A DNA stretch of 44,060 nt, from positions 1 through 44,060 of the forward strand of contig JAJEAH010000065.1 in the NCBI GenBank assembly GCA_022824225.1. Reading direction: 5' to 3'. Position numbers and translations under genes: made by a program. The notes beneath the pieces are model-generated. The model was given only the letters and a program-made list of their open reading frames with translations. It was not told where the DNA came from and did no database searches. This DNA comes from Chloroflexota bacterium (GTDB taxonomy: Bacteria > Chloroflexota > UBA11872 > VXOZ01). Positions 1 through 44,060 of this stretch are shown here, piece by piece. Position 1 is the stretch's first letter. Every line of letters starts with the position of its first letter.

Positions 1-32
1 ACGTAGGGGCACGATATATCGTGCCCCTACGT
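1..32. terminator. Perfect 32-bp palindrome downstream of the first solute-binding protein gene
   Basis: The first 32 bases are a perfect inverted repeat: arm ACGTAGGGGCACGATA is followed directly by its reverse complement. It lies 60 bp past the stop codon of the minus-strand lipoprotein gene ending at 92, so it could end that transcript. There is no clear T-run, so it may instead be a dispersed palindromic repeat. The window edge may cut it. Confidence 0.5.
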
Positions 33-91
33 GAATAAACAGGACAACCGGAAGCCATTTTCATTCCGGGCCAATGGCGCGGCGCCTCAAC

Positions 92-1468
92 CTATTCCTT
101 CGGTATCAGAAGCTCGTTGACGATGTCATTGGCCACGCGGCCGTACTCTTCGGGCGTCAGTTCGCCGGCATCGTAGGCGTCGAAGTGCGGGCGCACCGCG
201 GCGCCGACGTCGCCCCACGTGGGATAGCCGTTCATGCCGTAGTTCGCCGGCGGGCTGAACGCAGCCTGCGTCGCATGGGCGATGGCATCGAAGCCTACGG
301 TCTCTTTGAGTTGCTCAGCCGGCATATTCACCGCGGTCCGCACCGCCGAAATGGTGTGGCCCATGGCCAGCGTGAACTCCGTGTTGGGCTCCGGCTCCAT
401 CATCCAGCGGTTAACCGCCCACGTCTCATCGGGATTCAGGCTGAAGCCGACGAGGATTGCCGGGAACCAAGAACGGCCGGAGATGTTCGCGTCCGCGCTG
501 AACGGCAGAGTCGCGCCGATGGCCTCGAATTCCACCTGGCGGTAGCCGTTGGTAATGTTCATGCCGACCTTGCCGGTCTCCCAGATGGCGCGCCCGCCGG
601 TATTAGCCGCCCCCAGTCCTTCCACGTCCTCCGGACTTGGCACCACGCGGTGCTTGAGCTTGAGGTCTACCCAGTAGGCCAGCCCCTCGATGAACTTCGG
701 CCGGTCCATCAGGCCGATCTTCTGCTCGTTATCCCAAGCAATCTGGCCGAAGTACGCGCCGCGCATGAAGCCGCGCCGTCCGTCGGAAGCCGAAACGCCG
801 CCATTGTGCCCAAACTGCTCGTTGCCCTGCGTCATCGCTCGGGCGTACTCCAGGAACGTATCCATGTTCCACGAGGCGTCGGTGGGGTCGATAGGCGGCG
901 GCTCCAGGCCGGCAGTGTCTAGGATCGTCTTATTGAGCAGCACGGCGTCGCAATTACCGGAGCCGGGCCAGCCGTAAAGTAGCCCGTCTACGGTCCAGTG
1001 CGTCAGGCTGTTGGGGAGAAAGTGTTCTGAGGGTACCAGGCCGTCCGCCTTGAAGAATTCGTCCAAAGGCGACAGGATTTCGCCCTCGATGAGGTCGGCA
1101 AACGAGCCCCAACTGGTGCGCAAGAAGTCGATGGGAACGCCTGACGCCGCCTGGACGAGCAACTTGGTCTTCGCTTCGTCCCCGCTGGACATATTCTGGA
1201 TAGTAATGGTTATATTGGGGTTTTCGGCCTCGTACTTGTCGAAGAGTGCACGCACCTTGAGGGTGGCGCTATCGGAATCGCGTGAGAGATACGTGAGTTG
1301 CACGTCCTCAGCCGGCGCGGGCGCGGCTTCGGCTTTCTCTTCCGGGGCCGCCATCTCTTCCGTTGGCGCGGCTACCTGCGCCGCGCCGCACGCGGCAAGG
1401 AATGCCGCCCCGCCAACTACCGGCACTGCCCCCAGTACCGTGCGCCGCATGAATCGTGTCTGTGCCAT
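92..1468 (-). CDS. Extracellular solute-binding lipoprotein (ABC transporter family 1 type)
   Basis: The 458-residue protein starts with a twin-arginine leader (R8-R9) and a hydrophobic stretch ending in lipobox LAAC, with the lipidated Cys near residue 27. An Ala/Glu/Pro linker follows, then a periplasmic-binding-protein fold in which [12 protein letters not shown] and [15 protein letters not shown] are typical of sugar-binding family 1. I chose ATG 1468 because GAGGAGG lies just upstream and the leader begins there; the open frame runs back to 1570. The role is presumably capture of a carbohydrate or similar solute for an ABC importer. No permease gene is visible: downstream is off-window and upstream is the divergent uvrA. 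The substrate cannot be told. Confidence 0.88.
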
Positions 1469-1569
1469 GACCGTTCCTCCTCGAGGTTGGGATTTAAGGC
1501 CTGCAAACGCCGCCGCACGTTGCGGGGGCGCCCACCCTCGGCGGGTGTGTGCTCTTGCGCGGCGGCTCA

Positions 1570-1599
1570 ATTATCACGCCTGCCTGGCGTGACTGTCCA
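1570..1599 (-). promoter_or_regulatory. Possible sigma70-type promoter for the solute-binding lipoprotein
   Basis: On the minus strand TGGACA (1594-1599) and GATAAT (1570-1575) are separated by 18 bp, each one base off consensus. It would fire about 100 bp upstream of the start at 1468. The rest of the 1469-1777 divergent spacer shows nothing else I can name, and I see no convincing uvrA promoter. Confidence 0.35.
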
Positions 1600-1777
1600 T
1601 ACTACCGCTGGTGCTCAGATTACTGTACCGAGCACTGCGCGTCAATGTTCTGCTCCCTTGTCGGCATCGTGGTACTATGGAGACTGTTTCCCGAAACTGC
1701 TACAGGTCGTTCTTCTCTGCATAGCATGTCGTATCCGAGCAGACGCCGCGCGCCGCGAGGGCAGAGGTTTCCCAGCC

Positions 1778-4700
1778 ATGGCTGAAGAGTACATTCGCAT
1801 CCGCGGCGCCCGTGAACACAACCTCCGCAGCATTGACCTGGACATCCCCCGCGAGAAGCTGGTGGTCGTCACCGGTCTCTCCGGTTCCGGCAAGTCGAGC
1901 CTGGCGTTCGACACCATCTTCGCCGAAGGGCAGCGGCGCTACGTGGAGTCGCTCTCGGCCTACGCCCGCCAGTTCCTCGGCATGTTGGAAAAGCCGGACG
2001 TGGACCACATCGACGGCCTCTCGCCGGCCATTTCCATCGATCAGAAGGGCGCCAGCCGTAACCCGCGCTCCACCGTCGGCACGGTCACGGAAGTCTACGA
2101 CTACTTGCGCCTGCTCTTTGCCCGCATCGGCGTGCCCCACTGCCCGCAGTGTGGGCGCGAAATCTCCCAGCAGACCGTGCAACAAATGGTGGACACGCTG
2201 CTCCACCTGCCCGATAGCACGCGCTACATGATCCTGGCGCCAATCGTGCAGGACCGCAAAGGCGAGTACCGCCAAGTGTTCCAGGACGCCCGCCAAGCGG
2301 GGTACGTGCGGGTGCGGGTGGACGGCACGGTCTACGACCTGGAGGAAACGCCGGCGCTGGACCGCTACAAGCAGCACACCATTGAAGTCGTAGTGGACCG
2401 TCTGGTGAACCGGCGCGGCGATACGGACCGGACACGGGTGGCGGATTCGTTGGAGACGGCGCTGCGCCTGGGCTCCGGCGTGGTGCGGGTGGTGCTAGTG
2501 GACGGCGCCGGGCGGCAGTCTGGCGAAAACGGTAACGCGCTAGGCCGTCATTCCGACGGAAGCCGCGGTTCTGATGTCCGTCATTCCCGCGAAAGCGGGA
2601 CTCCTGATGTCCGTCATTCCCGCGAAAGCGGGAATCCATCCGATTCCCATGCCGGTGATAGCGAGAACCTACCCACCCGTCACTCCCGCGAAAGCGGGAC
2701 TCCTGATGTCCGTCATTCCCGCGAAAGCGGGAATCCATCCGATTCCCATGCCGGCGACAGCGAGAACACACCCACCCGTCACTCCCGCGAAAGCGGGAGT
2801 CCATCCGGCGGGACGGCACAGGCTATTCGTGCAACGGAAATTGAAGCCGACGCGAGCCAAGAGAAGATGGATTCCCGTTTTCACGGGAATGACGGCAAGA
2901 GTGGCAACGACGGCAAGGCTGGCATCGACGGCGAAAGCGACCCCCCGACAGGCCGTTATCCCAGCGCAAGCGGGACTCCTGATGTTCGTCATTCCCGCAA
3001 AAGTCGGAGCCCTGATGTCCGTCATTCCCGCGAAAGTGGGAATCCATCCGGTCTTCATTCCGACGACAGCGAGAACACACCCACCCGTCATTCCCGCGAA
3101 GGCGGGAATCCATCCGATTCCCATGCCGGCGACAGCGAGAACACACCCACCCGTCACTCCCGCGAAAGCGGGAATCCATCCGGTCTTCATTCCGACGACA
3201 GCGAGAACACACCCACCCGTCACTCCCGCGAAAGCGGGAATCCATCCGGCGGGACGGCACAGGCTATTCGTGCAACGGAAATTGAAGTCGACGCGAGCCA
3301 AGAGAAGATGGATTCCCGTTTTCACGGGAATGACGGGCAGGGCGGGACTGATGGGCAGGGCGGGAATGACGGGCGGGGCGAAGATGACGTACAGGAAGGC
3401 TATAGCGGACAGGGCGGGAATGACGAAATAGGCGGGAGTGACGGACGGGCAGGCAATTACGCGCAGGGCGGGAATGACGGGCAGGGCAGGAGTGGCGGAG
3501 AGAATACCGGCGGCAACCCCGAACCCGTAGAAATCCTCTTCTCCGAGCAATTCGCCTGCGTGCACTGCGGCGTCTCCCTTGGCGAGGTGGAGCCGCGCAC
3601 CTTCTCCTTCAATAGCCCCCACGGCGCGTGCCCGGAGTGCACGGGCATCGGCACAACCATGGTGTTCGACCCGGACCTCATCGCGCCCAACAAGCGGCTC
3701 TCGCTTTTGGAGGGTGCAATACTGCCCTGGTCGCGCCTTGGCTCCAAGGACACATATCTCTATCAGGTAGTGAAGGCAGTGGGGGCGAAGTACGGCTTTT
3801 CCCTTAGCGTTCCGCTGGCCGAAATCGCGCCGGAACACGTGGACATCTTGCTGTACGGCATCCAGGAGCGTCTGCCGGTGCCGGTAGTTGACCGCTTTGA
3901 CAAGACCCGCACCTTCATGTCCGAATTCGAAGGCGTGATCCCCAATCTGGAACGGCGGCACAAGCAGACCGATTCGGACTACATGCGCCAGGAAATCGAA
4001 CGCTTCATGACCGTGCAGCCGTGTCCCGCCTGCCAGGGCGCGCGCCTGAAGCCCGAGAGCCTCGCCGTAACCCTTAGCGACCACACCATCGCGCAAGTAA
4101 CGGCCTTTGCCGTGAAAGACGCCCGCGCCTGGTTCGAGGCGTTGCCGCTCTCGGAGCGCGAGCGCCTGATCGGCCGCCAGATTCTCAAGGAAATCCTGGC
4201 CCGGCTGCACTTCTTGGAAAACGTGGGGCTGGACTACCTGACCCTGGACCGCGCCACAGCCACGCTTTCCGGCGGCGAAGCCCAGCGCATTCGTCTGGCG
4301 ACGCAGATTGGTTCGGGCCTGGTGGGCGTGCTCTACATTCTGGACGAGCCGTCTATCGGCCTGCACCAGCGCGACAACCGCCGCCTCATCGCCACGCTCA
4401 GCGGCTTGCGCGACCTGGGCAACAGCGTGCTGGTGGTGGAGCATGATGAAGATACCATCCGCTCCGCCGATCACGTCATCGATATTGGGCCGGGGGCCGG
4501 TGAATACGGCGGCCGCGTGGTGGCGGCGGGACCCCTGGAGGACGTGATGGCGGTGGAGGACTCGCTGACGGCGGCCTTTCTGACCGGCAAGCGGCAGATC
4601 GCCGTGCCCCGCGAGCGGCGCGGCGCCGGGACAAGCGCGGCTCAGGCAACCGCTGCCCGCGCGGAAAAAGCCGCCGCGCCACCGTCACGGTCGCGGTCAC

Positions 4701-5770
4701 GGGCGCAAGCGGCGCGCGGCGCCGACTCCGGAAAAGCCCCCGGCGGGAAGATTACGGTGAAAGGCGCCCGGGCCAACAATCTCAAGAGCATAGACGTGAG
4801 CTTTCCGTTGGGCCGCTTCATCGGCGTCACCGGCGTCTCCGGCTCCGGCAAGAGCACGCTCGTCATAGACGTGCTCTACCGTCGCCTGGCGCAGGAAATC
4901 TACAACAGCCGCGAGCGTCCCGGCCCGCATGACACGATCCTGGGCTTGGATAGCATCGACAAGGTCATCGACATCAACCAGCAGCCCATCGGACGCACGC
5001 CCCGGTCGAATCCGGCCACGTATACCGGCGCGTTCACCCCCATGCGCGAGCTGTTCGCCAAGACGCCGGAAGCGCGCGTCCGCGGCTACAAACCCGGCCG
5101 CTTCTCCTTCAATGTCAAAGGCGGCCGCTGCGAGGCCTGCCGGGGCGACGGCATCATCACCATCGAAATGCAGTTCCTGCCGGACGTCTACGTGCCCTGC
5201 GAGGTCTGCGACGGCAAACGCTACAACCGCGAGGCGCTGGAAGTGATGTATAAGGGCAAGACCATCGCCGTCGTGCTGGACCTCACCATCGACGAAGCCG
5301 CCACGTTCTTCGAAAACGTCCCCAGCATCCACAACAGGTTCAGGACTCTGGTGGACGTGGGCCTGGGCTACATGCGGGTGGGCCAGCCGGCCACCACGCT
5401 TTCCGGCGGCGAGGCGCAGCGCGTCAAGCTGGCCGCCGAGCTTTCCAAACGCGCCACCGGCCGCACGCTCTACATCCTGGATGAACCCACCACCGGCCTG
5501 CACTTCGCCGACGTGGAACGCCTACTGGAGGTGCTGCAACGCCTGGTGGATACCGGCAATACGGTGATCGTGATCGAACACAACCTGGAAGTGATCAAGT
5601 GCGTGGACTGGGTGATCGACCTCGGCCCCGAGGGCGGCGACGCCGGCGGCGAACTGGTTGCCGAAGGCACACCGGAAACGCTCGCCCACCTGCCCCACTC
5701 CTACACCGGCGTCTACCTGCGCCAGGTCCTGGAACGCGACGGCGCCCTAGAAAAAGCCCACGCGTCGTAA
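1778..5770 (+). CDS. uvrA: UvrA, excinuclease ABC subunit A, with a large in-frame repeat insertion
   Basis: UvrA is the DNA-damage-recognition ATPase of nucleotide excision repair. At 1330 residues it is far longer than the usual ~940. Landmarks: Walker [10 protein letters not shown] at ~33; CPQC in the UvrB-binding region at ~122; CVHC at ~594; first signature LSGGEAQR at ~830 and LYILDEP at ~852; second Walker [10 protein letters not shown] at ~1019; zinc finger CEAC at ~1118 and CEVC at ~1141; second signature ~1208 followed by [10 protein letters not shown]. The start is set by [15 protein letters not shown], the family N-terminus; the frame is open further upstream. Residues ~246-580 are a repeat-derived insert (separate entry), between the end of the UvrB-binding region and the strand leading to CVHC. 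A ~45-residue Ala/Arg-rich linker also separates the two halves. All catalytic motifs are intact. Confidence 0.95.
2514..3516 (+). repeat. Array of palindromic REP-like repeats inserted in frame in uvrA
   Basis: About ten copies of a unit built on GTCATTCCCGCGAAAGCGGG are translated as [10 protein letters not shown] or near variants (two as [10 protein letters not shown], one as [10 protein letters not shown]). Two copies of the opposite half, ATGGATTCCCGTTTTCACGG, read [11 protein letters not shown] ~115-bp block, including the segment read [13 protein letters not shown], occurs twice (~2775-2893 and ~3225-3336). The tail (~3330-3500) is a degenerate GGGCAGGGCGGGAATGAC tandem giving Gly/Asn/Asp-rich peptide. 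No stop or frameshift occurs over about 1 kb. The same element occurs outside genes at 42499-42600 and 43918-43935. Confidence 0.9.
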
Positions 5771-5985
5771 GACGAGCCGAAAGCGCCGCGCAAGGTTTTG
5801 AAACCAATGAGACCTGAAAGTGCAGGGCAGGTAAGCACTGACGAGGCGCTTTTCCACCGGCGTGAGGCAGCCTCTTGATTAGGAAGGTCTGGTTCGAATC
5901 TCTCAATGGCCAACGCAATGTGCCATAATGATTGACTAAAGCAGACCTTAGCATAGAGACCCAATTGCAGGTAACGGTAAATCCG

Positions 5986-6237
5986 ATGCAGGCTGAAGCG
6001 AGAGTCATTAGCGTCGCGCCTGAAAGCGAATTGGGGCGACTGCTGGAAGAGGTCGGCGCGGCCCCGGTAATCCTTGAGAAAGAGGGGGAACTCTTTTCAT
6101 TGGTCCGGGAAGACGCTAAAGACATCTGGGCAATGTACGACCCGGAGAAGGTTAGGGAAGCGTTGCGCCAGTGTACAGGCGTCTTGGCGGGCGTCGATCG
6201 GGAGAGCCTGCTCAGCGACGTTCGTGCAGCGCGTTAG
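5986..6237 (+). CDS. Small Phd/antitoxin-like protein
   Basis: This 83-residue acidic protein runs MQAEARVISVAPESEL, then APVILEKEGELFSLVRED and ends in GVLAGVDRESLLSDVRAAR. The pattern of a short N-terminal strand, a statement like 'VILEKEG..F.LVRED' and a charged helical tail resembles Phd/YefM-type antitoxin-like ORFs, but I cannot place it in a named family with certainty. ATG 5986 is chosen; a TTG at 5932 would add 18 residues and has no ribosome-binding site. No toxin gene follows: the next gene is convergent. It stands alone 215 bp after uvrA. Confidence 0.55.
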   Translation: MQAEARVISVAPESELGRLLEEVGAAPVILEKEGELFSLVREDAKDIWAMYDPEKVREALRQCTGVLAGVDRESLLSDVRAAR

Positions 6238-6305
6238 GAAGAAAGCAGCGGTTTGTGACATTCGATTGACCACAGAGATGCCGAATAGTTGTTTAGGTCA
6301 AGTGT

Positions 6306-8399
6306 TCACTCCCACCACTGAGGGAATCCCTGCACTAGCGTGCGTCGCTGGCGAGTTTCGACAATAGTGCCATCTTCTGTTGAATAGACACGGCGGATGG
6401 GGTCACTTGAAATGACACTTCCCATATAGTGACCATCTTCGCGGAACCAGCGGAGTCTCTTCCTTTCAACTAGGCCAAATCCGGTCTGGGCGATTACCAG
6501 GTCGCCACCATCGAAGGTATCGATGAGGGCGTGTAGAGAGTCATCGCGCAGAACATATAGTCTTGTATCTGTCAAGAGATAGAGGTAGTCCCCCGTGTCG
6601 ACAATTCGGCGCGGTACATTGCCAATGTCGTATACCCTAACACCTCTTCCATTATCATCAACCAGCACGATTCGGCCAGAGTAACCAGCAAGATATACAG
6701 AATTGGATTTGGCGGCGAAGCTTGCGGCATATATCCAGTCGGATGCTTGAATCTCACTGACCTCGATTCCTATCGTCGCAGTGAATTCGAGCTCTCCAGC
6801 TCTATGCTCTGACCGACTAAGCTCTTGGTAAAACCTTGCGCCTGCATATTCGGATAGAGCACTCGCCTCGACGCCAGTGAGTAACTCTGTCGCTAGATTT
6901 AGCTCTTTCATTCTTTCCTCGGCTTGTGGGTCGGCCGCGTTAAGATCAGGATGATACTGCTTGGCAAGATCCCGGTAGCGACGCTTTACCTCTTCAGGGG
7001 CAATTGGCAGTGAGAGACCCATGAAGGAGAGCGCCCGTTCCACCTCAGAGCTTGCTCCACATCTGCTGCTTGGAGTGGCAATTTGAGTCCAAACCTCCGT
7101 AATTGGCAGCTTGGCACCCCACAGTCCCACGCCACCTGCGTCTATGCACCAAGCCTCGTCAACGACAGTGAAGAGGTATCGATCACGTGCTTGGGACAGC
7201 GCTACGCATCGGATGTGGTTCTTGAGTTCATCTTTGGGGAAACCGAGCCTCCTTCTAATAGCCGTGATTTCGGGAGCTTCATCAAGCGCTGTTTCGAAGA
7301 CCATTCCTAGGTCGTCATCATAGGCATGGGCAACACAGTCCTGAGACATGGCGATAAGACCGCTACCAAGGGGATGAACGCCCACACGGTAGGTGCCGTG
7401 CATTAGTCCAGATCTGGCTGCAAGCCTACCAGACCTGTCGTAACGCAATGCAGCAGCTTCAATATCGCCATATCCCTGCGCATTGCCAAGGTCATCAATT
7501 ATAAAAAGACCATCATTAGTTGGATGTATCTGGCGAAAGGCCGGGTCTGGGCGCTCCGATAGAGGGATCTTCACCGTTGGTCCAAGTCGCCAATCGCTGT
7601 CACGAGTCTCGAAGTAGCATCCTCTCCCGGGTGCTACGAGACTCTTACTAGCGACCTGTTTCTCTTCCCATTTCGACGGGGCACGAGGCAAGGGCACGTA
7701 GCTGAGGGATGCAATGTCAATATCTATTAGTTTTTGCGGCTCAAAGTCTATACGATGCGAATTGATGGACCGCTTCGGCAACTCTACTGGAGCACTGGGG
7801 GAACCTGAAAGTATCAGTCTGACTGCGCGCCCGTCCTTGATTCGGACAATCTCTCCAGCTTTCTCCAAATAGGAAATCAGCACTGCAACCCGACGCCCAT
7901 CCTTTTCACCAATGAGCTCCTTTACGTCCGTTTGCAGGCAATTGGGTTGGGCCAGGATCACTTCCCGAATTGCCTGGAAGCGCCGTAGATCTCTTTCGTG
8001 GTGTTTGATCTTGTCGGTCCACGGTTTGAGTTCAGGGAAGGTGGTCACCAGTTCCGCTATGCGGGCAATTCCAAGTTCATCGCCTACGAGGGCAAGAATA
8101 GTACCTCCCTGCTGAAGCGCTGGAATTGACTGAATATCAAAAGAGCGATATTGTTGGCGGGTTTCGTTTACCCAAACCGGGATATACTCAAGATTCCTAC
8201 GAGCATGCGCGGCGGCAGCACCATAGTCTCGCTTTGAAATCGCTTCATGAAGCTGGAATAATGAATCAAAATACGACTGGCTTGCATTGGTCTGACGTGG
8301 TCTAGGTGAAATGTCATCGCTTTCGTCAGCTCGGGAACTATGAGCTTCCTCCCCAATAGTGGAACCCATCCCCAGTAGTCTCTTGATGAGTCCGACCAC
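6306..8399 (-). CDS. Chimeric protein: winged-helix-like region, beta-propeller-like repeats and an inserted DnaJ domain
   Basis: The protein has 697 residues. An N-terminal helical part (LFQLHEAISKRDYGAAAAHA looks TPR-like) leads to a winged-helix-like stretch (REVILAQPNCLQTDVKELIG ... ISYLEKAGEIVRIKDGRAV). Next comes beta-rich sequence of propeller type (GLFIIDDLGNAQGYGDIEA; PLGSGLIAMSQDCVAHAYDD). A J domain sits around residues 450-510, with the HPD triad in AKQYHPDLN near 482-484. More propeller-like repeats follow (NSVYLAGYSGRIVLVDDNGR; TGDYLYLLTDTRLYVLRDD). I prefer GTG 8399, which has ACGGAGG five bases upstream; a TTG at 8435 extends the frame by 12 codons. It lies 39 bp after pheT on the same strand. 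The DNA looks clearly less GC-rich than its neighbours, suggesting transfer. It presumably recruits an Hsp70; the client is unknown. Confidence 0.75.
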   Translation of the reverse strand: MVGLIKRLLGMGSTIGEEAHSSRADESDDISPRPRQTNASQSYFDSLFQLHEAISKRDYGAAAAHARRNLEYIPVWVNETRQQYRSFDIQSIPALQQGGTILALVGDELGIARIAELVTTFPELKPWTDKIKHHERDLRRFQAIREVILAQPNCLQTDVKELIGEKDGRRVAVLISYLEKAGEIVRIKDGRAVRLILSGSPSAPVELPKRSINSHRIDFEPQKLIDIDIASLSYVPLPRAPSKWEEKQVASKSLVAPGRGCYFETRDSDWRLGPTVKIPLSERPDPAFRQIHPTNDGLFIIDDLGNAQGYGDIEAAALRYDRSGRLAARSGLMHGTYRVGVHPLGSGLIAMSQDCVAHAYDDDLGMVFETALDEAPEITAIRRRLGFPKDELKNHIRCVALSQARDRYLFTVVDEAWCIDAGGVGLWGAKLPITEVWTQIATPSSRCGASSEVERALSFMGLSLPIAPEEVKRRYRDLAKQYHPDLNAADPQAEERMKELNLATELLTGVEASALSEYAGARFYQELSRSEHRAGELEFTATIGIEVSEIQASDWIYAASFAAKSNSVYLAGYSGRIVLVDDNGRGVRVYDIGNVPRRIVDTGDYLYLLTDTRLYVLRDDSLHALIDTFDGGDLVIAQTGFGLVERKRLRWFREDGHYMGSVISSDPIRRVYSTEDGTIVETRQRRTLVQGFPQWWE

Positions 8400-8474
8400 G
8401 ATGGCCTCCGTTAGTCGCACTATTGCTCGCCGCAATGTGGGTTGGCTAGAGTAGTGCTCAATCTACAAGAGTGG

Positions 8475-10940
8475 TTACCGCAGTGTGGCTTGGAGTGACA
8501 CTTGGAGCTTGAAGATGATGCGGTCGCGGATCTTGTTGACTTCGTTGTCGTTCAGGGTGCGGTCCGGGGCGCGGAAGGTGAGGGTATAGGCCAGGCTGCG
8601 CTTGCCGTCGGGCACTTGCGGACCCTGGTACACGTCGAAGAGTTCCACGCTTTCCAGCAAGTCGCCGCCTGCGTCGCGCACCTCACGCACCACGCGTTCG
8701 GCGGGCACCTCCGCATCCAGCACGATCGCCAAGTCTTGCACCACGGCCGGGTGGCGGGACGGCGGCGCAAACTGCGGCGTTTCCCGGGCCAGATCGACCA
8801 GAGCCCCCAGATTCAGCACCAGGGCCAGCACCCGTTGGTCGATGTCGTAGGCCGCGCTCACCTCGGCGTTGATTTCACCGACAATGCCAACCACCTGGTC
8901 CGTGCGGCCCTGGCGCGCCGTCACCGTTGCCGCGCGGTACGGGTGGAACGTGGGATGTTGCACCGGCGCGAAGTGGTAGGCGGCAATGCCGAACCGCCAC
9001 ATGATCTGATCTACCACGCCTTTGGCGGTATAGAACGTATTGACGGCGCGGGCGCCCCACTGCTCGGTGCGCGATTCGCCCAGCACCGCGGTGAGCAAGC
9101 GGCGCTCCTCCGGCAATTTGGACTGTTCCGGCAAGAACACGGGCGCGATCTCGAAGAGGCGCACGTCGTGGGGCTGGCGGCGCAGGTTGGCGGCCAGCGT
9201 TTCCAGCAGGCCCGCCAGCGAGACCGTGCGCAGCGTGCTCGCTTCGGACGTAAACGGGTTCTTGAGTTCCAGGGGCGCCGCATGGAGAGGCAGCACCGCC
9301 TCGGCTACGTCCCGCGCCGGGCCCGCGGGCAGTTCCGGCGCCACGCCTTTTGGCAGAAGGCGTGCCATGCGGGCGGAATTCGTCAGCGAATAGGTAATCA
9401 CTTCGGCGAAGCCCGCGCCCACCATCGTCTGCTTGGCGCGGTCGGTCCACACGCGCAGCGGCGCCGGGCGGGCTTCCGGCAGCGGGCCGGCCGGCATGGT
9501 GGTGGGGATATTGTCGTAACCCACCGTGCGGGCGACCTCTTCCACCAGGTCCGCCGCGCAGCTTACGTCTTGCCGGTGCAGGGGCACCGCAACGTGCAGC
9601 CGGTCGTTTTGCCGGCGATACGAAAAACCCAGGGGCCGCAGCTTTTCGGCGGCCACGGTCAGGGGAATATCCATGCCGAGCAGCCGGGAAATATCCTCTG
9701 CGGAGAACTCGATTTCGGGCCGCTGCTGCGGGCGCACGTATGAGTCCGCGGCGTGGCTGCGCGCGCGGCCGCCGGCGATTTCGGCAATGAGTTCGATTGC
9801 GCGGTCGCGGGCCAGCGGGGCCAGTTCCGGCGGCACGCCCTGTTCGAAGCGCTTGGACGCCTCGCTGGGCAGGGCCAGCGCCTGCCGCGTGCGGCGAATC
9901 GAAGTGGGGCTGAAACTGGCGGCCTCCAGCAGGATACGCGTCGTCTCGGACGTTACTTCCGTATCCAGGCCGCCCATCACGCCCGCCAGCGCAATCGGGC
10001 CGTTGGGATCGGCAATGACGAGCATGCTGGCGGTCAGGTCGCGTTTCTCGCCGTCCAGCGTCGTCAGCCTTTCGCCCAGCCGCGCCCGCCGTACGATGAT
10101 ATTGCCGTCCGCAACCGTGTCGTAGTCGAAGGCGTGCAGCGGCTGCCCAAACTCCAGCATCACGTAGTTCGTAATGTCCACGATGTTGTTGATCGGGCGC
10201 ATACCGGCCGCCTCCAGGCGGTCCTGCATCCAACGGGGAGACGGCCCGACGGTAACCTCGATCACCACGCCCGCGGCGTAGCGCGCGCAGAGTTCCGGTT
10301 CTTTGATATCCACGCGCACCGTCGGCAAGGTCGGCGTATCGAGGCGGTGGGTGGCGGGCTGGCGCAGGCGCTCACCCGTGAGCGCGGCAACTTCCCGCGC
10401 CACGTTGATCATGGAGAGGCAATCGCTGCGGTTGGGCTTGAGGTCAAGCTCCAGAATAGTGTCGCCCAGATAGTCCTGGAGCGGCGTGCCCACCGGCGCT
10501 GAGGGGTCCAGAATGAGAATGCCCTCGTGGTCTTCGCCCAGGCCCAGTTCCCTGGCCGAGCAGACCATGCCCTCGGACTTGATGCCCCGCAATACGACCG
10601 GCTTGAGCTCGATGCGCTGGGGTGTTTCGCTGTACGCGTCGTTCAACACCGCGCCGAGCAGCGCCACCGGCACCACGTCGCCTTCGGCAATGTTCGTTGC
10701 GCCGGTCACGAGCGTGGGTTGCTCCGGCTGGCCGTAGTCCACGGTGACAAGCTGCAAGCGGTCGGCGTTGGGATGCCGCTTGATTTCCACGATCTTACCC
10801 ACGAACGTATGTTGCCAGAAGTCACCGACGTGGATGACTTGCGCGACTTCGATGCCGGCCATGGTCAGCAGATGCGCCAACTCCTCTACCGGCAGATTTA
10901 CCGGCACGTATTCCTGGAGCCAGCGAAGTGATACACGCAT
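8475..10940 (-). CDS. pheT: Phenylalanyl-tRNA synthetase beta subunit
   Basis: At 821 residues this is the full length expected for bacterial PheT, which pairs with PheS in an (alpha-beta)2 enzyme charging tRNA-Phe. The start MRVSLRWLQEYVPVNLPVEE is the standard N-terminus. It is followed by the EMAPII-like tRNA-binding domain (KIVEIKRHPNADRLQLVTVD), the B3/B4 editing region (LKPNRSDCLSMINVAREVAA), the B5 domain and catalytic-like core, and a C-terminal ferredoxin-like anticodon-binding domain ending in DRIIFKLQVSLQATLR. GGAGGA lies eight bases before ATG 10940. It follows pheS by 229 bp; the spacer carries a tandem repeat. Confidence 0.97.
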   Translation of the reverse strand: MRVSLRWLQEYVPVNLPVEELAHLLTMAGIEVAQVIHVGDFWQHTFVGKIVEIKRHPNADRLQLVTVDYGQPEQPTLVTGATNIAEGDVVPVALLGAVLNDAYSETPQRIELKPVVLRGIKSEGMVCSARELGLGEDHEGILILDPSAPVGTPLQDYLGDTILELDLKPNRSDCLSMINVAREVAALTGERLRQPATHRLDTPTLPTVRVDIKEPELCARYAAGVVIEVTVGPSPRWMQDRLEAAGMRPINNIVDITNYVMLEFGQPLHAFDYDTVADGNIIVRRARLGERLTTLDGEKRDLTASMLVIADPNGPIALAGVMGGLDTEVTSETTRILLEAASFSPTSIRRTRQALALPSEASKRFEQGVPPELAPLARDRAIELIAEIAGGRARSHAADSYVRPQQRPEIEFSAEDISRLLGMDIPLTVAAEKLRPLGFSYRRQNDRLHVAVPLHRQDVSCAADLVEEVARTVGYDNIPTTMPAGPLPEARPAPLRVWTDRAKQTMVGAGFAEVITYSLTNSARMARLLPKGVAPELPAGPARDVAEAVLPLHAAPLELKNPFTSEASTLRTVSLAGLLETLAANLRRQPHDVRLFEIAPVFLPEQSKLPEERRLLTAVLGESRTEQWGARAVNTFYTAKGVVDQIMWRFGIAAYHFAPVQHPTFHPYRAATVTARQGRTDQVVGIVGEINAEVSAAYDIDQRVLALVLNLGALVDLARETPQFAPPSRHPAVVQDLAIVLDAEVPAERVVREVRDAGGDLLESVELFDVYQGPQVPDGKRSLAYTLTFRAPDRTLNDNEVNKIRDRIIFKLQVSLQATLR

Positions 10941-11040
10941 TCTCTCAAATTCCTCCCGCGGAGCGCCCTGTGTGCCTCAAACCGTGCTCCACGAATCTCT
11001 GCGCTACAGGTTGACGGGGCAGCGCCTCAAACGAAACTGT

Positions 11041-11190
11041 CGTATGACTTCGACGTAGTCGCATGATTCCGACGCAGTCGCATGATTCCGACGTAGTCGT
11101 ATGACTTCGACGCAGTCGCATGACTACAACGGAATCGTTGTAGGACCTCAGCGAAATTGCTGTAGGACTTCAACGGAATTGTTGTAGGAA
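11041..11190 (-). repeat. Two linked tandem repeats between pheS and pheT, overlapping the pheS 3' end
   Basis: On the plus strand four clean 19-bp units CGYATGAYTYCGACGYAGT start at 11041, 11060, 11079 and 11098. A hybrid unit (CGCATGACTACAACGGAAT, 11117-11135) joins them to 22-bp units at 11136-11157 and 11158-11179, plus a partial one at 11180. The 22-bp units copy the last codons of pheS (FLQQFR and stop, 11170-11190). Each unit contains a small dyad (CGAC...GTCG or CAAC...GTTG). The array is transcribed in the pheST mRNA. Confidence 0.85.
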
Positions 11191-12240
11191 GCGGACGTCG
11201 TTGCTGTAGAAATACCGGATGTCGTCGATACCGTACTTCAGCATGGCAATGCGCTCCACGCCCATGCCGAACGCAAAGCCTGAGTAGCGGGCCGGATCGT
11301 AGTTCACGGCCTCCAGTACACTGGGGTGCACCATGCCGCAGCCGAGAATCTCCAGCCAGCCGGTGTGTTTGCAGACCCGGCAGCCGCCGCCGTCGCACAC
11401 GTGGCAACTGATGGAAACTTCCGCTCCCGGTTCGACGAACGGAAAGTAGGAGCAATTGAAGCGCACGCGCGTCTTTTCGCCAAATAGATCATGGGCAAAG
11501 GCGGTGAGCACGCCTTTCAGGTCGGCCATGCTCGTGCGCTCGTCCACGGCCAGGCCCTCCACCTGGTAGAAGATGGCCTCGTGGCTGGCGTCGGTCGCCT
11601 CGTTGCGGTACACGCGCCCCGGGGCCACGACGCGCACCGGCGGCGGCGTGTCTTCCATCACGCGCACCTGCACCGGTGACGTATGCGTGCGCAGCAACAT
11701 GGAGCCAAAGCTCTTGGTGGGCTCCGCCTCCACGTAGAACGTATCCCACATATCGCGGGCAGGATGGTCGGCGGGGATGTTGAGCATGGCGAAGTTGTAG
11801 CGGTCCCACTCCACTTCGGGGCCTTCCACCACCTGAAACCCCAAGCGCTCGAAGACGCCCAGAATCTCGTTGAGCACCAGCGAAGTGGGGTGAAGCTGGC
11901 CCACGCGCACCGGTTCGCCGGGCAGAGTCACATCCAGCGCTTCTGACTGCAGCGCCCCGGCGAGTTGGTCACGCTGGATCGCCGCCTGCCGCGCTTCCAG
12001 GGCTTCGGCCAACCGCCCTTTGACCGTGTTGGCCAATTGGCCCACGCGCGGCCGCTCCTCTTTGGGCAGGCCGCCCAAACCCCGCAGGAGTTGGGTGACC
12101 TTGCCGCTGCGGCCGAGATACGCCGTGCGCCACTCGTTCACGTCGGAATCCGACGTGAACTCCGCCAGCTTGTCCTGCGCTTCGCGCTCCAGCGCCTCAA
12201 GCTGCGCCACGATGTCCGCTGCCGTTGTTCCGTCTGCCAT
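11170..12240 (-). CDS. pheS: Phenylalanyl-tRNA synthetase alpha subunit
   Basis: The 356-residue protein has the class II synthetase core: an N-terminal coiled-coil tRNA-binding region (~1-85, WRTAYLGRSGKVTQLLRGLG), LHPTSLVLNEILGVFERLGF as motif 1 region, VAPGRVYRNEATDASHEAIF as motif 2, and GFAFGMGVERIAMLKYGIDD as motif 3. Four cysteines in SCHVCDGGGCRVCKHTGW are typical of many bacterial PheS. ATG 12240 has GGGGGA upstream. It is the first gene of the operon with pheT, behind a long leader with a terminator (separate entries). The last codons belong to the tandem repeat that continues into the spacer. Confidence 0.97.
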   Translation of the reverse strand: MADGTTAADIVAQLEALEREAQDKLAEFTSDSDVNEWRTAYLGRSGKVTQLLRGLGGLPKEERPRVGQLANTVKGRLAEALEARQAAIQRDQLAGALQSEALDVTLPGEPVRVGQLHPTSLVLNEILGVFERLGFQVVEGPEVEWDRYNFAMLNIPADHPARDMWDTFYVEAEPTKSFGSMLLRTHTSPVQVRVMEDTPPPVRVVAPGRVYRNEATDASHEAIFYQVEGLAVDERTSMADLKGVLTAFAHDLFGEKTRVRFNCSYFPFVEPGAEVSISCHVCDGGGCRVCKHTGWLEILGCGMVHPSVLEAVNYDPARYSGFAFGMGVERIAMLKYGIDDIRYFYSNDVRFLQQFR

Positions 12241-12262
12241 CGGTTGCTGTCCCCCGAACTAC

Positions 12263-12300
12263 ACAAACAAAAAGCAGAAAGCGGAAAAACACTTTCTGCT
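12263..12300 (-). terminator. Intrinsic terminator in the pheS leader (probable attenuator)
   Basis: On the minus strand AGCAGAAAG, a 10-base loop and CTTTCTGCT form a perfect 9-bp stem (arms 12292-12300 and 12273-12281), followed directly by TTTTTGTTTG. It lies only about 20 bases before the pheS start, inside the leader, so readthrough must be allowed for pheST expression. That layout is an attenuator rather than a gene end, because no minus-strand gene lies upstream. Confidence 0.75.
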
Positions 12301-12303
12301 CAG

Positions 12304-12370
12304 CCGGAGAGGCGGGTGTGTTGCTAGGCTACATTTCCGTGGTGCGCCTAGTCTCAGCCCGGCTCTCCGG
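12304..12370 (-). promoter_or_regulatory. Long leader hairpin upstream of the pheS attenuator
   Basis: CCGGAGAG (12304-12311) pairs with CTCTCCGG (12363-12370), and inside it CTAGGC (12324-12329) pairs with GCCTAG (12346-12351). A short ORF on the minus strand (12400-12329) encodes MYPWARHFTGPESRAETRRT plus three residues; GAGAGG precedes its ATG. It has only one Phe codon, so classic leader-peptide control is doubtful. I saw no T-box core sequence. Confidence 0.45.
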
Positions 12371-12498
12371 GCCCGTAAAGTGCCTTGCCCACGGATACAT
12401 CGATTGCCTCTCTTACAAGTCTTTCGGCGAAGCCATGCCTACAGCCGGCAAGGCCATGCCTGCAGCATAGTCCTACGGCCCGCCACATCCAACAGCCT

Positions 12499-12527
12499 AC
12501 TATAGCGAAGTTGCTTGCTTATGTCAA
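12499..12527 (-). promoter_or_regulatory. Consensus sigma70 promoter of pheST
   Basis: On the minus strand a perfect TTGACA (12522-12527) and TATAGT (12499-12504) are separated by 17 bp. Transcription would begin near 12492, giving a ~250-nt leader before pheS at 12240. Confidence 0.75.
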
Positions 12528-12659
12528 AATGTGTGGCGAGAATGACAGTGGGGTAGGGCTAACCACGGAAGACGGAGTGACTCACGCGCCCATCACGCCC
12601 AGACCTGCGGTGTGGCCGCAGTTTACCGGACTTCGATGGGACTACCCAGTCTGCTGTGT

Positions 12660-12668
12660 TGCTATACT
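12660..12668 (+). promoter_or_regulatory. Possible extended -10 promoter for the ATPase/nuclease pair
   Basis: TGC followed by TATACT (12663-12668) fits an extended -10 element about 65 bp before ATG 12733. No good -35 is visible. The position fits the only plus-strand transcript needed here. Confidence 0.35.
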
Positions 12669-12732
12669 GAACGGGAAGATTGAGCGCGCCATCCTGCGGC
12701 GTTTGGCCATGCTCGACAGCCTAGGAACCAGC

Positions 12733-14415
12733 ATGTCACCTGCGCCAACTTACAAACCTCTCGAAATCGAGGTAACCGACTTTGGCCCCATCGCCAAAGC
12801 GAAGCTCGACCTGCGCCCGCTGACCGTGTTCGTCGGCCCGAGCAATACGGGGAAGTCGTATCTGGCGACGCTGATCTACGCGCTGCATCGTTTCTTCGGA
12901 GGCTATGCGCCGAATCCAAGCTTTAGTGACAGGGTAGGCCATTCTCTTTTCGATCGATTTGTCGAGTATTGGGGGGACGAGCAAGACATCTCCGAGGAAG
13001 AGAGCAAGGCACTGCTTGCTTGGATGAACCGGCTATTCGACTGCACACAAGGGAAACCCTTGCCGGAAGATTTCCGTGCTCGTGTGCCGGATGACGTTAC
13101 GCCACTGCTTCGTCCTTTGCTCAGAGAGGCGAGTACGCTCGGCGATTTCTTGAACGACGAAATCGCGCGCTGCTTTGGCACCCAGGGTACGGCGCGACTG
13201 ATCCGGCATGGGAGCAGAGACGGCGCACGGGTTGCCCTAAAGCGCCACGTCTCAGAAACGTCTCTTTCGCCAGAGCCATTCGCCTACACATTCACGATGC
13301 AGGGAAGCGAGACTGTACTCAACGCTTCGATACCTGATGCCACGCCCTTGCAGATAAGGAGAGACGATGCTGACTCCTTGGATCGGGATAGGATTGAACA
13401 ATGGATTCTGCGCACGAACCAATCAAGAGAGTATCAGAAGTACGCTGAACAGTATGAGAGACATTCTGCCCAGTTAGCGGAATCACAACAAAGCGAACTT
13501 GCCCGACGCGCTGCGGACGACATGCGGCGCATGGTGCGCAAACAGGCGAGGTCACGGCGCGACGAGCTTGTTGCTTTAGTCGGTACGTCCGTCATTAGCC
13601 CGTTGTATCGAGTGGCCTATTATCTACCCGCAGACCGCGCCGCTCTGATGGATACGCGCAGTCTGATCGTGGCCTCCTTGATCAGACGATCAATGCACAC
13701 GGGTCTCGAGCGCGGTGAAGCCTTGCCGGCACTCACCGGTGTGCTTGGTGACTATCTCGAGAAACTGGTTGTATTCGAAGACTATACTCAGAGAGAACAG
13801 AAAGATGGCTGGAATCTCGCCAGAATGCTTGAGATAGAAATCCTAAAGGGGGAGTTGCGTGAGAATCGATCGGAAACCGGGCACACCACATTCACCTATC
13901 GGCCAGCGGGACGCACGGAGGAAATCCCAATAAGGCAAGCGTCTTCAATGGTTTCAGAGGTAGCGCCATTAGTTCTGTACCTGCGCCAAGTGGTGCAGCC
14001 CGGTGACGTGCTCATCATCGAGGAACCGGAGTCGCACCTGCATCCGGCCATGCAGAGGACGTTCACGCGGCAGCTTGCGGCGGTCGTGCGCGCCGGTGTG
14101 CGGGTGATGATTACGACGCATAGCGATTACGTTCTAGAGGAACTGGGCAACCTCGTGCGCATGTCTGAGTTGCCAGAAGAGCGGCGAGAGGGCTTGACGG
14201 GCGCAGATGTAGCCCTTCGTCCGGACGAGGTGGGCGTGTGGCTGTTCGAGCCCAAGAAACGGCCGAAGGGTTCGGTGGTGAAGGAGATCCCGTTGGATGC
14301 GGACGTTGGCCTCTATGCAGCGGGATACGGCGACGTTACTGAGGCGCTCTACAATACATCGGTAGAAATCGACAGTCGCATCGGAGAGAGCAAGACTGGC
14401 TATGAGTCTCGTTGA
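12733..14415 (+). CDS. AAA15/OLD-like ATPase, first gene of a two-gene cassette
   Basis: This 560-residue SMC/ABC-like ATPase shows LEIEVTDFGPIAKAKLDLRP, then Walker A GPSNTGKSY at ~34-42, a long helical middle (~85-390), SSMVSEVAPLVLYLRQ as the signature-like region, Walker B LIIEEPESHLHP at ~426-437 and a switch His in MITTHSDYVLEEL. This is the AAA_15/OLD architecture common in DNA repair and anti-phage systems (OLD, Gabija GajA, PARIS AriA, Septu-like). No Toprim or nuclease domain is fused at the end. ATG 12733 has AGGAA seven bases upstream; ATG 12709 and earlier in-frame starts are possible. Its last 14 bases overlap the next gene, implying coupled translation. Base composition appears lower in GC than the flanking housekeeping genes. 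Confidence 0.85.
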   Translation: MSPAPTYKPLEIEVTDFGPIAKAKLDLRPLTVFVGPSNTGKSYLATLIYALHRFFGGYAPNPSFSDRVGHSLFDRFVEYWGDEQDISEEESKALLAWMNRLFDCTQGKPLPEDFRARVPDDVTPLLRPLLREASTLGDFLNDEIARCFGTQGTARLIRHGSRDGARVALKRHVSETSLSPEPFAYTFTMQGSETVLNASIPDATPLQIRRDDADSLDRDRIEQWILRTNQSREYQKYAEQYERHSAQLAESQQSELARRAADDMRRMVRKQARSRRDELVALVGTSVISPLYRVAYYLPADRAALMDTRSLIVASLIRRSMHTGLERGEALPALTGVLGDYLEKLVVFEDYTQREQKDGWNLARMLEIEILKGELRENRSETGHTTFTYRPAGRTEEIPIRQASSMVSEVAPLVLYLRQVVQPGDVLIIEEPESHLHPAMQRTFTRQLAAVVRAGVRVMITTHSDYVLEELGNLVRMSELPEERREGLTGADVALRPDEVGVWLFEPKKRPKGSVVKEIPLDADVGLYAAGYGDVTEALYNTSVEIDSRIGESKTGYESR

Positions 14416-14869
14416 CCAGGCTAGGCAGAACATTGACGACGAGTGCCTTGCAAGGAGATGCCGTAGAGATGGGTGCTCATTGACTTTGGCTGGTCTCGCG
14501 CAGCCGTTCCTCCTGATCGATATGGATCACGAGAGATCCCCGTTAGACAAGAGTGGCGGGAAGAACTGCGACTATATACTCGTTGGAGACGAAGACCACT
14601 GGATCGCGCCTCTGGAACTAAAGCGCGGAAAGCTCCATGCCAAAGATGTCGTGGCGCAGATTCAGGCCGGCGCAACCGCAGCGGACAAATTCGTGCCCCA
14701 TGGAGTCCGTACTCGTTTCAGACCAGTTGCGGCCTACGGTGGAAAGGCGCATCGCGCTGAACTGAGACTTCTCACCACCAGCCGCGTTCGCTTCCGCAGT
14801 CAGAAGAGCCGCATCGCACTGGTGCGATGCGGAACATCATTGCTGGGCGCACTGAAGAAAGGAACGTGA
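14402..14869 (+). CDS. PD-(D/E)XK nuclease-like partner of the ATPase
   Basis: This 155-residue protein has no family name I can give. The stretch NCDYILVG ... WIAPLELKRGKLHAKDVVAQ supplies the spacing of a PD-(D/E)XK nuclease core: D57, E72-L-K74 and Q86/Q88 after a helix. The N-terminus is ARQNIDDECLARRCRRDGC, with three cysteines (C15, C20, C25). The rest ends in a beta-rich segment RIALVRCGTSL. It overlaps the ATPase gene by 14 bp in another frame, so the two probably act together, the ATPase as sensor or loader and this as a nuclease or nucleic-acid-binding effector. That role is inferred from motif and context only. The stop TGA is followed at once by the P-type ATPase frame. Confidence 0.7.
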   Translation: MSLVDQARQNIDDECLARRCRRDGCSLTLAGLAQPFLLIDMDHERSPLDKSGGKNCDYILVGDEDHWIAPLELKRGKLHAKDVVAQIQAGATAADKFVPHGVRTRFRPVAAYGGKAHRAELRLLTTSRVRFRSQKSRIALVRCGTSLLGALKKGT

Positions 14870-14944
14870 GGAATTAACACTATATCGTTTTCTGACCTCT
14901 GGCAAACATACGGCCCCCTGGTCCGCACCTCGCACTTCCGCACC

Positions 14945-16876
14945 GTGGCGGCGACGGGCGTCTTGATTCTTGCTGCCTGGCTGGTCTCCTTCACCAATGA
15001 AGGGGGCGCTACCGGTCACTTCCATTTCGGTCAGACTTTGGAAATTACGCTCGTGCCCACCGGCGATTCCTACGTCGCCGTGGCCTTGGCGCTGGCGGCC
15101 GTGGGCATTGGCGGCCTGGGCATCGTGTGGGGGGCGTTGCAGGGCTTGTGGGAACGCCAGGTGAACGTGGACGAACTGGTCAGCATCGCCGTGATCGCCT
15201 CCGTGCTTGCCGGCGAGTATCTCTCCGCCGGCTTGGTGGTCTTCATGATGATCTTCGGCCAACTTCTGGAAGAGGGCACCAGCCAGCGGGCCACCGCCGC
15301 GCTGGAACACCTCGCCGAATTGCAGCCTGAGCGCGCCCGGCGCGTGGATGGCGACGCTATTGAGGAAGTCGACGTGGGCGACCTCCAACCGGGCGATGCC
15401 GTGCTGGCGCGGCCCGGCGAGCGCCTGCCGGTGGACGGCAAGGTGATCGAGGGCATGAGCGCCGTGGACGAAACCCTGGTCACCGGCGAATCGCTCCCGG
15501 TGCAAAAAGCGCCGGGCGACCGCGTTTACGCGGGCACGCTGAACCAAGAAGGCGCGCTCACGATTCGCACCGAGGCCGTGGGCGAAAACGCCTACGTGGG
15601 TCAGATTGGGCGGCTGCTTGACGCCTTGGAAGAAGAACGCGCGCCCATCGTGCGCGTGGCAGACCGCTACGCCAAGTACTTCACCCCTGCCATCCTGCTG
15701 ATTGCCATCGGCACCTGGCTGATTTCCGGCAACGTCACTTCGGCGCTGGCCGTGCTCATCATCGCGTGCCCGTGCGCCTTGGTGCTGGCGACGCCGACCG
15801 CAATTGTCGCAGGGGTTGCCAATGCCGCCCGCCATGGCATCCTCATCAAAGGCGGCGCGCGTTTCGAATCCGCGGGCGCGGTGGACACGGTCGCGCTCGA
15901 TAAGACCGGCACCCTGACCCTCGGCGCCCCGGTAGTGCGGCGGGTGGCGCCGGTGGACGGCGTGCGCGCGGAAGACCTCATCGGCCTGGCCGGCGCAGTG
16001 GAACGCTATTCGGAGCATCCCCTGGGCAAGTCGCTTGTGATGTATGCGGGAAAAGAGGGTATCGACCTGCCTGCCTCGACAGACTTTCGGGCCTATCCGG
16101 GCTGGGGTGTTGGGGGCATGGTCGGCGAACAGCGCGTCTTGGTCGGCAACCGCAGCCTGCTCGAGGCGCATGACGTCTCCGGGGCGCCGCCCCAAGTAGA
16201 GGCCCCGGCAGAAGGTAGCCTGCTCCTGGTGGCCGTGGATGGCCGCTTTCGCGGCTGGGTGCAATTTGCCGACACGCTGCGACCGGCGGCCGCGGAAGCG
16301 GTTGAGCACCTCCACGCCCTCGGCATCCAGAGTATCGTGATGCTCACCGGCGACCGGCAGCAGGAGGCCGGACGCTTGGCCGGGGCGGTGGGCATCGACG
16401 AATGGCACGCCCGCCTGCTGCCGGAGGACAAGGTGGAATGGGTACGCGGCGCGCGGGACGAGGGCAAGCGCGTGGCCATGGCCGGCGACGGCGTGAACGA
16501 TGCTCCGGCCCTGGCGGCCGCCGACCTCGGTATCGTCATGGGCGGCACGGGTACCGCCGTGGCCGCGGAAACCGCCGACATAGCCCTCATGCGCGGTGAC
16601 ATCGGCCAATTGCCCACCGCCGTGGCCATCAGCCGCATGACGTTAGGCGGCATCAAGCAGAATCTGATCTTTGCGCTGGTGTGGAATCTGGCCGGCATCG
16701 CGCTAGCAGCCACCGGCATCCTGGGCCCAGTCGCCGCCGCGCTGGCACACAACCTCGGCTCGGTGGCAGTGGTGGTGAACGCCGCCCGCTACATTGCCGC
16801 GCCCACCAAGATTCCCCCGCACGACCACCGGCAACGGCAGGCCCAACAGACCGACGCCGTTTCCGATCCGGCCTAG
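14945..16876 (+). CDS. P1B-type heavy-metal-translocating ATPase
   Basis: From GTG 14945 the protein has 643 residues: two N-terminal membrane segments, TGES at ~180, the metal-site CPC in IIACPCALVLATP at ~275, phosphorylation motif DKTGTLT at D319, HP at ~358 and GDGVNDAP at ~514, then two C-terminal helices. It exports a transition metal at the cost of ATP. There is no N-terminal HMA or CxxC domain; a short His-containing tail (PPHDH) ends it. The last helix has HNLGSVAVVVNAARY, nearer to CtpC-like ATPases than to CopA or ZntA, so the metal is uncertain. The start is unclear: plausible coding sequence (SFSDLWQTYGPLVRTSHFR) continues in frame back to the TGA at 14867 with no ATG, so a rare start or start-codon loss is possible. 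Confidence 0.9.
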   Translation: MAATGVLILAAWLVSFTNEGGATGHFHFGQTLEITLVPTGDSYVAVALALAAVGIGGLGIVWGALQGLWERQVNVDELVSIAVIASVLAGEYLSAGLVVFMMIFGQLLEEGTSQRATAALEHLAELQPERARRVDGDAIEEVDVGDLQPGDAVLARPGERLPVDGKVIEGMSAVDETLVTGESLPVQKAPGDRVYAGTLNQEGALTIRTEAVGENAYVGQIGRLLDALEEERAPIVRVADRYAKYFTPAILLIAIGTWLISGNVTSALAVLIIACPCALVLATPTAIVAGVANAARHGILIKGGARFESAGAVDTVALDKTGTLTLGAPVVRRVAPVDGVRAEDLIGLAGAVERYSEHPLGKSLVMYAGKEGIDLPASTDFRAYPGWGVGGMVGEQRVLVGNRSLLEAHDVSGAPPQVEAPAEGSLLLVAVDGRFRGWVQFADTLRPAAAEAVEHLHALGIQSIVMLTGDRQQEAGRLAGAVGIDEWHARLLPEDKVEWVRGARDEGKRVAMAGDGVNDAPALAAADLGIVMGGTGTAVAAETADIALMRGDIGQLPTAVAISRMTLGGIKQNLIFALVWNLAGIALAATGILGPVAAALAHNLGSVAVVVNAARYIAAPTKIPPHDHRQRQAQQTDAVSDPA

Positions 16877-16982
16877 GCCGGAAGTCCAAGGTCAGGGCCA
16901 TTTTCACGTCGCTGGCGACTGCGGCGCGGCGCTCTTGACCCCCGGAGAATCATGTGCGGTCTGTCATTCCTGTAAGTTTCAG

Positions 16983-17107
16983 CTAGTGGTTCAACCATTT
17001 TTGAGGAGATGAGTAGAGACAACGGTAGCGTAGGTTCGCACGGGACGTGCGCGCAACCTACGCTACCGTTGTCTCTGGTCTTCACTACAATGTAGTTGAA
17101 CCACTAG
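16983..17107. mobile_element. 125-bp MITE-like element with nested inverted repeats
   Basis: The ends CTAGTGGTTCAAC (16983-16995) and GTTGAACCACTAG (17095-17107) are perfect 13-bp inverted repeats. Inside are perfect 22-bp inverted arms at 17015-17036 and 17055-17076 around an 18-base loop. There is no coding capacity. It sits in the spacer between the convergent P1B ATPase and SRPBCC genes, so it could also serve as a bidirectional terminator. No target duplication is obvious beyond the terminal CTAG. Confidence 0.65.
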
Positions 17108-17137
17108 CGTGAGGAATCTTGGCGCACTGACCCGCAG

Positions 17138-17758
17138 TTACTCAATGCCACGGGCAAGCTCCGCCAACTTTGCCAATACCCCGCGCCAGTGCGACCGCAT
17201 CTCCTCGCGGGTTTCGGCGCTGTCCAGCTTCTCCTGATGAAAGCGCACGGCGGTCTTGGCGCCGCTGGGGAGTAAGTACACTTGGAGCGTGGACGGTCCG
17301 GAAAAGTGCGGCGGCTGCCAGGTCAGGCGCACGCGCTCGCCGGGCGCCACGCTGCGGATTTCGCCGCGCGTGCCTGCCGCGGTTGCATAGGCGGCGCCTT
17401 TTTCCCAGCGCATTTCTCCAAGCTCACCCAGCCACAAAGCACGGCCCTCCGGGCTGATGATGAGGTCCCACGTGCGCTCCGGCGCGAGCGGCAGCGTCTT
17501 CTGCACGCCGATCTGAAACCCGGTCTCCGCCGCTTGGCCGAGCACCCGTTTGCCGCGCGCGTGCTCGTAGGCTACGGTTACGGTCTGGCGCCACCAACTG
17601 CTGGCGACGTAGCCTCTGTCATGCAGCAAGCCGACGATCTGCTTGTGCGGCAGCGCTGCCGCCCCTTCGCTATCGAGCAGCGCGAACCACTCGTCCCAGT
17701 CCTTGCCGGTTGCCTTTCTTACGGCAGCGTCGGAGATACTTGGCCGTTGGACATTCAT
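17138..17758 (-). CDS. SRPBCC/AHSA1-family protein with an N-terminal DUF4287-like region
   Basis: The 206 residues divide in two. Residues ~10-75 (KATGKDWDEWFALLD ... PHKQIVGLLHD ... WWRQTVTVAYEHARG) match the DUF4287-like helical module. Residues ~85-200 (GVQKTLPLAPERTWDLIIS ... RVRLTWQPP ... TAVRFHQEKL ... HWRGVLAKLAEL) form a START-like Aha1/SRPBCC fold with a hydrophobic ligand cavity. Such two-part proteins are common and mostly uncharacterised. It starts with ATG 17758 and stands alone, convergent with the P-type ATPase. Confidence 0.8.
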   Translation of the reverse strand: MNVQRPSISDAAVRKATGKDWDEWFALLDSEGAAALPHKQIVGLLHDRGYVASSWWRQTVTVAYEHARGKRVLGQAAETGFQIGVQKTLPLAPERTWDLIISPEGRALWLGELGEMRWEKGAAYATAAGTRGEIRSVAPGERVRLTWQPPHFSGPSTLQVYLLPSGAKTAVRFHQEKLDSAETREEMRSHWRGVLAKLAELARGIE

Positions 17759-17937
17759 TGTCGCTCCAGTCCCTCAATCGTACTGCCTCGGACTTGTGCC
17801 GGCATGTCCCAATAGTGCCAGACTGACGCAAAACCCGGCAGCGTGCTCGGCAGCCAGCACGTTGCGCCGAACCGGCGATATGAGACGCTGGAACGGACCG
17901 GCTATCTGCCCGCATGCACACCAGTCAGTTCCCCGCC

Positions 17938-18434
17938 GTTCGCGCTGAGCCTGTCGAAGCGCACACCACTAACCGTTCGTGCTGAGCTTGTCGAAGCGCA
18001 CACCACTAACCGTTCGTGCTGAACCCGTCAAAGCGCACCCGCTTCCCGTTCGCGCTGAACCCGTCAAAGCGCACCCGCTTCCCGTTCGTGCTGAACCCGT
18101 CAAAGCGCACCCGCTTCCCGTTCGCGCTGAGCCTGTCGAAGCGCACACCACTTACCGTTCGCGCTGAGCCTGTCGAAGCACACCCACTAACCGTTCGCGC
18201 TGAGCTTGTCGAAGCGCACCACTTACCGTTCGCGCTGAGCTTGTCGAAGCGCACACCACTAACCGTTCGCGCTGAGCCTGTCGAAGCACACCCACTAACC
18301 GTTCGTGCTGAGCTTGTCGAAGCACCCACCGCTACCAGGCCGCGCAACCCACCGCTATCATCCTCAACTCCGTTCGCGCTGAACCCGTCAAAGCGCACCC
18401 GCTTCCCGTTCGCGCTGAGCCTGTCGAAGCGCCC
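17938..18434. repeat. Tandem array of about 13 copies of a 35-37-bp repeat
   Basis: The unit is CCGTTCGCGCTGAGCCTGTC followed by GAAGCGCACACCACTAA. Two sub-types alternate: GAGCCTGTCGAAG and GAACCCGTCAAAG. Eleven copies are head to tail; two more (18371 onward) follow a ~35-bp gap. The inter-copy segments are short (about 10 bp) and themselves repeated, so this is not CRISPR. Open frames through the array only translate the repeat. Confidence 0.9.
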
Positions 18435-18436
18435 CC

Positions 18437-18545
18437 CAGTGCATACACCCACGCTTTTCCCAACCCACCAACATTCTCCGCCACTCCTCACAACACCCGC
18501 CAAACAACCCAATCCCACGCCACCACCAACACATAGCCCCCATGA
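18437..18545 (+). other. C-rich, G-depleted stretch before the glycosyltransferase gene
   Basis: The plus strand here is almost entirely C, A and T, with only about five or six G in some 105 bases, full of CCCA, CACC and CAAC. Such sequence would be a natural Rho-loading (rut-like) RNA if transcribed rightward. It links the repeat array to the gene starting at 18662. It could also simply be a decayed extension of the array. Confidence 0.4.
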
Positions 18546-18661
18546 CCACGGCACGCTGGCTGCCGCTGCGCCCTGTGCTACCATCAAGACATGAACCGCT
18601 CTACCCAGTGGGCCCCGCTGTCACACCGTTTGCGCGCACCGGACGCCGCCTCCCTCTAGCC

Positions 18662-19909
18662 GTGAAGATCCTCGTTCTCACCGACACCTTTCCGCCTGAG
18701 AGCGCCGGGGGCGCGGACGTCGTCGCCTGGCGGCTGGCCCACCGGCACGCCCGCATGGGGCATGGTGTTACCGTCGTCACCACCACGGCGGAGCGCGCCA
18801 GCGAGGGTCTGCGCGAAGAAGACGGCCTGCCGGTGCACCGCGTGTATTCCCGCTATCCGGCGCGCTTTCGCAACCTTCTCACTCCCGCCAATCCGCTCGT
18901 GTTAGGGAAACTGAGCGCCCTGCTGCCCGGCATCCTGGCGGACGTGGTCCACGCCCACAACGTGCATTCGCACCTCTCGTTCCAGAGCCTGCGGCACGCC
19001 GCCCAGGGCGGTCGGCCGGTGGTCTTGCACGCCCACGACTACTTTCTCTTTTGCTGCACCAAGTTCATCTGCGCGGATGGGCAGGTGGCGTACACCCACA
19101 AGCCGTTCGACTGCGTGCCCTGCCAGCGCGCGCGGTATAATCCGCTGCGCAATCGCGGCATTCGCGGTGTGGTGCAGGAGCACGTGAGCCGCATCATCGG
19201 CATCAGCCGGGCGCTGGCCACGGCGCTAGAGTACAACGGCTACCCCGGCGTGGTGCCCGTGCACAACGGCGTGGACCCGGAAGAGTACGCCGCGCCCGAC
19301 CCGGCGGCAGTGGCGGCGTTTCGCGCGGAACACAACCTGGGCGACCGGCCGGTGGTGTTGCTGGCGGCGCGGCTGAGCGGGAGCAAGGGGGCGGGCCAAT
19401 TGGTGGCAGCCATGGCGCGCGTGCCGGGGGATGCCGTGGCCGTGCTGCTGGGGGACGACCCATCGTACCAAGCGCAACTGCAACGACAGGCCGCAAGACT
19501 CGGCATAGCGGAGCGGGTGCGTTTCCTCGGCTGGCTGGCGCCGCCCGCCGTGAAACTCGCCTACCACGCCAGCTATCTCGTGGTGGCGCCGTCCACGTAT
19601 CCCGACCCCTTCAATCTCACCCTCATCGAAGCCATGGCCTGCGGCAAGCCCGTGATCGGCAGCGCGTTCGGGGCGGCAGCCGAAATCATCGCTGACGGCG
19701 AGACAGGCTACGTCGTCAATCCTCTCGACACCCCAGCCCTCGCCCGCGCCATCCGCAGCCTGCTACAAGACCCCGCCCGCCAACACTCTTTCGGCGCCGC
19801 CGGCCAAGCCCGCGTGCGCGCGCACTTCACCCTCCAGCAGCAGGCGGATCGGGTGCTGGAGGAATATGAGGAAGCCCGCGCAGGAAACCGCACTGCGGCA
19901 ATCGGCTAG
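18662..19909 (+). CDS. GT4-family glycosyltransferase
   Basis: The 415-residue enzyme transfers a sugar from an activated donor to a lipid, glycan or other acceptor. The N-terminal Rossmann half shows KILVLTDTFPPESAGGADVV (glycine-rich donor loop), VVHAHNVHSHLSF and HAHDYFLFC. The C-terminal half shows GISRALATALEYNG, VPVHNGVDPEEY, LLAARLSGSKGAGQL and the E-x7-E signature in LIEAMACGKPVIGS with AAAEIIADGETGYVV. A cysteine-rich loop (FCCTKFIC ... DCVPC, ~125-155), found in some GT4 enzymes, may bind zinc. GTG 18662 gives the family N-terminus MKILVLTDTFPP; the frame is open to 18542. No other envelope-glycan genes are nearby. Confidence 0.9.
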   Translation: MKILVLTDTFPPESAGGADVVAWRLAHRHARMGHGVTVVTTTAERASEGLREEDGLPVHRVYSRYPARFRNLLTPANPLVLGKLSALLPGILADVVHAHNVHSHLSFQSLRHAAQGGRPVVLHAHDYFLFCCTKFICADGQVAYTHKPFDCVPCQRARYNPLRNRGIRGVVQEHVSRIIGISRALATALEYNGYPGVVPVHNGVDPEEYAAPDPAAVAAFRAEHNLGDRPVVLLAARLSGSKGAGQLVAAMARVPGDAVAVLLGDDPSYQAQLQRQAARLGIAERVRFLGWLAPPAVKLAYHASYLVVAPSTYPDPFNLTLIEAMACGKPVIGSAFGAAAEIIADGETGYVVNPLDTPALARAIRSLLQDPARQHSFGAAGQARVRAHFTLQQQADRVLEEYEEARAGNRTAAIG

Positions 19910-20039
19910 TTGCAGGTTGCGGCGCGAACTATGGCGAGTGGGGCAATTTGACGCAAACGCGACGTGCGAAAACAGCCGCCAGCAGGAAATTGACGGGAAG
20001 AATCGGGGGAGAATTGAGACTTAACGGAAGTACTACGGT

Positions 20040-20240
20040 TCAAGTCGTCTCGAAGTGCAATGCAGAGAGGTTAAGCGTGGAGGAGCGTTTCGAGAGTTGC
20101 AGCAGTTCTACGCCAACCACTTCGTTCGCCTCGTTGTAATCGAGCACAACGCCCGGCGACACCTCCTCCGACTCTACTATTGGGGAGTCATCGAGGCGCA
20201 AGTAGAGAGCGTCAGCTTGTTTATCCACATTGAGCTTCAA
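20040..20240 (-). CDS. DUF2283 small protein (antitoxin-like)
   Basis: The 66-residue protein KLNVDKQADALYLRLDD ... SEEVSPGVVLDYNEANEVVG is a clear DUF2283 domain, a compact beta fold often found next to DUF4258 toxins. The start is TTG 20240, with AGAGGTGA six bases upstream. The TTGA overlap with the stop of the upstream DUF4258 gene means a coupled two-gene unit. Confidence 0.85.
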   Translation of the reverse strand: MKLNVDKQADALYLRLDDSPIVESEEVSPGVVLDYNEANEVVGVELLQLSKRSSTLNLSALHFETT

Positions 20241-20497
20241 AGTTCACCTCTCATGCTTCTATCAAAGAATACAGTCACAACCCGCCATGGCGCAACGACT
20301 GTGTTTACCGCCACACGCAACACTCGGTTGCCGTGCTCCGGAATCCTCCGAAAGAACCGATCCACCTCAGGATCGTTCCGATCATGTACACGCAGTTCCG
20401 GTTCCAGCACCGCTAACTCAACCCACTCTTTGGCAATCCCACGCTCTATCATCACGTGAATGGCATGCTCTGTGTACTCTAGCCTCAACTGTCCCAT
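20237..20497 (-). CDS. DUF4258 protein (putative toxin)
   Basis: The 86 residues show EYTEHAIHVMIERGIAKEWV, then DRFFRRIPEHGNRVLRVAVN and PWRVVTVFFDRSMRGEL, the DUF4258 layout (a conserved His in the first helix, then a strand ending V-x-T-V/FF). DUF4258 has a RelE/BrnT-like fold and is often paired with DUF2283, as here, so a type II toxin is the best guess. Remnants of its 3' end lie at 22224-22275 and ~21888-21945. Confidence 0.8.
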   Translation of the reverse strand: MGQLRLEYTEHAIHVMIERGIAKEWVELAVLEPELRVHDRNDPEVDRFFRRIPEHGNRVLRVAVNTVVAPWRVVTVFFDRSMRGEL

Positions 20498-20584
20498 ACG
20501 GCTTGTCCGACCCCAATTCAGACATCCCAGCCACTACAACGCTTCAACGCATTCCACGCTATGGATGAGAACGCTGTCAACGAG

Positions 20585-20623
20585 CTAGACTAGGCCCGCG
20601 GTTGGAAGGGTTAGCGATCCCAC
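20585..20623 (-). pseudogene. 5' remnant of a PIN toxin gene behind an orphan antitoxin
   Basis: GTG 20623 starts VGSLTLPTAGLV then a stop, matching the first ten residues of the intact PIN toxin at 21105-21560 (GTLTLPATGPIY). It overlaps the end of the antitoxin gene at 20611 by the same 13 bases as in the intact pair. The rest of the toxin gene is gone. Confidence 0.7.
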
Positions 20624-20844
20624 GACGCTTTCTCTCGTGCCACGTACGCCCTCACCTCTTCCGCTGTTTGGGACAGGCGGCGCTCCGGTCCGCTGTTGAG
20701 GATCTCCATGATGGGTCGGCCCCGCTTACCAGACTCATACCGCACGACCACATCCACCGTCTGCCCCGCCTGCAACTCCGGGCAGGCGATCTCCACCTTG
20801 ACGCCCGGCATTACGTTCGTCCGTACGTGCCACTCCTGCTGCAT
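20611..20844 (-). CDS. Orphan antitoxin, paralogue of the PIN partner
   Basis: This 77-residue protein (VRTNVMPGVKVEIACPELQA, ending GPERRLSQTAEEVRAYVARE then KASWDR) matches the antitoxin at 21548-21781 along its length: same size, same GQTVDVVV centre and same C-terminal helix ending SWDR or SWER. AAGGAG precedes ATG 20844. Its toxin is reduced to 12 codons. Confidence 0.8.
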   Translation of the reverse strand: MQQEWHVRTNVMPGVKVEIACPELQAGQTVDVVVRYESGKRGRPIMEILNSGPERRLSQTAEEVRAYVAREKASWDR

Positions 20845-20892
20845 GGCCTGAGTCTCCTTGCATAGACTGGGCGGCCATTGGCGCTGGGGTGG

Positions 20893-21108
20893 TCATCCCG
20901 CCTTTGTGCTGTGAAGGGGCAGCGCCTCGGTTTCCAGCGTGTGCAGGTCCAGCCGTTGCGAAGCATGGTCGATGTCAAAGCCAACCACCTCGCCGTCGGC
21001 GTCTATATCGACGTTCAGCCCCTCGATTACCTCGATGGTCTCCGCCCCCGGTCGCGCCTTGAACTCGACGTAGAGGCTGTCGGTCTCCGGATAGTAAAGC
21101 AGTTTCAT
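20893..21108 (-). CDS. DUF2283 small protein
   Basis: The 71 residues KLLYYPETDSLYVEFK ... GLNVDIDADGEVVGFDIDHA are a DUF2283 domain. ATG 21108 overlaps the stop of the PIN gene by four bases (ATGA), so it is the third gene of an antitoxin-PIN-DUF2283 operon. It could be an accessory or second antitoxin. Confidence 0.85.
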   Translation of the reverse strand: MKLLYYPETDSLYVEFKARPGAETIEVIEGLNVDIDADGEVVGFDIDHASQRLDLHTLETEALPLHSTKAG

Positions 21109-21560
21109 AGCTTGCTCTCTTCCGCCCGCAATTCGTCCAAGACCACGACGGGTAGACCTGCCACGCGCCGAAAGTCGCTATCATTAGTCACAAACAGTGT
21201 GCATTCGGCATTGCGGGCTGTCGCCGCGTGGAGCGCATCCGGCGTCCTCAAGCCTGCCTTGGCCCGCAGACGTGCGGCCTCCTCCCAAAGCGGGCGCGTA
21301 GCCGGGATCAACCGCACCTCCTTGGCGTCGAATAGCTCCCGGAACACCATCTCTACGGCATTTTCTCCCTCGCGCAACGGCTTCACCAGTGTTTCCAGCA
21401 CAACCAAGTCGCTGCTCACAATGATGAACTGTCCGGCTTGAGCCTGCTGCCACACGGGTTTGAGCAAGGTGCAGTAAGGTTCGATCCGTTCAACGCTATA
21501 GATGAAGGCATTAGCGTCAAGATAGATTGGCCCGGTAGCGGGAAGAGTCAGCGTTCCCAC
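21105..21560 (-). CDS. PIN-domain ribonuclease toxin (VapC-like)
   Basis: The 151-residue protein has the acidic PIN site: D15 in IYLDANAFIY, E56 in LVVLETLVKP, D108 in RTPDALHAATA and D127/D129 in VTNDSDF. All four acidic positions are kept, so it should be an active Mg-dependent RNase. The start is GTG 21560, overlapping the upstream antitoxin by 13 bases. The antitoxin gene lies upstream and DUF2283 downstream. Confidence 0.9.
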   Translation of the reverse strand: MGTLTLPATGPIYLDANAFIYSVERIEPYCTLLKPVWQQAQAGQFIIVSSDLVVLETLVKPLREGENAVEMVFRELFDAKEVRLIPATRPLWEEAARLRAKAGLRTPDALHAATARNAECTLFVTNDSDFRRVAGLPVVVLDELRAEESKL

Positions 21561-21781
21561 GACGCCCGTTCGTCTTTGAGGTAGGTCTGAACGTCTTCCG
21601 CAGTCTTGAAGAGGCGTCGCCCCGGAGCTTCAGCGAGTATGTCGACGGCTGACCGCTGCGGCGAGGTAGCGGAGCGCAACACGACCACATCCACCGATTC
21701 CCCCACTCGCAGTTCGCGGTCGACGACTTCAATCTTGCCCCCAGGCAAGACCGTAGTCTTTAGGTGTAGAGCCTTCTGCAT
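21548..21781 (-). CDS. Antitoxin partner of the PIN toxin
   Basis: The 77-residue protein KTTVLPGGKIEVVDRELRVG (beta N-terminus, AbrB-like in pattern) ends in GRRLFKTAEDVQTYLKDERA then SWER, a helix that could wrap the toxin. AGGAG precedes ATG 21781. The overlap with the PIN gene marks a VapBC-type pair. I cannot name its exact DNA-binding family. Confidence 0.8.
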   Translation of the reverse strand: MQKALHLKTTVLPGGKIEVVDRELRVGESVDVVVLRSATSPQRSAVDILAEAPGRRLFKTAEDVQTYLKDERASWER

Positions 21782-21968
21782 TGTTGGTAGCTCCTAGAGA
21801 GTCCAGGTAACTCAATAGCCAACTGATCTTGGTTTCTTGTTAGACTCAGCTAGAGTATGCAAGGCGCAGGCAAATTGGTTTCATATTTCGTTACTCATGC
21901 TTCTATTATAGAATACGCTCACCACACGCCAGGCAAGAAACGGGGAGCGTTACCGAACCCTGTCGCCA

Positions 21969-22223
21969 TCACGCGAATTCGTACACTAGCATCGGCACGG
22001 ACTTCGCCGCCTCGGCTTCATTGTGGACCAATTGGCGCACTTTCTCCGTGGTTTCCCGGCTGAAGGAGCGCTTCGAGAGTTGCAGCAGTTCTACCCCCAC
22101 TACTTCGTTTGCCTCGTTGTAGTCGCGCGCCACGCCGGGTGAGATCTTCCCGGGATCGACAATGGGCGAGTCGTCAAGGCGCGGGGAGAGGGCGACCGCT
22201 TTCTAGTCCACGCCCAGCTTCAT
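21969..22223 (-). pseudogene. DUF2283 pseudogene with an early nonsense codon
   Basis: Reading from ATG 22223: MKLGVD, then TAG at 22203-22205, then PRLDDSPIVDPGKISPGVA and DYNEANEVVGVELLQLSKRS, close to the intact DUF2283 at 20040-20240. It continues for ~28 further residues to a stop at 21969. Confidence 0.75.
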
Positions 22224-22275
22224 AGCTCACCTCTTCTGCTTCGATCAGAGAATACGCTTACCACGCGCCATGGGA
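22224..22275 (-). pseudogene. 3' remnant of a DUF4258 gene
   Basis: The minus strand reads WRVVSVFSDRSRRGEL then TGA, matching the end of the intact DUF4258 (WRVVTVFFDRSMRGEL). Its stop overlaps the DUF2283 pseudogene start as in the intact pair, so this is a decayed second copy of the cassette. A third, shorter trace of the same 3' end lies near 21888-21945. Confidence 0.7.
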
Positions 22276-22312
22276 CTGCGCGAGTGCTGACGGCGACCCG
22301 CCGCGCGCAGTC

Positions 22313-22681
22313 TCATATCGGCAACACTCGAACCCGGCTTCGACTCTCGTCAACGATGACTAAGGCACCGGAGGAAAGGTCGGCCTCATGCTGGTTGAGA
22401 GCGGAGATGACCAGGTCTTCCAGGTAGTCCGGGAGGATGTTCTCCGCGCGGACCTGAAGCACACTTGGGCCTGCCTCGTGCGTTAGCGCCAGTGTGGTGC
22501 CGAAGTCCAGGTCGTGGGTGAACACGACGTATCGGTGAGTAGCTGCCCAATCCATGATGTCCCTGTCGCTGGCCCGTGGGTCGCCAACGTCGGACCAGTG
22601 CACTGCCTCCCATCCGTGCTTCTGCAACACCTGTGCCCACGCGGGAGATAGGTTCATGCCAAGGAGGAGCTTCGGCTTCAT
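22313..22681 (-). CDS. DUF5615 PIN-like toxin, with a changed catalytic position
   Basis: The 122 residues KLLLGMNLSPAWAQVLQKHG ... SDRDIMDWAATHRYVVFTHD and LDFGTTLALTHEAGPSV fit DUF5615, a PIN-like (Mut7-C) toxin family. The usual first-strand Asp (LLLDxNLSP) is G8 here, while THDLDF is kept, so nuclease activity may be weakened or lost. The start overlaps the DUF433 stop by four bases. Confidence 0.85.
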   Translation of the reverse strand: MKPKLLLGMNLSPAWAQVLQKHGWEAVHWSDVGDPRASDRDIMDWAATHRYVVFTHDLDFGTTLALTHEAGPSVLQVRAENILPDYLEDLVISALNQHEADLSSGALVIVDESRSRVRVLPI

Positions 22682-22908
22682 GACGTGGAGAGGGGGATTT
22701 CGCGCTCCTCCAACCTCCAGGCGGCGTAGGCCAGAGATTGGTCGATGTCCTCCCGTTCAAGATACGGATAGGCTTCAAGGATTTCGGCAGGTGAGTGACC
22801 GGCTGACAGGAGACCCACGACCGTCCCGACCGTGACGCGCAGGCCGCGAATGCACGCTTTACCCCCCATGACGGTAGGATCGATAGTGATCCGCTCGAAG
22901 GACTTCAT
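22678..22908 (-). CDS. DUF433 antitoxin
   Basis: The 76-residue protein RITIDPTVMGGKACIRGLRV ... LSAGHSPAEILEAYPYLERE is a textbook DUF433 winged-helix antitoxin. AAGGAG precedes ATG 22908. DUF433-DUF5615 is a well-known type II-like pair, and the four-base overlap fits. Confidence 0.92.
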   Translation of the reverse strand: MKSFERITIDPTVMGGKACIRGLRVTVGTVVGLLSAGHSPAEILEAYPYLEREDIDQSLAYAAWRLEEREIPLSTS

Positions 22909-22973
22909 GAGCTATCTCCTTCCTGTTCAGGTTCTTGAGGCTTGCGGTCCAGCGCGCCCCGTATGGTCTAGCG

Positions 22974-23127
22974 TCAGCGATCCCATGGCCTCTTCTCTTG
23001 CACCATATACGCTTCTTACATCTTCGGCTGTCTGAAACAGGCGACACTCAGGGCCGCCGTTGAGGATTTCCATTATAGAGCAGCCCTTCACGTTGGACTG
23101 GCGCAGCGCCACTACGTCCACCGTCTG
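22974..23127 (-). pseudogene. Frameshifted third antitoxin copy with a PIN start remnant
   Basis: The minus strand reads QTVDVVALRQSNVKG, IMEILNGGPECRLFQTAEDV, then after a frame change YMVQEKRPWDR and stop, parallel to the antitoxin at 20611-20844. Overlapping its end, ATG 22986 starts MGSLTLDHTG, the first residues of the PIN toxin, and then the similarity stops. Confidence 0.7.
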
Positions 23128-23459
23128 CCAGCGTCACCACGCGCAGATAGCGTGGGGCGGTTTCGCCGGGCAGGGCGACCTCTCCCCAAGAGCGCCAGCG
23201 CCCATCCGCCTGCTTCTCGCAGTGAAGCGGCGCGGCGACGACTTGGACTCACCATGCCGGTTCGATTTAGGGCTGCTTGCGGCGCACCTGCTAAGCGAAG
23301 TAGCGCGTCATCTTCACGCCGTTCGATCCCCGGCGCTTAGAAAGCATCCGCTAAGCGCCATAGTGCCGGAACTGAAGCCCATCACTCCTCCCGCTTCCAT
23401 GCGGTGCTTACTGTCTTTGGCGATTGTGAAGCCCAGTTCCTCGCCTTCGTAAGACCTCG
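23128..23459. other. Gene-poor stretch, probably decayed coding DNA
   Basis: No intact gene. The minus strand around 23128-23230 reads KQADGRWRSWGEVALPGETA and a few more residues, protein-like but without a start, suggesting another lost gene at this toxin-antitoxin locus. The rest shows nothing I can name. Confidence 0.4.
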
Positions 23460-23663
23460 CTACACATCGATAAGTTCGTATGTCTGCGGCTCAGGAACGG
23501 GGGAGCCGTCTTCTTCAAGCGCCTCGACGTAGAGGTGAATGGCCTCGCGAATAAGCGCGCACACCTCCTCTCTGGTCTCTGCTGCAGCCACGCAGCCGGG
23601 CAAGTCCGGCACATGGGCGCCATAGCTGGTTGGCCCCTTTTCTATCACGACAGCGTATTTCAT
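23460..23663 (-). CDS. hicB: HicB-like antitoxin
   Basis: The 67-residue protein KYAVVIEKGPTSYGAHVPDL ... CVAAAETREEVCALIREAIH ... EEDGSPVPEP is the HicB RNase-H-like fold. ATG 23663 is chosen because AAGGAG lies six bases upstream; a TTG two codons earlier is less likely. No DNA-binding domain is attached, as in the short HicB group. It starts two bases after the hicA stop. Confidence 0.9.
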   Translation of the reverse strand: MKYAVVIEKGPTSYGAHVPDLPGCVAAAETREEVCALIREAIHLYVEALEEDGSPVPEPQTYELIDV

Positions 23664-23665
23664 AG

Positions 23666-23863
23666 TCAACTCCTTCTCTGTAGCCCAGCCTGCTTCAGGA
23701 TATTGTTCCAGGTTCCCTGTGGCACATCGACGCCCGGACGTCCTGCGATAACGACTATGCCCTGTTTGGTCGGGTGTTTGTATACACGGTGACTGCCCCG
23801 GGTCCGAGCCAGGCGCCAGCCGTCTCGTTCCACCAGCAGGATGACGTCTCTAACCTTTGGCAT
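23666..23863 (-). CDS. hicA: HicA-like mRNA interferase toxin
   Basis: The 65-residue protein RDVILLVERDGWRLARTRGS, H25 R V Y, then KQGIVVIAGRPGVDVPQGTW and NNILKQAGL is HicA with its double-stranded-RNA-binding-like fold. The catalytic His is H25 in GSHRVY. Toxin gene first, antitoxin second, is the usual hicAB order. Confidence 0.92.
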   Translation of the reverse strand: MPKVRDVILLVERDGWRLARTRGSHRVYKHPTKQGIVVIAGRPGVDVPQGTWNNILKQAGLQRRS

Positions 23864-23998
23864 GTCCCATTTCCGCTAATAGCTCATCCGTTGTGGCTAC
23901 TCCCACTCTTCACTCCTCTCGCCCATACGGTACTTGATGTCGTAGTCGGGTTAGTCACCGTGGGTACAGCGTTGTGCTGCTAGAGCCAGTTCTGGCAG

Positions 23999-24205
23999 CT
24001 ACATGCCCTGCAATTCGTTCAGTAAGTCTTCCTTCTGCTTCATCCTATATACACGGCAACCATATTCCTTATCAAGACCAGTCTGCTTAATCAACTCGGC
24101 AAAGTGATACTCGGTAGCGAGCATGTCTGCATATGGTAGAACTAACGCGGTGATGTGAAAGTCGGCCGTTTGAGAGGGTTCAGGCTTGTTTCCTCGTCGC
24201 TGCAT
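23999..24205 (-). CDS. Small ORF resembling the C-terminal half of a PIN-like protein
   Basis: The 68 residues include DFHITALVLPYADMLATEYH and FAELIKQTGLDKEYGCRVYR. The 'LPYADxLATE..FAELI' pattern resembles the end of PIN-like domains, where an Asp-containing strand is followed by a helix. AGAGGA precedes ATG 24205, but the N-terminal half of a PIN domain is missing, so this is likely a fragment. Confidence 0.45.
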   Translation of the reverse strand: MQRRGNKPEPSQTADFHITALVLPYADMLATEYHFAELIKQTGLDKEYGCRVYRMKQKEDLLNELQGM

Positions 24206-24359
24206 GTACGGTTCCTCTCACTTGAACTGGCACTCATTATTCAAGTGTACCGCTTTGCGACCAGCGGCTTGAACGTTACAAGGTTTCCACACAAAGGGGT
24301 CTCACCTACGACAGGCCGGGTATTTGGCGTCTCGTCACGCGTAGTCCTGGCAAGGCAGT

Positions 24360-24752
24360 TTATCTCTGCCCGAGTTGCGCTTTGAATTGGGCGGTGTCGT
24401 AGTACTCCCGCCACTCTGTGATCTTGCCGTTGTGGCAGGTGATGAAGACGCTGGCGGGGAGGCGGGCGGTGTTGCCGGTGAGGCGGTGGCGGCAGGAGAA
24501 CTCCCATTCGCAGGCGGCGGTGTCGCCGTGGGCCACGAGCGTGCGGACCGTGAGGTGGATCTGGGCGAAGGCGCTGAAGAACGCCGTGAGCGACTGGCGT
24601 ATAGCGGGGATGCCACTGAGCGTCTGGCCGGAGGCGTTGGTGAGCACGGCGTCCGGCGCGAAATCCCGCAGGATGGCGTCAATGTCCGCGGCGTTCCAAG
24701 CGGCGGTCTGGTGTTCCAGGGTCTCAGCGGGGGTGCGGGGAGTGGCAGGCAT
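24360..24752 (-). CDS. SnoaL-like (NTF2-fold) protein
   Basis: The 130 residues TPAETLEHQTAAWNAADIDA, ILRDFAPDAVLTNASGQTLS, GIPAIRQSLTAFFSAF and CHNGKITEWREYYDTAQFKA follow the SnoaL-like polyketide-cyclase/nuclear-transport-factor-2 pattern: a helix pair, then a curved sheet forming a pocket. The function could be a small-molecule isomerase or binder. ATG 24752 has AAAGGA upstream; the frame is open to 24887. It stands alone. Confidence 0.85.
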   Translation of the reverse strand: MPATPRTPAETLEHQTAAWNAADIDAILRDFAPDAVLTNASGQTLSGIPAIRQSLTAFFSAFAQIHLTVRTLVAHGDTAACEWEFSCRHRLTGNTARLPASVFITCHNGKITEWREYYDTAQFKAQLGQR

Positions 24753-24891
24753 GGGTGACGTCCTTTCGTGATACTCTATCGTGGTTTGGCGTGAAATTGC
24801 CGATTCGCAGTTATGCGTGTCAGGTAATTCTATAGCGGAATTGGTAGATACCTCGCTGTGCTTCAGTACCGCTCTCTGCTCATACACATGC

Positions 24892-25066
24892 CATTCCGAA
24901 CGAAGCGCAGCGGAGTGTCGCTAAGCGCGGGGAAGCTAAGGCCACAAGCCAATTGCGTCGGTTGAGGCGGGGTCTTGGACTCCATGGCTCGACCAACGCA
25001 ATTGGCTCAGCACCTTCGATTCTCCGCACCCTAGATTCCTCACTGCGCTCCGCTCCGTTCGGAATG
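24892..25066. repeat. Large nested inverted repeat
   Basis: Outer arms (24892-24916, CATTCCGAACGAAGCGCAGC onward, and 25042-25066) are near-perfect inverted copies. Inner arms CCAATTGCGTCGGTTGAG (24949-24966) and CTCGACCAACGCAATTGG (24988-25005) pair with one mismatch. There is no coding potential. Confidence 0.7.
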
Positions 25067-25165
25067 ACATGGAGTGTCAACAGTGACATGGAGAGCCAAC
25101 AATGACATGGGGGGCCAACAGTGGCATGGGGAGCCAACAGTGACATGGCGAGTCAATACTGATAT
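25067..25165. repeat. Five to six tandem 19-20-bp repeats
   Basis: Units of the form GTGACATGGAGAGCCAACA repeat directly, drifting at the last copies (TGGCGAGTCAATAC, TGAGGTGTCTG). They start from the GACATGG that ends the inverted repeat to the left, so they may have grown from it by slippage. Confidence 0.75.
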
Positions 25166-25330
25166 GAGGTGTCTGTGCTGTCTAGTGGAGACAAGATTCT
25201 GTCAGGGTATTGGTCGACGGGAAATGGTAGTTTTAGACTTGACATCGTCACGGGGGCCACGTACTTTGTCGCTCCGAGCGCAGCGTCGGACGGTTCGCGG
25301 AATCCACGCATCCCTGCACACGAGATTCTT

Positions 25331-25378
25331 CGTCGCGGAGTTTATCCTGAACCTGCCGAAGGGCTCCTCAGAATGACG
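25331..25378. repeat. Dispersed repeat copy
   Basis: The segment CGTCGCGGAGTTTATCCTGA and ACCTGCCGAAGGGCTC is a relative of the 17938-18434 array core (CTGAGCCTGTCGAAG). The rest of the 25166-25535 spacer shows no gene. Confidence 0.5.
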
Positions 25379-25535
25379 TTTCGGGAAGTAGCTTGCTGCA
25401 ATCCTCTGTATGACGTATCGGGAAGCAACTTTACCTGTTGACACTCGCATCTCTATCGCCTAAGCCCAAATCTGCTAATACCCCAGCCGACATCTACTAC
25501 CGCCGACACAGCCTCGACCGATAGGCGGCGCGGCG

Positions 25536-26597
25536 TTATGCGGGCCAGCCGTTCGCCAGAGACAGCAACGCCAGCACGGTCAACCCCCACAGCGCCACGC
25601 TTGCCAGCAACCAGGGATCGCGGAAGAGGAGGGCTTCGGGGCTTTCCGCGCCGCCGGCGCTGCGGGTAGCGCGCAGATACCGCACCAGGCCGACAATGAC
25701 AAACGGCACGGTAACGAGCAGGACCGGGCTGCCGGACGTGGCCGGGGAGAACAACGAGTAGAGCACATACGCCACTGCCGTGGCGCTCGCCGCCACCACC
25801 AGCCAGCGGTCGAGCGCCTCGGCGGTATAGTGCGCCAGATTCGGGCGGTGCTCGGCGGCCCGCGCGCCCAGGAGCGCCAGTTCGCGGCGGCGCTTGCCCA
25901 GTATCAGCAGGAGCGCCAAGAGCAACGTGCAGATATAGAGCCAGGGCGAAATGGGCGTAAGCACAGCGACGGTGCCGGCAGCGGCGCGCAGCGCGAAGCC
26001 GGTAGCCACCAAACTCGCGTCCAGCAATGGCACGTGCTTCAACCAAACGCTGTAGGCGAGGTTCACACCCACGTACAGGGCCAGAATCGCGCCCAGGACA
26101 ACCTGCATCGAGAAGGCCCCCGCCAGCGCCGCGGCCAGCAGCAGCACGGCGGCGCCAACGGCGACTTGCGGCGGCAACGCGCCCGCCGCCACCGGCCGCA
26201 GCCGCTTGACCGGATGCCGGCGGTCCGCGTCCGCGTCCAATACGTCATTCACCAGGTAGATGCCGCCGCTGGCGAGCACGAACAGGCCGCACGCGAGCAC
26301 GCTGGCCTGCACGGCAGCCGGGTCCGTGAACTGCCGCGAAAAGACCACGCCGGCAAACACCAGCACATTCTTGACCCACTGCAGCGGGCGGGTGGCGCGC
26401 AGAAGCGCCCCGGCAACAGTGAGAAAGCCGCCGACTCCGACAGCGTGGGAGGCTGCGGCCGGGGTCGCGCGCTCAGCCCATTGCGGAGAGGCAGGCCGGA
26501 CCGTTGTGCGAGAAGTCGAGGAGTCCGCTGCCTCCCGGGCCTGTCCCGGGCTCTCGTCAGGGGAGCGGACGCCTTGCGTAAACGATTCGCCGCTCAC
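25536..26597 (-). CDS. UbiA-family prenyltransferase, decaprenyl-phosphate phosphoribosyltransferase-like
   Basis: The 353-residue protein has a ~65-residue polar N-terminus, then about eight membrane helices. The first UbiA motif reads LVNDVLDADADRRHPVKRLR plus PVAAG: NDxxDxxxDR, then HPxKRxRPxA, the form seen in enzymes that join phosphoribose from PRPP to polyprenyl phosphate (Rv3806c type). A basic loop GKRRRELALLG follows the later helices. The product may feed a decaprenylphosphoryl-arabinose- or ribose-like glycan pathway; that is inference from the motif, since no partner genes are here. It overlaps tilS by ATGA. Confidence 0.85.
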   Translation of the reverse strand: MSGESFTQGVRSPDESPGQAREAADSSTSRTTVRPASPQWAERATPAAASHAVGVGGFLTVAGALLRATRPLQWVKNVLVFAGVVFSRQFTDPAAVQASVLACGLFVLASGGIYLVNDVLDADADRRHPVKRLRPVAAGALPPQVAVGAAVLLLAAALAGAFSMQVVLGAILALYVGVNLAYSVWLKHVPLLDASLVATGFALRAAAGTVAVLTPISPWLYICTLLLALLLILGKRRRELALLGARAAEHRPNLAHYTAEALDRWLVVAASATAVAYVLYSLFSPATSGSPVLLVTVPFVIVGLVRYLRATRSAGGAESPEALLFRDPWLLASVALWGLTVLALLSLANGWPA

Positions 26598-28165
26598 GGC
26601 CGGTCCTCCGCCGCCGGTTCCAGGCGCAGGCGCAGCAGCCGCCGGGTCTGGTCTGTGATGCGATAGCGGGCATCGATGCGGTGGCCCGCAACCCAGACAA
26701 TGGCATCCTCAGCCGTGACCACCAATGGCGTCCGGTCGCGCAGGCGCGCCGGCACGCGCGCATCCACCAGAAAGTCCTGAAGCTTCTTCACGCCGGTCAT
26801 GCCCAGCGGCATGAAGCGATCGCCCGGCAAACGCGTGCGCACCCGCAGCGGAACCGGCGTGCGTTCGGCGTCCAGCCACGCCTCGCCGGGAGCGCTCTCT
26901 TGCCACAGGTCAACGGCGTCTCTCCCTTCTCGCGCAGCCAGCGTTGCATGGATGCTGCATGCCAATGCCGGCAGGTCGGCGCCGCCGGGCACGGCGAGCG
27001 CGACCGGCGCGAACGCAACCGGGCTCGGTGAACGGCCAAGCCAGATGCCGTCTTGTTCGGCGCGGCAGATCAGGCCGCCGGGGAACGGCGACGAAGCGCC
27101 GGTTGTGCCCTGCCGCAGCGCGTCGCGGGCGGCGGCCACGTGCGCGAACTCAACGCCTTGCACGTGCCCCGCCACGCGGTAGATGGCTGCGCGCAGCGCT
27201 GCCGCTTGCAGAGCGGCCGGCAAGGCGCGCCATTCGTCTCCGGCCAGGAGCAAACCGCCAGCGCTGCGCCGCGTGTGCAGGTCCAGCCATTCTTCCGCCG
27301 CCGCCGCGAGAAACTCGTGGTCGTCCGCCAGCACGTGGGCGGCGCGGGCCAGTGTGCGCGCTGCCGCGGGATACCGCGTCTCCAGCAGCGGCATGACCGT
27401 ATGACGCAGCCAGTTCCGCTGGGGCGCGGTCGTCTCGTTGGTGCTGTCTTCGCGAAACGGCACACCGCGCCGGGCGCAGTAGGCGCGCAATTCGGCGCGC
27501 GAAACGTCCAAGAGGGGCCGCACCAGGGTGATGCCTGACCCGGACCGCCCCTTTGTGCCGGGACCAACCTCGTCGGCGCGGTCAGCCGCTTGCGCGGAGC
27601 CGTCCGACGCCGCGCCGGACCCCAACGGGCTTGCGCGCCGCATGCCGGACAGCCCGGCCAAGCCGCTGCCCCGCAGCAGGTGCAGCAACACCGTCTCAGC
27701 CTGGTCGTCCTCGTGGTGAGCCAGGGCAATGAACGGCGAGCCCTCCCGCTGGGCAATGCCCGCCAGTTGACGATAGCGCAGCCGCCGGGCGACGTTTTCC
27801 GGCGAGGCGTGGCGTTGTTGCGCCGCGCCAACGTCAATGGCCCGCACGGTGCAGGGCAGTCCGACGTCTTCTGCCCAGCGCGCAACGAATTCCGCGTCTG
27901 CATCGGATTCCGCCCCGCGCAGGCGGTGGTTCACGTGGGCGACGTGGAGGCGCCATTGGTGAGCGGGCGCCAATTGCCGAATTATGTCGATGAGAGCCAT
28001 GGAGTCCGCGCCGCCGGACACCGCCACCACCACCGCGCTGTTCCCGGGCAGCAGCCCGTGAGCGGCGATGGTGTCGTCTACGGCCGCCGCCAAGGGATCG
28101 GGCGCTGGCGGATGTTTGCTTGCGGCCTGGCCGGTGGGGATAGTGTCCGTAAGGTGATTCCGCAT
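26594..28165 (-). CDS. tilS: tRNA(Ile)-lysidine synthase
   Basis: TilS converts C34 of the CAU tRNA-Ile to lysidine, changing its decoding from AUG to AUA. The 523-residue protein has the PP-loop SGGADSMALIDI near residue 44, then HVNHRLRGAESDADAEFVAR, ENVARRLRYRQLAGIA, IALAHHEDDQAETVLLHLLR, FREDSTNETT and NWLRHTVMPLLE. A C-terminal domain with RTRLPGDRFMPLGMTGVKKL and QDFLVDARVPARLRDRTPLV completes it. ATG 28165 gives the short N-terminus; the frame is open to 28249. The downstream UbiA gene overlaps by four bases, so the two are co-transcribed. Confidence 0.95.
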   Translation of the reverse strand: MRNHLTDTIPTGQAASKHPPAPDPLAAAVDDTIAAHGLLPGNSAVVVAVSGGADSMALIDIIRQLAPAHQWRLHVAHVNHRLRGAESDADAEFVARWAEDVGLPCTVRAIDVGAAQQRHASPENVARRLRYRQLAGIAQREGSPFIALAHHEDDQAETVLLHLLRGSGLAGLSGMRRASPLGSGAASDGSAQAADRADEVGPGTKGRSGSGITLVRPLLDVSRAELRAYCARRGVPFREDSTNETTAPQRNWLRHTVMPLLETRYPAAARTLARAAHVLADDHEFLAAAAEEWLDLHTRRSAGGLLLAGDEWRALPAALQAAALRAAIYRVAGHVQGVEFAHVAAARDALRQGTTGASSPFPGGLICRAEQDGIWLGRSPSPVAFAPVALAVPGGADLPALACSIHATLAAREGRDAVDLWQESAPGEAWLDAERTPVPLRVRTRLPGDRFMPLGMTGVKKLQDFLVDARVPARLRDRTPLVVTAEDAIVWVAGHRIDARYRITDQTRRLLRLRLEPAAEDRP

Positions 28166-28370
28166 AGGCACATGGTACCCCAGGCACGCCGGTGAGCGAA
28201 TGCGGGAGCATCCATTATTCAGCGCGCGCGACGGCGCAGCGCGGCGCAAGTTTCCGCCAGTGGGCGTGAGGAAGTTGCAGTACGGTCAGTGTACCGCGCC
28301 ATGCCTGACCGCCCTGACTCAACGTGGTTCCGGCGATACGTCCGCGATTGTCGCGCAGGCCGCGTTGCCA

Positions 28371-28458
28371 GTCCTGCTCGCGCCGCAAGGAACAGGGGAG
28401 CATAGAGGTGTCAAGGCAAAATAAGGGAATCGTCCTGCTCGCGGCGCAAGGGACAGGG
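28371..28458. repeat. Pair of 27-bp direct repeats in a gene-poor spacer
   Basis: GTCCTGCTCGCGCCGCAAGG at 28371 (running to 28397) recurs with two changes at 28432-28458, 61 bp apart. The whole 28166-28766 spacer between tilS and sodC shows no other feature I can support. Confidence 0.6.
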
Positions 28459-28766
28459 TCTCTGCGGCGGCAGATGCGCTCATTCACCCTGGGCCCGTTT
28501 CCGATCCTCTTTGGGGCGGGAAAGCCGCTCGTACCGAGCATAACGGCAAGCCTGAATCGGGCCTGTAGAAGTGCTCAGGACGAACGGCTCCTGTGCGGAT
28601 AGAAAACCGTAAGCAGCCCCTAGCCGCAGACTGCCTCTCAGCCGCAGTCAGGGAGTTGGCGCGTTGCGTCCCGCCGCCCCGCCACTGCGCCTATTGCCGA
28701 GACCGAGGCGAGCTACGGTCCGCCCGCCCGGTCTATCCGCGCACTGTCCGCTCGGGCATTGCCGGA

Positions 28767-29327
28767 TCAGTCCAGGTTAATCACGCCGCAGGCGACACGG
28801 CCGCCGGCGCCGGCATCCTCTCCATAGGTATCGGGCTTCTCATGGATGATGAAGGCGGAGCCGTCCTCATCGAAGAGCGAATGGGCGAGGTCCATGGTCA
28901 GGGTCACGTCGCTCGTGAATACGTCCACGCGCACCGTACCGTCGGCAGCCGCGTAGATGTTGGGCAAGTCACCGGCGTGGTAGCCGCCTTCATACGCGTA
29001 GCCGTGGCCACGCTCTTTGGGCGAAAAGTGGTCGCCGGCCGCCGCAAAGTCCGGTGTGCAGCTACCGGTCTCATGAATGTGGAAGCCGTGGCCGCCTGGC
29101 GCCAGGCCGGTCACGTCCGCCGCGATGATGACCCCGTGCGGGCTTTGGGTCAGGGTTACCGTGCCCATGGCGGCGCCGTCCGGCCCGGCCAGGCGCGCCG
29201 TGGCCGTTGCGCCCACCGCCAGCGGCGCCGCCGGCACTTCCCGCACCTGCACCGCGCAACCGGCAGAAACAAGCAACGCCCCGACCGCTAGTACGGAAAA
29301 CAGAATCCTGGCAACGTGACGCATCAT
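28767..29327 (-). CDS. sodC: Cu/Zn superoxide dismutase lipoprotein
   Basis: The 186-residue protein begins with a lipoprotein signal ending LLVSAGC (Cys ~23), so it is exported and anchored outside. Metal ligands are visible: HGFHIHETGSC (two Cu His and the disulfide Cys), GDHFSP (bridging His), GYHAGDLPNI and IIHEKPDTYGED, and the second Cys in GGRVACGVINL. It dismutates external superoxide. ATG 29327 has AAAGGA upstream; ATG 29324 is the next codon. It is divergent from the solute-binding protein gene at 29699. Confidence 0.93.
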   Translation of the reverse strand: MMRHVARILFSVLAVGALLVSAGCAVQVREVPAAPLAVGATATARLAGPDGAAMGTVTLTQSPHGVIIAADVTGLAPGGHGFHIHETGSCTPDFAAAGDHFSPKERGHGYAYEGGYHAGDLPNIYAAADGTVRVDVFTSDVTLTMDLAHSLFDEDGSAFIIHEKPDTYGEDAGAGGRVACGVINLD

Positions 29328-29618
29328 TGAGTCCTTTCGAGTGTTGCACAATCCGATTGCAATCTTACAGGATACGAGTGTATGCGGCAGCACTCCTCGC
29401 GCTGCGCGCCACCGATCACAGGCAGCATGGGTGTCAAGTCGTCCGCCAGGCTCGGACGAAGGCGCGGCCGGGCGGCTGTCGCGGGTGCGCGTGGGAAGCG
29501 GGGGCGGCAACAGGTTGACAGTCGCTCCGCATGCGCAAATACCGGGCAGAGAAGAGCATTCACCGAACGCCGCGCGACAGCCGCCTACCGCAAGGAAAAG
29601 CGGCTCGCACAAGCGGAT

Positions 29619-29648
29619 TTGACACTCAACCATGGGATAGTGCAGAAT
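29619..29648 (+). promoter_or_regulatory. Possible promoter of the second solute-binding protein
   Basis: A perfect TTGACA (29619-29624) is followed after 18 bp by CAGAAT (29643-29648), four of six matching the -10. It lies about 50 bp before ATG 29699. The other 300 bp of this divergent spacer show nothing clear. Confidence 0.35.
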
Positions 29649-29698
29649 CTACGTTTGGTGACGTGTTCGTATGTTGGTAGCGAATAAAGGAGAAGTGA

Positions 29699-31111
29699 AT
29701 GAATACGAGCACCGCAGGTAACGGTTTTAGCCGCAGGACGATGCTTGGCGGCTTTGCCGTGGGGGCAGGCGCCGTGCTGGCGGCGGCATGCGGCGCCACG
29801 ACGTCGGCCATGCCGGAAGAGGAAATGGCCGAGGAAGCGCCGGCAGAGCAGGAAGCCCAAGCTGAGGCTCCTATGGCCGAAGAGGTGGAGATCCTGTATC
29901 TCACCTACACGCGGCCGGCCCGCAACGAGGCCGAACAGGCGCTGTATAGCGCGTTTGAGGAAGCCAACCCCGGCATCAAGCTGGACCTCAAGATCGTGGA
30001 TGGCGGCGGCACCGGCGTGCGCCAGAACATTCCGATTCTCTTCGCCGCCGGCACGCCCGTGGGTCTCTTTGAGAACACCTGGGGCACCTGGCTGCAGTTC
30101 GTGGAAGGCGACCTGATCACGTCGTTGACGCCGCTGATGAATCGAGATGGGGTCGACCCGTACGACACATTCATCGCCGAGGGCGTGGATTTCGTCTCGC
30201 ACCGGGGCCAGACCTATGGCTTCCCGGCCAGCATGTCCGTGGATACGTGGGTGTACAATAAGACCCTTTTCGACACTGCGGGTCTGGAGTATCCCCCCAC
30301 CGATCCTGACGACCCAACCTGGACGATGGAGCGGTTTATCGATTCCGCCGAGAAGCTGACCATTGGCACCGAGCAGTTTGGCATGGGCCGGGGCTACACG
30401 GGTTTCAACACCTTTGGCATCGGCGACGGCACCTTCTTCGGCGGCCTGGCCTGGGACGCCGAGAACCAGATGGCGACCATGAACAACGAGCACTATCGCC
30501 AGGGCCAGAACTTCTGGATCGACATCATCGACAAGTTCCACGTCATGCCGACGTCAGAGGAACACAGCAACCTCACCGGCGGCAGGACCGGCCACTACTT
30601 CTATTCCACCGGCGCCTTTGGCATGTCGGTCATGTTCGTAGTGCCGCCGGAAGCGGCTGAAGCGCCGTTCGAATGGGGCATTGGCGCGCTGCCGTATACG
30701 GGCGAGCCGCCCAACCACTCCGGCCGCCATTACACGCACGCGGTCTTCGTGGGCAACACCGACCACGTCGACCAGACGTGGGAAGTACTGAAGTGGCTGC
30801 TCGATGGCGACAACGGCCTCACCTATCTGGAGCTGACCGGCCACGTGGTAACCCCGATGCTGCACCTCTTCGACCAAGCGCAAGCACACTGGGAAGAGAA
30901 GCAGGGCGGCGAAGTGGACGGCACGGCGTTCTTCCTGGAGGCCCAGCACACGCCGCAGTCCGGTCACGGCATGCTCAAGTTCGCAAACTTCTACGATATC
31001 AACGATGTCTTGGGCCCGCAGTATGCGGCCGTAAAGAACCGCGAGAATACCGTGGAAGAGTTCCTGCCCGTTGCTGAGAACTACATCAACGAGAATCTCC
31101 GCGTCGAGTAG
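29699..31111 (+). CDS. Solute-binding lipoprotein without adjacent permease
   Basis: The 470-residue protein starts RRTMLGGFAVGAGAVLAAAC: twin Arg, hydrophobic core and lipobox with Cys ~32, followed by an acidic Ala/Glu linker. The mature part has the periplasmic-binding fold (EILYLTYTRPARNEAEQALY; NIPILFAAGTPVGLFENTWG; VYNKTLFDTAGLEYPPTDPD; WTMERFIDSAEKL). It resembles the protein at 92-1468 in the '[11 protein letters not shown]' region, so they are distant paralogues. AAAGGAG precedes the ATG. A terminator follows directly, so no ABC partner is co-transcribed. Confidence 0.9.
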   Translation: MNTSTAGNGFSRRTMLGGFAVGAGAVLAAACGATTSAMPEEEMAEEAPAEQEAQAEAPMAEEVEILYLTYTRPARNEAEQALYSAFEEANPGIKLDLKIVDGGGTGVRQNIPILFAAGTPVGLFENTWGTWLQFVEGDLITSLTPLMNRDGVDPYDTFIAEGVDFVSHRGQTYGFPASMSVDTWVYNKTLFDTAGLEYPPTDPDDPTWTMERFIDSAEKLTIGTEQFGMGRGYTGFNTFGIGDGTFFGGLAWDAENQMATMNNEHYRQGQNFWIDIIDKFHVMPTSEEHSNLTGGRTGHYFYSTGAFGMSVMFVVPPEAAEAPFEWGIGALPYTGEPPNHSGRHYTHAVFVGNTDHVDQTWEVLKWLLDGDNGLTYLELTGHVVTPMLHLFDQAQAHWEEKQGGEVDGTAFFLEAQHTPQSGHGMLKFANFYDINDVLGPQYAAVKNRENTVEEFLPVAENYINENLRVE

Positions 31112-31124
31112 GACAGGATCCGCC

Positions 31125-31205
31125 AACCAAACGTTCGCTTGCGTAGACGTTTGGGGGGTTTCGACAAAGAAGGAGGGTTGCCCACTGGGCGGCCCTCCTT
31201 TGCCT
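31125..31205 (+). terminator. Hairpins ending the solute-binding protein transcript
   Basis: AAGGAGGG (31170-31177) pairs with CCCTCCTT (31193-31200), with GCCCA-C-TGGGC stacked inside, followed by TTGCCTTTCCC. A weaker hairpin CCAAACG/CGTTTGG lies at 31125-31153. The stretch 31206-31970 to the next gene shows no convincing coding sequence. Confidence 0.7.
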
Positions 31206-31970
31206 TTCCCAGATTTCGTTAAGCGCAGTGCGCGACGCCGCGGCCCGGTGTAATCCCTGTGAGCCCTGTCTTCGCTGCTGAGCGCGGCGTTCTACGGGTT
31301 GCCAATCGTGGATTTCGTTGTGTAGAGCGGCAAACACGAACGATACACCCGCCTGCCGCGCAACTGCCTGCCGCCCGTCCGCTGCTCCCGGCTGCCGGAA
31401 CACGCACCGCTGACTGGCCGCGCGCTGGCGTCTTGCCAACCGGCCTTGGGGCAGACCCGCTTCTGGTTTGCGATATGGGGATTGTCTGCACACCTCATTC
31501 TTTACGCACGTGCCTCGCGTGAAGTAGGCCAAGCGCACTCTCTGTGGCGAGGCGCAGCGCCCATTTCCCCCGCCCCGAAAAGTCGCGTAAACTGGAATCA
31601 CTCCTCTGTCGTGAAAGCGTGACGGGAAACGTGAAGACTTGCGCGGTGGTGGTGGACTCAGAGCATGCGGTTGCAGAGAGTCTCGCCGGCATGTCCGGCC
31701 AAGGTATGGGGGGAGTCGCGGCCCGCGGCGGAGGTATCTCGCGCCGGGCGGCGCAGTACGCTAACTGGGGCAGGGGCGTCGCTGCCGGACGCATGGCGAT
31801 CACGGAGACTGACCGCCTCTAGCCGGCACAGGCCTCGTTCAATGCGGCGGCGTTTGCCGCAGTGCGCGCGTCCCGCAGCCGGTATACGCGGGGCGGCGCG
31901 TGCGGCGTAGAAGGCGCGTGATTCTGCTGCGGCGAACCTGCCGGCATCACGGCGCCCTGTGGGGAATGCC

Positions 31971-33686
31971 ATGCAACAGGTTGAGGGCGTAACCCATGAA
32001 CCGGAGGAGTCCGGCCCTCTCGGACCGACCCTCGGCGCGGCGTTCCAGGGCGTCCTGCTGTCCCTGCCGCCAACCGTGCTGACCATGCTGCTCTTCGCCC
32101 GCGCGTCGGGACTGGGTGACGGCTATGTAACGTGGTCCGTGCTGGCGGCGGTTGCCGTCAGCGGTATCACCACCGCGCTCCAGGCGGCGCGTTTCGGTCC
32201 AATCGGCGGCGGCAACATTCTCATGGCCGGCGCCGTTCCCAGCTACCTTGCCATCGGGCTGCTGGCTTTGGATCAGGCAGGCCCGGCAACGCTCGCCGCC
32301 CTGGTGGTCATCTCATCGCTCACCCAATTCGCCTTGGCGGCCTATCTGCCGCGTTTGCGCCGCATCGTCACACCGGTCGTCTCCGGCACGGTGATCATGC
32401 TGATTGCGGCGAGTGTCTTACCGCTTACGGTAGATAGGCTCGGGCAAGTCCCGGAAGGCGCGCCCGCGTTGGCCGGGCCGGCCGTGGCCGGCATCACGCT
32501 GCTCGCGGTTGCGGCCCTGGGGCTGCGCGCGACGGGCGCCCTGCGCCTATGGACGCCGTTGCTCGGCGTCCTGGTTGGCTGCGCTGCGGCTGCCGCGTTT
32601 GGCATCTACGACCCCACGAGCTTAGTGGAAGCGCCGTGGCTGGGCGTGCCTGAGCTTTGGCTGCCCGGCTTCGCAGTCGTGCCGGACGCGGAATTCTGGG
32701 CGTTGCTGCCCATGTTTCTGATCGTGTCCATATCGGGCGCGATCAAGGCGGTCGGGTCTAGCGTTGTGGTGCAGCAGGTCTCGTGGCGGGAGCCGCGCGT
32801 AACCGACTACCGCCGGGTGCAGGGCACGGTCAACGCGAACGCGCTGGGCTCATTGCTTTCAGGGTTGCTGGGCGTGCTGCCCACCGGCACCTACGCCGCT
32901 ACCAGCGTTTCGCTCATCAATTTCACCGGCGTGGCCGCGCGCTCAGTCGGCTACGCAATTGGGATCATGTTGGTTGTGCTCGCGCTCCTGCCCAAACCCA
33001 TGGCGCTCCTGCTCACGGTGCCTAACGCGGTCACCAGCGCCTACATGCTCATGCTCATGGGCCTGCTCTTCGTGGAAGGACTGCGCACTGTCGCCCAAGA
33101 CGGTCTCGATCAGCGCAAGATCTTGATCGTGGCGCTCTCACTGGCGGTAGGCATCGGACTGCAAGGCGACAACATCATTACGCAGGTTATTGGCGGCGCG
33201 TGGGGCCTGGTGTTGGGCAACGGTTTGATCGCGGGCGCCATGGTCGCGCTTCTGCTGACCGTGTTCATCGAGCTGGCGGCCCCCCGGCGGAAACGGCTCG
33301 AGATTTCGCTAGACATCAGCGCGTTGCCGCAACTCGATGAATTCCTGGCCCAGATAGCGGTCAACCTGGGTTGGAATGAGGAATCAGTCAACCGGCTGCG
33401 CTTGGTGGGCGAGGAGGCGCTGTCGAGCTTGCTGGGAGAACAGCTCGACGACAGTTCGCGGCGTCTGATCGTGCTGGCGCGTCCGGCTGCAAGCGTGATC
33501 GAGCTAGAGTTCATGGCGGTGTTGGCAGAGGAGAATATCGAGGACGCGCTCGCCTACATGAGCGCCCAGTCCGACGCGCCCGCAGCGGGTGAAATCTCCC
33601 TGCGGCTGCTCCGGCACTTCGCCTCCGGCGTGCGCCACCGCAAGTATCAGGGCATAGACATCGTGACCGTCGAGGTGGTGCGCTAA
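31971..33686 (+). CDS. NCS2-type purine/pyrimidine permease fused to a GHKL-ATPase-like domain
   Basis: Residues ~15-435 of 571 form a 12-14-helix permease of the NCS2/NAT (xanthine-uracil) family: FGPIGGGNILMAGAVPSYLA, PVVSGTVIMLIAASVLPLTV, NANALGSLLSGLLGVLPTGT and NFTGVAARSVGYAIGIM (equivalent of the TGVASR motif). The proton-coupled substrate is probably a nucleobase. After PRRKRLEISLD a ~135-residue soluble tail reads DISALPQLDEFLAQIAVNLG, RLRLVGEEALSSLLGE and ISLRLLRHFASGVRHRKYQG, matching the course of an RsbW/HATPase_c_2 domain but with its ATP-binding N-box Asn and G-boxes degraded. ATG 31971 has GGGGA upstream; a GTG at 31959 is possible. It stands alone. Confidence 0.85.
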   Translation: MQQVEGVTHEPEESGPLGPTLGAAFQGVLLSLPPTVLTMLLFARASGLGDGYVTWSVLAAVAVSGITTALQAARFGPIGGGNILMAGAVPSYLAIGLLALDQAGPATLAALVVISSLTQFALAAYLPRLRRIVTPVVSGTVIMLIAASVLPLTVDRLGQVPEGAPALAGPAVAGITLLAVAALGLRATGALRLWTPLLGVLVGCAAAAAFGIYDPTSLVEAPWLGVPELWLPGFAVVPDAEFWALLPMFLIVSISGAIKAVGSSVVVQQVSWREPRVTDYRRVQGTVNANALGSLLSGLLGVLPTGTYAATSVSLINFTGVAARSVGYAIGIMLVVLALLPKPMALLLTVPNAVTSAYMLMLMGLLFVEGLRTVAQDGLDQRKILIVALSLAVGIGLQGDNIITQVIGGAWGLVLGNGLIAGAMVALLLTVFIELAAPRRKRLEISLDISALPQLDEFLAQIAVNLGWNEESVNRLRLVGEEALSSLLGEQLDDSSRRLIVLARPAASVIELEFMAVLAEENIEDALAYMSAQSDAPAAGEISLRLLRHFASGVRHRKYQGIDIVTVEVVR

Positions 33687-33979
33687 CCTAACCCAAGGCG
33701 CTTACGCGCGCCCCTCGCCTGGACGCGAATCTGCACCCGCATCATTCGTTGCCCGCGCGCCGACCGCGACTTTGGCGGGACGCCGGTTCTACCCACCCAC
33801 ACTTCGGAAACGCCGCAATCTCGCAGAAACCGACAAGACTATAGCCCACCGCCGCTCGCTCCTTCCAGGCCGCCAATGCCTCTGCGGGGGTCACACCGAT
33901 TGTCTACAAGCCGTTTCTGTGGTATACACTTACTAGCTCTGCTTACACTGTAGTCACGCACCCCAAGGAGTAGTCTACG

Positions 33980-34837
33980 ATGCCGTATACTGCGGACATC
34001 AGCCGGAACAACCCCGGCTGCTTCCTCTTCCTGCTCGACCAATCGGCTTCGATGAGAGAGGCCCTTGGCGGGCAGCCCGGCCTGCAAAAGATGGACGGCG
34101 CGGCCGATGCCATCAATCGGATTCTCGACGCCATCTCCCAGCGCTGCTCCCAGGGCATGGATATCCGCGACTACTTCCACATTGGCGTTATCACGTACAC
34201 CACCGACAGTGAAGGAACCCCAATACTGGCAACCGTCTTTCCCGAAACCTCTCTGCAACAGCCCTTCTTGACGGTCAGCCAGGTGGTAGACGCGGCCGAC
34301 GTGGAGGAACGGCAGGTCAAGGAGTCCGACGGGGCCGGCGGTATCGTGGAAGTTACGCGCAAGTTTCCGGTGTGGCTCCGGCCGACGGCCAGCTACGGCA
34401 CCCCCATGTGCGGGGCGCTGGCCGCCGCCGCGAGCGCCGTGGGAGCGTGGACGGAAGAACACCCGGATTCCTATCCCCCAATGGTGATCAACATCTCCGA
34501 CGGCGCCGCCGGCGATGGGGATCCTGAACCCATAGCCCAAGAACTCATGGCTCTGGCAACCAACGACGGCGCCACGCTGCTCTACAACGCGCACCTTTCG
34601 GAGGTGTCCGCACCGCCGGTGCAGTACCCGGCCGCTGAGAGCGACCTGCCTCCGGATGACTTCGCGGCGTCGATGTTCCGCATGTCTTCCGTCTTTCCGG
34701 ATCCGGTCCGCGACCTTGCGACGAGCATGGAATTGCCGGTGGTGGAGGGTTCGCGCGGGTACGTCTACAACGCCGACATGGTGGCTCTGGTGCAGTTCTT
34801 GGATATTGGGACGCGCGCCGCTTCGGATCTGCACTGA
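33980..34837 (+). CDS. VWA-domain (TerY-like) protein of a TerY-P triad
   Basis: The 285-residue VWA protein has the MIDAS motif DQSAS at D20, then MDGAADAINRILDAI, GVITYTTDSEGTPIL, PTASYGTPMCGALAAAASAV (the MIDAS Thr) and MVINISDGAAGDGDPEPIAQ. AAGGAG precedes ATG 33980. The order VWA, PP2C phosphatase, kinase is that of the TerY-P triad linked in comparative genomics to tellurite-resistance-type stress and defence systems. It likely binds a partner through a metal ion and is switched by phosphorylation. Confidence 0.9.
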   Translation: MPYTADISRNNPGCFLFLLDQSASMREALGGQPGLQKMDGAADAINRILDAISQRCSQGMDIRDYFHIGVITYTTDSEGTPILATVFPETSLQQPFLTVSQVVDAADVEERQVKESDGAGGIVEVTRKFPVWLRPTASYGTPMCGALAAAASAVGAWTEEHPDSYPPMVINISDGAAGDGDPEPIAQELMALATNDGATLLYNAHLSEVSAPPVQYPAAESDLPPDDFAASMFRMSSVFPDPVRDLATSMELPVVEGSRGYVYNADMVALVQFLDIGTRAASDLH

Positions 34838-34854
34838 TCGGCTTGCTGTCCAAG

Positions 34855-35634
34855 ATGGCCCTTCAACCCCCCAAGCAGTTCTGGCTGCCCAAGGCAGGCA
34901 ACCGTCCGGACGAATACGAGGACGCGGCCCGAGCGGTCTATCCCCAGCGCATCGGCGCGTCCGGCCGCCGCACGGTCCGGGTGGTTGTAGCCGACGGCGC
35001 CAGCGAATCCGCCTTTGCCCGGGAGTGGGCGAATATCCTGACCGACGCCTTCGTCGACCGGCCCCTCGACCTCCGCAACCTGACGGAGGAGTCCCTCTCT
35101 GCTTGGTTGGCCGCGGCGCAAGCGGAATGGCACGCCGGCGTGCCCTGGGACCGCGTGCCCTGGCATGGCGAGGCCAAAGCGCGGGCCGGGGCCTTCGCCA
35201 GTCTGTTGGGGCTGACCGTTGGGACGGCGCCGGACGACCCCCGGCGCCTTTGTTGGCAGGCGGTGGCTGTGGGGGATAGCTGCCTCTTCATCGTCCGCGG
35301 CGGTCGCCTGCAAGTCTCCTTTCCCCTGGCAGACGCCGCCCAGTTCGACAATACGCCCGCCCTGGTGTGCAGCAACCCGGCCAATGCCGGAGATTTGTGG
35401 GAAGAGGTGCGGCGCGGCGGCGGCCAATGCGCGGCGGGAGACCTCTTCATCCTGGCGTCCGACGCGCTCGCTTGCTGGTTCCTGGCCAGTAACGCCGCCG
35501 GCGAGAAGCCCTGGGAGACCCTCCAGGCCTTGAACGCGTCGCGATGGGCCGACTGGGTCACGGAGCAGCGGGACGCCGGAGCGATGCGCAACGACGACAC
35601 CACGGTGGTCGTCATCGCGGTCGCCGAGACCTGA
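34855..35634 (+). CDS. PP2C-type protein phosphatase of the triad
   Basis: The 259-residue protein shows VRVVVADGASESAFAREWAN (metal-binding Asp, D47), QAVAVGDSCLFIVRGGRLQV, DLFILASDALACWFLA and NDDTTVVVIAVAE (D247/D248), the PP2C core in order. It should remove phosphates put on by the kinase encoded next. ATG 34855 lies 17 bases after the VWA stop; TTG 34843 is an alternative and neither has a strong ribosome-binding site, so coupling is likely. Confidence 0.88.
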   Translation: MALQPPKQFWLPKAGNRPDEYEDAARAVYPQRIGASGRRTVRVVVADGASESAFAREWANILTDAFVDRPLDLRNLTEESLSAWLAAAQAEWHAGVPWDRVPWHGEAKARAGAFASLLGLTVGTAPDDPRRLCWQAVAVGDSCLFIVRGGRLQVSFPLADAAQFDNTPALVCSNPANAGDLWEEVRRGGGQCAAGDLFILASDALACWFLASNAAGEKPWETLQALNASRWADWVTEQRDAGAMRNDDTTVVVIAVAET

Positions 35635-35650
35635 GAGGTGCAGCGCAGCC

Positions 35651-37030
35651 ATGTCCTGGCCGGGAATAACCGACTTCAGCGAGGCGGTGCAAAATCCCCG
35701 CCTGTGCTTCAAGGGCACCGAGCTTGAGGGCGGAGAGGTAGCCGTTAACCAACGGGGCATGCCCTTGGTCTTTTCCGGCTCTTTCGCCTGCGTCTACTCG
35801 GTCTCGGTCGGCGGCGCGTCCCGCCATGGCGGCGGCGCGTTCGCGGTGCGCTGCTTCACCCGCGAGGTCAAGGACCAGCAGTCCCGCTACAACCAGTTGA
35901 GCGACTATCTGCTCAATGTCCTGCCGCCGGCCTTCGTGCACTTTGAGTACCTGGAAGACGGCATCAACCTCAAAGGCCGCTGGTACCCCATCGTCAAGAT
36001 GGAGTGGGTGGAAGGCGAGGTGTTGAGCACGTTCGTCGACTCCAAGCTGCAAGAGCCGGAAACGCTGCGGCGCATCGCCGCCCAGTGGCGCGGTGGCACG
36101 ACCGCCAGCTTGCGCGGGCTGCGCATCGCCCACAACGACTTGCAGCATGGCAACGTGATGGTACAGGCGGACGGCAACATCCGCCTGGTGGACTACGACG
36201 GCATGTTCCTGCCCCAGTTTCGCGGCGAGCGCAGCCCGGAATTGGGGCACAAGAACTACCAACATCCGCAGCGGTCGGCGGAAGACTACGACGATTACGT
36301 GGACAACTTTCCCACCCTCGTGGTCTATCTCAGCCTGCTGGCCGTTGCCGCCGACCCCACGCTCTGGACTTTCTACAACGACGACAACCTGATCTTTACC
36401 GGCAAGGACTACGCCGACCCCGGCAACTCCGCCGTTTTCGACCGCCTGAAGAAGTCCCGCGATCCCGCCGTGGTCAAACTGACGGAACGCCTGGAGGAGT
36501 ACTGCGCTCTGCCCAGGGTAGCGGACGTGCCGGACCTGGAGACGATTCTGCAAGACGTCCCGCCCAGCACAGCGCCGTCGTCACCGGCAACTGGGCCCGC
36601 GACAAGGTCGAAGCCTGCGACAGGGTCGAAGCCTGGGACAAGGTCCAGGCCAGGGTCCGCGCCGGGTCTGTCAGCGGTCACGTCGCGGACAGCAACGCCG
36701 ACCGCGGCCGGTCCGAGCCGCCGCCAAACGCGGCCGCCCGCGCGGCCGCCAGCGAGACCGGCCGGTTCTCGCAAGCGGCGTCGCGCCCGGAAAACCTCCC
36801 GTCACGCTCCTCCGGCGCAGCCTGCTGCCCCAGCCCCGCCCGGGCCCGCTCAGGCCTTCCGAACCGGCGCTGCCAGGGGCGCAGCCATCCCAAGCGCCAA
36901 GCTGCCGGCGTTGAATTCGCTTGCAAGAGACGTCCCAAAAGTGCTGCTGGCCGTCGCGGCCACGGTCCTCATGGTCATTGTGGTGCTCGCGGCCCTGTCT
37001 GCGTGGGCGGTTGTGCTGTACGGCTGGTAA
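35651..37030 (+). CDS. Protein kinase-like protein of the triad, membrane-anchored
   Basis: Of 459 residues, ~25-300 form a kinase fold: glycine loop FSGSFACVYSV, AVRCF in place of AVK (Arg at the usual Lys), IVKMEWVEGEVLSTFVDSKL, catalytic loop HNDLQHGNVMV at 161-171, DYDG at 181 for DFG, and GHKNYQHPQRSAEDYDDYVD. The TerY-P kinases share AVRCF and DYDG, so it is probably active in its own way or a pseudokinase. A ~130-residue Pro/Ala/Arg-rich linker with TRSKPATGSKPGTRSRPG repeats leads to one C-terminal membrane helix (LLAVAATVLMVIVVLAALSA). It begins 16 bases after the phosphatase. No ter or zinc-ribbon genes are beside it. Confidence 0.87.
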   Translation: MSWPGITDFSEAVQNPRLCFKGTELEGGEVAVNQRGMPLVFSGSFACVYSVSVGGASRHGGGAFAVRCFTREVKDQQSRYNQLSDYLLNVLPPAFVHFEYLEDGINLKGRWYPIVKMEWVEGEVLSTFVDSKLQEPETLRRIAAQWRGGTTASLRGLRIAHNDLQHGNVMVQADGNIRLVDYDGMFLPQFRGERSPELGHKNYQHPQRSAEDYDDYVDNFPTLVVYLSLLAVAADPTLWTFYNDDNLIFTGKDYADPGNSAVFDRLKKSRDPAVVKLTERLEEYCALPRVADVPDLETILQDVPPSTAPSSPATGPATRSKPATGSKPGTRSRPGSAPGLSAVTSRTATPTAAGPSRRQTRPPARPPARPAGSRKRRRARKTSRHAPPAQPAAPAPPGPAQAFRTGAARGAAIPSAKLPALNSLARDVPKVLLAVAATVLMVIVVLAALSAWAVVLYGW

Positions 37031-37140
37031 CGGCTCACCCGCAAGCAGGCGCAAGTCCGCGCCGGGGAGCCATAGCGGCGCGTATACTTACTCAAACGCT
37101 CGCCCGCCGCCGCGCCGCTCACTCCACCGCTCACTCTGCA

Positions 37141-37812
37141 TCAAGGGTTGGCGCCGTGCGCGGCTAGGAGACGCCAGGCTCCCACAAGCAGCGTAATGGC
37201 CCCAACCACAGCGGCTATGATGAAGGGCGCTCCCCAGCCCACCACCGCGCCAGTGATACCGATCGCGACCAACCCCAAGCCGAGCCAGTTGACCCAGGAA
37301 CCGAACAGGGCCCGGACAGGCTTACCTAAGATCAAGAGGGCAACTCCGATCCATAGCATGACATTGCCAACGCCTATGATCGTCTCCAGCGTCGCCATCG
37401 TCCCCTGCTGCCCGTAGCCATAGCGGAAGAACTCATAGAGAAGAAGCTCCGGCGTCGCGCCGGCGATGCCGATGAGGAGCCCAAGTGCTGCCGCGCCCAA
37501 TCCCAGCTTGTTGGCCCACCCCAGCTTGCTGGTCCATCCCGGCCTGCTGGCCAATCCCAGCAAGCCGAGCAGCAGACGGATAATGACGATGCAGACCCCG
37601 CACGTAATGACTTGGGAGCCGAGCAACTGCAGCATTTGCTCGCCCGCTTCCGGTTCGCTCGGGGGTAAGAACTCTCGCTCTGCAGGCGCGCCCAAGAGCG
37701 TCAAGAGCTGCATGAGCGCTGCGAATAGGATTCCCCCGAAAACTCCGCTTGAGACCATGATGATGACGCCGGTCGCCATCACGGCAAACCCTATCTTGTA
37801 CGATAGTCCCAT
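37141..37812 (-). CDS. Multi-pass membrane protein of unknown function
   Basis: The 223-residue protein starts MGLSYKIGFAVMATGVIIMV and has about six hydrophobic segments (IGFAVMATGVIIMVSSGVFG; LLGSQVITCGVCIVIIRLLL; LGLGAAALGLLIGIAGATPE; NVMLWIGVALLILGKPV; WLGLGLVAIGITGAVVGW; IIAAVVGAITLLVGAWRLLA). A short internal tandem, GWTSKLGWANKLGLG, stands before the third. I do not recognise a family. It is convergent with the TerY-P triad and starts 148 bp downstream of the YyaL-like gene on the same strand. Confidence 0.75.
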   Translation of the reverse strand: MGLSYKIGFAVMATGVIIMVSSGVFGGILFAALMQLLTLLGAPAEREFLPPSEPEAGEQMLQLLGSQVITCGVCIVIIRLLLGLLGLASRPGWTSKLGWANKLGLGAAALGLLIGIAGATPELLLYEFFRYGYGQQGTMATLETIIGVGNVMLWIGVALLILGKPVRALFGSWVNWLGLGLVAIGITGAVVGWGAPFIIAAVVGAITLLVGAWRLLAAHGANP

Positions 37813-37960
37813 CCGCTAGCCTGCCTTGCCCTTTAGGCCGATCCCGACCCCTGGCAGATCCCCAGCTTTCGCCCGGTCTTGCCCGATATCCGCCGACCGG
37901 CGGGCCCGCACAAGCCCATGCGCCATCTTCCCGATCATCGACCCAGCCGAGACGCCTTGC

Positions 37961-39763
37961 CTAGTCGCGTTCTCCTTGAGACTCCACCTGTTCGAAGATG
38001 CCGGCGAGATCACCCGGCGTGGCGGCGCGCGCCTCTTCCTGCCAGCCGGAATACACCCGCGCCTCGGGCTGTTCGCCTTCTGCCGCAATCTCGTGGGCCG
38101 CGAGCAGGTCCGCATCGCGTTCCGGGTCGAGCCACTGCACGATTTGTGCGGGCGTGTGAATACGCCGCGCTTGCTGAAATAGCGCTTGGGCCGCCGCCGA
38201 CGCCCGGGACCCAATCACGACGATGCGTGTTGGCGCCCGCAAGAGGCGGTCGACCGCCTGCCCGTAGAGCGCGCCGAAGTGCGCAAAGTGCCGGAACGAA
38301 TCGGCATAGTTTGCCAAGGCGGACTGGGCCGCCGCGCGGTACATCTCGTCACCGGTAAGCTGCCAGAGGCGGATCATGAGCGCCGCCGCGGCTGCGGTGT
38401 CCGCCATTACCTCCTGGCGCTGGGCCAGCAAACCCAGCGGGGAATCCGTCAGCCCCGGCGCGCTATCCCAGAACCCTCCGGTCTTGGCATCGTGGTGGAC
38501 GCGCAAGCAATGCGCGGCCACGGCCTGGGCGCGTTTCAGATACTCGCGCTCGCCGGTGGTCTCGTAGGCCTGCGCGAAGGCTTGGGCCGCGGCCGTTTGG
38601 TCGGGCAGCCATCCCCAATCGTACGGGTCGCAGTCCCAATTGCGGGCGATGCCGCGTTCGGCATCCCACATGGCGTGCCACACGTGGCGCAGGGCCGCGG
38701 TCGCTTGGTCAAGGTACGCCGGTTGCTCCGTGGTGCGGTAGGCGGTCAGGAACGCCTGCGCCGCCTGCGCGGTTTCCTTGGCATGAATGACCCTGTCCGT
38801 GCACGTCTCGGCGAAAGCCGCCCGCTCCGCCGCGGGCAGTTGGTAGTATTCCTGCGGCGCGTAGAACCCGCCGTAGAATCCCCCGCTGGCGGCATCCCGC
38901 AGCTTCTCCGCCAGGTAGGCCAACACGCGCGCGCCGGTCTGGAGGAAGGCCTCTTCCCGAAAAACGTGGGCGGCCTCGAAATAGAGCGCGGCCAGGGCCG
39001 CGTTTTCTTCCAGGGTGCATTCGCGCTCCGGGTTCTCCCACTGCGCGTCGTTGGCAAAGCGAAAGAACACGCCGTCATTGCGCTCGAAGAGGTTGCTCAA
39101 CGCCATGATGTCGAGGGAATGTTTGACCAGCGCCGCCAGATCGAAGTCGAGGCTGTGCTGGCACCATTCCAGCGCGAAGCCCAGCGCCTCGGTGTGGGTG
39201 AACTTGGGGGCGTCGTCGAAGCCGCCGTTCACGCGGTCGAAGGCGGACATGATGAATGCCATGGTCTCGGTGGGAATCGCGGGCGTGAGCACGCCGTCCG
39301 CGGCTTTCTCCGCCGCCTCGGCCTCACGCCGCTTTGCTTCCAACGCGCCGAGCTTTGCGCGGATGGTCTCGCGGTTCTTGCGGTATTCTTCGGCGAGTTC
39401 CACCAGGAAGTCGCGCATCTCCTGCACGGGAATGTACGTCGCGCCCGCCATGAGTTCGCCTTCCGGCGTGAGAAAGGCCGTGGTGGGCCAGCCGCCGCGA
39501 TTGTAGCGCCGGTCGATGTCCGGGCGCGCGGCGGCATCCACCCGCACCGGCACAAATTCGGTCTTGACGAGATACTGCACGGTTTCGTCCGAATAGGCGC
39601 GCTCATCGATGAGATGCGACCATTGGCTCCACGCCGTGGTGATGCAGAGCAGTATGGGCCGGTTGCGCGCTTGCGCCTCGGCAAACGCTTCCTCCGACCA
39701 CGCCCGCCACGGGATGAGGTGCGCGCTATTGGGGCGCGGCGATAGACTAAACGTTGCTGACAT
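37961..39763 (-). CDS. YyaL/DUF255-type thioredoxin-like and six-hairpin glycosidase-like protein
   Basis: The 600-residue protein follows the YyaL plan: an N-terminal thioredoxin-like domain (WRAWSEEAFAEAQARNRPIL; EFVPVRVDAAARPDIDRRYN; GWPTTAFLTPEGELMAGATY) then an alpha/alpha toroid like N-acylglucosamine 2-epimerases (DDAPKFTHTEALGFALEWC; FFRFANDAQWENPERECTLE; GFWDSAPGLTDSPLGLLAQR). The family signature CHWCH is AWSQWSH here: both cysteines are Ser (S46, S49), so thiol chemistry is lost. Its function is not established. ATG 39763 gives MSATFSLSPRPNSAHLIPWR; the frame is open to 39802. Confidence 0.87.
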   Translation of the reverse strand: MSATFSLSPRPNSAHLIPWRAWSEEAFAEAQARNRPILLCITTAWSQWSHLIDERAYSDETVQYLVKTEFVPVRVDAAARPDIDRRYNRGGWPTTAFLTPEGELMAGATYIPVQEMRDFLVELAEEYRKNRETIRAKLGALEAKRREAEAAEKAADGVLTPAIPTETMAFIMSAFDRVNGGFDDAPKFTHTEALGFALEWCQHSLDFDLAALVKHSLDIMALSNLFERNDGVFFRFANDAQWENPERECTLEENAALAALYFEAAHVFREEAFLQTGARVLAYLAEKLRDAASGGFYGGFYAPQEYYQLPAAERAAFAETCTDRVIHAKETAQAAQAFLTAYRTTEQPAYLDQATAALRHVWHAMWDAERGIARNWDCDPYDWGWLPDQTAAAQAFAQAYETTGEREYLKRAQAVAAHCLRVHHDAKTGGFWDSAPGLTDSPLGLLAQRQEVMADTAAAAALMIRLWQLTGDEMYRAAAQSALANYADSFRHFAHFGALYGQAVDRLLRAPTRIVVIGSRASAAAQALFQQARRIHTPAQIVQWLDPERDADLLAAHEIAAEGEQPEARVYSGWQEEARAATPGDLAGIFEQVESQGERD

Positions 39764-39960
39764 GGAGTCGGCTTGATCCTCTGCACGCGTAACGAGAAAC
39801 AATGTGAATTGGTGACTTCATTATACCGGGAGGCGGTTGCCAGACCCATGGGCAGGCGCGAGAGAGGATTCTCGAGGCGCGTCCGACCGCACACTGGGAC
39901 TGTCCGCGGCCGATGGTCCGGGCCCAATCGCACTGCCGGCACGCCGCAAGGGAATCACAC

Positions 39961-39996
39961 AGGGAGAGGGATACGCCTAGGCGTATCCCTCTCCCT
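39961..39996. terminator. Perfect 36-bp palindrome downstream of the third solute-binding gene
   Basis: AGGGAGAGGGATACGCCT is followed directly by its exact reverse complement. It lies 59 bp past the stop of the minus-strand lipoprotein gene and before the YyaL-like gene, where a transcript end is expected. There is no T-run, so it may act by structure alone. Confidence 0.55.
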
Positions 39997-40054
39997 GCAA
40001 GCGCCCCGTGCTCAGACGGACCAACGCAGCGGCGCGGTGTATACGCTGCGGGCC

Positions 40055-41443
40055 CTAGTCCTCGATGGTGGCTTGCAGCACCGGCTTCAGGTCTTGCAGC
40101 ACCGTAGCCACGTCGTCCTTGCCCGTGTAGACGCGCTCGTTCAACTGATCGCGAATGATCGGGTAGACGGCGGCCCAGTTCAGGCGAAAGAGTCTGGTCT
40201 GCGGCACAGCGCCGACCAGGCTGTTCGTGGCCGCTTCCAGACCCACGTCCGGCAGGTCCTTGAACTCTTCCTCCAGCCAGGACAAGTGCAGGCTGGCCTG
40301 GGAAGGAATCTTGCCGAAGAAGATGGAGTAGCGCCCGTCCTCCAGCAGGTACTTGATGACTTCCCAGGACTCATCGGGGTGTTCGGTCCCGTTGACGATG
40401 CCGAAGCTGTGCCAGTTTACGTCGGGCACCGACCGCTTCCCGGCGGGTGACGGCGCCAGCACCAACGGCACCTTCTGCTCCACGCGCGTAAACCGCGTGA
40501 TGGCGTAGGGCGGCATGCGCACCACGCCGGTGAGCCCGTTGTTGAACACGTCATAGAAGTTCATGCCATGCACTTCGTCTAGCTCGCCCGGCTTGGGCAC
40601 CGAGCGATACTTGACTGACATATCGAAGTAGTTCGTCATGCCTTCGACCATGTCGGGATTGTCGGACGTGATGGTCTTCAGGTCCTCACTCACCCAGTCG
40701 GTGTCCCAGAGCAAGGTATGGCTCCACCAACCGCCCTGGTCGGCGATGCCGAACTGCTCCACGGTGTCGCCCTGCATCTTGGTAAGGCGCAGGCCGACGT
40801 CGATCCACTCGTCCCAGCCCCAGGTCTGTTCCAGGTCGGCGCTGGGCAAGCCAATGCCGGCCTCATCGAAGATTTGGCGGTTCAGCGCCATGACGAAGGT
40901 GTTGCCGCCGTGGCCCCAGGGGATGGTCCAGAGCTTACCGTCGTAGCGGGTGTAGAAGTCGAAGAGCTTGGGCGCAAAGACGGTGAGGTCGTATTGGTCG
41001 CGGGCGACATAGGCGTCAATCGGAATCAGCCAGTCGTTCTCGGCCATGGTTTCCGCGATGGTGGCGTATTCCCACACGTCCGGCGGAATACCGCCCGCGA
41101 TGAGCACTTGCAGCTTTTCGCGCATGCCGGCCTCGCCGCCCGGCTGCGACGAGAGTTCCAGGTCGATGTGCGGATTTGCGGCCTCGTACGGCTTTTCGAT
41201 CTCGTCTTCCCAGCGGGCCAGCAGGTCATCCGACACGCTGATGTAGGCAACGATCGTCGTCGCCTCCATCTCCGCCGGCGCTTCCGCTTCGGACTTTGGC
41301 GCGGCCTCCTCCTGTTCGCCGCCCGCCGGGGCCGCGGCGCCGGTCGCGCCGCACGCGGCAAGCAGGACTCCGCCGCCGATCACTCCGGCACCGCCCAGCA
41401 CCGACCGGCGCGAAGCATGGACTCGATACAACTCTCGATCCAT
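40055..41443 (-). CDS. Solute-binding lipoprotein of the sugar ABC type, orphan
   Basis: The 462-residue protein starts with ASRRSVLGGAGVIGGGVLLA then ACGATGAA: twin Arg and lipobox with Cys ~31, then an acidic linker. The mature domain reads WEDEIEKPYEAANPHIDLEL, REKLQVLIAGGIPPDVWEYA, IPWGHGGNTFVMALNRQIFD and GIVNGTEHPDESWEVIKYLL, the family 1 binding-protein pattern. AAAGGGAG precedes ATG 41443, which I chose over the open frame reaching 42124. No permease is adjacent. The gene is divergent from the Nif3-like gene and has a palindrome at its promoter. Confidence 0.9.
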   Translation of the reverse strand: MDRELYRVHASRRSVLGGAGVIGGGVLLAACGATGAAAPAGGEQEEAAPKSEAEAPAEMEATTIVAYISVSDDLLARWEDEIEKPYEAANPHIDLELSSQPGGEAGMREKLQVLIAGGIPPDVWEYATIAETMAENDWLIPIDAYVARDQYDLTVFAPKLFDFYTRYDGKLWTIPWGHGGNTFVMALNRQIFDEAGIGLPSADLEQTWGWDEWIDVGLRLTKMQGDTVEQFGIADQGGWWSHTLLWDTDWVSEDLKTITSDNPDMVEGMTNYFDMSVKYRSVPKPGELDEVHGMNFYDVFNNGLTGVVRMPPYAITRFTRVEQKVPLVLAPSPAGKRSVPDVNWHSFGIVNGTEHPDESWEVIKYLLEDGRYSIFFGKIPSQASLHLSWLEEEFKDLPDVGLEAATNSLVGAVPQTRLFRLNWAAVYPIIRDQLNERVYTGKDDVATVLQDLKPVLQATIED

Positions 41444-41497
41444 TTGGCTCCCTTTCTTTGACGGAATGACACGCAGCACGTTAGAGTGCTTAACTGT

Positions 41498-41526
41498 CAT
41501 TATGAACGCCTGTTGACAATTGTCAA
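41498..41526 (-). promoter_or_regulatory. Promoter of the third solute-binding gene with an overlapping palindrome
   Basis: On the minus strand TTGACA (41521-41526) and CATAAT (41499-41504) are 16 bp apart. The -35 lies inside the perfect 14-bp palindrome TTGACAATTGTCAA (41513-41526). A dimeric repressor bound there would block the lipoprotein promoter. Confidence 0.55.
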
Positions 41527-41548
41527 GGCAGCAAGAAACGAGAATACC

Positions 41549-42370
41549 ATGCGCGCGCACGAAATCGACCAACACATGCGGGCAGTCGGCACGTGGGTAG
41601 ATTGGGGCCGTACCGTCGATACATTCAAAGCCGGGGATCCGGGTAGCGACGTGCGCGGCATTGCCGTGGCGTGGCAGAGCCAGTGGCCGACGCTCAAAGC
41701 CGCCCACGCCGCCGGTTGTAACGTGTTCGTGACCCACGAACCGACGTTCTACGTCCACCGCGACGACGAACCCGGGTCGTTCGCCGACGACCACACCGCG
41801 GCGAAACGCGCCTGGCTGGCGGAAACCGGTATGGTGGTCTACCGCTGCCACGACGTGTGGGACGTGATGCCCAGGCACGGCATACGCGATAGCTGGGCCC
41901 GGGGGCTGGGACTGGCCGGCCCGCCGCTGGCCGCGGATGCGCACGGCTGGTACGGCCTGTACGCGGCGCCAAGCCAAACGGTGCTCGCGCTGGCGCAAGC
42001 CTTTGCCGCGCGGCTGAGCGCCATCGGCCAAGACCAGGTGCAGGTGCTCGGCGACGCAACGCGCACGGTTGAAAGGCTGGCTATCGGCACGGGCGCAGCT
42101 TGCCGTGTGCCCGACATGGCGCAACTACACGACCAGGACGGCAGGTATCCCGATGCGCTGCTGGTGACCGAAGACGGCATGCGCTTCTGGGCCGACGGCA
42201 GTTGGGCCATCGACCGCGGCCTGCCGCTGCTGGTGGTGAACCACGCCACCGCCGAGGAGTGGGGCATGCAGTCGCTGGCGGAGTACCTCAGCGGTCACTT
42301 CCCCGGCGTCCCCGTGCGGCATTTTCCCCAGGGCTGCCAGTACACGAGCGTCCGCGCCGTGGCCGGGTAG
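41549..42370 (+). CDS. Nif3-like dinuclear metal-centre protein
   Basis: The 273-residue protein matches the Nif3/YbgI family at FVTHEPTFYVHRDDE (His and acidic ligands), YRCHDVWDVMPRHGIRDSWA and ALLVTEDGMRFWADGSWAID, ending PLLVVNHATAEEWGMQSLAE then GVPVRHFPQGCQYTSV. Such proteins bind two metal ions in a toroidal hexamer; the reaction is unsettled (GTP cyclohydrolase-like and hydrolase roles have been proposed). ATG 41549 starts RAHEIDQHMRAVGTWVDWG; the ribosome-binding site is weak and the frame is open to 41486. Confidence 0.85.
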   Translation: MRAHEIDQHMRAVGTWVDWGRTVDTFKAGDPGSDVRGIAVAWQSQWPTLKAAHAAGCNVFVTHEPTFYVHRDDEPGSFADDHTAAKRAWLAETGMVVYRCHDVWDVMPRHGIRDSWARGLGLAGPPLAADAHGWYGLYAAPSQTVLALAQAFAARLSAIGQDQVQVLGDATRTVERLAIGTGAACRVPDMAQLHDQDGRYPDALLVTEDGMRFWADGSWAIDRGLPLLVVNHATAEEWGMQSLAEYLSGHFPGVPVRHFPQGCQYTSVRAVAG

Positions 42371-42450
42371 GCAGTGAGACGCGGCCAAGCGCCTGGCCGG
42401 GATAGTATTCGCCACTCTTTTTAGTCCCAGTCACACTCCGGCGCGGGGAG

Positions 42451-42474
42451 GCGGGGGACAAGCCGCCGCGCTAC
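42451..42474. repeat. Dispersed GTAGCGCGG repeat, left of the dehydrogenase
   Basis: The reverse strand reads GTAGCGCGGCGGCTTGTCCC. A related copy in the opposite orientation lies at 43875-43896, beyond the dehydrogenase gene. Confidence 0.6.
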
Positions 42475-42498
42475 CCCGAGGAGAGCGAAACAGAATCC

Positions 42499-42600
42499 GT
42501 CATTCCCGTGACAACGGGAATCCATCTTCTCCGGTTAGGCATCCCGCCATGCCGAACGAAGAAGCCCCGGATGGATTCCCGCCTGCGCGGGAGTGACGGA
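42499..42600. repeat. Pair of REP-like elements of the kind found inside uvrA
   Basis: GTCATTCCCGTGACAACGGG (42499-42518) continues AATCCATCTTCTCC; its mate, ATGGATTCCCGCCTGCGCGG then GAGTGACGGA, lies at 42571-42600 in inverse orientation. These are intergenic copies of the element that makes up the insertion at 2514-3516. The 42371-42760 spacer holds no gene. Confidence 0.8.
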
Positions 42601-42760
42601 TCCACGCCAGGCCGTGCGGTTGGTCTCGCCGCTCTGCCATGCGCCTTGACACCGTGGCGAGACCCTTACCATACTGAATGCGACAACACCATCCGCATTG
42701 AGAATGTTGGCGCGTGGCTGATTGCCTCTTAATGTGCCCAAACGTAGGGGAAGCAGGACC

Positions 42761-43837
42761 ATGGCTGAAACGATGGACGCGGTAGTTTGCTACGGGCCGC
42801 AGGACTACCGCGTGGAACAAGCGCCCTTGCCGGTGATGGAAGACGCGTCCATGATTCTGCGCACCGCGGCCAGCGGCATCTGCGCCAGCGACATCAAATG
42901 CTACGACGGCGCGGGGCACTTCTGGGGCAGCGAGACCCGCAAGCCCTACGTGATTACGCCCGTTGTGCCGGGGCATGAGTTTAGCGGCTACGTGGAAGCG
43001 CTTGACCCGGCGGCGGCGGAGCGGCACGGCCTGCGAGAAGGTGATCTCGTCGTGGTAGAACAGATTGTGCCCTGCTGGCAGTGCCGCTTCTGCACCCGGG
43101 GCCAGTACTGGATGTGCCAGGTCAACTACATCTTTGGGTTCAAGGGCGGTATCTGCGACGGCGGCATGGCGACCCACGTGCGCGTGCCGCGCAACGCCAT
43201 CGTCCACAAGGTACCGGACGGCCTCACGGCGGAACAGGCCGCCTACGTGGAGCCGCTGGGCTGCGCGCTCCACGCGGTGGAACGCGGCGAGATTAGCGTC
43301 GGCGATACGGTGGTGGTTGCCGGCATGGGCAATATCGGCCTCTGCATGCTGCAGGCGGCGCGGCTCTATTCACCCGCCACCCTCATCGGCATCGACCTGC
43401 ACCCGAGACGCCGCGCGTTGGCGACCGAGTTCGGCGCTGACGTGGTGCTGGACCCCACTGACCCCGGCGCCTTGGAGGCCGTGCTCGACCTTACCGACGG
43501 CTACGGCTGCGACGTATACATCGAAGCCACCGGCCATCCCTCGGGCGTAACCCAGGGCCTGGACATGGTCCGCAAGCTCGGCACGTTTGTGGAGTTCAGC
43601 GTGTTTGCCGAGGACGTGAAAGCCGATTGGACCATCATCGGCGACCGCAAGGAACTCAACATCCACGGCGCGCACCTGAGTCCCTATACATACCCCTTGG
43701 CCATGGACCTGCTGCTGCAGGGCAAGGTGACGGTGGACCCGCTCATCAGCCACACGTTCCCCATCAGCGCGTTCCCGGAGGCCATGGCAGCGGCCCACAA
43801 TAACGCCGAGGGCATGAAGGTGATGATCGTACCGTGA
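42761..43837 (+). CDS. Zinc-dependent alcohol/polyol dehydrogenase (MDR family)
   Basis: The 358-residue enzyme oxidises an alcohol with NAD(P). Signs: catalytic-zinc region ASGICASDIKCYDGAG and PGHEFSGYVEALDP; structural-zinc cysteines in CWQCRFCTRGQYWMC; PLGCALHAVERGEISVGDTV; Rossmann VVVAGMGNIGLCMLQAARLY with GIDLHPRRRALATEFGADV. The layout resembles threonine/sorbitol-type dehydrogenases; the substrate is unknown. ATG 42761 has AGGGGAAGCAGGA upstream; an earlier in-frame start at 42722 lacks one. It is a single gene between repeats. Confidence 0.93.
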   Translation: MAETMDAVVCYGPQDYRVEQAPLPVMEDASMILRTAASGICASDIKCYDGAGHFWGSETRKPYVITPVVPGHEFSGYVEALDPAAAERHGLREGDLVVVEQIVPCWQCRFCTRGQYWMCQVNYIFGFKGGICDGGMATHVRVPRNAIVHKVPDGLTAEQAAYVEPLGCALHAVERGEISVGDTVVVAGMGNIGLCMLQAARLYSPATLIGIDLHPRRRALATEFGADVVLDPTDPGALEAVLDLTDGYGCDVYIEATGHPSGVTQGLDMVRKLGTFVEFSVFAEDVKADWTIIGDRKELNIHGAHLSPYTYPLAMDLLLQGKVTVDPLISHTFPISAFPEAMAAAHNNAEGMKVMIVP

Positions 43838-43874
43838 GCGGCAGGGGTCTTCATTGCTCATTCTTAATCTTCTG

Positions 43875-43896
43875 TAGCGCGGGGACTTGTCCCCGC
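43875..43896. repeat. Palindromic repeat right of the dehydrogenase
   Basis: GCGGGGAC, TT, GTCCCCGC (43879-43896) is a perfect stem-loop preceded by GTAGC. It could end the dehydrogenase transcript and belongs to the same repeat family as 42451-42474. Confidence 0.6.
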
Positions 43897-43917
43897 CGGT
43901 GTTGGCAACGCGGGAAA

Positions 43918-43935
43918 CCAAGAGAAGATGGATTC
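43918..43935. repeat. REP-like element cut by the IS30-type element
   Basis: CCAAGAGAAGATGGATTC is identical to bases near 3298-3315 inside uvrA, where it continues CCGTTTTCACGGGAATGACG. Here the match stops at 43935 and foreign sequence begins. Confidence 0.7.
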
Positions 43936-44060
43936 GCTAGACTCACAAACGAAGTGCAACACTTTGCTAAGGTGTTGCCATGGGAAAACACTACAGTCAG
44001 TTCACCTTTGAAGAGCGGTGTGAAGTGGCCCGTCTACTCACCGCCAAGCAGTCGTACTGG
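43936..44060 (+). mobile_element. Left end of an IS30-family element (partial)
   Basis: The sequence from about 43936 (GCTAGACTCACAAACGAAGT) has no match to the REP element it interrupts. It includes a small hairpin GCAACAC/GTGTTGC (~43957-43979) and then a transposase start. The right end is outside the window, so ends and target duplication cannot be verified. Confidence 0.6.
43980..44060 (+). CDS. IS30-family transposase, N-terminal fragment (window edge)
   Basis: The 27 codons seen read MGKHYSQFTFEERCEVARLL then TAKQSYW, matching the N-terminal helix-turn-helix start of IS30 transposases (pattern 'LTxEERxxIxxLL'). The gene continues beyond 44060. No ribosome-binding site is obvious. Confidence 0.7.
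   Translation, partial: MGKHYSQFTFEERCEVARLLTAKQSYW

Follow-up and report, generated by a model that had tools for sequence, protein, structure and literature searches.

J proteins decide where Hsp70 acts. Class C members such as DjlA, HscB and DjlB/C have only the J domain in common with DnaJ; it may be placed anywhere in the chain, and the other domains aim Hsp70, as set out in the available text of PMC8215388. Chaperones of this type also appear in systems of conflict. DnaJ, a class A protein, ties host Hsp40/Hsp70 to an antiphage response, since bNACHT25 requires DnaJ and the DnaJ-DnaK contact for phage sensing (available part of PMC12169576), so that a link between chaperones and phage sensing exists elsewhere. 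Hsp70-type chaperone parts are found in restriction-type systems, as in the CoCoNuT type IV restriction systems (PMC11090510, in part), and beta-propeller vWA-MoxR ternary systems, for which a conflict role is predicted, include chaperone or co-chaperone components together with TPR and propeller parts (PMC7159879, in part).

Here we describe a gene in a 44,060-nucleotide stretch of DNA from a Chloroflexota bacterium, referred to throughout as the window, whose product carries a J domain within a predicted beta-propeller. The J domain is the sole part that this protein has in common with DnaJ, which places it in class C. Assignment to class A or B, in which an N-terminal J domain goes with a G/F region and beta-sandwich client domains, was rejected, as the J domain is internal and full-length DnaJ models score at most 42.8 bits compared with the at least 377 that they need.

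Results

Gene structure and domain organization

The gene lies on the minus strand, 76 bp downstream of pheT on the same strand, and is a single uninterrupted open frame of 697 codons with no internal stop. The open frame can be extended to 8435 (6306-8435, minus strand), but the longer TTG start was rejected in favor of the GTG at 8399 on the basis of the GGAGG positioned upstream of the latter and of homologues that start at the same residue. Scans for promoters and terminators had no usable outcome. The features of the locus are as follows.

6252..8475, no strand: variable slot between the small ORF 5932-6237 and pheT (blastn boundaries, ORFs, Pfam)
8405..8409, minus strand: Shine-Dalgarno-like GGAGG, 5 nt upstream of the GTG at 8399
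6306..8399, minus strand: whole gene, GTG start at 8399, stop at 6306-6308, 697 residues (open frame, Shine-Dalgarno sequence and homologues)
8289..8399, minus strand: residues 1-37, low-confidence tail (pLDDT under 50; conserved short basic/hydrophobic start in the alignment)
8037..8285, minus strand: residues 39-121, predicted helical bundle or repeat (models)
7809..8036, minus strand: residues 122-197, predicted winged helix (model pLDDT 85 overall; Z up to 11.0)
7614..7808, minus strand: residues 198-262, variable linker (lowest conservation)
7107..7613, minus strand: residues 263-431, predicted first part of the propeller (model strands; WD40 alignments)
6870..7061, minus strand: residues 447-510, J domain (Pfam; PDB J domains; HPD at 6945-6953, residues 483-485)
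6309..6818, minus strand: residues 528-697, predicted second part of the propeller (model strands; WD40 alignments; conserved in homologues)

From the N to the C terminus the protein is thus composed of a basic tail, a helical bundle, a winged helix, the first part of a WD40-like propeller, a J domain with its HPD motif, and the remaining propeller. The sole Pfam match is DnaJ (E = 1.5e-11, residues 460-508 of 697), which passes the Pfam gathering score (44.6 bits against a cut-off of 27.8); J domains in the PDB also match (E 1.6e-9), and the J domain is canonical. Searches of Pfam, PADLOC and NCBIfam at E up to 10 returned the J domain or nothing relevant, with 0 PADLOC families matched by the window protein, and no curated model in Pfam or NCBIfam covers the whole architecture, in keeping with the statement in the preliminary description that no named family has this order.

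Predicted structure of the propeller and N-terminal domains

An AlphaFold2 model of the whole protein, built on a 10-row alignment (mean pLDDT 76), places strands at residues 263-430, the J helices at 450-508, and strands again up to residue 690. WD40 propellers align over model residues 265-694 (VIA-align 2; top Z 17.1, rmsd 3.9, 270 residues aligned), with rmsd values ranging from 3.9 to 4.8, and the best Foldseek match of the model is BamB (E 7e-10). Because the propeller alignment spans both sides of the J helices, the J domain is modeled as an insertion within the propeller, not as a tail. We predict a closed WD40-type propeller fold with the J domain inside, exact blade count aside. The preliminary description, made from the DNA letters, had read the frame as a J domain inside a propeller-like protein and had proposed structure prediction as a check; the open frame, the Pfam match and the modeled strands flanking the J helices all bear this reading out.

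Modeled alone, the N-terminal part (pLDDT 85) shows a helical bundle followed by a winged helix, whose structural matches reach Z 11.0 (rmsd 1.5, 65 residues aligned), many types tying. Residues 122-197 are accordingly listed as a predicted winged helix-turn-helix fold, as had been surmised for the N terminus from the sequence, and the preceding helices and basic tail are additions to that picture. Z-alpha chains head the list of winged-helix matches, but MarR and Fur types come within 1 Z of them, and we make no claim of Z-DNA binding. A PCI-like reading, with helices and winged helix combined as in proteasome-lid and COP9 subunits, reached a Foldseek E of 0.03-0.1 only and is offered as no more than a lead. 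Against the PDB, profiles built from the N-terminal and post-J sequences yielded nothing convincing. The conserved start of the protein (8289-8399; VVGLIKRLLG in the window, MFGILKNLFG in others) looks amphipathic, and our guess is that it could touch a membrane, model confidence in this segment being very low.

Homologues and their conservation

The homologue search found 17 loci, ten of them (L001-L010) with similarity that reaches past the J domain; four plasmid records (one the same as L003), two IMG/VR contigs and further genomes were added to the set. The order VDEAWC, HPD, TRLYVL is kept in 19/19 loci that span the J domain, which come from several phyla, from plasmids and from two viral contigs and include the partial genes L001, L004 and L010. 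In the window and in every one of these rows, HPD is positioned between helices II and III. The Pfam DnaJ domain was detected in nine of the ten family members scanned; the exception is L009, which is cut off where the J domain starts, close to the end of its contig. L009 is one of three loci that do not span this domain; the others are L048, a remnant with a stop, and L062, in which the N-terminal helical and winged-helix module is encoded as a separate 161-residue protein (3425-3910). The L062 module gene is convergent with a gene (890-3253) bearing an HATPase_c_3 (HSP90-like) domain.

The window's genome is a draft of 87 contigs, and the preliminary description had named the joining of separate genes by misassembly as the result that would overturn it. 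We found no support for such an artifact, whose probability becomes negligible given the identical order in all 19 loci, complete plasmid records included; the homologues, by keeping the J insertion, exclude it.

In five Rhodobacterales pairs dN/dS is 0.05-0.25 in the N-terminal, propeller and J parts and looser in the linkers, and the codon comparison indicates that these three parts are under purifying selection in Rhodobacterales. A tree of the 17 longest rows resolves two deep groups, each with support of 100/100. Rhodobacterales make up the first, together with plasmids, the viral contigs and G391, while the second is mixed and contains the window, a Bacillota MAG, an Acidimicrobiia MAG and other genomes. 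The J-propeller protein is a real, conserved family that has no name. One genome, G913, has two divergent copies (L059 and L060) in two different defence-type surroundings; they are not sisters in the tree.

Probable coupling to DnaK

Five charged residues of DnaJ contact DnaK: R22, K26, R27, K48 and K51 (PMC8215388, in part). The window's genome encodes a full-length DnaK, and no Hsp70 gene was recognized by eye near the homologues. Aligned to E. coli DnaJ, the window J domain presumably keeps three of the five contact charges in kind (K, R, K). With an intact HPD motif, three charges kept and DnaK present in the genome, the J-propeller protein very probably acts through DnaK.

A rare gene in a variable chromosomal slot

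The GC content of the gene is 0.520 compared with 0.630 for the window, within the lowest 0.7% of slices of the same length, and its GC3 is 0.49 against 0.82-0.83 in pheT, pheS and two other window genes, which agrees with the earlier remark that the frame adjoins pheST in less GC-rich DNA. The gene is missing from five of five congeners, which show ordinary J-domain matches only. The blastn match between congener G001 and the window ends at window position 6251 and resumes at pheT, 8476, and in G001 the same uvrA/pheT slot is taken up by a PIN-like ORF (by eye), together with genes for an AAA_21 ATPase and for a DUF4276 protein. G003 and G004 have other genes after pheT, and the contig of G002 ends soon after pheT.

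Other features of the window were observed near the slot. The small ORF 5932-6237 looks by eye like an antitoxin; its G001 homologue is followed by the PIN-like ORF, and since the latter is missing in the window, ORF 5932-6237 may be an orphan beside the J gene. Within the uvrA frame (1298-5770), in-frame short repeats at about 2570-3430 lengthen the protein (HSRESGNPS; PAKAGIH in another frame), and several of these units all align to one and the same stretch of roughly 100 bases in G001, so the repeat copy number differs. On the opposite side of pheST, an AAA_15/AAA_21 ATPase (12385-14415, GC 0.567) is a second island-like gene.

In the window's phylum the family was found in 2 of 400 genomes, namely the window's own and the one with the stand-alone N-terminal module. 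Surveys elsewhere, with the queries counted as well, gave three hits among 345 genomes of the family to which G047 belongs, one of these hits being a remnant, and three among 296 genomes of the class that includes G042, where the genome of L004 is one of the three. With the N-terminal profile, two hits were obtained among 398 genomes of the phylum of G041. That profile matched 12 of 400 genomes in the window's phylum, but ten of the matches were weak and confined to the winged helix, and this count was not used. Among plasmids, 4 of 72,556 records hold most of the protein, and scans of viral contigs with the pre-J and post-J profiles returned the same two each time. Matches in annotated phages were confined to the J segment, PHROGs gave J-type matches plus one weak winged-helix-type match at E 0.09, and the matches listed for BFVD are to propeller-type and unnamed proteins, none of them called a J protein.

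The gene is rare, and these sequence comparisons mark it as horizontally acquired; the GC3 contrast, the absence from all five congeners, the exchanged contents of the slot, the plasmid copies and the viral contigs together argue that it is horizontally mobile. A plain stress co-chaperone unconnected with mobile DNA, which would suit the canonical J domain and the presence of DnaK, is disfavored and very unlikely, given a very patchy distribution (2/400 in the phylum, 3/345 and 3/296 in other groups, queries included) and a foreign base composition.

Gene neighborhoods

According to the annotation, repAB(C) lies upstream of the plasmid copies, and the genes close by are ssb, DUF932, radC, or those for a zincin peptidase and DUF2958; the carriers are RepABC-type plasmids. 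This arrangement, seen in the four plasmid records, favors the strongest rival to a conflict role, in which the protein helps mobile elements to be maintained or transferred by recruiting DnaK to a replication initiator or a transfer complex, the chromosomal copies being relics or cargo of integrated elements. There is precedent in that Hsp70 takes apart RepA and RepE dimers, DnaJ/DnaK serving the P1 RepA and mini-F RepE initiators (PMC8215388, in part). We nonetheless hold a maintenance role to be unlikely, as no replication genes were recognized by eye in the stretches read near the window copy, L002, L059, L060 and L080, and only 4 of 72,556 plasmid records have the gene.

We take the ssb, radC, DUF932 and zincin-peptidase genes beside the plasmid copies to be a typical leading-region or anti-restriction set. 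Their company, and the presence of the gene on two viral contigs, would fit an anti-defence factor with which mobile elements recruit DnaK against the defence proteins of the recipient or mask the host chaperone. However, the main text of a paper on leading regions (PMC11541004) contains neither those plasmid gene names nor DnaJ, and chromosomal copies have restriction and SMC/AAA genes as neighbors, a setting in which one would not look for an anti-defence gene; this role is a distinctly weak candidate.

The surroundings of the other copies are varied. L036 adjoins tail-type genes and L035 adjoins umuDC-like and methylase genes (both by eye); the neighbors of L002 are a type III methylase, ResIII, HNH (by eye) and Hypoth_Ymh, and a 5mC methylase adjoins L058. 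L059 is flanked by Mrr on one side and an LmuB-like SMC protein on the other, the stretch around L060 encodes RmrA-like, nSTAND/HEAT and NACHT proteins, and PDC-S06 AAA proteins are encoded near L080 and L009, with a PrrC-like protein in L080. The flanks of 14 non-plasmid loci (23 genes) were scanned with PADLOC at E up to 1e-3 (one match only at 7e-4), with ten genes from five genomes carrying the family as control. Matches were found for 10 of 23 flank genes and 2 of 10 control genes, a difference that is not significant with this small control (Fisher p = 0.19), and some matches in both sets are generic ATPases. No defence model matched the flanks of L001, L005, L006, L035, L036 or the window. 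A defence context is suggested for the family, not proven. The neighbor survey proposed in the preliminary description has thus brought out a side of the gene not seen there, its mobility and its frequent placement in plasmid, prophage-like or defence-type surroundings.

Discussion

In the reading that we prefer, at a probability of about 45%, the J-propeller protein belongs to class C as an accessory, horizontally mobile member, steers host DnaK to a target and has a role in mobile-element conflict. The J domain would dock on host DnaK and trigger its ATPase, while the propeller, perhaps together with the winged helix, would hold a specific protein or nucleoprotein complex for DnaK to remodel or dismantle. 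A client-holding role for the propeller, already suggested in the preliminary description, would be in line with how class C J proteins commonly work. The target would be part of the conflict between cell and mobile DNA, such as phage or plasmid complexes; a conflict of this kind is suggested by distribution and neighbors. Plasmids, prophage-like DNA and defence-type islands would carry the gene along, and its most likely part would be in defence or sensing. A narrower proposal, a single-gene conflict system in which propeller and winged helix detect a nucleoprotein complex of phage or plasmid origin and enlist host DnaK to dismantle it, is more doubtful. Weighing against a conflict role are the non-significant PADLOC excess in the flanks (p = 0.19), the plasmid backbone genes beside the plasmid copies, which fit maintenance equally, and the lack of any PADLOC match to the protein itself.

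If the preferred reading is true, a guide for the host chaperone is part of the equipment of mobile DNA or of the defence against it. The family would be a one-gene system whose chaperone part hinges on a single residue, the HPD histidine, and its relevance is raised by the recent link between DnaJ and phage sensing (PMC12169576, in part).

Comparison with known systems

Neither this architecture nor a dedicated J-domain defence effector was recognized in our searches of open-licence literature, which covers few subscription papers. Barriot et al. 2020 is reportedly a survey of prokaryotic J proteins and may list the J-propeller architecture. WD40-type propellers (WDR5, Tup1, UTP subunits) and BamB resemble the window protein in the predicted fold of residues about 265-694, but there is no sequence family match, and the window propeller is interrupted by the J domain. 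The vWA-MoxR ternary systems are multi-gene and include AAA+ MoxR and vWA components, neither of which was recognized at the J-propeller loci (PMC7159879, in part). CoCoNuT systems carry Hsp70-like domains, whereas DnaJ, J-domain and propeller give 0 hits in the main text of PMC11090510. bNACHT25 uses the ordinary host DnaJ (PMC12169576, in part), whereas the J-propeller is a dedicated J protein, known from sequence. None of the E. coli class C members is described in the available text of PMC8215388 as having a propeller and winged helix, and the J-propeller family differs from them in being mobile and rare. The novelty is therefore the J-in-propeller architecture, and the kind of protein, a class C J protein, is one already known.

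Follow-up and report, generated by a model that had tools for sequence, protein, structure and literature searches.

One gene of a Chloroflexota bacterium, located in a 44,060-nucleotide stretch of DNA that was analyzed as a whole (the window), is predicted to encode an NCS2/SLC23-type carrier with 7+7 transmembrane (TM) segments fused to a GHKL domain that resembles RsbW and SpoIIAB; sequence comparison and structural modeling support this assignment strongly. On balance, we favor a role in cis for the fused tail, which would be a regulatory or structural cytosolic pseudo-kinase domain of the carrier. A search of the open-access literature found no description of a fusion between an NCS2 permease and a pseudo-RsbW domain.

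A permease with an additional domain

The reading frame is intact, remaining open from ATG 31971 (or from an alternative GTG start at 31959) to a stop codon that ends at 33686. The first-pass annotation had proposed a complete NCS2-like permease followed by a basic linker and a tail of ~135 residues, a layout borne out by this frame, by a match to the Pfam family Xan_ur_permease (PF00860), and by the APRRKR motif that leads from the last TM segment into the tail (Table 1). PF00860 is the only Pfam family matched by the window protein (E = 6.7e-38; 130.8 bits vs a cut-off of 27); the NCBIfam pbuX and ncs2 models match below their cut-offs. The PF00860 domain is shared with the NCS2/NAT (SLC23) carriers UraA, UapA, and XanQ/PbuX, and the nearest solved relatives of the permease part are UapA and UraA; sequence matches extend to SVCT1, and the full-length AlphaFold2 model (pLDDT 60) matches UraA, UapA, and SVCT1 in fold, at low confidence. 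Unlike these relatives, the window protein carries a C-terminal domain: SLC4 and SLC23 carriers have been described as lacking one (PMC6497670).

Table 1. Layout of the tailed permease gene in the window
Feature	Residues	Position	Strand	Basis or remark
Whole gene: predicted NCS2/SLC23-type permease with C-terminal pseudo-RsbW domain	571 aa	31971..33686	+	Start ATG 31971
Permease domain, PF00860 match	22-397	32034..33161	+	Pfam match, alignment
Basic linker APRRKR, last TM segment to tail (approximate)	~434-440	33270..33291	+	Translation
Predicted pseudo-RsbW (HATPase_c_2-fold) domain	~438-571	33282..33683	+	AlphaFold2, Foldseek, hhalign, profile bridge
N-box-equivalent helix LRLVGEEALSSLL	476-488	33396..33434	+	Glu481, Glu482 in 78/78 tails; Asn replaced by Ser486
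G1-equivalent region IELEFMAVLAEENIED	510-525	33498..33545	+	DxG lost; new invariant Glu513, Asn522, Asp525
G2-equivalent region GEISLRLLRHFASGVRHRKYQGIDIVTVEVVR	540-571	33588..33683	+	GLG replaced by E-I-S; invariant Ser543, Leu547, Val554, His556

An anti-sigma kinase fold

What is this additional domain? Single-sequence searches with the tail alone found no matches in Pfam, NCBIfam, or PDB sequences, and the tail profile found none among PDB sequences; the tail is linked to RsbW only by fold comparison, profile-profile comparison, and a hidden Markov model (HMM) of the tail. The AlphaFold2 model of the tail, computed with five relatives (pLDDT 77.9, pTM 0.75), has the E-H-H-E-E-H-H-E-E order of secondary structure elements typical of the GHKL fold. 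When this model was compared with the PDB by Foldseek, the top 19 matches were all anti-sigma kinases (UsfX, RsbW, and SpoIIAB; E from 1.2e-7 to 9e-5), followed by the RsbW domain of Rv1364c and then by ATPase domains of histidine kinases. These results argue strongly for an anti-sigma kinase fold, as had been proposed from the order of motifs, rather than for an unrelated one; the motifs quoted in that proposal fall at positions aligned with the N-box helix and the G2 region.

Two lines of evidence establish that the resemblance reflects ancestry. A comparison by hhalign, which does not depend on structure prediction, matched the tail alignment to a HATPase_c_2 alignment built from Chloroflexota RsbW proteins with a probability of 94% (E = 1.2e-7, score 48.8), as compared to a maximal score of 16.5 and a probability of at most 1% in 60 column-shuffled controls; and the tail-only HMM detects a free RsbW (locus L146) over model positions 3-129 (E = 3e-7), as well as the free RsbW proteins of L147 and L148. 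The homology between the tail and RsbW is therefore real. The tail shares with RsbW, SpoIIAB, and UsfX (HATPase_c_2, PF13581) the fold, the order of secondary structure elements, and an N-box helix with a conserved Glu, and can be aligned with them across almost its full length; unlike them, it lacks the Asn, DxG, and GxG that bind the nucleotide, is fused to a membrane carrier, and is not detected by the Pfam model itself.

Loss of the nucleotide boxes and new invariant residues

The absence of the N-box Asn and of clear G-boxes, first noticed in the window gene, turned out to be a property of the entire tail family. We aligned 78 tails together with 22 RsbW proteins: the N-box Asn is present in every RsbW (22/22) vs a single tail, that of L036 (L036:1489-3228, EETLTNLL), and is replaced by Ser, Thr, or Ile in the others. 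The G1 Asp (21/22 RsbW proteins) gives way to Ala, Val, or Thr, the G1 Gly (22/22) to Phe, Ser, or Ala, and the G2 GxG, with both glycines present in 22/22 RsbW proteins, to Glu/Asp-x-Ser, in which the Ser is found in 78/78 tails. By contrast, all 78 tails, like the RsbW proteins, retain the N-box Glu; in the tails, this invariant residue adjoins the position of the lost Asn.

Could the tail be an active ATP-binding kinase or ATPase with unusual motifs? The invariant Glu of the N-box helix, at whose aligned position anti-sigma kinases have their catalytic Glu, speaks for this idea, but the Mg-binding Asn, the Asp and Gly of G1, and both glycines of G2 are gone, making retained catalysis very improbable. 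Weak nucleotide binding may persist in a few members, given the N-box Asn of L036.

At the same time, the tail has acquired invariant residues of its own. Across 56 proteins, these are Glu481, Glu482, Glu513, Asn522, Asp525, Ser543, Leu547, Val554, His556, and Asp563, and the alignment places Glu482, Asn522, Asp525, and Ser543 at the former nucleotide-pocket positions. When the window gene is compared with close relatives, dN/dS (NG86) is 0.14-0.20 in both halves, and the mean pairwise identity among the 56 proteins is 48% in the membrane part and 49% in the tail. Because the boxes are lost, new invariants are present, and purifying selection is as strong as in the permease half, the tail is predicted to be a conserved pseudo-kinase under its own constraint, not a domain in decay.

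Distribution and origin of the fusion

All PF00860 (NCS2) proteins of this genome, four paralogs in total, have the tail. Among 133 tail matches in open reading frames of at least 250 aa from the fetched loci, 132 are joined to a permease in one frame, although several of these loci overlap and the 132 fusions do not represent as many independent genes; the remaining match is a free RsbW. The genome survey with the tail profile covered the Chloroflexota, in which 31 of 400 genomes have a match, and the Rhodothermota class to which locus L008 belongs, with matches in 25 of 245 genomes, three of which are to a free RsbW, leaving ~22 with tailed permeases. In 41 genomes of the class that includes the genome of the window, almost all NCS2 proteins are tailed in four of five families, the tail-free exception being G011:C9 (467 aa), and all are tail-free in the fifth (f2). 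The other NCS2 proteins of Chloroflexota are mostly 440-520 aa long and lack the tail, and a search of viral contigs and plasmids for the tail found none. The first-pass annotation had raised the concern that the tail might be a frameshift artifact. If the tail were read by chance, or if a frameshift or misassembly had merged two adjacent genes, the same accident would have to recur across two phyla, in dozens of genomes and contigs that are independent of each other, with purifying selection acting in the shared frame; an artifact or chimera is rejected on these grounds and is next to impossible.

How often did the fusion arise? When 57 tailed permeases and 25 without a tail are placed in one tree, the tailed proteins lie on one side of a single branch (support 92/91; present in 91% of bootstrap trees), and the fusion probably arose once, in the ancestor of the tailed clade. 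Within this clade, tailed permeases occur as tandem pairs in L022, L025, L026, L031, L137, and L159, where heterodimers would be possible. A diverged subclade (L039, L045-L051) has Lys259 and an L-P-V-S-A-P-W motif; it is adjoined, at least in L049, by an FtsH-like gene and TilS, as named by sequence reading. Separately, an NCS2 protein with a 589-aa frame (G233:C7:395589-396695) is not matched by the tail profile; it possibly ends in a strongly diverged tail or in a C-terminal domain of another kind.

Substrate of the permease half

UapA binds its substrate via Glu356, Asp360, Gln408, and Asn409. Unlike UapA, the window protein has Lys259, Ser263, Ala310, and Thr311 at the aligned positions, thus lacking both the substrate-site acid of TM8 and the Q-N signature of TM10. 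The register of this alignment comes from UapA and from paralogs that keep E-T-I-G-D (L003, L036, and L058; L053 has E-T-L-G-D), and a pairwise alignment with UraA slides by four residues in this region. Lys prevails at the Glu356 position in the family (43 of 56 members), followed by Gln (7) and Glu (4). As the substrate-site residues differ from those of UapA, the name nucleobase permease is unjustified: the substrate need not be a nucleobase. In UraA, an E241A/H245A/E290A triple variant serves as a transport-negative control (PMC11362169).

Does the tail act in cis or in trans?

If the tail no longer acts as a kinase, why has it been retained? The first-pass annotation envisioned a ligand- or partner-binding regulator that couples nucleobase uptake to signaling. 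The first part of this proposal is a plausible candidate role, to which the invariant residues of the tail lend weight; the second part fares poorly at both ends, given the Lys at the UapA Glu356 position and the gene neighborhood. STAS and RsbW homologs were sought beside all tailed permeases examined and none were found, whereas a partner gene of this kind lies beside nearly all free RsbW loci that served as a control; coupling to signaling is therefore unsupported.

The lack of such neighboring genes also weighs against a model in which the tail is a receptor in trans. By binding a partner, such as a σ factor, an RsbV-like STAS protein, or the SulP carrier of this genome via its STAS domain, the tail would relay the state of the permease to another transporter or to the control of gene expression. 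The model has its attractions: the fold is that of a natural binder of STAS proteins and σ factors, the tail has invariant residues of its own, and potential partners exist. This genome encodes a single Rsb-like operon (receiver-PP2C, RsbW, and STAS), which holds its one free STAS gene, and one SulP-STAS carrier, ~6.5 kb from a tailed paralog; the window gene is not among the genome matches to PF01740 (STAS). However, four to six tailed paralogs per genome would have to share one or two STAS partners, and the conserved neighbors of tailed permeases are of other kinds: DUF1330 (PF07045) genes, upstream or downstream of the permease at 22 of 84 distinct loci, and an alpha/beta hydrolase at 14 loci in both phyla, each in a separate tailed subclade. 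We consider a receptor acting in trans rather unlikely. Quite improbable is the more specific scenario in which both halves of the partner switch independently became tails of 7+7-TM carriers, STAS in SLC26 and pseudo-RsbW in a clade of SLC23, with the latter still binding STAS-type proteins; if it were true, the carrier would directly control, or be controlled by, a SulP carrier or a network of partner switches. It also seems unlikely that the tail is a sensor whose remodeled pocket would bind, on the cytosolic side, the solute being transported or some metabolite and so provide feedback on transport: invariant polar residues (Glu482, Asn522, Asp525, and Ser543) stand in place of the nucleotide boxes, but they could also serve domain docking.

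Other features of the neighborhood were recorded. Directly upstream of the permease (window positions 31631-31920) lies a DUF1330 remnant with small indels and an in-frame stop, and L005 and L010 have an intact DUF1330 gene at the equivalent place. The alpha/beta hydrolases L002:231-1139 and L159:3646-4560 are similar, their linkage being kept across Chloroflexota and Rhodothermota. Downstream, a row of genes for VWA-like, PP2C, and protein-kinase-like products (window positions 33980-37030) resembles TerY-type VWA/PP2C/kinase triads; these genes were set aside as functional partners, the synteny being shared with the closest relative, L005, only.

In the cis model that we favor, an RsbW/SpoIIAB-like domain would have been joined to a permease, with ATP binding and kinase chemistry lost later and the domain kept as a pseudo-enzyme. 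On the cytosolic side, the tail would hang beneath the last TM segment and touch the membrane domain, the other protomer of the dimeric carrier, or both, and this contact would stabilize the carrier or tune its elevator cycle; the old nucleotide pocket, with its four invariant polar residues, would be the likely place for docking or for a small ligand. Conservation suggests that the tail may regulate the carrier and not just stabilize it. SLC26/SulP carriers, which belong to the same 7+7-TM superfamily, offer a parallel: a cytosolic domain with a signaling fold directly follows their last TM segment, and this C-terminal STAS domain enhances transport and is dispensable for dimerization (PMC6497670). 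By analogy, the tail of the window protein may play the same regulatory role. Unlike in SLC26/SulP, the membrane part is SLC23-like, and while the STAS tail has the fold of the antagonist SpoIIAA/RsbV, the window tail represents the opposite half of the switch, SpoIIAB/RsbW; it would occupy the place of STAS with the fold of its classical partner.

Implications

In the lineages that have tailed permeases, proteins annotated as uracil/xanthine permeases may hide carriers of other solutes. The tail would be an anti-sigma pseudo-kinase that was recruited to the membrane, a rare occurrence, and an SLC23 tail with the fold of a STAS partner, present throughout a clade, would provide a natural test of cytosolic regulation in 7+7-TM elevator carriers.
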